Source: Verrucomicrobiota bacterium
GTDB lineage: Bacteria; Verrucomicrobiota; Verrucomicrobiia; JAWXBN01
DNA: 33,840 bases
Direction of reading: 5' to 3'
Assembly: GCA_034440155.1 (NCBI GenBank)
Contig: JAWXBN010000022.1
Coordinates: forward strand, 1 to 33,840
Position numbers and translations under genes: made by a program. The first letter of the stretch is position 1. Each line of letters starts with the position of its first letter. This document shows, in pieces, positions 1 through 33,840 of this stretch. The notes under the pieces are model-generated. The model made no database searches. It was not told the origin of the DNA and saw only the letters and a program-made list of their open reading frames with translations.

Positions 1-101
1 ATAGTATTCCAGTAGAATCAAAGAGAAGGAAGAGAAATAAGAAAATTTCGAGAGATTTTGAATATTACCAGATTCCAGATTTTAATCAGAGACCCCTCCC
101 C

Positions 102-923
102 ATGACCCCGAAGAAGAAACCCCCCATTAAAAAGCAGATTCCAACAGCCATACCCCTCAAAGACACGCAAAAAGAACGGGATACCCGGAATATCCGGATA
201 GACCGCGTAGGGGTGAAAGAACTAAAATATCCGATTGAACTCAGGGATAAATCCCATAGTTCCCAACACACGGTCGCTACCATCTCGATGACCGTCGATT
301 TGCCCCACCATTTTAAGGGGACACACATGAGCCGGTTCTTGGAGGTGCTGAATGCCAATGGCCGTGAGATCCATGTGAAACGGATCCCGGACATATTAAA
401 GAAAATGCAGCAAAAGCTCGAGGCGGATGATGCTCATATCGAAATGGATTTCCCGTTTTTTCTCGAAAAACAAGCGCCTGTGACAAAAGCCAAAAGCCTG
501 ATGAATTATACAGGACGCTTTAATGCCAGCATGAGAAAAGGCCAGTTGGATTTTATTACCGGAGTCGTGGTGCCAGTGACCACCCTTTGCCCTTGCTCAA
601 AAGCCATCAGTGCCCGTGGTGCCCATAATCAAAGAGGCGACGTGACCGTGCAGTTACGCTCAAAAAAAGCGATCTGGCTCGAAGATATCATTGCCTTGGT
701 CGAACAAAGCGCCAGTAGCGAGCTTTTTGCACTCCTGAAACGTGAGGACGAAAAATATGTCACGGAGCGGGCTTATGATAATCCGGTATTTGTCGAGGAT
801 CTAGTCCGTAATGTCGCTGTCAGGCTAAATAAACATCCCCAAGTCATCTGGTACCGGGTGGAAGCCGAGAATTACGAAAGTATCCACAGTCATAACGCCT
901 ATGCGATGGTGGAAAAATCATAA
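102..923 (+). CDS. folE2: GTP cyclohydrolase FolE2 (type IB)
   Basis: This 273-residue protein should convert GTP to 7,8-dihydroneopterin triphosphate, the entry step to tetrahydrofolate and to queuosine precursors. The FolE2 core is visible. A conserved N-terminal block RIDRVGVKELKYPI lies at about residues 32-45. The family's metal/active-site motif LCPCSKAIS is at about 162-170, followed by GAHNQRGD. FolE2 is the metal-flexible alternative to zinc-dependent FolE and is often kept by bacteria that face zinc limitation. The ATG at 102 is preceded by a pyrimidine-rich stretch without a clear Shine-Dalgarno, so the Lys-rich first ~20 residues are the least certain part. Bases 1-101 show no gene. 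The 3' end faces the FG-GAP gene tail to tail, with only 12 bp between them. Family assignment is secure. Confidence 0.95.
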   Translation: MTPKKKPPIKKQIPTAIPLKDTQKERDTRNIRIDRVGVKELKYPIELRDKSHSSQHTVATISMTVDLPHHFKGTHMSRFLEVLNANGREIHVKRIPDILKKMQQKLEADDAHIEMDFPFFLEKQAPVTKAKSLMNYTGRFNASMRKGQLDFITGVVVPVTTLCPCSKAISARGAHNQRGDVTVQLRSKKAIWLEDIIALVEQSASSELFALLKREDEKYVTERAYDNPVFVEDLVRNVAVRLNKHPQVIWYRVEAENYESIHSHNAYAMVEKS

Positions 924-935
924 GCAGGCAGGCCA

Positions 936-2723
936 TTATTTTTCGATTAGTTTAAAATCGTCAAAATAAGTCTCTCCATCACCCGTCAGCTTGATCGTGA
1001 TACCCGTGGAGATTGGTTTTCCCGTATAAGTGAATTTATCTTTACCGGTTTTTCCGTCGGCATATTTAAAATTCGGACGGGCTGGTTGGAGAATGGGAAG
1101 AACGATGTTAAATGTCATTTCCTTCCATGAGGATCCCGGGATAAAGTCCTTATCCCCTGACTCTGAATATGCAGGAACCGCATCAAAAACTTTTGGGTTT
1201 TGGGCATTAGGAACCTCATCTATGAAAACCAGAGCTGACATTTTCAAAACACCCTTCATATTTTTACCTTTGACTTTGAAGCTCAGTTCGTAATTTTTCC
1301 CCAGGATCACTGATGGGGATACGGGTGTAAGGGTAATGACACGTTCATCGGGTTTGACGAGTGTATTATTCATAAAATATTTCATCGGAGGCTTCGGAAA
1401 ATGGATTTTCATGGCGAATTTCCCTTCAGCAGGATTAGATCCAGGATCGATTTCAGTATCGACTACCTCGACAATCCCGTATTGATTTATCGCATTGAGA
1501 TTGCCGACGTTATTAATGTCTGTGGTGTCCACCCAGTCCGAGGCTACTCGATAACGGAGTAAACTGTCCTCTGCCTTGATATTGACAAGGGTAGCTAGGT
1601 CTGGTGCAGATTTTGTGCCTTTATTAATGGCGACCTTGATTCTTCCGTCACTCGGGCTTGCGATGAGAATGTCAGGTAACCCGTCACCATTATAATCAGT
1701 CACACAGGGTGTGGCCATGGGGGTGGTATATACGGAGCCGCCGATCTTGATGTTTTCAGTGAATTCCAGTTGGGGAACCCGGGTGGCATCCTTAGGAATA
1801 GGTTTGCCTTTATAAAGGCAAAGCGTCCCGGGTGAATCAACGATTCCCTCGCGGCTACCGATGATCAGGTCAAGTATCCCGTCCCCGTCCCAATCAACGA
1901 CTTGGGGAACGAGTTGCTCGCGACCATAACCATAAGCAAGAATCATTTCGTTTTTTTCGCTGAAACGGGGTACTGAGTCACTCCCTTCATTGAGGAAAAG
2001 ATGGATGGCATTCGCCGAATAGGTGCCCTCCCCGATGAGGAGATCTTTTTTACCGTCACCATTCCAGTCCACGAGGATAGGAGCAAAGAAATTTCCCCAC
2101 AGGCTGCCATCCGCACGGGTAGGGATCTGGAGGTTTTGTTTGCTTGTGGCGAGATCAAAATTAGCCATGTCATTGGGGAGTTTGAATTCCGGTCTCTGCT
2201 GGGAGCCTGAATTAGGAATACGCACGATGCGCCCGAGATAATCACCGAAAATAATGTCATATAAATTCCCAGAATACTTGCTCAAGGTAAGTTTAGGCGT
2301 ATTCACAGTGTCTTCATTATTGATAAAAAATACAGGGATCATTTCCCCAGTGGCAAATTCCGGATTGTCTTTTGGTCCTAGGTTTTTAAAGAAATAGAAA
2401 AATCCTGTGGCATCGGCTATCACCATATCCGGCAGGCCATCCCCGTCCATGTCTTCATAGGCGATACTGGGGGAAAACGTCCGGCCTTGCTCTTGTTTTC
2501 CCTGCACCATGATATTCTTAGTGCGGGGGAGAAATTTAATATTTTTGGAGGAATCCACCCCGTCCCACTGGTTGTCCCGGGTAATAGTCTGTTCAAATCC
2601 CCCATTCCGGATAAGGTTATTTTTGTCTTGTCCGGATGCCTCGGTGAGTGTCATACCCATGGCGAGAATGAACAGAAGGAGGTTTTGAAGGGGTTTATTT
2701 ACACTACTGATTAAAGGGTTCAT
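936..2723 (-). CDS. Secreted FG-GAP/VCBS repeat protein
   Basis: This is a 595-residue exported protein of unknown substrate. Residues 1-31 form a signal peptide (hydrophobic LLLFILAMGMTL, then ASGQ). Residues 37-50 (LIRNGGFEQ) look like the start of a carbohydrate-binding, jelly-roll type module. At least four FG-GAP/VCBS calcium-binding repeats follow, with cores DMDGDGLPD (91-99), DWNGDGKKD (219-227), DWDGDGILD (277-285) and DYNGDGLPD (343-351). The C-terminal 200 residues end in YFDDFKLIEK, typical of the last strand of a galactose-binding-like fold. FG-GAP repeats build beta-propellers used in surface adhesion and polysaccharide contact. It is the last gene of the ExbB/ExbD/DUF4159 cluster, 75 bp after the preceding gene. 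This suggests, but does not prove, that it works with that envelope system. Confidence 0.8.
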   Translation of the reverse strand: MNPLISSVNKPLQNLLLFILAMGMTLTEASGQDKNNLIRNGGFEQTITRDNQWDGVDSSKNIKFLPRTKNIMVQGKQEQGRTFSPSIAYEDMDGDGLPDMVIADATGFFYFFKNLGPKDNPEFATGEMIPVFFINNEDTVNTPKLTLSKYSGNLYDIIFGDYLGRIVRIPNSGSQQRPEFKLPNDMANFDLATSKQNLQIPTRADGSLWGNFFAPILVDWNGDGKKDLLIGEGTYSANAIHLFLNEGSDSVPRFSEKNEMILAYGYGREQLVPQVVDWDGDGILDLIIGSREGIVDSPGTLCLYKGKPIPKDATRVPQLEFTENIKIGGSVYTTPMATPCVTDYNGDGLPDILIASPSDGRIKVAINKGTKSAPDLATLVNIKAEDSLLRYRVASDWVDTTDINNVGNLNAINQYGIVEVVDTEIDPGSNPAEGKFAMKIHFPKPPMKYFMNNTLVKPDERVITLTPVSPSVILGKNYELSFKVKGKNMKGVLKMSALVFIDEVPNAQNPKVFDAVPAYSESGDKDFIPGSSWKEMTFNIVLPILQPARPNFKYADGKTGKDKFTYTGKPISTGITIKLTGDGETYFDDFKLIEK

Positions 2724-2798
2724 TACGATTATCTTTGTTTGATTAAAGTTTTAGTCAGTGTGTTACTTCAAAAAGTTCCATCTTATTTGCAAAGTTGT

Positions 2799-4163
2799 TT
2801 AATTTACCTTCGGTGCTGAGACCAAAACAGCTTGGTATTGTAATAGCAGATGGACGACGACATTAATCCCGAGTTTATAGGCTAGAACTACCGTGTCGTT
2901 ATTGACATTCCGGTAGTAGGTATTCCGCCGGGACCATAAAGCAAAGTTTGTATAAGTTTGATTGGGAGCCTTTTGGGTGCCTTCATCAAATTGTTCAAGT
3001 ACCTTATCTTTATCATTCAGGGCGACTTGCCATATTTTCCCGTAGGAATTCATCGTATAGAGAACCCCGATCTGGTCACCGATCATCATCACTTCGATTG
3101 GTTCTTTGTAGAAATTAATTCCGGAAGGGGTGGTTTTAAGCAAGCTACCTTTTTGGGTGAAAATAGGGTGGCGATCGTCGATGGGTTGAAAATCCTGGTC
3201 AGGGTCGGGTAATACCCTTCTCATTTCCCTGCGAAAGGCGATATCAAAACGCGAGTTGCGCCCCGGCATCCCCGCGTCGCCCCAGATCACCCCGCCCGCA
3301 AGTAGGAAATCCCGGATATTAGTGACCTCGGCATCCGTGAGTTTAAAGTCTTTGTGTCCCGTGAAATAGACAAAGGCTACTGGGGGTTTAGAGCCAAAAA
3401 GGGCATTCCGGTCAGATAGGTCTAAGGGCACACCTTGAACATTAGCTTTTAAACGTTTGTTCCAACGCGTGATCTGTGTCATGAGGTTGGGGATACCGCC
3501 AAATTCCACCCTTTGCCCATCCGCGGAGAGTTTAATATTTTGATCCCAGTCACCACCTGCATATTTGGCGACATAACAGGTGAATTGGCCTTGGACACCG
3601 GTCACCCCGCCGCCTGCTGTATTTCCCACACCAAAGGGGGTGCTCCCTTCGGCACCAGTGCTCATACGGGTATTAATGCTGGATAAACGCTCCTTACTCA
3701 TAGCCGGGGCTGATTTACGTGCCGCGGTAGGGGTGGGGATATTTTTGACTTGGGTCTGGATTTTTTCGACATTTGGCCCGACACTGGCGGAGACATTGAT
3801 CTCAGGCATGAATGAGGGGGCGCTGGCGTTTTCCGAGACGATAATATCCTTCATGTCCGGGGCTGAAGTCTCCGCCACATCCGTCTGGGGAATCTCTACA
3901 TCGACTTCATTCGGATTTGCATCGGAGGGCGGAGCGGGAGGGGGTCCGGGGGGCATGGCAATAAAGTCTGTCGATTCAAATTGCCCCGTTACGACATGTT
4001 TAACGGCTTCCACGATGACGATACCACCAAATATGGCCAGTAGAGCGACATGCAGTCCGAGTGCGATAAGGAAAAACCGTGAGGCCATCAAAGCATATAC
4101 AAAACGCTTGATGACGCCTAAGTGGTCCTTGCCTTTTTCTATTGTTGTTTTTTTCTTTGCCAT
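2799..4163 (-). CDS. TonB-like N-terminus joined to DUF4159 domain
   Basis: This 454-residue protein has one N-terminal transmembrane segment (about 30-52), with the basic side (MAKKKTTIEKGK) in the cytoplasm. A proline-rich stretch (PPGPPPAPPSDANP, about 71-84) and a low-complexity linker follow to about 190. The globular DUF4159 domain (about 192-454) contains FVYFTGHKDFKLTDAEV and LLAGGVIWGDAG. DUF4159 has a glutamine-amidotransferase-like fold without a known reaction. The membrane anchor plus proline-rich linker is the architecture of TonB/TolA, and the gene directly follows an ExbB-ExbD-ExbD set, so it is probably the periplasmic effector of that motor (inference). The start ATG at 4163 has AGGAA about 9 bases upstream. 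The gap to the upstream exbD is 20 bp. The domain call is good; the TonB-like role is a hypothesis. Confidence 0.8.
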   Translation of the reverse strand: MAKKKTTIEKGKDHLGVIKRFVYALMASRFFLIALGLHVALLAIFGGIVIVEAVKHVVTGQFESTDFIAMPPGPPPAPPSDANPNEVDVEIPQTDVAETSAPDMKDIIVSENASAPSFMPEINVSASVGPNVEKIQTQVKNIPTPTAARKSAPAMSKERLSSINTRMSTGAEGSTPFGVGNTAGGGVTGVQGQFTCYVAKYAGGDWDQNIKLSADGQRVEFGGIPNLMTQITRWNKRLKANVQGVPLDLSDRNALFGSKPPVAFVYFTGHKDFKLTDAEVTNIRDFLLAGGVIWGDAGMPGRNSRFDIAFRREMRRVLPDPDQDFQPIDDRHPIFTQKGSLLKTTPSGINFYKEPIEVMMIGDQIGVLYTMNSYGKIWQVALNDKDKVLEQFDEGTQKAPNQTYTNFALWSRRNTYYRNVNNDTVVLAYKLGINVVVHLLLQYQAVLVSAPKVN

Positions 4164-4183
4164 TGACTGGGTTCCTTAGGAAA

Positions 4184-4600
4184 TTATCCTCCGAATGAGA
4201 GGCTTTTGACTCCTGATGCTGTACAAGCACTCAAAACTTGAGTGATACGTTCATGCCGTACCATAGGTGAGGGTGTGATTATCACGGGTTGTTTCTCGCC
4301 GAATTTCGCCACGACCTCCTTTAGGCGGGCTCGGAGTTCAGATAATTCAGGGCTCGGATTATCAATCGGGAGCTGGTTCCAGAAGACCTGGCCATTTTCA
4401 TCGATGTCCACATAGATAGGCACCTCCACGGTTCCCGCATGTTGGGGGCTTCCCTTTGTGGGGAGATTGATCCCGAGCTCCATCTCCTTTTGTTGGAGAC
4501 TTGCGGACGCCATAAAGAACAGGAGCAGGACGAATACAACGTCCACCATCGGCGCAATTTGCAACCCCACATCACCATCTGAACTAGCTCCGCTTGACAT
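4184..4600 (-). CDS. ExbD/TolR-family biopolymer transport protein (second copy)
   Basis: This 138-residue proton-channel partner has a single N-terminal transmembrane helix. The conserved motif is IAPMVDVVFVLLLFFMAS, whose Asp is the proton-carrying residue of ExbD/TolR. The periplasmic part is short. I chose ATG 4600 (MSSGASSDGD) because GAAGGA lies just upstream and family members begin close to the helix. A longer reading frame reaches back to 4732, but it would overlap the preceding exbD and add 44 residues of non-conserved sequence. With the ExbB protein it should use the proton gradient to move the periplasmic partner, here probably the DUF4159 protein encoded 20 bp downstream. The gene carries one exact copy of the dispersed 9-mer (4554-4562), inside the transmembrane-helix coding region. 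Confidence 0.88.
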   Translation of the reverse strand: MSSGASSDGDVGLQIAPMVDVVFVLLLFFMASASLQQKEMELGINLPTKGSPQHAGTVEVPIYVDIDENGQVFWNQLPIDNPSPELSELRARLKEVVAKFGEKQPVIITPSPMVRHERITQVLSACTASGVKSLSFGG

Positions 4601-4673
4601 GATTTTTTCCTTCGTTAAAAAAAGTTCTATTATTTTGACACCGAAATCCCCGAGAAGGTTCCCGGTATTTGGA

Positions 4674-5219
4674 TTATGATGCCGGGGCCGGGGCGGGTTT
4701 TTTCGCCCCTTTTCCATCTTCGACCTCACCACTGACTACTGAATAAGTAATATTGACGACCTTTGCCTTAGCGGCAGCCCGCATGATTTCTTGGATATAG
4801 GAATAACGGACATTTCTACCGGCACGGACAAGGACACGGAATAGTGACCTTTTTTCCGGGGGGACAGCCTCATAACGTTGGCTGATCAGATCCGTGATAC
4901 GGCTGGGATCGCCGAATTGCTGGCCCCCGTCCACTACGAGTGAGCCACTATTAGCACTATCATCCCAGCTTGCATTAATGACGACCTCTAGGGCTTTTTT
5001 ATCTTTGTCCTTTGCGTAGAGCACACTGGGTAATTTGATCTCCTCACCGGAGTATTTCACCATTTCGTCGGTCGATGAGATCGCCATAAAAAATGTCAGG
5101 AGCACCAAAAGCACATCGATCATGGGGGCGACTTGGAACTCGATATCCTCGGGGGGAAAGAGTTCCTCTTTGTGCCTCTTACGACGGCGTTTTTTATGGT
5201 TATGATCTGATTCGGACAT
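4674..5219 (-). CDS. ExbD/TolR-family biopolymer transport protein (first copy)
   Basis: This 181-residue ExbD homologue has a cytoplasmic N-terminus rich in Lys/Arg/His (residues 1-20). One transmembrane helix follows, with the conserved VAPMIDVLLVLLTFFMAIS and its proton-relay Asp. The periplasmic domain is longer than in the second copy, with an Ala/Pro-rich tail (KKPAPAPAS). Two non-identical ExbD proteins behind one ExbB is a common arrangement in PVC bacteria and myxobacteria. The two copies differ clearly outside the helix, so they may form a heteromeric dimer in the ExbB pentamer (inference). It lies 52 bp after exbB and 73 bp before the second exbD. Confidence 0.9.
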   Translation of the reverse strand: MSESDHNHKKRRRKRHKEELFPPEDIEFQVAPMIDVLLVLLTFFMAISSTDEMVKYSGEEIKLPSVLYAKDKDKKALEVVINASWDDSANSGSLVVDGGQQFGDPSRITDLISQRYEAVPPEKRSLFRVLVRAGRNVRYSYIQEIMRAAAKAKVVNITYSVVSGEVEDGKGAKKPAPAPAS

Positions 5220-5271
5220 TGTTTTTTTCCTGACCCACTCTGTATGGGTAACGGGGATATCAGGCGGTCAT

Positions 5272-6222
5272 TTAACTCCATTGGAGCACAGTGCCACATG
5301 CGTGGCAGCTGGGTTGCCCCACGGCAACAGCCGTCCCACAGGAAGGACATGCCACTGTTTGTGCGACTCCAGCCGGGGGTGTGACAACACGGGAGACGCT
5401 GGCAGCGGGATTAGCACCCGCAGCGGGAGGTGGCGCAAAGATATCGCCGATTTTGATCCCGTGGATTTCTCTGAATGGAATGTCGTCGCGGAGGCGGTTG
5501 ATTTTCAGGGAAGCGACGAGGACTTGTTGGGCGACCATATTCCGGAACACGTAGTAAAAGACGAATCCGGGAATAGAGACCAAAAGACCCGCGGCCGTCG
5601 CGACAAGCACGTGACCGATGTTGGCGGCGAGTTCCCGTGTGGCGGATGGGCCGGCATTGGCCATCGTGCCGAAGGCACCCATCATACCAAAGACCGTACC
5701 CGTCAGACCAAGCATGGGGGCGACGACCCCGATAACGGAGAGGTAACTGATTTTACTGTTGAGTTTTGATGCCTCTGTTTTGGTGGCTTCTTCAATGGCC
5801 TGCTCCATGGAGTCCTCGCCTTTACCGACTCGTTCGAGGCCGATCTTCATGATATTCGCCATAAAGCAGGGGTTTGTTTTGCATAGCTCCCAGGCTTCCT
5901 GGTAATTTCCGGCATTCAGGGATTGTTTCAAACGGGCAAAGAGGGGTTCGGGAGCCATTCTTGATTCACGAAGGTTATAGAAGCCGTCCATGATGATCGT
6001 GAGCATGAATACGGAGATTAATCCCAGTATGACGACGGTCATACCACCCTGTTTAATATAAAAGAAAAGGTTTTGTGTTTGCTCCGGCTCAGCCACTCCG
6101 GCCTCACCACCTACAGCAGGGGCGGCAGCCTCTTGGGCGGATACAAAAGTTTGGGATACCAGCCACAAGGACATGCTCAATAGTAGGATGGCGATGAATT
6201 TGGTTTGTATATTGAATTTCAT
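5272..6222 (-). CDS. MotA/TolQ/ExbB proton channel protein with C-terminal zinc ribbon
   Basis: This 316-residue inner-membrane channel subunit starts with a cleavable-looking signal peptide (1-30, ending FVSAQEAAAP). A first membrane helix lies at about 60-80 (VVILGLISVFMLTIIMDG). The signature MotA/TolQ/ExbB region at about 155-235 includes GVVAPMLGLTGTVFGMMGAF and the second and third helices. The unusual part is the extreme C-terminus, which carries CPSC-x10-CHAC, a CX2C-X10-CX2C zinc-ribbon pattern, after an Ala/Pro-rich linker. In TolQ topology this tail is cytoplasmic. It heads the ExbB-ExbD-ExbD-DUF4159 set and lies 41 bp after the TPR gene. The channel assignment is secure. Zinc binding is inferred from cysteine spacing only. 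Confidence 0.9.
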   Translation of the reverse strand: MKFNIQTKFIAILLLSMSLWLVSQTFVSAQEAAAPAVGGEAGVAEPEQTQNLFFYIKQGGMTVVILGLISVFMLTIIMDGFYNLRESRMAPEPLFARLKQSLNAGNYQEAWELCKTNPCFMANIMKIGLERVGKGEDSMEQAIEEATKTEASKLNSKISYLSVIGVVAPMLGLTGTVFGMMGAFGTMANAGPSATRELAANIGHVLVATAAGLLVSIPGFVFYYVFRNMVAQQVLVASLKINRLRDDIPFREIHGIKIGDIFAPPPAAGANPAASVSRVVTPPAGVAQTVACPSCGTAVAVGQPSCHACGTVLQWS

Positions 6223-6263
6223 ATCTGCTTATACCGGGGGGTTTAGTTTGTTTATGTTAATCT

Positions 6264-7052
6264 TTAAGGAACAAATACTACGGGGGTTTGTTTTGGGGTA
6301 TTTTTGGCTTTTTTTAAAGCATCAGCCTTGGCCTGAGCTTGGGATGCGATTTCCTGATACCCGTTATAGATTACGGCGCTTTTGAGGTAACACTCAAGGG
6401 CTTTCGAGTAATCCTTCTTTTTTTCATAAGCTTGTCCGAGGATATAGAATGCCTCACAAAAAGCGCGTTCCTGTGCACGGGTGGGGGATTGTACGGCGGC
6501 AGCTTCTTTTTCGAAACTCGCTAATAACATCATGACTTTGTCCGTCTCCCCTTTTCCATAGGCGATTTTTGCTAGACCGACATTGGCACGGGAGGCTTGG
6601 TCAGGATAAATCTTTGCAAATTCAATATAAAGGGGCTCCGCCTTGGCGAGGTTATTGAGTGCTACATAGGCATCCGCCACGGTGATGATGGCCGTCCCGA
6701 TCTTTGGGTCAATGACACCTTTGTACTGGATAATGAGAGGTTCTAAAATGGTAATGGCCTGTTGATATTTCCCTGAAGCAAATTGTTTCATCGCGTCGTC
6801 GTAAGTGGGCGGGATATCCAGCACTAGGGAATTCATGTCCTTGTAAAAAAACTTCAGCGAGAGCTCTTGTCCACTCTTGGCATCCTTGTATTTCATCATG
6901 ACTGCATCCGGGAAAACTTGCGTGATTTTTCCACTTACCACCTCCCCGCTTTTGCGTGTGATCACGTCTTCACTATGAGCGACTGCGCTTAGAAAAGAGG
7001 CGATAATGGCTACGCTGGCAAATTTGATAATCCGGTTTATGGGGTTTGGCAT
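6264..7052 (-). CDS. Exported tetratricopeptide-repeat protein
   Basis: This 262-residue protein has an N-terminal signal peptide (MPNPINRIIKFASVAIIASF, cleavage probably near AHSED). A short beta region at 28-75 (ITRKSGEVVSGKITQVFPDA) follows. From about 80 to 245 there are TPR-like helix pairs, for example DDAMKQFASGKYQQAITILE, AYVALNNLAKAEPLYIEFAK and ILGQAYEKKKDYSKALECYL. It is the first gene of the probable operon leading into exbB, 41 bp upstream of it. This resembles the YbgF/CpoB position of the Tol system, where a periplasmic TPR protein works with TolQRA. That parallel is inference from position and fold; there is no sequence evidence for direct homology. Confidence 0.75.
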   Translation of the reverse strand: MPNPINRIIKFASVAIIASFLSAVAHSEDVITRKSGEVVSGKITQVFPDAVMMKYKDAKSGQELSLKFFYKDMNSLVLDIPPTYDDAMKQFASGKYQQAITILEPLIIQYKGVIDPKIGTAIITVADAYVALNNLAKAEPLYIEFAKIYPDQASRANVGLAKIAYGKGETDKVMMLLASFEKEAAAVQSPTRAQERAFCEAFYILGQAYEKKKDYSKALECYLKSAVIYNGYQEIASQAQAKADALKKAKNTPKQTPVVFVP

Positions 7053-7129
7053 GTATGAGATTCCATTTTGTAACAGTAGTATTTCACAGCGTCAAATAAA
7101 ACCTTGCCAGAGAGAAAGGAAAATTTGTC

Positions 7130-7591
7130 TTATTTACCTTGTTGCCTGATGGCTTCGTAGAGCACGATCGCAACCGAATTCGCCAGATTCAGGCTGCGGG
7201 CGTGTTCATTAAACATCGGGATTTTGATGGTTTGCCCCGCAAATTGCTCCAGTAATGAGTCCGGTAGCCCTTTGCTTTCCCGGCCAAAGACGAGATAATC
7301 CCCCGCCACAAAACGGGCCTCGGTGTAGTACTGGTCGGTTTTTGTCTCAATGAAAAACAGGCGGGCGGGTTTTTCCCCGGCCATGAACTCCTCCCAATCC
7401 TTCCACTGGCGGATATCGACATTTTCCGCATAATCCATCGCCGCCCGTTTCATGGCTTTGTCATCGAAGCGGAATCCCAGCGGGTGGATCAGGTGCAGGA
7501 TGGAATTCGTCGCGGAACACAGCCGCATGATATTACCGGTATTAGGAGGGATTTCCGGCTGGTAGAGGACGATGTGGAATGAGGGATTCAT
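7130..7591 (-). CDS. trmL: tRNA (cytidine(34)-2'-O)-methyltransferase
   Basis: This 153-residue SPOUT-class methyltransferase should 2'-O-methylate the wobble nucleotide of tRNA-Leu isoacceptors with S-adenosylmethionine. The TrmL start pattern is clear: IVLYQPEIPPNTGNIMRLC at residues 7-25, then HLIHPLGF. The SAM-binding trefoil-knot region reads LVFGRESKGLP (about 103-113), with IPMFNEHARSLNLANSVAI near the C-terminus. Length matches the minimal TrmL family without extra RNA-binding domains. It follows truA by 27 bp on the same strand, so two tRNA-modification genes are probably cotranscribed. One exact dispersed 9-mer lies at 7239-7247. Confidence 0.93.
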   Translation of the reverse strand: MNPSFHIVLYQPEIPPNTGNIMRLCSATNSILHLIHPLGFRFDDKAMKRAAMDYAENVDIRQWKDWEEFMAGEKPARLFFIETKTDQYYTEARFVAGDYLVFGRESKGLPDSLLEQFAGQTIKIPMFNEHARSLNLANSVAIVLYEAIRQQGK

Positions 7592-7618
7592 ATTAATGGG
7601 GAAAATATTTTTCAGGGA

Positions 7619-8407
7619 TTAATAGAAGACTTTCATCAGATAAAGCCCGTCTGGAGGAGAGGTGACCGATGCGAGGCGGCGGTCCTTGGCTTTCAAGATT
7701 CTTTTGACATCGTCCGGGGATAATTTTCCTAGGCCTACGGAGACCAATGTGCCGGTGAGGCAACGCACCATCCGGAAAAGAAATCCTCCGCCTTTGAATT
7801 TTAATGTGAGCAAATTGCCTTTTTGCGCCCCGAAATGGGCGGAATCCCCTGCGCTGATGGGGGTTTCCTTGATCGTGATCCTGTGCAAATCGCGCACCAT
7901 CGTCGAGCGTTCATAACGCGTAGTCACCGTAAACGAGCTGAAATCGTGTTTACCCACCAAGTGTTTGGCGGCCCTGCGCATGGCGCGGACATCGAGGGGT
8001 TGCCACAACCACAAAGCACGTCCGTCCCAGAGGGCGGGCATGAAGGGCGTATTAAAGATGAGGTAATGGTATTCCTTGCCCTTGGCCATGAAGCGCGCAT
8101 GGAAATCATTCGCTACGACTTGCACCCGGTGGATCCTGATGGTGGTGGGGAGGACTGTATTGAGGGCAATGATCATTTTTTCCGGGTTCACCACAGGCCG
8201 GTCATTTTTCTGGCGGAAAGAGGCGACTTGGCCGAGGGCATGGACCCCGGCATCCGTGCGTCCGGAGCCTTCAATGAGGATTTCTTCGCAAAGGATTTTG
8301 CTGAGGGCGAGCTCAATGGTTTTTTGAACCGTGACACCATTATTCTGTGTCTGCCATCCGGAATATGGGCGGCCATCATAGGAAATGGTGATTTTGAAAG
8401 TGCGCAT
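7619..8407 (-). CDS. truA: tRNA pseudouridine(38-40) synthase
   Basis: The 262-residue enzyme isomerises uridines 38, 39 and 40 in the anticodon arm of many tRNAs. The catalytic block GSGRTDAGVHALGQ with its nucleophilic Asp lies at about residues 48-61. Other TruA hallmarks are ISYDGRPYSGWQ near the N-terminus, DFHARFMAKGKEYHY, and FLFRMVRCLTGTLVSVG near the C-terminus. I chose the ATG at 8407 (MRTFKITISYDG), because family members start a few residues before the YDG motif. An ATG at 8431 in the same frame would add eight residues (MVKTSAIT). Neither start has a strong Shine-Dalgarno. It lies upstream of trmL. One exact dispersed 9-mer lies at 7810-7818. Confidence 0.93.
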   Translation of the reverse strand: MRTFKITISYDGRPYSGWQTQNNGVTVQKTIELALSKILCEEILIEGSGRTDAGVHALGQVASFRQKNDRPVVNPEKMIIALNTVLPTTIRIHRVQVVANDFHARFMAKGKEYHYLIFNTPFMPALWDGRALWLWQPLDVRAMRRAAKHLVGKHDFSSFTVTTRYERSTMVRDLHRITIKETPISAGDSAHFGAQKGNLLTLKFKGGGFLFRMVRCLTGTLVSVGLGKLSPDDVKRILKAKDRRLASVTSPPDGLYLMKVFY

Positions 8408-8581
8408 GGTGATGGCTGACGTTTTAACCATAGCCCGCTATGAATGTCCACCCTCAGAAAGATGTCCTTTGGCCAGTGGGGAAGGAGAGAACTCATGCTT
8501 TTTATCGGGGGAGGGCGCGGGTCGTAGGCGAAAATCTGTTCTTGCAAGGTCTGGCGCTGTTGGTTTTACTCTTGACCCACT

Positions 8582-9229
8582 ATGGCAGACGAGATCAAAA
8601 AAAAATCACAGGCAGACGAACCCGCGCAAATGGAGCTTCCGATTGAATATCATATCGAGCAATTCTGGTTAAAATACAAAAACCCGATTGTTTTTGGGGT
8701 GATCTTGATTTTGGCCTTTGCGATTTTTACGGCAATATATAAACATAACCTGACCAGCAAGGAACAGGATTCCCTCGTCGCGTTGAATAAGGCTGTCACC
8801 GCCGGTAATATCGACCAAGTCGCTTCTGTTTTTGAAACATACCGGGGTACAAAAGCCGCCTCCCAAGCATTACTTTTGGTTGCGGACATGAATTTCCAAC
8901 GTGGCCAGTACACTCAATCTCAAGAACTTTACCAGCGTTTCATCCGTGAATATCCACAGAATGAATTACTTGCCGCTGCATTTTATGGGGTAGGAGCCTG
9001 CCAACAAGCCTCTGGTAAAGTCGATGAAGCCCTGAGCACATACTTGAGCCTGCAAAAATCCAAGCCCACCGAAATCTGGACCTATCACGGATTACTTGCC
9101 GCTGCAAGTTGCTACGAGATTAAAGGACAGCCCGCCGCCGCCCGGAAAATATATCAAGACATCATCTCCGGTGCCGCCCCTGACTCCATCAAAATGCAGG
9201 CACAGTTTAATATTAAGCGCTTAGGTTGA
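8582..9229 (+). CDS. Membrane-anchored tetratricopeptide protein (YfgM-like)
   Basis: This 215-residue protein has a charged cytoplasmic N-terminus, a single transmembrane helix (about 34-53, NPIVFGVILILAFAIFTAIY) and a C-terminal TPR domain. The helix pairs include AADMNFQRGQ-like units and FYGVGACQQASGKVDEALST, and the end is AQFNIKRLG. The architecture matches the YfgM/ancillary SecYEG translocon family, whose members sit at the inner membrane and interact with periplasmic chaperones. Sequence similarity to that family is judged by eye only, so the role is tentative. The 174 bp upstream (8408-8581), between divergent truA and this gene, hold no other gene and should contain both promoters. 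Confidence 0.7.
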   Translation: MADEIKKKSQADEPAQMELPIEYHIEQFWLKYKNPIVFGVILILAFAIFTAIYKHNLTSKEQDSLVALNKAVTAGNIDQVASVFETYRGTKAASQALLLVADMNFQRGQYTQSQELYQRFIREYPQNELLAAAFYGVGACQQASGKVDEALSTYLSLQKSKPTEIWTYHGLLAAASCYEIKGQPAAARKIYQDIISGAAPDSIKMQAQFNIKRLG

Positions 9230-9509
9230 TTGGGACCCGTTTTTCTCAGTATCCCCATAAAACTAAGCCGCCATGCGTAATGGCCTAAAAAGCATTTTAT
9301 CCCGTGACATGCGCATTGCGGGTTTGGAAGGGCAGTGTGCACCCGCACGATCATTTGCCGCTGGTGCCTCCCGGTCAAAACGGTTCCGTTGCAATTTGTC
9401 GAACCTCAGTTTCTTTAGGGTGTATGATCTTAGCATGAGATCTATAAAAGCTTAAACCATGCCAATTCACCTGAACCAGGGAATCACTCTAAACCTTTTG
9501 TTTGAATCC
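9230..9509. other. Intergenic region without a recognisable gene
   Basis: This 280-bp stretch between the TPR protein and the phosphatase gene (converging ends) shows no credible coding frame and no tRNA-like fold. A near-palindromic segment at about 9325-9346 (core GGGCAGTGTGCACCCGC) resembles a segment at 19309-19334. An 8-of-9 copy of the dispersed word lies at 9391-9399. I see no T-rich terminator hairpin. Confidence 0.5.
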
Positions 9510-9869
9510 TTAATTTACTTGTTCGTCTTTTTCCGAGAGGAAACTCTCGACTGAGCCGGTGAGTAAATCGATTAATTCCGGGGCCATGAATGTGTATTCA
9601 TCGGGAATATCCAGGAGGATGATCGGCGGGAGTGAATGGAATCCCGGGAAAAGGGATTTGATCCGGGCTTCATACTTTCTTTCCATGACTAGGATATTGT
9701 CTGCCCAGAGCAGGTCGGGCTCGCCGATCCGCCTTCGGCTACTCTCAGCGGTTCCTGCTGAACGCACAGTCAGCCTCGGGTCATTACGGAATATTTTCTC
9801 AGCGGTCGGACTCCGGCGTTGGTTGCGTCCACAGATAAAAAGGATTTTAAGCGGTTGCCCGGTGGACAT
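9510..9869 (-). CDS. Small protein-tyrosine-phosphatase-like protein (COG4551 type)
   Basis: This 119-residue protein has the phosphatase P-loop near its N-terminus: ILFICGRNQRRSPTAE (about residues 9-24), giving a C-X5-R-S active site. The C-terminal block LLDIPDEYTFMAPELIDLL fits the small COG4551 family rather than classical low-molecular-weight PTPs, which carry a DPF/DPY acid motif. The physiological substrate of this family is not established. It lies 6 bp after the YkgJ-type gene on the same strand, so the two are probably cotranscribed. Family membership is well supported by motifs; function beyond phosphate-ester or phosphate binding is open. Confidence 0.8.
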   Translation of the reverse strand: MSTGQPLKILFICGRNQRRSPTAEKIFRNDPRLTVRSAGTAESSRRRIGEPDLLWADNILVMERKYEARIKSLFPGFHSLPPIILLDIPDEYTFMAPELIDLLTGSVESFLSEKDEQVN

Positions 9870-9875
9870 GGCGGG

Positions 9876-10163
9876 TTATTTCGTTTTTTCTTCGAGGTCG
9901 GCAAGGTAGGCGAGGGCTTCTTCGCGGGAGGTGCCGCACATTTCAGGCATTGGTCGCAAATTGTTACAGACCGTGGGGCGTTCAGGCAGGCCAAAGAGTT
10001 TACACCGATAGTCCTGAGTGAGGTGAATGCAGGTGACCCCGGCCGGTTTTCCCTGGGGGAGTCCCGGCATGGGAGATGAAATGGAGATAGCGATACAGCA
10101 GGCTCCGCACCCCATTCGGCAGGTGAATCCGTCTGAACTGGATACGGAGCGGTTTACAGGCAT
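9876..10163 (-). CDS. YkgJ-family cysteine cluster protein
   Basis: This small protein (95 residues from the ATG at 10163) has the cysteine pattern of the YkgJ / UPF0153 family: CRMGCGACC near the N-terminus, a central C in GVTCIHL, YRCKLFG, and PTVCNNL. These cysteines are expected to chelate zinc or an iron-sulfur cluster. No reaction is known. An upstream in-frame start at 10220 would add 19 residues, including a hydrophobic ILKINIIM. I prefer 10163 because family members begin shortly before the first Cys cluster. It lies 6 bp before the phosphatase gene. The 90-bp gap to the cyclophilin gene contains no clear terminator. Confidence 0.75.
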   Translation of the reverse strand: MPVNRSVSSSDGFTCRMGCGACCIAISISSPMPGLPQGKPAGVTCIHLTQDYRCKLFGLPERPTVCNNLRPMPEMCGTSREEALAYLADLEEKTK

Positions 10164-10253
10164 TATTATATTTATTTTCAGGATGCCTGCCCTAGGCATC
10201 CATAGGGTCGGCAAACGCAATCAGGAGATGCGGCTGCCTTGATGATTAAAAAA

Positions 10254-10733
10254 TCAAACCGTTTCAACGACAGTTTTGAGGATTTTTTGGGTTTCCACAG
10301 GGCGGTCACCGGGGGCTTTTTTGCAATCCTCGATTTTCTGGATAATGTCGTAACCTTCGACGACTTCACCAAAAATGGTGTGTTTCATATTGAGCCAGGG
10401 AGTTTTGGCTGTAGTGATGAAGAACTGGCTGCCATTGGTGCCCGGACCGGCATTAGCCATAGCCAGAAGGCCGTTGCGGTCAAATGATGCTTTTGGAGTG
10501 ACCTCGTCTTCAAAACGTTTGCCCCAGCAGGATTCCCCACCAGTGCCGGTTCCTGTCGGATCACCTCCTTGGATCATAAAATCTTTAATGACACGGTGGA
10601 AAATAACCCCGTTATAATATCCTTTATTGCAAAGGGTCGTGAAATTTTCACAGGTTTTTGGTGCGATCTCCGGGAAAAGTTTAAATTTAATATTTCCCTG
10701 GTTGGTTTCAAAGGTGACAAATGTTGTGCTCAT
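10254..10733 (-). CDS. Cyclophilin-type peptidyl-prolyl cis-trans isomerase
   Basis: The 159-residue protein should catalyse cis-trans isomerisation of X-Pro bonds during folding. The cyclophilin active-site series is present: IFHRVIKDFMIQGGDPTGTG (catalytic Arg and Gln), ANAGPGTNGSQFFITT, and LNMKHTIFGEVVEG near the end. There is no signal peptide with the ATG at 10733 (MSTTFVTFETNQG), so it is predicted cytoplasmic. An upstream extension to 10838 is open but non-conserved, and I reject it. Length matches the minimal bacterial PpiB class. The first ~100 bases of the gap to lutA include a CCCCTA...TAGGGG inverted pair (about 10867-10899) of unknown meaning. Confidence 0.92.
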   Translation of the reverse strand: MSTTFVTFETNQGNIKFKLFPEIAPKTCENFTTLCNKGYYNGVIFHRVIKDFMIQGGDPTGTGTGGESCWGKRFEDEVTPKASFDRNGLLAMANAGPGTNGSQFFITTAKTPWLNMKHTIFGEVVEGYDIIQKIEDCKKAPGDRPVETQKILKTVVETV

Positions 10734-11010
10734 AATCCCGCATTTATGACCGAAGCCTCTGAGAGATTCAAGGATGAAAACTGGGATGAGGTGAAACACT
10801 GTAATGATATCGAACGGGATTGTCCCCGGATTCATCATGGCTGTGGGAAATTAAATCCCGGCAACTACCCCTATTAAATAGTAGTCTCAGGAGTAGGGGA
10901 GTCTATCGGGAGATGTCAAAACGGTAAAAAGGGGACAAAAAAGAACGGTTTCTCTATGGGATGACGCAAATTACTATTGATTGAAGAGCAGAGGCAATTA
11001 TTGTGTCCTT

Positions 11011-11787
11011 ATGTTGCTTGAACACCTCCATCACAGACCTAAACCTGCCAATAAAAAAATCCAGCTCATGACCACTTGTCTTTGTGACGCATTCTTTGAC
11101 GATGTCGCAAAGGCCACGGTTCAAGTCCTCGAGTACCTCGGGTGTGAGATTTCCCTCCCGGATGAACAGACCTGTTGCGGACAGCCAGCCTTTAACGGGG
11201 GTGATTGGCCATCCTCACGTCGGGTCGTCAGGCATACGGCAAAAGTTTTCCATTCTGATGACACAGTGGTGACACCGTCAGGCTCTTGCGCGGCGATGCT
11301 TTTCCATGGGGCATTATTAGAGTTTGAGAAAGAAAAAGATTTACCTGAGATCGAGAAGCTTGCCAATAAGACATGGGAATTAACCGATTACATTTATAAC
11401 GGCCTCGGGATCAAGACCTGGCCGGGCAAACTCAATGCCAAAGTCGCCTTCCACCGTTCCTGCCATACCCGAGGAACGGAAAGTGGTCCGGCATCACTGG
11501 CTTTACTTGATTCGATCGAAGGACTCGAAATCATGCCTTTCGGGGAAGGGGAACAGTGTTGTGGTTTTGGAGGGACATTTTCGGTCACATTCCCATTCAT
11601 CTCCAGTCAGATGGGCCATGCAAAGCTGGCCCATGCACAAGCGTCGAACCCTGATTATCTGGTCAGTGGTGATATGGGGTGCCTCATGCACTTAGGAGGG
11701 ATTGTGGAACGTGACGGGATGAAGCTAAAAACACGGCATGCGGCCCAAATCCTGAGGGATTCACTTATTGAAGGAGGGCTCATCTAA
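11011..11787 (+). CDS. lutA: L-lactate utilization Fe-S protein LutA
   Basis: LutA is a subunit of the LutABC iron-sulfur complex that oxidises L-lactate to pyruvate in the cytoplasm. Two cysteine-rich CCG domains are visible: TCLCDAFFDDVA with EQTCCGQPAFNGG in the N-terminal half, and SCHTRGTESGP with EQCCGFGGTFSV in the C-terminal half, the pattern of heterodisulfide-reductase-like subunits. The start is uncertain. ATG 11011 gives 258 residues. A TTG at 10981 is possible, while ATG 11068 would delete the first beta strand (KIQLM). The stop codon overlaps the lutB start by one base (TAATG), so the two genes are translationally coupled. Confidence 0.92.
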   Translation: MLLEHLHHRPKPANKKIQLMTTCLCDAFFDDVAKATVQVLEYLGCEISLPDEQTCCGQPAFNGGDWPSSRRVVRHTAKVFHSDDTVVTPSGSCAAMLFHGALLEFEKEKDLPEIEKLANKTWELTDYIYNGLGIKTWPGKLNAKVAFHRSCHTRGTESGPASLALLDSIEGLEIMPFGEGEQCCGFGGTFSVTFPFISSQMGHAKLAHAQASNPDYLVSGDMGCLMHLGGIVERDGMKLKTRHAAQILRDSLIEGGLI

Positions 11788-13184
11788 TGGCCTACCAAAA
11801 AATCGATTCCTATGCGCAGACTCTTGATGAGGAAGTGCGCACTTCGGTAAAAAATGCCTCAGCCCTGAAAACCAAATCCCGTGTGGACAGCCTCTGGCGT
11901 GATTTCCAAGATCCGGACAAATTGCGTGAGGTCTCCGGCCTGATAAAGCAGCATGTCATAGAAAACCTGGATACCTACCTGCCCAAAGTCGAGGAGGCCC
12001 TGACCGAACGTGGAGTCAAGGTCCATTGGGCCAGTGATGCGGAAGAAGCCCGTAAAATCATCCTAGGATTAATGCAGAGTATCGGTGCCAAAAAAATGGT
12101 GAAATCAAAATCCATGGTATCCGAGGAAATCGAGCTGGGTCATTACCTTGAAAAGCATGGGATGGAAGCTGTCGAGACAGATTTGGGAGAGTATATCGTC
12201 CAGATAGACCATGACCATCCGAGTCATATCGTGACCCCGATCATCCATAAAAACCGCCGCCAAATAGCTGAAAGCTTTGAGCGCGAGGGGCTCGGGGAAT
12301 ATAATGATGATCCTGCCGTGATTACGGCGAGAGCCCGGAAATTCCTCCGCAATAAATACCTCGAAGCAGAAGTCGGGTTGACGGGGGCAAATTTTATCTC
12401 CGCCGAAAGCGGACGGCTGGTTATCGTGACCAATGAAGGTAATTCCCGGTTCTGCCTGGCTCCGACCAAAATGCACATTGCCCTCGTGGGAATCGAGAAA
12501 ATCGTCCCGCGTGACACGGACTTGGCGCTATTCCTAAATTTACTCGCACGCTCCGCCACGGGACAGAAACTCACTATTTATACGGAATTCATTAATGGCC
12601 CGAAATCTCCCGAGCAGCCGGATGGTCCCGAGCAAATGCATGTCGTATTGCTGGATAACGGGCGCAGTGATGTCCTAGCGAGTGAATGCCGCGATATCCT
12701 ACGGTGTATCCGGTGCGGAGCTTGTCTGAATGTCTGTCCGGTTTACCGCCAAGCCAGCGGGCACGCTTACCGGAGTGTTTATCCCGGCCCTGTAGGTGCC
12801 GTGCTTTCGCCGATCCTGGACGCGAAAAAATTCCCCGAGCTCGCTGACCTGCCGAAAGCCTCGAGTTTATGCGGTGCGTGTCATGAAGTGTGTCCGGTGA
12901 ATATTCCGATCCCCGATCTTTTGCTGCGTTTGCGTGATAAGGCGAAAAAAGAACATATTCATTCCCCTAATACTCCTCCGATGGGAGGGTGGTCGATTTT
13001 GGCTAGTGAACCCATCCTGTGGAAATCCGCTTTGATCGCAGGAGCTGTGATGAATGTCATTAATCCGGATTTAATCCCGCTCCCACCGGTCAAACGATGG
13101 ACCATGGTGCGCAAATTACCCGATTGGCACGGGGGTGAATTCCGGAAGTGGTTTAAAAACAGGAAAGTCGACGGGAAAAAATAA
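11787..13184 (+). CDS. lutB: L-lactate utilization Fe-S protein LutB
   Basis: LutB is the 465-residue central subunit of the lactate oxidation complex. The N-terminal 300 residues form the LUD domain. Two [4Fe-4S] motifs follow: CIRCGACLNVCPVYRQ (about 306-321), with the LutB-typical SGHAYRSVYPGPVGAVLSP, and SLCGACHEVCPVNIP (about 357-371). The C-terminal extension with PPMGGWSILASEP is normal for the family. A strong ribosome site (AAGGAGGG, about 11771-11778) lies upstream of the ATG, which overlaps the lutA stop codon. Together with lutA and lutC it makes a complete lutABC operon. No lactate permease gene is present in the window. Confidence 0.95.
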   Translation: MAYQKIDSYAQTLDEEVRTSVKNASALKTKSRVDSLWRDFQDPDKLREVSGLIKQHVIENLDTYLPKVEEALTERGVKVHWASDAEEARKIILGLMQSIGAKKMVKSKSMVSEEIELGHYLEKHGMEAVETDLGEYIVQIDHDHPSHIVTPIIHKNRRQIAESFEREGLGEYNDDPAVITARARKFLRNKYLEAEVGLTGANFISAESGRLVIVTNEGNSRFCLAPTKMHIALVGIEKIVPRDTDLALFLNLLARSATGQKLTIYTEFINGPKSPEQPDGPEQMHVVLLDNGRSDVLASECRDILRCIRCGACLNVCPVYRQASGHAYRSVYPGPVGAVLSPILDAKKFPELADLPKASSLCGACHEVCPVNIPIPDLLLRLRDKAKKEHIHSPNTPPMGGWSILASEPILWKSALIAGAVMNVINPDLIPLPPVKRWTMVRKLPDWHGGEFRKWFKNRKVDGKK

Positions 13185-13246
13185 ACAAGATTGTCGGGAA
13201 CCGTGTCCTGACGGGCACTCCGATAATCAAACTTTTTAAAAAAACT

Positions 13247-13876
13247 ATGAGCACCGAGCAATTTGCATCATCCCGCGAGAAAATCCTTTCCAAAGTCAAT
13301 ACAGCTTTGGCCCCGATCAAAGACCGGGCCGCCATGCCCGAGTATGACCCCAGGATCACAGTGACAAAAACCTTTGACCCTCAAGCGGATCAGTGGGCTT
13401 TTTTTAAGGAAGAATTTGATAAAGTCCATGGTCGGACTTTTTCGACGGGTGCAGAAATCGAGGCCTTTTTTGCATCGAATAACCTCACCTACGGTTATTG
13501 TGATCCGAAGATTCTTGCGCTCATGAGCGAGATTCTTCCTGATAATGTATTACTGGAGACACAGTTTGATCTGGCGAAAATCGATAGTTACCAGTTTGGC
13601 ATTACCTGCGCCAGTGGCGCGATAGCCGAGACCGGATCGATCATTCTGACTGACAAGGATACTTCTCGGCGTTTGGGTGCCTTGGCTCCTTGGGTGCATA
13701 TTGCCTGCGTGGAGCACTCCAGTATCCACGCCACGATCCATGATGCCCTGAAGGCTATGCCAGATGATCCTAATATCATCTGGTGCACCGGACCGTCAAA
13801 AACCGCTGATATCGAAGGTATCCTCATTGAGGGGGTGCACGGTCCCGGCATCCAAGGGTGTTTTCTGCTGCCGTAA
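13247..13876 (+). CDS. lutC: Lactate utilization protein LutC (LUD domain)
   Basis: This 209-residue LUD-domain protein is the third subunit of the LutABC lactate oxidase. Typical blocks are ITCASGAIAETGSIIL and the C-terminal TGPSKTADIEGILIEGVHGP, the family's most conserved signature. It starts 62 bp after lutB, so it probably remains in the same transcript. The first residues (MSTEQFASSREKIL) carry an exact dispersed 9-mer at 13258-13266. The gene ends 42 bp from the tail of the PAS protein gene on the opposite strand, and no clear terminator lies between them. Confidence 0.93.
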   Translation: MSTEQFASSREKILSKVNTALAPIKDRAAMPEYDPRITVTKTFDPQADQWAFFKEEFDKVHGRTFSTGAEIEAFFASNNLTYGYCDPKILALMSEILPDNVLLETQFDLAKIDSYQFGITCASGAIAETGSIILTDKDTSRRLGALAPWVHIACVEHSSIHATIHDALKAMPDDPNIIWCTGPSKTADIEGILIEGVHGPGIQGCFLLP

Positions 13877-13918
13877 ATGGAGTGATATTTCCAAAGGTTT
13901 AAAATCAGTTTTCAAATC

Positions 13919-15028
13919 TCAGGAACTTTTTTTTCCGGACACATCGCGGACGAGGGAGATTACCTGGTCTTTTGAAAAAGGAACCATTCGCATCTCGAAA
14001 AACTTCCTTTTTCCATCAATATGGAGTTCATACTCACATTGTTGGAGACTTTGGGTTTCGATTGTTTTACGGATGGAGTCGGTGTGGAGTTCAGCAATGT
14101 GGCTAGGGAGGATCTCATGGGGTTTTTTACCGAGGAATTGTTCGGGGGATACGACTAATAAGCCCTTATCCAAGGCATAATAATCCATGTATGTCCCGTC
14201 GATATCCTGATGAAAGACCAGATCGGGGAGTGAATGGGGGATTTGCCCTGAATATCCGAGTGCTTGAGCTTCAGCTTCTTTTTCCTTGGTAATATCAATA
14301 TGGCAACCAATCATGCGGACTGGTCTACCCACATCATCCCATTCCACAATTTTGCCCGAGCAAATCACCCACACTGTCGAACCGTTTTTATGGCGGTAAC
14401 GCACTTCATTACAATACGGGATCATACCCCGGGAACGAACATGGTCATCGTAATTTTTTAGAACCATTTCCAGATCTTCCGGGAAAATCATCTTTTTATA
14501 GTTCTCCGCGCTGTCGGGCAGCTCATGATCCTCGTACCCGAAAATCTTCCGGTAGCCGGGACTATTCTTCTGGGTATTCTCCTGGATATTCCAGTCCCAA
14601 AAACCGGATAAAGTCTGTTCGACGACAAGTTCATAAATTGTTTTTGTCTTGAGGAGTTCATGATATTCAGCACTTGCCTTTGGAGTAAAGACAGCTACGG
14701 CCAAGTTATCTTGTTCGGACGACTTCAGTTTTTGGAGTTTAATGACAAATTCGGAAGTTGTATACCCGGACCGGAGAGATATTTCGCAAGTGATCTCGAC
14801 AGGACGGGAGGATTTTGTGTGGAAGATCTGCTCGAGTGCGGCGGAAAGTTCACGATGGAATTTTGGACGGACAATGCGTTGAATGAGGGAGTTTTTAATC
14901 TCAGAACCAGTCAATCCGGTGAGTTGGACGAGAGACTGGTTAAAATCATTAATCTCCCCAAAGGAATCGATCAAGCATACTCCGAGGGGTATGGCTTCCA
15001 TCAATTGTGAATCAAACTGGTTAAACAT
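13919..15028 (-). CDS. PAS-domain sensor protein without an output domain
   Basis: The 369-residue protein contains three PAS-type units. The first (about 7-115) starts MEAIPLGVCLIDSFGEINDF. The second (about 130-250) is a PAS_3-like unit with FWDWNIQENTQ, YRHKNGSTVWVICSGKIVEW and the PAC-like end GCHIDITKEKEAEAQ. The third (about 262-365) starts SLPDLVFHQDIDGTYMDYYA and ends VISLVRDVSGKKSS. PAS domains bind cofactors or small ligands. Here no kinase, GGDEF, EAL or HTH domain follows, and no membrane helix precedes. The TGA stop is just after an A8 run, but the other two frames also close within a few codons, so a simple frameshift does not reveal a lost output domain. Partner unknown. Confidence 0.8.
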   Translation of the reverse strand: MFNQFDSQLMEAIPLGVCLIDSFGEINDFNQSLVQLTGLTGSEIKNSLIQRIVRPKFHRELSAALEQIFHTKSSRPVEITCEISLRSGYTTSEFVIKLQKLKSSEQDNLAVAVFTPKASAEYHELLKTKTIYELVVEQTLSGFWDWNIQENTQKNSPGYRKIFGYEDHELPDSAENYKKMIFPEDLEMVLKNYDDHVRSRGMIPYCNEVRYRHKNGSTVWVICSGKIVEWDDVGRPVRMIGCHIDITKEKEAEAQALGYSGQIPHSLPDLVFHQDIDGTYMDYYALDKGLLVVSPEQFLGKKPHEILPSHIAELHTDSIRKTIETQSLQQCEYELHIDGKRKFFEMRMVPFSKDQVISLVRDVSGKKSS

Positions 15029-15296
15029 AGATTACCGGATCACTCATGCTCTCTGTTTGTTTTTTGGAACGACTACTGACTACGGATAATCACCGGCCTT
15101 CGCAAGGATAATCCCCGCTTATAAAATTGACATTACAGGGGCGAAATATAGGAAAATCATCACGAATCTCGCCGTCAATTCATGACGAGCCATAGATGCC
15201 TATAGAGCTGCGCTAATTAGTGATGCCGAGGGTGATCTTATGGATAAACTCAAGGCTCACGGGGGTTCAGGAGATTACTCATAGGCGGGTACCGGA
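15029..15296. other. Intergenic region upstream of the PAS gene
   Basis: This 268-bp stretch lies between the start of the PAS gene (minus strand) and the end of the glycosidase-like gene (minus strand). I find no credible gene or RNA. A short direct repeat GGATAATCnCCG occurs near 15088 and 15110. Small open segments on the plus strand near 15180-15285 have codon-like texture but contain stops and could be gene debris. Confidence 0.4.
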
Positions 15297-17537
15297 TTAA
15301 ATCATTTCAACCATTTTCCCGGTCGCTTTAATCCGGATTTTTCCACCGGAGGGTACCACGATGCGGGACATGCGGTGATTCCAGTTTTGGCCGAGGATTG
15401 ATTTACTCTCTTCTTTTGTCTCGGCAAAGACTTTGACTGTCGCATCGAATTTTGTGGGATTGGAGAGTGCGAGTGTGATCACCCCACCGTCACGGGATAG
15501 TATTGTAGCGTCGATATGGTCGTTGACACTGATGACTCCGGTATCCGTCTGGATATAGATCCCGGGTACTTCCATCCAAGCAAAGATGAGGCAGACCTCG
15601 CTCCAGCAGGAACAAGCGCAGATTTCCCCACAAGGATCGATCCCGTCACCCATTTGGACACGTTCACTCATGAAACCCTCGGGCATTCCTGCGATTACTT
15701 TATCGGTACGGCTGAGGAATTGGGGAAGGGCATGGGTGAGTTCACGCAAAATGCGCAACCAGATTTCTTCGCCCGTAGCACGGAAAAGCTTGAGAAAACT
15801 GTCGCCGGAGAGGGTGCAGAGTCCGGGAACCGCACATTTATTCTGGGTGCTGGCAAAGATCGTGCCTGTCGTGAGCATATCGAGTTTGCCATAGGTGGAT
15901 TTGGGCGGGAATTTATAATCGTAGGAGACAAACCACGAAACCAATTGTACCGCGGCGATCCGGGCCTGCTCTAACCACTCCTCTTTGCCGGTGACTTCAT
16001 AAAGGGTAACCAGGGACTCGAGCAAATTGCCCAGGGATTCACTGTCAGCGGATTGCAAGATCTCTCCCGGGCCCCCCGTGGTGACGCCGCTGGCCAAGTC
16101 TTCTGTGCAATACTTCCGCGCAATTTGCTCGGCGACCTCTAAATAATGGGAATCCTTGAACCACTCGGATGCTAAGGCCAATCCGGCAGGTGCGCTGGAA
16201 CCGGCTGTCGAACCCCCGACAAAGATTTCCCCGGTGTCGTGGTTAACAAATTGACCGAGCTGGCCGTATTGTTTCCAGGTCTTGACAAATGCGTCCGCAA
16301 CACGGCGGATTCCTTTTTCCCATTCCGGTGGGCATGTCCAAGAAGGATCTTGTTTGCGGATAATATCAAATTGGCGGAATCCGAAATAGAGCATGTCCGC
16401 GCTTTTGCGGTTCAAGTGCCACGGCCAATCCTGGTGTTGGAAATGATCGCTGAAAAATTTACGTTCAAAGTTATAAAACCCGTAGAAGTAGCCGCTCGGG
16501 GCCAGGGCTTCCTGAAAACAAAAGTCCAGGGTTCTGAGTGAACGCTCTTTTGAAAGTTTGTTTCCTTCGCTCAAGAGTGTCTGGGTCACCATCCCTTGGC
16601 CAGTCCAGCCAGGTTGCCAAGCGGACATGTGGGCATCGCCAGTTCCCGCGTAAGCTTTGTCCCATTGGAAATTATGCAGGTTATATTTCCTTTCCTGGAT
16701 CTCCCAGGATTTCGAGAAGGGGAGTTCATTCCGCACCAGCGGCTCGGATGTGGAAACATTACGCAGATCGGTGAAGCTCTCAAAAAGGTCTTGGATATGT
16801 CCGGCCTCCCCCCCGAAAAAGAGGATGGATAGTGACAGGGTTTGTCCGGCATCCAAAGTCGCGGCTTTGTCCGGCGAATCTTTCATCAGGGAGAGTAAAT
16901 TAAAGCTTTTGCATTGGCGCACCCCTGGGGTTTCGATGGCGATCAAGGCACTCTGACGGTCTTCGCTCTCCTCAAGCACGAGTCCGTGGTCTCCCCGACC
17001 ACTGTCTTGACCGGTCAGGAACCACGCTTGCCGCTGGAGGCTAGGGGAATAATATCCGATAGCCGGGACAGAGGCGTCGCCGCTGAGGAGATGAAACCGT
17101 GAGGGGCCATTTTCAATATTGAGCCGGGGAATATCGGTAATGATACACGGGACGTCGGGCCCGACTTCGGCGGGTTCGCTCAGCATCGGAGGATAATAGA
17201 TGCGACGTGAAGTGTAACGGTTCCCATTATAAATAGCTCCCGGGACAAGGACAAAATTCTCCCTGCTCCACTTTTCTTGGGGGAACTCGGCGGAGAGATT
17301 TACGTCTGGCGCATGACCGGACTCTAAGGTCAGGCTGGCTTGGATTTCAGATCCCGTATGGCCATTATGGGTGGCGGGTTTGATATGGATTTTCCAGCTC
17401 CAGTTATTCCCATTTGTATCGGAAAATTTACCTTGGTCGCCGCCGGAAGTGTCAATGACATGCCGAGAGTCGGGGATTGTCCCTTTGAAATGATTAAGGA
17501 TGATGGAGAAAGGGGGAAGTGGAGATGTTAGTTTCAT
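15297..17537 (-). CDS. Six-hairpin glycosidase-like protein of unassigned family
   Basis: This 746-residue protein has no signal peptide. The N-terminal ~290 residues look like a beta-sandwich. The middle (about 300-640) is rich in paired helices with aromatic and Gly turns, for example HMSAWQPGWTGQGMV, SGYFYGFYNFERKFF and TGEIFVGGSTAGSSAPAGLA. That is the pattern of (alpha/alpha)6-barrel glycoside hydrolases and lyases. The C-terminus is again beta-rich. Candidate catalytic acids cannot be named from one sequence. The gene is divergent from a GntR/LacI-like regulator across a 95-bp gap, the usual layout for a sugar-induced catabolic enzyme, so a cytoplasmic glycosidase or phosphorylase acting on imported oligosaccharides is the best guess. 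I do not recognise a CAZy family. Two exact dispersed 9-mers lie at 16022 and 16120. Confidence 0.6.
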   Translation of the reverse strand: MKLTSPLPPFSIILNHFKGTIPDSRHVIDTSGGDQGKFSDTNGNNWSWKIHIKPATHNGHTGSEIQASLTLESGHAPDVNLSAEFPQEKWSRENFVLVPGAIYNGNRYTSRRIYYPPMLSEPAEVGPDVPCIITDIPRLNIENGPSRFHLLSGDASVPAIGYYSPSLQRQAWFLTGQDSGRGDHGLVLEESEDRQSALIAIETPGVRQCKSFNLLSLMKDSPDKAATLDAGQTLSLSILFFGGEAGHIQDLFESFTDLRNVSTSEPLVRNELPFSKSWEIQERKYNLHNFQWDKAYAGTGDAHMSAWQPGWTGQGMVTQTLLSEGNKLSKERSLRTLDFCFQEALAPSGYFYGFYNFERKFFSDHFQHQDWPWHLNRKSADMLYFGFRQFDIIRKQDPSWTCPPEWEKGIRRVADAFVKTWKQYGQLGQFVNHDTGEIFVGGSTAGSSAPAGLALASEWFKDSHYLEVAEQIARKYCTEDLASGVTTGGPGEILQSADSESLGNLLESLVTLYEVTGKEEWLEQARIAAVQLVSWFVSYDYKFPPKSTYGKLDMLTTGTIFASTQNKCAVPGLCTLSGDSFLKLFRATGEEIWLRILRELTHALPQFLSRTDKVIAGMPEGFMSERVQMGDGIDPCGEICACSCWSEVCLIFAWMEVPGIYIQTDTGVISVNDHIDATILSRDGGVITLALSNPTKFDATVKVFAETKEESKSILGQNWNHRMSRIVVPSGGKIRIKATGKMVEMI

Positions 17538-17569
17538 GGGTGATTTTTTTTTAATAGAATCTTGTGACG

Positions 17570-17613
17570 GTAGGATTCACCCTTTTTATTTGCAACTCCT
17601 ACAGTATTCCTAC
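17570..17613. promoter_or_regulatory. Candidate operator in the divergent regulator/glycosidase promoter
   Basis: In the 95-bp gap between the divergent genes, TCCTAC occurs twice on the plus strand, at 17597-17602 and 17608-17613. The copies are 11 bp apart, about one helical turn. The inverted form GTAGGA lies at 17570-17575. This half-site arrangement fits a dimeric GntR/LacI-type repressor acting on both promoters. It is inferred from repetition and position only. Confidence 0.4.
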
Positions 17614-17632
17614 ACAATAATATCTCTCCCCC

Positions 17633-18766
17633 ATGAGCCGCCCAAAGATCATTCATGATATGCCCCCGATCCGGGAGCTATGGCCTAGGCCGGAATCGCT
17701 CCGGAAAATGAAAGCGCCATTAACTCAAGCATTGGCGCAAGAGCTTCGTAAAATGATTCCGGGTTTGCAGACGGGTCAAAGCCGGGCATTTTATACTACC
17801 CGCGAAATAGCGGCGCATTTTAGAGTCGATCTCAAGGCTGTCGGGCAAGCGTGCAAATTGCTCCAGGGCGAGGGGTTATTAGTGAGGGTGAGGGGTTCGG
17901 CCACCTTGGTGTCACCTGTCCAATCACTTCCGCGCCAGAAAATCAGGGGAGTGGTGGCTGTACCAGTGTGGAGCTACGGTTTCTGTAATTTATTCGACTG
18001 GCGTCTTTTTCACATGGGTTTGGAAGAGTCCCTCCGCGGATATGATTATGTCGCCAATCTGATTTTTTTTGGGGAGGGGGACGAGGCACCGGAGAAAATG
18101 ATCAAACGGATTTTAATGCACAGGCCTGATATGATTGTTTGGTATCAACCATTGAGGAGTGTCCTGGATATTCTCCAGCGACTTTCGGATGTCGGAATCC
18201 GCCCGGTGGTCATCCCTGATAAGGGGGTGCATTTTCCTTTCAGCAGTTATCAGGTGGATAAGGTATTGGCAGCCCAAAAAGCCATGAGGGCGTGGAAAAG
18301 GGCGGGGATAAGCCGGATAAACTTTATCAGTACGGGAAAGATATCCATGGATGATGAGATTTTTCAGCAAATGACTATGACCGGGAAACTTTCGATTCCT
18401 GTCAGATGTATAGAGACCATGGCTGTGGGTCTTGCTGAGAATTTAAAAACGATGATACCGTCGGCTGACGAAGCATTTGTTATATACGACATTAATCTCT
18501 GCGCGATGTTATTCCGCCATAATGAGGCGGACTTCCGGAGTTTGATCAAAAGTAATCGTGTCCTGCTCCCGGGGCATATAGACTCTTCGAGTAACCAACT
18601 CCACGGAGTGAAGGCGGACTTTATCCTTACAGATTTGTCTTTTATGGCCGCGCAAATTGCAAAGGATATCGCCTCTCAAAACCTTCCTGCCCTGGGTTCC
18701 CCACGTGTTTTCCATGCGGAATATCTCGCCCGGGCCGAGACGGCGCAATTTGCGCGGACATATTAG
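17633..18766 (+). CDS. GntR-type DNA-binding, LacI-type ligand-binding transcriptional regulator
   Basis: This 377-residue regulator has a winged helix-turn-helix at about 30-100, reading FYTTREIAAHFRVDLKAVGQ and then LLQGEGLLVRVRGSATLVSP. This is the GntR order of recognition helix and wing. From about 105 onward a periplasmic-binding-protein-like sensor fold follows (RGVVAVPVWSYG, RPDMIVWYQPLRSVLDIL, GIRPVVIPDKG, ADFILTDLSFMAAQIAKDI). Such GntR-LacI hybrids are common in Verrucomicrobiota next to carbohydrate genes. It is divergent from the glycosidase-like gene, the likely target along with itself. Three exact dispersed 9-mers fall in this gene (17853, 18652, 18745); the last sits in the final residues (TAQFARTY). 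Confidence 0.82.
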   Translation: MSRPKIIHDMPPIRELWPRPESLRKMKAPLTQALAQELRKMIPGLQTGQSRAFYTTREIAAHFRVDLKAVGQACKLLQGEGLLVRVRGSATLVSPVQSLPRQKIRGVVAVPVWSYGFCNLFDWRLFHMGLEESLRGYDYVANLIFFGEGDEAPEKMIKRILMHRPDMIVWYQPLRSVLDILQRLSDVGIRPVVIPDKGVHFPFSSYQVDKVLAAQKAMRAWKRAGISRINFISTGKISMDDEIFQQMTMTGKLSIPVRCIETMAVGLAENLKTMIPSADEAFVIYDINLCAMLFRHNEADFRSLIKSNRVLLPGHIDSSSNQLHGVKADFILTDLSFMAAQIAKDIASQNLPALGSPRVFHAEYLARAETAQFARTY

Positions 18767-19422
18767 AATATGGCGGATGATCTATACGGGAAAAAGGAAA
18801 TGATGTTTTTGTATCTTGTTAAGTCTGCGCTTTACGGTACGAAAATCCGACACACTAAAAAATAATGTTCGGGTTCCGGTCAGTAATTGAAAAAAATTCA
18901 TCCTTCAGTTTTTTTGAAGGCGTCAAAGGCTGCATCCACATCATTTAGGAACACGAGAAAAAGCTTATCGAGATTTGTGTGCTGTCTCCTGAGAAAGTGC
19001 CTCAAAACATGCATGTCCCAGCGGATGGGTTAACGACAGAAATGGCAGGCCAGCTTTTTGATGAATACGGGCCCAACCACTCAGGCAACCCTCAAAAAAC
19101 TCCTACCACAAAGAGATTTCCTCTTTGGCCAAGGCGATCCAATCGCCCACGACCTGAATCAAAATGGTCATAGTGATCAGATGGGCGTGCGCCTGACCCT
19201 CCGCTCATCCACCCACTATGCGTCTGATCGGACTATTTATGATTGCCTAGACGTCCGCCTCACGTCTTTGCCTTCATCCGGGGCCTGATTAGAGTGCGGT
19301 TTTTGATCTGGGAGGGCAGTGCGTGCCCGCTGCCGGAAAATGACACGAGTGAAGCGGAAGATTTTTTTAAGCTTAAATTGTCGGCTGATTTGATTTATGC
19401 TTATATTTATTTCCTGTCTTAT
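18767..19422. other. Gene-poor region with possible gene debris
   Basis: These 656 bp between the regulator and tRNA-Arg hold no convincing intact gene. A hairpin CCTTCA-N7-TGAAGG lies at 18902-18920, flanked by A-rich sequence. From about 18960 to 19290, segments with coding texture shift frame (LFDEYGPNHSGNP in one, GQGDPIAHDLNQNGHSDQ in the next), as expected from a decayed gene. No parent family could be named. A segment at 19309-19334 resembles the near-palindrome at 9325-9346. Confidence 0.45.
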
Positions 19423-19498
19423 GACTCTATAGCTCAACAGGACAGAGCAGTGGTTTCCTAAACCATTTATCCCCGTTCGAGTCGGGGTAGGGTCACCA
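19423..19498 (+). tRNA. tRNA-Arg (anticodon CCU)
   Basis: The 76-nt cloverleaf folds fully. The acceptor GACTCTA pairs with TAGGGTC (one G-U). The D arm is GCTC/GAGC with GG in the loop. The anticodon stem GTGGT/ACCAT encloses TTCCTAA, giving anticodon CCT, which reads AGG. The T arm is CCCCG-TTCGAGT-CGGGG. The discriminator base is A, and the CCA end is encoded (19496-19498). A 12-bp direct repeat (TTTAAAAATTCT at 19499-19510 and 19513-19524) follows immediately. tRNA-Arg(CCU) genes are frequent integration sites, but no integrase is seen here. Confidence 0.95.
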
Positions 19499-19583
19499 TT
19501 TAAAAATTCTTTTTTAAAAATTCTGGTTTACAGGATTAGGGGTTTTCATAATAGTGCTGCCCCTTCTATGAGATGTGTCAGGA

Positions 19584-19632
19584 TCCCCTAGTGGTTGAAT
19601 CCAGAGCTCCGTAAAGGGGAAGATTTAAGGAG
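19584..19632 (+). promoter_or_regulatory. Leader hairpin and strong ribosome binding site of the SDR gene
   Basis: AAGGAG at 19627-19632 lies 6 bases before the ATG at 19639, one of the few strong Shine-Dalgarno sites in the window. Just upstream, TCCCCT (19584-19589) can pair with AGGGGA (19615-19620) around a 25-nt loop. The hairpin could be structural or regulatory. It matches no riboswitch class I recognise. Confidence 0.4.
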
Positions 19633-19638
19633 AAATCA

Positions 19639-20793
19639 ATGAATCAGCAGGATACAACCATATTATTAACAGGGTTTACCGGGGTAATCGGCAAAAGACT
19701 CGCTTATGAGCTTGCCAACCGCGGGCACAGAGTACTTTGTCCGGTCCGGGCAAAGGACGCCGCGCAACTTGCCCAACGTTTTGATGAGGTGAAAAACGTC
19801 CTGCGTGATGTGACGGCAGATTATCATTCTCAGGCCGAGTCCCGGCTTATCCCTTTTATCGGGGATATGAGGAAAAAATATTTCGGCTTGAATGAGGAGG
19901 AGATGGCCAAGCTTGGTTTTAAGGAAATCAAAGCGGTCTGGCATCTCGCGGCAGCCCTCGACCTGACCGAGACAAATAGCGCAGAAGTTTTCGAGACAAA
20001 TGTGGGCGGCTCCCTCCACCTTCTGGATTTGATGAAGGAATTCGGAGTCCAAGACATCCATTATTTTAGCACTTTTGCCGTTCATGGAAAAAAATCGGGT
20101 GGTTTGGCCAAGGAAATCATTCTCGCCGAGCCGACAGAGTTCCGGAATTCCTATGAGGAATCCAAATGGCAATCCGAAAAAAATGTCTGGGAGACAGCCC
20201 AGTCCGGGAAAATCCGTGCCGCCATCTACCGCCCGAGTATTGTTGTCGGTGACTCCTTAAACGGGCGTTATGAACAGTTTAATGCCTTTAACCATCCTTT
20301 CGACATGGCCAGTCGTTTGCGTAAACGCCTTGCCGAAAAGGAAGGAATCGATCTTGCAATAAAACCATTAGACTTCGAACTCCGTTTGCCGGGGGAGGAG
20401 CAGGCGACATTGAATATTGTGCCTTTGGATTATGTCATTGAGATCACGATGAAACTTTACGACTCCGGCCAGTGGGCCGGGAAGATCTTCCACATTACGA
20501 ATCCCACCCCGCCGAAACTGGAAGAAGTCCTGGCGGTTTTCAAACAAACCGAGCCATGGCAGGGTTTACGCTGGAGCTCATCGGTATTGAATGGGGATTT
20601 TGCGAATTCCTATGAGAAATTTGCGTTTAAACAATTAGGTTTCTTGATCCCCTACCTCATGGGTGAGGCATCCTTTGACCAGACTGAGGTCCGCAAAATC
20701 CTCAATGGGACACAACCCGAAATCAATAACTTTAAATTCATGGGGGCTATTGCAAAAAGGGCCATGATTAAGGGTTGGCAGGAATCGTATTAA
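19639..20793 (+). CDS. Extended short-chain dehydrogenase/reductase (NAD-binding 4 / thioester-reductase type)
   Basis: This 384-residue NAD(P)-dependent oxidoreductase has a Rossmann motif TGFTGVIGK (about 11-19). The SDR catalytic set comprises Ser in YFSTFAVHGKK and the YxxxK of SYEESKWQSEK. The downstream PSIVVGDSLNGRY is typical of the extended SDR group that includes thioester reductases, fatty acyl-CoA reductases and 3-beta-HSD-like enzymes (NAD_binding_4). The substrate cannot be told from sequence; acyl or polyketide thioesters are possible for this subgroup, but no carrier protein or adenylation domain is present nearby. It is preceded by a good ribosome site and followed 87 bp later by glgC. 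Confidence 0.8.
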   Translation: MNQQDTTILLTGFTGVIGKRLAYELANRGHRVLCPVRAKDAAQLAQRFDEVKNVLRDVTADYHSQAESRLIPFIGDMRKKYFGLNEEEMAKLGFKEIKAVWHLAAALDLTETNSAEVFETNVGGSLHLLDLMKEFGVQDIHYFSTFAVHGKKSGGLAKEIILAEPTEFRNSYEESKWQSEKNVWETAQSGKIRAAIYRPSIVVGDSLNGRYEQFNAFNHPFDMASRLRKRLAEKEGIDLAIKPLDFELRLPGEEQATLNIVPLDYVIEITMKLYDSGQWAGKIFHITNPTPPKLEEVLAVFKQTEPWQGLRWSSSVLNGDFANSYEKFAFKQLGFLIPYLMGEASFDQTEVRKILNGTQPEINNFKFMGAIAKRAMIKGWQESY

Positions 20794-20880
20794 AGTAACA
20801 TGCCGTATTCCATGATCCGGCAATCATTCTTATAAAATCTTCTCTTGCCTCGTTGAAAGTCTCTGCCATATTCTGACTAT

Positions 20881-22188
20881 ATGCCTACTCAGAAAAAAAT
20901 CTTTCAGATGGATAAAGTTCTTGCGGTGATTATGGGTGGGGGGCAGGGAACCCGCCTTTTTCCGCTCACTAAAGACCGGGCTAAACCAGCCGTTCCTCTC
21001 GCGGGTAAATACCGCCTCGTTGATATACCCATTAGTAATTGTCTGAATAGTAATATCCGTAAAATCTACCTTTTGACCCAATTTAACTCGGCCTCTCTCC
21101 ACCGTCATATACAGGAGACCTATAAATTCGACGCGTTTTCCGGCGGTTTTGTCGATATTCTCGCGGCGCAACAAAGTTTTGACCAGAAGTCGGGATGGTA
21201 CCAGGGAACGGCTGACGCAGTTCGTCAGAATTTTCAACATTTCGGCAATCATAAATGTGACTACGTGGTGATTTTATCCGGTGACCAGCTTTATCGGATG
21301 GACTTTAGTGAGCTAGTTACCCAACACATTGAAACGGGTGCCGATATCACCATAGCCACGATCCCGGTCAGTAAAGCCGCCGCTCCAGCATTGGGCATTA
21401 TGCAGGTGGATGATTCCCAAAAAATCGTGCGGTTTGTGGAGAAACCAAATGATCCGGATGTACTTGATTCACTAAAAATTACCCCGCCTCAACTTGAAAA
21501 ACTGGGAGAGAATCCGGGCCAGGACCTTTATCTGGCTTCTATGGGGATTTACGTTTTTAGTAAACAAGTCTTGATCGAGGCTCTCGACAATGAAAAGACG
21601 GATTTCGGCAAGAATATTATCCCTGATGCCATCTCGACAAAGAAGGTTTCTGCCTATGTTTATAAAGGTTATTGGGAAGATATCGGAACGATTAAAGGCT
21701 TTTTTGAGGCCAGTCTTGATGCCGCCTCCCCGCTTCCCCAGTTTGATTATTTTGACTCGGATGCTCCGATTTACACTCATCCCCGCTTTTTACCAGCATC
21801 GAAACTCCATGGCGCATCCTTGACCCGTGTGGTGTTATCCGACGGTTGTATTATCGGGCAGTGTTATATCGAAAATGCCCTGATCGGTATCCGCAGTATT
21901 ATCAAGGAGGGTTCTGTCCTCCGTGATGCCGTGATGATGGGTGCCGATTATTACGAAAGCGAACAGGATAAAGAGGCGAATGCCCAAAAGGGAATCCCTA
22001 CGGTAGGGATCGGTCATCATTGTCATATTACACGGGCGATCATTGATAAAAATGCCCGGATCGGTAATTATGTCCGGATTTCCCCTGAAGGAAAACCTGC
22101 GGAAATGGACGGACCAAATTTTTATGTCCGTGAAGGAATTGTATGCATTCCCAAAAACGCCGTTGTGCACGATGGCACAGTGATTTAA
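20881..22188 (+). CDS. glgC: Glucose-1-phosphate adenylyltransferase
   Basis: This 435-residue enzyme makes ADP-glucose from glucose-1-phosphate and ATP, the committed step of glycogen synthesis. The nucleotide-binding motif GGGQGTRLFPLTKDRAKPAV is at about residues 20-39. DIPISNCLNSNI and QGTADAVRQN follow, then SGDQLYRMDF with its catalytic Asp. The C-terminal left-handed beta-helix has IIDKNARIGNYV and the end NAVVHDGTVI. Wording of these motifs is closer to cyanobacterial and plant small subunits than to enterobacterial GlgC, which suggests 3-phosphoglycerate-type allostery (inference). An internal ATG at 20908 (MDKVLAVIMGG) is an alternative start; neither has a clear Shine-Dalgarno. It lies 8 bp before nadE. 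Confidence 0.95.
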   Translation: MPTQKKIFQMDKVLAVIMGGGQGTRLFPLTKDRAKPAVPLAGKYRLVDIPISNCLNSNIRKIYLLTQFNSASLHRHIQETYKFDAFSGGFVDILAAQQSFDQKSGWYQGTADAVRQNFQHFGNHKCDYVVILSGDQLYRMDFSELVTQHIETGADITIATIPVSKAAAPALGIMQVDDSQKIVRFVEKPNDPDVLDSLKITPPQLEKLGENPGQDLYLASMGIYVFSKQVLIEALDNEKTDFGKNIIPDAISTKKVSAYVYKGYWEDIGTIKGFFEASLDAASPLPQFDYFDSDAPIYTHPRFLPASKLHGASLTRVVLSDGCIIGQCYIENALIGIRSIIKEGSVLRDAVMMGADYYESEQDKEANAQKGIPTVGIGHHCHITRAIIDKNARIGNYVRISPEGKPAEMDGPNFYVREGIVCIPKNAVVHDGTVI

Positions 22189-22196
22189 ATTAAACT

Positions 22197-23855
22197 ATGC
22201 GTATCGGCATTCTGCAGATTAATACGACGGTGGGAGACATTGAAGGAAATGTCTTCCGTATATTGGTGGGATACCAAAAGGCCGTGAAATCCGGGGCGCA
22301 ACTGGTTATTACTCCCGAGCTCGCCATCACGGGTTATCCCCCACGCGATTTGCTTTATAAGGCGGCCCTCCTCCAGCGCAATTTGCGCGCGGTAGATGAG
22401 TTAGCCCAGAAAGTGGGGGCGATCCCCTTGGTCGTGGGGTATGTAGAGCCAAATGCCGCTGCCCAAGGTAATCCTTTTTATAATGCTGCGGCGGTCCTCC
22501 ATGAAGGTAAGATCGTGGCGAAACGTTTTAAATCACGCTTGCCGACTTATGACGTCTTTGATGAAGACCGTTATTTCGAGCCTTGTGAATCCGAGCAAGT
22601 CGCCCCGGTGCAAGTCGCAGGAATGACCCTTGGCATTACCATTTGCGAGGATATCTGGCTCGATGATTATCTGCCCCGCAAACTCTACGACATGGACCCC
22701 CTTGCGCAACTTGCGTGGAACGGGGTCGATGTCATTATTAATCTCTCTGCTTCCCCCTGGGTACAGGGGAAGGAACGTGTCCGCCGCGACATGCTCGGTG
22801 AGCAGGCCGCAAAACACAAAGTGCCCATCGTGTATTGTAATGCCGTCGGTGGAAATGATGAGCTCATTTTTGATGGCCACAGTATGGGGATCGACGCCCA
22901 AGGTAGCCTGATCCAGATTTGCTCCGGATTCGTCGAGGAAGTCGCCATTTGCGACATCGATAAAGCTGAAGCGATCGAATGGCTGGGGGAAAATAATGAA
23001 GAGAATTTATTTAAAGCACTCGTCTTGGGTTTAAAGGATTATGTCGGGAAATGCGGGTTTAAATCCGTGGTTCTCGGATTGAGCGGGGGCATTGATTCTG
23101 CTCTCGTGGCGACAATCGCGGCCCACGCCCTCGGCCCGAAAAATGTCCTCGGGGTTTCCATGCCTTCGCAGTACTCGAGTGATGGCAGTAAGTATGATGC
23201 GCAGGCCTTGGCGGAAAATCTCGGGATTGATTTTATGATGATCCCGATTGGTTCGCTCTTTGAGGCGTTCAAAATAAATATGAAAGATGCTTTTTCTGGG
23301 CTGAAAGAAGATACCACGGAAGAAAATATGCAGGCCCGCCTCCGCGGCATGACCTTAATGTCGTTGTCGAATAAATTTGGACACATCCTCCTGACGACGG
23401 GCAATAAAAGCGAATTAGCCGTCGGGTATTGCACACTCTACGGGGATATGTGCGGGGGACTGGCCGTGATATCGGATGTGCCCAAAACCGATGTTTACCG
23501 TTTGTCACGTTGGATCAATTTGCGCGAGGGGGGTGCGATCGAGAAAGGTTTTCCGATTCCTTTTGATTCTATCGGGAAACCGCCCAGTGCCGAGCTGCGC
23601 CCCGATCAAAAAGACCAGGACTGCCTGCCGAAGTATGATATCCTCGATGCGATCCTGAAAGCCTACGTGGAGGAGCACCTTTCCCAACCCGCCATCGTAG
23701 CCAAAGGTTTTAATCCCGATGTCGTCAAGGATGTCTGCCGTAAAGTGGACCTAAATGAATATAAGCGCAAACAAGCCGCCCCCGGCCTCAAAGCCACCAG
23801 CCTCGCGTTCGGCACTGGTAGGCGCATGCCTATTGCTCAACGTTTCAGGGAGTAG
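22197..23855 (+). CDS. nadE: Glutamine-dependent NAD+ synthetase
   Basis: The 552-residue enzyme amidates deamido-NAD+ to NAD+ in the last step of NAD synthesis. It has two domains. The N-terminal nitrilase-type glutaminase shows the Glu-Lys-Cys triad in context: TPELAITGYPPRDLL, RFKSRLPTYDVFDEDRYF, and GITICEDIWLDDY. The C-terminal ATP pyrophosphatase domain begins near 290 with the P-loop LGLSGGIDSALVATIAAH, followed by MPSQYSSDGSK and TTGNKSELAVGYCTLYGDM. The glutaminase domain means it can use glutamine as ammonia source. It starts 8 bp after glgC, so the two are probably cotranscribed. One exact dispersed 9-mer at 22378 reads RNLRA. Confidence 0.96.
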   Translation: MRIGILQINTTVGDIEGNVFRILVGYQKAVKSGAQLVITPELAITGYPPRDLLYKAALLQRNLRAVDELAQKVGAIPLVVGYVEPNAAAQGNPFYNAAAVLHEGKIVAKRFKSRLPTYDVFDEDRYFEPCESEQVAPVQVAGMTLGITICEDIWLDDYLPRKLYDMDPLAQLAWNGVDVIINLSASPWVQGKERVRRDMLGEQAAKHKVPIVYCNAVGGNDELIFDGHSMGIDAQGSLIQICSGFVEEVAICDIDKAEAIEWLGENNEENLFKALVLGLKDYVGKCGFKSVVLGLSGGIDSALVATIAAHALGPKNVLGVSMPSQYSSDGSKYDAQALAENLGIDFMMIPIGSLFEAFKINMKDAFSGLKEDTTEENMQARLRGMTLMSLSNKFGHILLTTGNKSELAVGYCTLYGDMCGGLAVISDVPKTDVYRLSRWINLREGGAIEKGFPIPFDSIGKPPSAELRPDQKDQDCLPKYDILDAILKAYVEEHLSQPAIVAKGFNPDVVKDVCRKVDLNEYKRKQAAPGLKATSLAFGTGRRMPIAQRFRE

Positions 23856-24048
23856 GGGGGGAGGAAACCGCACACTTCCGCAAATTTGAGGGGGTTCCCC
23901 GCGCTCGCCGAGAGATTTTTTGATGGAAGAATCTTTTCATGGGAGGGCCGTGAGAACGATTGAATATTATAGCTTGGCAAAAAAGCTTTTATTTCTAGGG
24001 TGTAAAAATCGTAGCTGTTTTTTTAAACTAACTAAAGAAAGATACATC

Positions 24049-24477
24049 ATGTCCACTGCCAAAAAAGGTGATAGCGTAAAAGTCCATTATACAGGAACCC
24101 TCGATAGCGGGGAGGTCTTTGATAGTTCACTCGAAAGGGAGCCCATCGCTTTCACCTTGGGTGTGGGCATGATGATCCCCGGCTTCGACAAAGGGGTGAT
24201 GGGTATGGCCGTGGGTGAAAAAAAGAAAGTTAATATCCCTTGTGACGAAGCTTATGGTCCGCACAGCGAGGATAATATGATGCAAATCCCCAAGGCCGAA
24301 GTACCTCCCGGTATGGAGCCCAAAGTCGGTATGATGGTAGAGATGCGTTCTCCCGAAGGGCATTCTGTTCCTGTGAAGATCGCCGCCATCAGTGATGAAT
24401 TTGTCACGCTCGATGGTAACCACCCTTTGGCCGGACAAGATTTGAATTTTGATCTGGAACTCGTCTCAATCGAGTAA
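24049..24477 (+). CDS. FKBP-type peptidyl-prolyl isomerase (SlyD-like)
   Basis: This is a 142-residue prolyl isomerase/chaperone. The FKBP domain is split as in SlyD: KVHYTGTLDSGEVFDSS, the FTLGVGMMIPGFDKGVMGM block, then an inserted flap-like domain (about 70-120) with PHSEDNMMQIPKAEVPP, and the closing NHPLAGQDLNFDLELVSIE. It lacks the His/Cys-rich metal-binding tail of E. coli SlyD, so a nickel role is unlikely. I chose ATG 24049, preceded by AAAGAAAG. A TTG at 23920 would add 43 residues unlike the family. The upstream gap (23856-24048) contains an AT-rich segment that could hold the promoter. Confidence 0.9.
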   Translation: MSTAKKGDSVKVHYTGTLDSGEVFDSSLEREPIAFTLGVGMMIPGFDKGVMGMAVGEKKKVNIPCDEAYGPHSEDNMMQIPKAEVPPGMEPKVGMMVEMRSPEGHSVPVKIAAISDEFVTLDGNHPLAGQDLNFDLELVSIE

Positions 24478-24513
24478 AGTTCCCACGGACTCCCGGAGAA
24501 AAGCGTAAAGCGG

Positions 24514-24557
24514 AAACTTTTTTCCGGGACCGGAAAAAGATGTTGGCCTGTGGGGAA
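24514..24557. repeat. Hairpin repeat, copy 1, left of the DinJ/YafQ locus
   Basis: A 44-bp segment beginning AAACTTTTTTCCGGGACCGG matches 25666-25708 at 37 of 43 aligned positions, with one gap. Its core TTTTTCCGG-GA-CCGGAAAAA is an inverted repeat, so the unit resembles a REP-type intergenic hairpin. The two copies are in the same orientation, about 1.1 kb apart, and bracket the toxin-antitoxin locus. Confidence 0.7.
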
Positions 24558-24687
24558 GGTGCGGTTTTTTAATGGCTGATACGTGCAGACTTCCGAAAAA
24601 AACATTCACAGATTTTTTAAGGAAGAGTAAATTAATCTGTACTGGGAAAAGTAGACACGGGATTCTCTTACGAGCGAGAATGAGAGA

Positions 24688-24990
24688 ATGACTCAATATC
24701 GAGAGATTCAGAAATTTCCTAAAGCCGACAGGATGCTGTCGGAGGCCCATTCGCTTTTGATCGATATTTATAACGCTCGAGAGAAGAAGAACGAAGTAAT
24801 CCATGGCGACGGACTTACTACGGACATAAAAGAGATCGGTGGAGCCATAGATAGGCTGCGTGTCTGCCAGAGTCACCCGATTATCTCGCTGGATGGGAGA
24901 GGGCCGAAAAATGAGCCCAACCAGTGGATGGAGCCAATGTGGTTGATTGTCATGATATTGGGGAAAAGATTCACGCTGTGTTCCAAATGA
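24688..24990 (+). CDS. Possible small hypothetical protein
   Basis: This is an open frame of 100 residues starting at an ATG (MTQYREIQKFPKADRMLSEA), with plausible codon use and helical character, ending at TGA just 15 bp before the dinJ-like gene. It has no motif I recognise and no clear ribosome site. It lies inside the repeat-bracketed island, so it could be a remnant or an accessory gene of that island. It could also be a chance frame. Confidence 0.3.
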   Translation: MTQYREIQKFPKADRMLSEAHSLLIDIYNAREKKNEVIHGDGLTTDIKEIGGAIDRLRVCQSHPIISLDGRGPKNEPNQWMEPMWLIVMILGKRFTLCSK

Positions 24991-25005
24991 AACATAATTC
25001 ACGGT

Positions 25006-25263
25006 ATGAAAACCGCAGCCATTCATAGTCGCATTAATCCTGATATCAAGGAGAGGGCAAAAGCAATCCTCTCCCACCTTGGGTTGAGTCCGACAGAGGC
25101 CATTCGGATGTTTTACACCCAGATCATCCTTCGCAATGGACTTCCCTTTTGGGTCAAGATTCCAAATGCAACTACCGTGGCTGCCATGGAAGAATCTCGA
25201 AAGGGTCACAAGTTCAAAAAGCATGATTCTCTGAACAAGCTTTTCAGGAGTAGGGACGAGTGA
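25006..25263 (+). CDS. RelB/DinJ-family antitoxin
   Basis: This 85-residue antitoxin has the ribbon-helix-helix N-terminus of the DinJ family: AIHSRINPDIKERAKAILSH, then LGLSPTEAIRMFYTQIILRNGLPF, the family's most conserved stretch. The C-terminal tail (ESRKGHKFKKHDSLNKLFRS) should wrap the toxin. The stop codon overlaps the toxin's GTG start by 4 bases, as in typical dinJ-yafQ operons. It should neutralise the YafQ-like toxin and repress its own promoter. The partner gene is frameshifted, so it may now be an orphan or kept as a regulator or anti-addiction factor (inference). Confidence 0.88.
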   Translation: MKTAAIHSRINPDIKERAKAILSHLGLSPTEAIRMFYTQIILRNGLPFWVKIPNATTVAAMEESRKGHKFKKHDSLNKLFRSRDE

Positions 25264-25533
25264 AGACGGGTTGCGAGACAAGTCAATTAAGGAAAGACAT
25301 CAAGAAGCTCCAGAAACAAGGCAAAGAACTCGCAAAGCTCAAAAGTGTTGTCATGCGCATTGTTGACGGCAAACCCCTCGAAGCACAGTATCGGGATCAC
25401 GCTTTGATCGGGCCGCTGAAAGGATCGAGGGACTGCCGTATTGAATCCGACTGGCTTTCGAGTTTATAGGACTGATGGTGATTCACTCTTTCTTGAACGC
25501 ACGGGCAGTCACGGTGAACTCTTCAAAAAATAA
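25260..25533 (+). pseudogene. Frameshifted YafQ-family mRNA interferase toxin
   Basis: YafQ toxins are ribosome-dependent mRNA endonucleases. From the GTG at 25260 the frame reads CETSQLRKDIKKLQKQGKEL, then RDHALIGPLKG, and stops at 25467-25469 after DWLSSL (69 residues; family length is about 90). Shifting frame at about 25455-25461 (one extra base in CTTTCGA) restores the rest: VYRTDGDSLFLERTGSHGEL, ending at TAA 25531-25533. The out-of-frame part holds the family's C-terminal active-site His (TGSH). In addition, the usual His of the DCHIEPDW-type motif is Arg here (DCRIESDW). The toxin is probably inactive, unless the extra base is a sequencing error. Confidence 0.85.
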
Positions 25534-25635
25534 ATTCCCTTAACACGCCTATACTCATCACGCCTCCTGCTATTTCCGCACATGACAGAGACGGCCATGC
25601 CACGAGCAACCCGTACAGGCTCCACAAATTTTTAA

Positions 25636-25661
25636 ATCTGTGTGCATCTGTGAAATCTGTG
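25636..25661. repeat. Triple ATCTGTG repeat
   Basis: The heptamer ATCTGTG occurs three times, at 25636, 25646 and 25655 (spacing 10 and 9 bp), in the gap between the toxin pseudogene and hemL, directly left of hairpin repeat copy 2. Its period equals one helical turn. It could be part of an extended intergenic repeat unit. Confidence 0.6.
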
Positions 25662-25665
25662 GATA

Positions 25666-25708
25666 AAACTTTTTCCCGGAACCGGAAATTGATGTTGGAC
25701 TGCGGGAA
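25666..25708. repeat. Hairpin repeat, copy 2, right of the DinJ/YafQ locus
   Basis: This 43-bp segment starting AAACTTTTTCCCGGAACCGG is the partner of 24514-24557, same orientation. Substitutions keep a CCGG-based inverted core. It ends 26 bp before the hemL start codon, so it may sit in the hemL leader or promoter. Confidence 0.7.
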
Positions 25709-25734
25709 TATGGGCCTTATTATTTGAATCTCTT

Positions 25735-27033
25735 ATGGCTCGAAATTATTCTCTCTCCCACAAGTTATTTGAAGAAGCTCTGAAATATACCCCCGGCGGG
25801 GTACACTCACCCGTTCGCGCATTCCGCGGTGTCGGGGGGGAACCCTTCTTTGCGCAGCGGGCTGCGGGTTCGAGGGTCTTCGACGTGGACGGGAATGAAT
25901 ATATCGACTACGTCTGCACGTGGGGTCCTGCGATCCTGGGCCATGCAAATGTCCATATCCTCAAAGCCCTCAAGGAAGCCCTCGAGGAAGGGACGAGCTT
26001 CGGCATTTCCAATCCCCGTGAATTAACCTTGGCGAAAATGGTGGTCGAAAATGTTCCTTCCGTTGAAAAGGTGCGCTTTTGTAATTCCGGCACGGAGGCC
26101 TGTATGTCGGCGGTTCGACTCGCAAGGGGATTCACCGGACGCGATAAAATCATCAAGTTCGACGGATGTTATCACGGACATGCCGACTCGATGCTGGTCA
26201 AAGCGGGCAGTGGTGCACTTACGCTCGGCCAGCCCGATAGCGCGGGAGTACCGGCCGCACTGGCAGCACTCACTCTGACCCTGCCATTTAACGACCTGAC
26301 CGCCGTAAAAGAAATGGTCGCTGCACACCCGGCGCAAATTGCTGCGCTCATTCTGGAGCCGGTTCCCGCCAATGCAGGGCTTTACCTGCCGGAGCCGGGT
26401 TTTCTGGAGGGCTTGCGCAAATTATGCACGGAGGAGGGCATCGTCCTGATTTTTGATGAGGTCATGACGGGATTTCGTGTCGCCCCGGGCGGAGCACAGG
26501 AGATTTACGGGATCAGGCCTGACCTGAGTTGTTTTGGAAAAGTCATCGGGGGCGGTTTGCCCGTCGGGGCTTTCGGGGGCAGGCGCGAGATCATGGATTG
26601 GCTTGCACCGCTAGGCCCCGTTTATCAGGCGGGAACCCTTTCGGGAAATCCTCTGGCGATGGCGGCGGGGGAGGCGAATCTCAAGGAGTTATTTAGCCCC
26701 GACAAGAAACAGAACTTTGCCCGACTCAATGAATTAACCGCGCAACTTGCGCAAGGGTTGGTCGAGATCGCTAAGAAGAGGAAGATTCCTTTTACCGGAA
26801 AACAATTCGGTTCCCTATTCTGTGGTTATTTCTGCGAAGGCCCTGTGCGCCATTTGCAGGAAGCCAAAAAATCCGACACAGCCCGTTTTGCACAGTTCTT
26901 TCACGCCCTCAAGGAACGCGGGGTTTATCTGGCTCCTTCACAATTTGAAGCGGGATTTGTCTCCCTCGCGCACACGGAGCAGGATATCGCTTTTACCCTC
27001 AGCATGGCCGACGAGGCGATGGGGAAATTATAA
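25735..27033 (+). CDS. hemL: Glutamate-1-semialdehyde 2,1-aminomutase
   Basis: The 432-residue PLP enzyme converts glutamate-1-semialdehyde to 5-aminolevulinate in the C5 pathway of haem synthesis. The family motifs are in order: YTPGGVHSPVRAFRGVGGEP (19-38), FCNSGTEACMSAVRLARGFT, FDGCYHGHADSMLVKAGSG, DEVMTGFRVAPGG, and the PLP lysine in SCFGKVIGGGLPVGAFGG (Lys269). Length is normal. The upstream gap carries hairpin repeat copy 2. Downstream, an AT-rich direct repeat overlaps the stop codon and precedes vapBC. An exact dispersed 9-mer at 26334 reads AQIAAL. Two near copies (GCAACTTGC and GCCATTTGC) also occur. Confidence 0.97.
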   Translation: MARNYSLSHKLFEEALKYTPGGVHSPVRAFRGVGGEPFFAQRAAGSRVFDVDGNEYIDYVCTWGPAILGHANVHILKALKEALEEGTSFGISNPRELTLAKMVVENVPSVEKVRFCNSGTEACMSAVRLARGFTGRDKIIKFDGCYHGHADSMLVKAGSGALTLGQPDSAGVPAALAALTLTLPFNDLTAVKEMVAAHPAQIAALILEPVPANAGLYLPEPGFLEGLRKLCTEEGIVLIFDEVMTGFRVAPGGAQEIYGIRPDLSCFGKVIGGGLPVGAFGGRREIMDWLAPLGPVYQAGTLSGNPLAMAAGEANLKELFSPDKKQNFARLNELTAQLAQGLVEIAKKRKIPFTGKQFGSLFCGYFCEGPVRHLQEAKKSDTARFAQFFHALKERGVYLAPSQFEAGFVSLAHTEQDIAFTLSMADEAMGKL

Positions 27034-27061
27034 TTGAAATTATAATTTTGTAGCTTATATT
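27025..27061 (+). promoter_or_regulatory. AT-rich direct repeat and candidate vapBC promoter
   Basis: AAATTATAATT occurs twice, at 27025-27035 and 27037-27047 (12-bp period), each copy near-palindromic, overlapping the hemL stop. TTGAAA (27034-27039) and TATATT (27056-27061) are spaced 16 bp apart and could be the promoter, leaving almost no leader before the ATG at 27068. The repeats are placed where an autorepressing ribbon-helix-helix antitoxin would bind. Confidence 0.4.
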
Positions 27062-27067
27062 TGAGAT

Positions 27068-27301
27068 ATGTCACAAATCACGATCTACTTGGATGAGACA
27101 CTTATTCATGAGGTGAAAGTTGCCGCACGGAAAGAGAAAAAATCTGTTTCTGAGTGGATGAAAGACTCGGCCATTAAAAATCTGAAGAACAATGAGTGGT
27201 CTGAGGATTTTTTAAAAACATTTGGAGCGATCAGTGATGAAACATTTATCCGACACCCACAGCCGGCTCAATCATCAGATGACTATCCGAGGTTTGATTA
27301 A
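27068..27301 (+). CDS. vapB: Ribbon-helix-helix antitoxin (VapB-like)
   Basis: This 77-residue antitoxin has an N-terminal ribbon-helix-helix (ITIYLDETLIHEVKVAARKE, then KSVSEWMKDSAIKNL) of the CopG/MetJ class. The acidic, disordered C-terminal tail (SSDDYPRFD) suits toxin capture. The stop codon abuts the toxin ATG directly (0 bp), as in coupled toxin-antitoxin operons. AT content is higher than in hemL, consistent with acquisition. It should bind the VapC-like protein and repress the operon. Assignment to vapB is by partner, since RHH is one of several folds used for VapB. Confidence 0.82.
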   Translation: MSQITIYLDETLIHEVKVAARKEKKSVSEWMKDSAIKNLKNNEWSEDFLKTFGAISDETFIRHPQPAQSSDDYPRFD

Positions 27302-27706
27302 ATGTCTGGCTTTTATTTGGACTCAGATACATGCATTGACTTCCTGCGTGGGAATAATCGTGGATTATATGATAAGATTCAGGATCTTGATCATGGGTCA
27401 TTATTGATTCCAAGCATGGTTAAGGCAGAGTTGATTTATGGAGCATATTGTAGTCACCGACAAAATGAAAATAGGAAAATTTTGGATGTTTTTCTAGGTG
27501 AATTTAAGACTGTAGACTTTGATAGCTCAGCGGCAGAATATTATGCGAAGATTAAAATTGAATTAAAAAAATCAGGTCAGCCTATTGGGGGTAATGACAT
27601 GGTTATTGCCTCCACTGTTCTCTCAAGAAATGGGACTTTAATCACACGTAACCATGCGGAGTTCTCACGGATTGAAGGACTACGGTGGGAAGATTGGAGT
27701 CAATGA
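27302..27706 (+). CDS. vapC: VapC-family PIN-domain ribonuclease toxin
   Basis: This 134-residue PIN-domain nuclease of the VapC toxin class cuts tRNA or rRNA in characterised homologues. The acidic metal site is intact: Asp7 in FYLDSDTCIDFLRG, Glu43 in VKAELIYGAY, and Asp99 in GGNDMVIASTVL. The closing ITRNHAEFSRIEGL is typical of the fold. It looks fully functional, unlike the YafQ-like toxin upstream. The stop codon overlaps the start of the LOG gene by 4 bases (ATGA), so translation of a housekeeping-type gene is coupled to a toxin gene. The vapBC pair contains no exact copy of the dispersed 9-mer. Confidence 0.9.
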   Translation: MSGFYLDSDTCIDFLRGNNRGLYDKIQDLDHGSLLIPSMVKAELIYGAYCSHRQNENRKILDVFLGEFKTVDFDSSAAEYYAKIKIELKKSGQPIGGNDMVIASTVLSRNGTLITRNHAEFSRIEGLRWEDWSQ

Positions 27707-28281
27707 AATCCATCTGTGTTTATCTCGGGTCGATGCGCAATTTGCACGGGGATTATATTGAAGCGGCTCGGGAATTAGGAAGGGAGCTGGCCCGGCGGAA
27801 GATCCGGCTTGTTTACGGTGCCGGTAATGTCGGGCTCATGGGCGAGCTGGCCAATAGTGTCCTGGAAAATGGTGGGGAAGTCATCGGGGTCATCCCACGT
27901 TCCATGGTCGAGCGTGAGTGGGCGCACATGAATCTGAGTAAATTGCACGTGGTCGAGACCATGCATGAACGTAAGGCGCTGATGGCAGAAATGGCCGATG
28001 CCTTTATCGCCATGCCCGGAGGCTTAGGTACCCTCGAAGAGATTGCGGAATGCCTGACATGGATCCAGCTCGGGTTCCTCCATAAACCCGCCGCTTTTTG
28101 GAATGTGCGCCGTTATTACGATTTATTTGCCGGATTCATCACCCAGATGGAACGGGAGGGGTTTATCCGCGATAGCGACCGGGATTTCATCTTTATGCAC
28201 GAGAAACTCGGGAGCGTTTTTGATTATCTTGAGGCAAATTGCCTTCCGCAGAGTGCCGGGGACAATTTGAGTAAATCTTAG
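27703..28281 (+). CDS. LOG family protein (cytokinin riboside 5'-monophosphate phosphoribohydrolase-like)
   Basis: This 192-residue LOG-family protein is predicted to hydrolyse nucleoside 5'-monophosphates, releasing the base and ribose-5-phosphate. The signature MPGGLGTLEEIAECLTWIQL with the nucleotide-binding PGGxGTxxE motif is at about residues 105-124. The N-terminal Rossmann-like start is ICVYLGSMRNLHGDY, where the family usually has GS. GAGNVGLMG and MHERKALM are also conserved. I chose ATG 27703 because GGAG lies 6 bases before it; a start at 27685 would add six residues inside vapC. It overlaps vapC by 4 bp. Exact dispersed 9-mers lie at 27737 and 28234. A short GCAGG-TAT-CCTGC hairpin at 28288-28300 separates it from the convergent DUF429 gene. 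Confidence 0.88.
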   Translation: MKSICVYLGSMRNLHGDYIEAARELGRELARRKIRLVYGAGNVGLMGELANSVLENGGEVIGVIPRSMVEREWAHMNLSKLHVVETMHERKALMAEMADAFIAMPGGLGTLEEIAECLTWIQLGFLHKPAAFWNVRRYYDLFAGFITQMEREGFIRDSDRDFIFMHEKLGSVFDYLEANCLPQSAGDNLSKS

Positions 28282-29404
28282 CTAGTTGCAGGTATCCTGC
28301 GGATGACTGACTTTATGGGTGAGGAATCTGCCCTGCTGGAACGAGGATATATCCCTCCTTTAAATCTCCATAAATACGGGGTTGATAGATCCATGCGTGT
28401 AGGGCGGTGTAAGCGCAGATGAAGGCGTCGAGGGTGTCTTCGTGTTTTTTTAATTCTTTCCCGCGCAATTTGCTCAATGGTGCGAGTAAAATATTTTTGG
28501 GAAAAGTGGCAGGGGGATGGGCGTTTTCCAGTGAGGAGATTGCTTCGCGGAAACGTTTGAATTCCCCCAGGATAAAATCCCGGGAACGGTGCGGGCGTGA
28601 TTTATATTCGAAAATCAAGGGGAGATTAAAGAGGGTGACATTTGCCGCGTGGGGGAATACCTCGATGACCCGGCGCAATTTGCGCGTGTGGGGTTCCCAT
28701 TCTGGGTCAGAGCTGAATCCCAAGGGCTTGAGGTTTTCGAGTATTTCTTCTGCGCGCAATTTGCCCCCACCCCATTTACAGAGGCGTTGCCGGTTGGACG
28801 GGTGGGCCCCGGCGTGGCATTTTCGGAAATCTTTATTTAAGAGTTTCTCGGCATTACGTGAACCGGATTGATTTGGGACGATCAAAGGTGCGTCGATCGC
28901 GATAATCCCTTGTTGTCCCTGTGAGAACTCTTCCCGGATGTAAGCGGCGATTTCCTCATTACTCCCGATATCCGGCACGAACCCCGTGCAATTTGCTCGG
29001 GCCCCATCCCACTCCAGAGTGCAAATGGCTGATGGATTCTTGAGCGACCAAGCGAGATCGAGGCCGATGAATTTCATGATTTAGAAATGAACAGCGGGAA
29101 CACTAGTGCGCGCCATTAGCGGCGGTACATTCAAAGACGAGGGGCTCGATGCCCGTAGCTGCTTTGTATTGGTCGTGGAGATTACTGATAAATGAGGCGG
29201 CGGATTTCTTTTCGACAAGATTGATCGTGGCTCCGCCGAATCCTCCACCGCTCAGGCGGGCTCCGAGACAACCGGGTAATTTGCGGGCGAGGTCCACAAG
29301 GATATCGAGCTCCATGCAGCTATTCTCGAAATATTTGATCGAGCTCGCGTGGGAGGCGAACATGGCCTCACCCAAGGGAGTGATTTGACCTTCGCGCAAT
29401 TTGC
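28234..29404. repeat. Dense cluster of the dispersed 9-mer GCAAATTGC
   Basis: Six exact copies of GCAAATTGC/GCAATTTGC occur in 1.17 kb: 28234, 28465, 28675, 28756, 28988 and 29396. Four of them are inside the DUF429 gene. Four of the six are extended to GCGCAATTTGC. Near copies differing at one base lie at 27938, 29275 and 29480. In the coding strand they read ANC, KLR, KLR, KLR, ANC and KLR, so both amino-acid frame and sequence vary. Confidence 0.85.
28313..29077 (-). CDS. DUF429 domain protein (predicted nuclease-like fold)
   Basis: This 254-residue protein begins FIGLDLAWSLKNPSAI, a ribonuclease-H-like first strand with an acidic residue. It continues with GIIAIDAPLIVPNQSGSRNAEK and RRVIEVFPHAANVTLFNLP, and ends with KKHEDTLDAFICAYTALHAW. 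These are the conserved DUF429 blocks. The acidic residues (Asp7, the IDAPL Asp, and the EDTLDA Asp residues) are placed like a metal-dependent nuclease site, but no activity is established for the family. It is unusually rich in the dispersed 9-mer (four copies in 765 bp). It is convergent with the LOG gene and lies 25 bp after galK on the same strand. Confidence 0.85.
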   Translation of the reverse strand: MKFIGLDLAWSLKNPSAICTLEWDGARANCTGFVPDIGSNEEIAAYIREEFSQGQQGIIAIDAPLIVPNQSGSRNAEKLLNKDFRKCHAGAHPSNRQRLCKWGGGKLRAEEILENLKPLGFSSDPEWEPHTRKLRRVIEVFPHAANVTLFNLPLIFEYKSRPHRSRDFILGEFKRFREAISSLENAHPPATFPKNILLAPLSKLRGKELKKHEDTLDAFICAYTALHAWIYQPRIYGDLKEGYILVPAGQIPHP

Positions 29405-30188
29405 TTATCGAGGCGATCACACGTTCATTTTCCCCCACGACATGCATGGCGCGTTTATATGCTAATGAATCCTTGTCGGGCAATTTGTTTTCTAGGAGCA
29501 GCCTATCGGCATCGCGGAGGGCCTTGACGCCGAGCTCGGCAGCAGCTGCTTCACAACTGGCTCGGCGCTCATTGTATTCCCCGGCGACGAGGGAGTGTTT
29601 GACATTTGAGTGTGCGATGACAAAACAGGTGTCCGTACTCAGGGGGATGTTATCGATCTCCAGGCTGCGGCAATCAATAAAAATCGCATGGTCTTTTTTG
29701 CCATAAAGGGAACTGATCTGGTCGAGGAGTCCGCATTTCACCCCGACGAAATTATTTTCAGCCGCTTGGCATACCTTGGCTATGTCTAGGCGATCCATCG
29801 GAAATCCGAAAAGTTTTTGCAGGAAGAGTGCGGTGGAGACTTCTAGGGCGGCGGAACTGCTTAAACCTGCGCCGAGGGGGAGATTGCTACTGATCGACAT
29901 TTCAAACCCGCCGAGGCGGAGGCCGCGTTTGAGTAGCTCATCCACTACTCCGAGAGGGTAATTCACCCAAGAGTTTTCCCCGTCCTGCGGTTTGATATTT
30001 TCCAAATCTGTCTGGAAAGGGTGGGCAAATTGCCCGGTACTGAGAATGATTTTGTCGTCTGCCCGAGATTGGCCGGAGACGGTGGTTCCTTTGTCCACGG
30101 CGATGGACATGACGAATCCTTCATTGTAATCAGTGTGGTTACCGAGGAGTTCGGCCCGGCCAGGGGCATAAGCGGTAGCTGTCGTCAT
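29103..30188 (-). CDS. galK: Galactokinase-type GHMP kinase
   Basis: This 361-residue sugar kinase should phosphorylate galactose at C1 (Leloir pathway). GHMP motifs are complete: PGRAELLGNHTDYNEGF (about 9-25), the phosphate loop LPLGAGLSSSAALEVS (about 105-120), the catalytic Asp in CGLLDQISSLYG, and GARLSGGGFGGATI near the end. The first motif departs from the usual galactokinase signature GR-x-N-LIG-E-HTDY by having Glu for Asn and Asn for Glu. The latter position contacts the sugar in studied galactokinases, so substrate preference may differ. No galT, galE or transporter lies in the window. The OmpA-like gene ends 26 bp upstream of the start. Confidence 0.9.
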   Translation of the reverse strand: MTTATAYAPGRAELLGNHTDYNEGFVMSIAVDKGTTVSGQSRADDKIILSTGQFAHPFQTDLENIKPQDGENSWVNYPLGVVDELLKRGLRLGGFEMSISSNLPLGAGLSSSAALEVSTALFLQKLFGFPMDRLDIAKVCQAAENNFVGVKCGLLDQISSLYGKKDHAIFIDCRSLEIDNIPLSTDTCFVIAHSNVKHSLVAGEYNERRASCEAAAAELGVKALRDADRLLLENKLPDKDSLAYKRAMHVVGENERVIASISKLREGQITPLGEAMFASHASSIKYFENSCMELDILVDLARKLPGCLGARLSGGGFGGATINLVEKKSAASFISNLHDQYKAATGIEPLVFECTAANGAH

Positions 30189-30214
30189 GGAGTCCCTTTA
30201 TCAGAGATTTTTTT

Positions 30215-31033
30215 TTAATTTGATTTCTTTTTATCCGTGGTCGCAGAGGCAGGTGTCGTCGCAGGGGCTTTAAAAGGGATCAGGACGATTTCAAGGCGGC
30301 GGTTGACGGCGCGGTTAGCATCACTGTTATTGGGGACAATCGGTTTAGTGTCGGCGAGGCCCATGGCTTGGAGGCGGTTACCGGGGATACCTTGGTCTTC
30401 GAGGTAACGGACAGCTTCAGCGGCGCGGGACGCGGAGAGTTCCCAGTTTGAGGCGAATTTTCCGCCGGTACGGACGGGCAGGTCATCGGTGTGACCTTCG
30501 ATACGGGCGGCACGGTCAGGGAAACGTTTCAGGGCGAGTGCGATTTTATCGAGGATTTCTTTGGCTTTCGGACCGATACCTTGTTTACCGGACTCGAGGG
30601 GGATACGGTCTGTGATTTTAATGACGAGCTGGTCGCCGGCTTCACTGACCGTCACATCTTGGGAATCGATTTGGTTGCGGAGATCGTCACGGAGGCCACC
30701 GGAAGCTTTTTGCAGTTTATCTTTTTCTTGTGCAATTTGCAGCATCTTCGTCTTTGTATCCGTGAGGTTCTGGGTGAGCATGGTTAATTCCGCGTTTTTC
30801 GCTTCTAATTCGGAATTTTTCCGGATGACCTCATTCTGGACGGACTGGACTTCGAGCCTCCTATTTTCCACCTCGGCGGAGAGAATCCGAGTATCCTCCT
30901 TCATTTTATTCATCTGCTCATGGTATGCAGCACGCCCGCCGAGCAGGTAAACAGATAAAATTCCGGTAAAAAGAGCAAATGCACCGAGAAACACAGCGCC
31001 AAACAAAGGAACCCTAATTTTGTGAAAATCCAT
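30215..31033 (-). CDS. OmpA/MotB-like peptidoglycan-binding membrane protein
   Basis: This 272-residue protein has one N-terminal transmembrane helix (about 8-30, PLFGAVFLGAFALFTGILSV) and a long coiled coil (about 35-110, heptads with KMKEDTRILSAEVENRRLEV). The C-terminal OmpA-like domain contains IEGHTDDLPVRTGGKFASNW, ELSASRAAEAVRYLE and SDANRAVNRRLEIVL. The Asp and Arg residues of the peptidoglycan-binding pocket are present. The MotB-like TGGKFASNWELS wording suggests a stator-like or cell-wall tether role, but no motA partner is adjacent. A TTG at 31045 gives four extra residues; I prefer ATG 31033. An exact dispersed 9-mer at 30732 lies in the coiled-coil region. Confidence 0.85.
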   Translation of the reverse strand: MDFHKIRVPLFGAVFLGAFALFTGILSVYLLGGRAAYHEQMNKMKEDTRILSAEVENRRLEVQSVQNEVIRKNSELEAKNAELTMLTQNLTDTKTKMLQIAQEKDKLQKASGGLRDDLRNQIDSQDVTVSEAGDQLVIKITDRIPLESGKQGIGPKAKEILDKIALALKRFPDRAARIEGHTDDLPVRTGGKFASNWELSASRAAEAVRYLEDQGIPGNRLQAMGLADTKPIVPNNSDANRAVNRRLEIVLIPFKAPATTPASATTDKKKSN

Positions 31034-31218
31034 AGTATCATTCAACTAATAGGAAAACCGGATGGGTTCAAGACTAAAACTTAGCCAAAAAATTCTTTAC
31101 TCCACCGCACGATTATTTTTATGAGATGCGGGAGTAATGAGCGGGTGGTAAAGGAAAATTCAAGCTTTTGACTGTGGACTTGCAGCTTTGGCGGGAATCT
31201 ACTATATGTTACACTCTT

Positions 31219-32418
31219 GTGTCTAAAAAGGTCCAAAGATTAAGTCCGATTGCCCGTCACGTGCAGAGTATTCCACGTTCCGGCATCCGTGATTTTTTCG
31301 AGATTGTTTCCACGATGAAAGAGGTGATTTCATTGGGGATCGGGGAGCCGGACTTTGTTACCCCTTGGCATATCCGGGAATCGGCGATATATGCCCTTGA
31401 ACGGGGGAAAACGAGTTATACTTCGAATCTGGGTCTTTTAAAACTGCGTAAGGAGATTTCCCGTTACGTTCAAAATCATTTTAATATCGGATATAATCCG
31501 GAAAACGAGGTGATCGTGACGGTGGGGGTCTCCGAGGCGATGGATTTGGCCTTGCGGGCGTTGATCGACCCGGGGGATGAGGTGATTTACCACGAGCCGT
31601 GTTATGTTTCTTATAGTCCGAGTATCTGTTTAGCCCACGGGATTCCTGTGTCTGTCCCCACGTCATTTGAGGATGGATGGTCGGTGACAGCGGAGAAAAT
31701 CAGCAAGGCGATAACGCCTAAATCAAAAATCCTGATTTTGAATTTCCCGACTAACCCGACCGGAGGAACCATGGAGCGGGCTGAGCTTGAAAAAATCGCC
31801 CAGCTTTGCCAGGATCATGACCTGATTTGCCTTTCGGACGAGATTTATTCGGAATTAACTTATGAAGGCAGTCATGTATCCATCGCTTCCCTGCCCGGGA
31901 TGAGGGAGAGGACGATCTTCTTGCATGGATTCTCGAAGGCTTTTGCCATGACCGGATTCCGTATCGGTTATGCTTGCGCGCCGCCCGAGATGACGGAGGC
32001 CATGATGAAGATTCACCAATACGCCATGCTTTGTGCTCCGATCATTAGTCAAGAGGCCGCCTATGAGGCTTTGGTGAATGGGGGGGATAATGTCGCGCGG
32101 ATGAAGGATGATTACCATGCGCGGCGGAATTTTATCGTAAACTCTTTTAATTCATTAGGAATGAAATGTATGATGCCGCGTGGGGCGTTTTATGCATTCC
32201 CATCAATCGGATTTACAGGGCTGAAATCACATGATTTTGCCATCGATCTCTTAAAAACGCAGAAGGTTGCTGTCGTGCCCGGCAATGCCTTCGGGGAAAG
32301 TGGGGAAGGATTCGTCCGTTGCTCTTACTCGACTGCGCTTCATAAGATTGAGCTGGCCATCGAAAAGCTCGGGAGCTTTTTGGAGACGTATCAAAAACGT
32401 TCCGATTCCGCCGCCTAG
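31219..32418 (+). CDS. PLP-dependent class I/II aminotransferase
   Basis: This fold-type I aminotransferase (399 residues from GTG 31219) belongs to the AspC/PatA-like group. Motifs are SLGIGEPDFVTPWHIRESAI, the NFPTNPTGG loop, SDEIYSEL with the PLP Asp, the PLP lysine in HGFSKAFAMTGFRIGYA, and the C-terminal Arg region EGFVRCSYS. The amino-acid substrate is not determinable from sequence. The start is inferred: GTG 31219 precedes the conserved LSPIARHVQSIPRSGIRDFF block. An upstream TTG at 31168 would read through a candidate promoter (TTGCAG, 17 bp, TATATG). The next gene starts 23 bp downstream. Confidence 0.9.
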   Translation: MSKKVQRLSPIARHVQSIPRSGIRDFFEIVSTMKEVISLGIGEPDFVTPWHIRESAIYALERGKTSYTSNLGLLKLRKEISRYVQNHFNIGYNPENEVIVTVGVSEAMDLALRALIDPGDEVIYHEPCYVSYSPSICLAHGIPVSVPTSFEDGWSVTAEKISKAITPKSKILILNFPTNPTGGTMERAELEKIAQLCQDHDLICLSDEIYSELTYEGSHVSIASLPGMRERTIFLHGFSKAFAMTGFRIGYACAPPEMTEAMMKIHQYAMLCAPIISQEAAYEALVNGGDNVARMKDDYHARRNFIVNSFNSLGMKCMMPRGAFYAFPSIGFTGLKSHDFAIDLLKTQKVAVVPGNAFGESGEGFVRCSYSTALHKIELAIEKLGSFLETYQKRSDSAA

Positions 32419-32441
32419 AGTATTTTTCTCATCTTATACCT

Positions 32442-33287
32442 ATGACCGACCCACTCACACTTCGTTTATCAGGAGAGGTATTAGCTTATGCCCGTGGGGT
32501 GAGCCATGAGCTTTATGGAAAGGATCTTTCCGGATTTGTACTCGATACATTTCCTTATGTGGATGACATGTTCCATGGAAAAGGGAAACGTTTCCAGCCG
32601 ATCGACCTGAAGTTCCACGATCTGGAGCACACCTTACGGGCCGCTTCCTCGATGATCACTGTCATGAGGGGAATCAACCTGAATCATTCAGTCAAAAACA
32701 TGATTCCCCATGGGCTTTTTGAGGTTGGGGTCGTGGCCGTTCTTTTCCATGACTCGGGTTATCTACGGCCATGGGGTAAGAAGGAAGGGTCGGGAGCTGT
32801 TTATACGAGTATCCACGTCGAGCGCAGTTGTAGAATCATATCGGATTATTTCCGAGAAATCGGGGTGTCTCACAAGGACCAGTGTGCAGCCAGTAATATG
32901 ATCCTTTGTACGGGATTAAACCTCGATACAGGCATTATTCCTTTCCAGTCTGAACAAGAAAAAATGGCCGGGTTTGCCCTGGGCACGGGTGACTTGCTCG
33001 GGCAAATGTCCGATCCGGAGTACATCCGCAAATTGCCCTTCCTTTATGATGAATTCCACGAGGCCCACGAGTTTGACCCGGATGACGATATCACCCCTTC
33101 ATTTGTCAGTGCCCATCATCTCATTATAAATACACCGAAATTTCACCGGGAATATGTATTAAAGATTCTGGATACCCAACTCGGTGGGGTGAGCCGTTAT
33201 CTTCATGAGCCCTATTCAGAGGGAGTGAACGCTTATTTGGTGGCGATTGAGGGGAATGTTTCCCAAATTGAACGCACATTGATGTAG
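32442..33287 (+). CDS. HD-domain protein, predicted metal-dependent phosphohydrolase
   Basis: This 281-residue protein has an HD superfamily metal-site pattern: His in DLKFHDLEHTLRAA (about 55-68), the HD pair in VAVLFHDSGYLRPWG (about 97-111), a further His in SIHVERSCRII, and a downstream Asp in GTGDLLGQMSDPEY. HD proteins hydrolyse phosphate esters or phosphodiesters, including nucleotides and cyclic dinucleotides. The canonical HD-GYP extension is not seen. The last third (TPSFVSAHHLIINTPKF) is not recognisable. It follows the aminotransferase by 23 bp and is probably cotranscribed. An exact dispersed 9-mer at 33028 reads RKLP. Confidence 0.72.
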   Translation: MTDPLTLRLSGEVLAYARGVSHELYGKDLSGFVLDTFPYVDDMFHGKGKRFQPIDLKFHDLEHTLRAASSMITVMRGINLNHSVKNMIPHGLFEVGVVAVLFHDSGYLRPWGKKEGSGAVYTSIHVERSCRIISDYFREIGVSHKDQCAASNMILCTGLNLDTGIIPFQSEQEKMAGFALGTGDLLGQMSDPEYIRKLPFLYDEFHEAHEFDPDDDITPSFVSAHHLIINTPKFHREYVLKILDTQLGGVSRYLHEPYSEGVNAYLVAIEGNVSQIERTLM

Positions 33288-33343
33288 GCTTCAGTGTCTG
33301 GATGTGACATATCGTTTGAGTTTTAAGGGACTTCCGGCATCTT

Positions 33344-33840
33344 ATGTATATGGCAAAAAATTATTACCGCCGGGATATCCTCAAAATTAGTCTTTTGGCT
33401 GGAGTGGCTGCCGGACTCAAGGTGTATTCACTTGATGCCCAGACTCCTGCGGCAAAAAGAGACATTTCCCCCGACATCTATCTACAAAAATATCCCTTTA
33501 TCCTGCCTCCATTAGGTTATGATTTTAATGCCCTTGAACCCTTTATCGATGCGCGGACCATGCAGATTCATTATGAGAAACATCATGGTGCCTATGTGAA
33601 AAACCTCAATGAGGCCATCGCTTCGGACCCCGTTTTGCAGAAATTAACTCTCGGCGCGCTTCTGGCTGATCTCGATCAGGTGCCTGAACCCATTCGGGCC
33701 AAGTGCCGTAATAATGGAGGAGGCCATCTGAACCATTCACTTTTTTGGCCATCCATGAAAAAGGGTATTAAATGGAATGATCAAAGTGCTTTTGCTCAAA
33801 AAGCTGTCGAGTCATTTGGTTCCAAGGAGGCATTCTTGAA
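33344..33840 (+). CDS. Fe/Mn superoxide dismutase with Tat-type signal (5' part; runs off the window)
   Basis: The frame opens at ATG 33344 and is still open at the window end (about 165 residues seen). The N-terminus has a twin-arginine pattern, YYRRDILKISLLAGVAAGL, followed by DAQTP, so export by Tat is predicted. The mature part matches Fe/Mn superoxide dismutase: LPPLGYDFNALEPFIDARTM, then the first metal His in QIHYEKHHGAYVKNLN and the second in GGHLNHSLFWPSM. The remaining Asp and His ligands would be past the window. AAGGGA at 33325-33330 is a plausible ribosome site. An exported SOD would detoxify superoxide in the periplasm. Confidence 0.92.
   Translation, partial: MYMAKNYYRRDILKISLLAGVAAGLKVYSLDAQTPAAKRDISPDIYLQKYPFILPPLGYDFNALEPFIDARTMQIHYEKHHGAYVKNLNEAIASDPVLQKLTLGALLADLDQVPEPIRAKCRNNGGGHLNHSLFWPSMKKGIKWNDQSAFAQKAVESFGSKEAFL

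Follow-up and report, generated by a model that had tools for sequence, protein, structure and literature searches.

We find that the window (the whole stretch of DNA that was analysed, 33,840 nucleotides from a Verrucomicrobiota bacterium) encodes an enzyme with the predicted fold of the six-hairpin (α/α)6 superfamily, whose functional clues include two invariant glutamates and the carbohydrate genes that lie beside its relatives. We consider the odds somewhat better than even that it is a cytoplasmic, carbohydrate-active protein from a family not yet described, with glycoside hydrolase as its most likely class, and that a divergently encoded regulator represses both genes until its ligand appears.

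Gene Layout and Predicted Fold

The enzyme and regulator ORFs point apart across a region that holds three copies of TCCTAC (Table 1), and their coordinates, their lengths (746 and 377 aa), and the 95-bp gap between them agree with an earlier annotation made from the letters of the DNA (the sequence-only reading). A scan of 10 further proteins of the window showed no polysaccharide-degrading or sugar-transport genes, which counts against the explanation that we favor; the sugar gene nearest to the enzyme is galactokinase-like and lies 11 kb off.

The AlphaFold2 model of the enzyme (pLDDT 91.5) comprises a β-sandwich, a 12-helix (α/α)6 barrel, and a C-terminal β domain, consistent with the “three-part barrel enzyme” of the sequence-only reading. 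The twelve helices alternate, from 274–289 through 645–656, as in the six-hairpin superfamily, and the model and conservation together place Arg377, Glu500, Ser577, Trp645, and Glu647 at or just before helix starts. In structural comparison the barrel is similar to those of GH76, GH127, and sugar epimerases; VIA-align superposes it on the GH76 structure 4v1r_A with Z 22.4 and rmsd 4.0 over 330 aligned residues, and many other sugar-active enzymes align. Because a strongly hydrophobic N-terminus is absent, the enzyme is probably cytoplasmic.

Table 1. Positions of the features in the window
Feature	Positions	Strand	Basis or remark
Enzyme gene, 746 aa	15297..17537	-	ORF; putatively an undescribed GH/PL family within the six-hairpin superfamily
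N-terminal β-sandwich, residues 1-258	16764..17537	-	Model secondary structure; carries conserved P99-x3-Y103-x-G-N106
PGAIYNGN motif, codons 99-106	17220..17243	-	P99, Y103, G105, N106 in 101/101 ungapped core rows
(α/α)6 barrel, 12 helices, residues 274-656	15570..16718	-	Model and structure matches
Glu500 codon	16038..16040	-	D-S-E motif opening an inner helix; predicted catalytic carboxylate
Glu625 codon	15663..15665	-	E-R-V motif, hairpin before last inner helix; predicted catalytic carboxylate
Small C-terminal β domain, residues 660-746	15300..15560	-	Model
Divergent promoter region, 95 bp	17538..17632	no strand	Between enzyme and regulator genes
GTAGGA / TCCTAC / TCCTAC repeats	17570..17613	no strand	May be an autoregulatory operator
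Regulator gene, 377 aa	17633..18766	+	GntR winged helix and LacI/periplasmic-binding-protein-like sensor
GntR-type DNA-binding domain, residues ~30-93	17720..17911	+	Pfam GntR E 7.5e-5, 22.8 of 27 bits: below cut-off
LacI-like effector domain, residues ~104-370	17942..18742	+	VIA-align to MalR 3hcw_B: Z 18.0, rmsd 3.8, 255 aligned

Family Assignment

No Pfam or NCBIfam model matches the enzyme above its cut-off, in keeping with the earlier remark that it “matches no family I can name.” Pfam GH127 (PF07944) matches it at E 0.014 and 14.9 bits, short of the gathering score of 24.9, and weakly matches a paralogue of the enzyme at E 1.9e-5. Nothing useful was returned from the PDB by single-sequence phmmer (best E 0.48, a ubiquitin-like protein) or by a 21-row profile of the enzyme family. 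A 28-member superfamily profile (A4), which omits L005–L007 and L036, distant rows of alignment A3, matches YteR (E 2.7e-5) and GH76 mannanases (E 1.4e-4) there; a DsbH-type domain is carried by three A3 rows, by length presumably L005–L007. A strong match to a GH or PL family, the outcome against which the sequence-only reading had staked its claim, thus did not turn up in the Pfam, NCBIfam, or PDB searches, and the model and structure matches support its proposal of a protein of carbohydrate-active type, built on an (α/α)6 barrel, that Pfam and NCBIfam do not cover. The enzyme, absent from both collections, probably represents an undescribed GH or PL family of a known superfamily; a literature search for any account of it found nothing, which is no proof that the family is undescribed.

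Conserved Residues

The sequence-only reading had proposed a look for co-conserved acids in the barrel, and this revealed Glu500 and Glu625, each of which is glutamate in all 102 core rows and all 8 distant rows (110/110), down to ~17% identity. Trp645 is retained in 109 of 110 rows, Tyr103 and Asn106 are retained in 108 of 109 ungapped rows, and Arg377 is conserved alongside Tyr103. Conservation of Gln565, Asn566, Pro571, and Cys574 arises by selection, these residues being part of the search pattern, with Glu500 and Glu625 lying outside it. From their conservation, Glu500 and Glu625 are likely the catalytic pair. Invariant glutamates could instead bind metal or substrate.

Comparison with Known Barrel Enzymes

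An excerpt of PMC8377490 describes PL27 as an N-terminal β-sandwich followed by an (α/α)6 barrel, the same domain order as in the enzyme, and the PL27 L-rhamnose-α-1,4-D-glucuronate lyase BACCELL_00875 (5no8_A) is the best whole-length Foldseek match (E 2.5e-10, TM 0.41/0.44; by VIA-align, Z 19.6, rmsd 6.1, 461 aligned). This match over the full length is to a lyase, which counts against the hydrolase explanation. The enzyme would on this comparison be a PL27-like polysaccharide lyase that cleaves a uronate oligosaccharide by β-elimination and leaves the product to be finished by a GH105 unsaturated-uronate hydrolase, which also suits the conservation of Tyr103 and Arg377 and the presence of a GH105-like gene immediately downstream at six Bacteroidota loci (gaps of -3 to 51 bp). 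However, the two proteins share 9% identity, and no sequence link was detected with the A4 profile, which does not match 5no8 at E up to 10; a TM of about 0.4 and an rmsd of 10.2 indicate that no single superposition fits both domains. The window's own genome contains no GH88/105 gene above cut-off, and GH105-like genes are near only 10 of 80 relatives, mostly in one phylum. We regard a PL27-like lyase as unlikely.

GH76 α-1,6-mannanase and the GH105 enzyme YteR resemble the enzyme in the barrel and in the profile matches, but differ in that the match covers the barrel only; GH76 enzymes have a catalytic Asp-Asp pair (D136A/D137A mutants in PDB titles), and no adjacent Asp pair is found among the residues conserved at ≥97% in the 102 core rows. 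The GH127 β-L-arabinofuranosidase HypBA1, which belongs to the same barrel superfamily, is present in the Foldseek list, and profile-profile comparison with GH127 gives a probability of 96.4 and E 1.1e-9, which together with the weak Pfam matches would suit a diverged cysteine glycosidase of the GH127/GH146 type. Yet Glu312, Cys314, Cys388, and Cys389 of L072, invariant in 13 GH127 sequences (A5), have no counterpart in the enzyme family, and hhalign does not pair them with Glu500 or Glu625; such a glycosidase is very improbable. GH127 membership, the first candidate from the weak Pfam match, was rejected because the Glu-x-Cys and Cys-Cys motifs are missing (A1, A4). AGE-type epimerases of the six-hairpin fold use conserved catalytic histidines. 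Cellobiose 2-epimerases and YihS stand high in the structure list (Z ~20), which would suit a sugar epimerase, isomerase, or non-catalytic sugar-binding protein built on the same barrel, but the epimerases match only from about residue 270 on, without the N-terminal β-sandwich, and no histidine is conserved at ≥97% in the 102 core rows. On the latter ground the sugar epimerase was rejected as a candidate, and we consider this whole group of functions very unlikely.

Regulator and Shared Promoter

The regulator has the design of AraR, a GntR winged helix with a LacI-type sensor. AraR of Bacillus subtilis is a GntR winged helix fused to a GalR/LacI-type domain, according to PMC4218819. The GntR/LacI-type assignment of the sequence-only reading is borne out by the sub-cut-off Pfam GntR match, by the match of the regulator family's six-row profile to YvoA, a GntR winged helix (E 1.2e-4), and by the alignment to MalR. 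The regulator is of an ordinary chimeric type, with little novelty.

Relatives of the regulator were found beside relatives of the enzyme at 0 of 20 neighborhood loci (17 genomes, ORFs of at least 120 aa), which counts against the explanation that we favor and, with the lack of conservation of TCCTAC, would fit a regulator that is unrelated to the enzyme and divergent by chance. Against this, the two genes share their promoter region, the regulator has an effector domain of a sugar-binding type, and in another genome of the same class one of its relatives is encoded divergently from a GH127 gene. A chance arrangement appears rather unlikely, and we retain control of both genes by the regulator as the preferred reading.

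The TCCTAC copies lie at 17570–17575 (-), 17597–17602 (+), and 17608–17613 (+). The earlier description of these sites as helically phased holds for the direct pair, whose 11-bp spacing is close to one turn of the helix, and fails for the inverted copy, which is 27 and 38 bp from the pair and out of phase. The whole window contains 10 copies versus 8.5 expected, and 615 of 20000 dinucleotide shuffles of the 95-bp region hold some hexamer three or more times (both strands, counting any hexamer with three or more distinct letters), so that the clustering is unusual, not compelling, and weakly supports an operator. TCCTAC-N5-TCCTAC occurs once genome-wide, as does a reversed control pattern. The expectation of a conserved operator, with pairs before orthologues, was not borne out: a single TCCTAC is present in 2 of 21 regions upstream of enzyme relatives, and its inverse is present once, in 1 of 5 regions upstream of regulator relatives. 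No TCCTAC clusters occur around the enzyme's two paralogues and a BT_1002-like gene in the window's own genome, where three stretches were examined (0 copies in 14000 bases around the BT_1002-like gene; two scattered copies in one of the remaining stretches and three in the other).

Family Distribution and Gene Neighborhoods

The family is large: of 418 candidate stretches from named genomes, 406 encode relatives of the enzyme. A genome-contig scan with the window enzyme alone gave 29 pattern matches and 0 relatives. Neighbors were surveyed at 80 named loci retrieved with the peptide pattern QN[KR][HC][SAG][AV]P[GA][IFL]C, among which some rows duplicate one record (L120/L008, L145/L009, L175/L010) and L126, with no enzyme ORF called, is missing from the neighbor-gap table. 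BT_1002-like genes, which we take to be GH141, flank 20 of the 80 relatives, where ~0.4–0.6 would be expected from a density control of 30 genomes hand-picked from the 80, 13 of the 20 neighbor-positive ones included. Relatives also adjoin MFS_2 and SSF transporters and GH2, GH29, GH31, GH38, GH39, GH43, GH95, GH97, and PL8 genes, and these neighborhoods lend indirect support to the carbohydrate function claimed at the outset. The window's own genome encodes two paralogues of the enzyme and one BT_1002-like gene. In the family tree the window enzyme is a long branch (1.4 changes per column), so its substrate may differ from those of its relatives.

We give a little less than even odds to a broader proposal, that this is a large new carbohydrate-active family that spans ~8 bacterial phyla and has cultured members in Paenibacillus and Ruminiclostridium, with its own Glu500/Glu625 catalysis completed by the Tyr/Asn loop of the β-sandwich. 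Together with BT_1002-like and GH105-like enzymes, its members would attack a side chain of the plant cell wall that bears fucose or uronate, and a more distant sister family would share the two glutamates and the loop motif.

Proposed Mechanism and Implications

In the mechanism that we propose, a plant-type oligosaccharide, once imported, would dock where the inner helices of the barrel have their N-terminal ends. Glu500 and Glu625 would serve as catalytic acid and base, and the pocket would be closed by the β-sandwich through its Tyr103/Asn106 loop. Either the sugar set free or the intact oligosaccharide may be sensed by the regulator's LacI-like domain, and its GntR winged helix would bind in the shared promoter, repressing both genes until the ligand appears.

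If this is correct, a widespread family outside Pfam and NCBIfam gains a fold, a predicted catalytic pair, and cultured hosts in which to test it. Mechanism and substrate would both be directly testable, given the pair of invariant glutamates and the neighbors of BT_1002-like and GH105-like type, and such families represent unassigned steps in plant cell-wall breakdown.

Fold and Conserved Residues of the Enzyme

The sequence-only reading had placed a 746-residue enzyme and a 377-residue regulator on opposite strands with 95 bp between them, and both ORFs were recovered exactly at those coordinates. The genome that contains them (G000) comprises 2.76 Mb in 132 contigs. The gene for a PAS-domain protein adjoins the enzyme gene on one side and LutABC-like lactate oxidation genes on the other.

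Coordinates of the genes and regions discussed
Feature	Location	Strand	Remark
Enzyme	window 15297-17537	-	746 aa
Regulator	window 17633-18766	+	377 aa
LutABC-like genes	window 10981-13876		CCG, LUD, Fer4 domains
PAS-domain protein	window 13919-15028
Region downstream of regulator	window 18767-19638		otherwise ORF-poor
tRNA gene	window 19423-19495		within the ORF-poor region
Own-genome paralogue	L115:8922-11321		contig C19
Own-genome paralogue	L116:3-1970		contig C49
Family member	L026:1294-3951		apparent C-terminal GDSL-type esterase fusion
Family member	L027:1315-3963		apparent C-terminal GDSL-type esterase fusion
GH127 gene, genome G047	L111:7028-8845		divergent from regulator relative

In a Pfam scan, the sole match of the enzyme was GH127 (E = 0.014; 14.9 bits versus a cut-off of 24.9), and NCBIfam returned no match to it. 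When 25 family members were scanned singly, weak matches to GH127 were obtained for 10 (best E = 1.7e-5), to GH88 for six, and to GH76 for three. A GDSL lipase/esterase domain was present in two of the 25 (best E = 5.5e-20); from their C-terminal extensions, these appear to be L026 and L027, a fusion that hints at acetylated substrates.

The AlphaFold2 model, computed from a 21-row alignment, has a mean pLDDT of 91.5 and a pTM of 0.94. Residues 1–258 are mainly β and residues 660–746 are β, and the intervening helices, from 274–289 to 645–656, form six outer helices alternating with six inner ones. The main alternative to a glycoside hydrolase is a PL27-like lyase, and the top Foldseek match of the model is the PL27 enzyme BACCELL_00875 (5no8_A; E = 2.5e-10, TM 0.41/0.44); GH94 phosphorylases follow, then GH127, GH65, GH116, and epimerases. 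Aligned with VIA-align, the barrel matches GH76 (4v1r_A) with a Z of 22.4 and an rmsd of 4.0 over 330 aligned residues, a rank shared with 7tem_B, 7tkv_B, and MmpH (7qsj_A), as rows within 1 of the top Z are ties. We consider a glycoside hydrolase the likeliest assignment.

Across 102 core rows and eight distant rows, Glu500 and Glu625 are glutamate in 110 of 110. Tyr103 and Asn106 are kept in all 101 ungapped core rows and in seven of the eight distant rows, Trp645 in 102/102 and 7/8, respectively; the invariance of Arg377, Asp223, Trp311, and Asp673 is limited to the core rows. In the model secondary structure, these residues map to the N-terminal domain, to the hairpin that precedes the last inner helix, or to positions at or close to where inner helices begin; together they constitute a predicted active site with a glutamate pair.

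Distribution and Distant Relatives

Among 387 genomes of the phylum, 46 including G000 contain enzyme matches, and in 22 of these the best E is ≤1e-50. Of 418 candidate stretches in named genomes, 406 encode relatives, the best 80 of which were retained. These come from Bacillota (Paenibacillus, Cohnella, Ruminiclostridium, Clostridium), Bacteroidota, Spirochaetota, Acidobacteriota, Planctomycetota, Lentisphaerota, and Verrucomicrobiota, plus one from Hydrogenedentota and one from a MAG labelled Thalassobius. Identity to the window enzyme reaches 41–46% in the best relatives. The window enzyme itself sits on a long branch (1.4) of the family tree.

The paralogues L115 and L116 are ~25% identical to the enzyme over the barrel and retain both glutamates. 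With a score right at the Pfam cut-off for GH127, L115 may be mislabelled by annotation pipelines, since the family has no GH127 motifs. A second distant family, comprising L030–L036 and the 12-row alignment A3, carries both glutamates and a similar motif, P-x-x-[YF]-x-G-N. The alignment of A3 with the enzyme family covers 553 columns at a probability of 100 (E = 4.9e-42), and A3 includes two paralogues from G000, L002 and L003; the first member of this family scanned had no Pfam family above the cut-off.

Gene Neighborhoods of Relatives

Of 40 neighbor proteins scanned, a few counted twice via two loci, many act in sugar transport or belong to carbohydrate-active enzyme families (GH31, GH38, GH39, GH95, GH29, GH97, GH2, GH43 with sulfatase, PL8, MFS_2, SSF), and many others fall into neither group (MutL, PhoX, TPR proteins, O-antigen ligase, unknowns). 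Ten further neighbors comprise heparinase-like, GH38, β-helix, and PhoX proteins, and five without any family.

Clustering of the ORFs from these 80 loci shows that the commonest neighbor is a parallel β-helix protein, related in the PDB to 9rx2 (E = 2.5e-66) and BT_1002 (E = 4.9e-44). This BT_1002-like family, presumably GH141, occurs in 20 of the 80 loci, fewer than 20 independent cases because the Paenibacillus loci are related, against 0.4–0.6 expected from its density in 30 chosen genomes. The association extends across several phyla. A GH105-like neighbor, with YteR and an unsaturated rhamnoglycuronyl hydrolase as PDB relatives, occurs in 10/80 loci, and in six Bacteroidota loci it is the next gene downstream, on the same strand, at a distance of -3 to 51 bp. 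G000 has one BT_1002-like gene (38% identity, E = 6.9e-120), away from the enzyme locus, and a search of this genome for GH88/105 found no gene above the cut-off. The Victivallales MAG containing L124 (G420) has 42 BT_1002-like matches in 9.6 Mb. Such matches in the Paenibacillaceae genomes of L131, L135, L143, and L156 contain an in-frame TAA codon, which may reflect gene decay, gene splitting, or errors in the sequence.

Regulator and Candidate Operator

The regulator has a below-cut-off Pfam GntR domain (residues 32–93), and its six-row profile matched YvoA in the PDB. Its model (pLDDT 80.9, pTM 0.66) shows a winged helix and an alternating α/β domain, the latter matching LacI-family sensors, best MalR (3hcw_B; Z = 18.0, rmsd 3.8, 255 aligned). 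AraR has the same design, a winged helix with a LacI-type sensor, and at some of its promoters it acts through paired boxes that are in phase, as described in PMC4218819; the 11-bp-spaced TCCTAC pair and the inverted copy could therefore be a candidate operator. Close regulator relatives are rare (5/57 genomes in one search and 17/194 in another, G000 included in both), many matches being short and partial. The relative in G047 slightly overlaps its divergent GH127 gene, possibly a sister regulatory module.

The enzyme is most likely a glycoside hydrolase that works in the cytoplasm and belongs to an undescribed family within a known fold superfamily, with an AraR-like regulator as its switch; plant cell-wall side chains are candidate substrates, suggested by the neighbors of its relatives.
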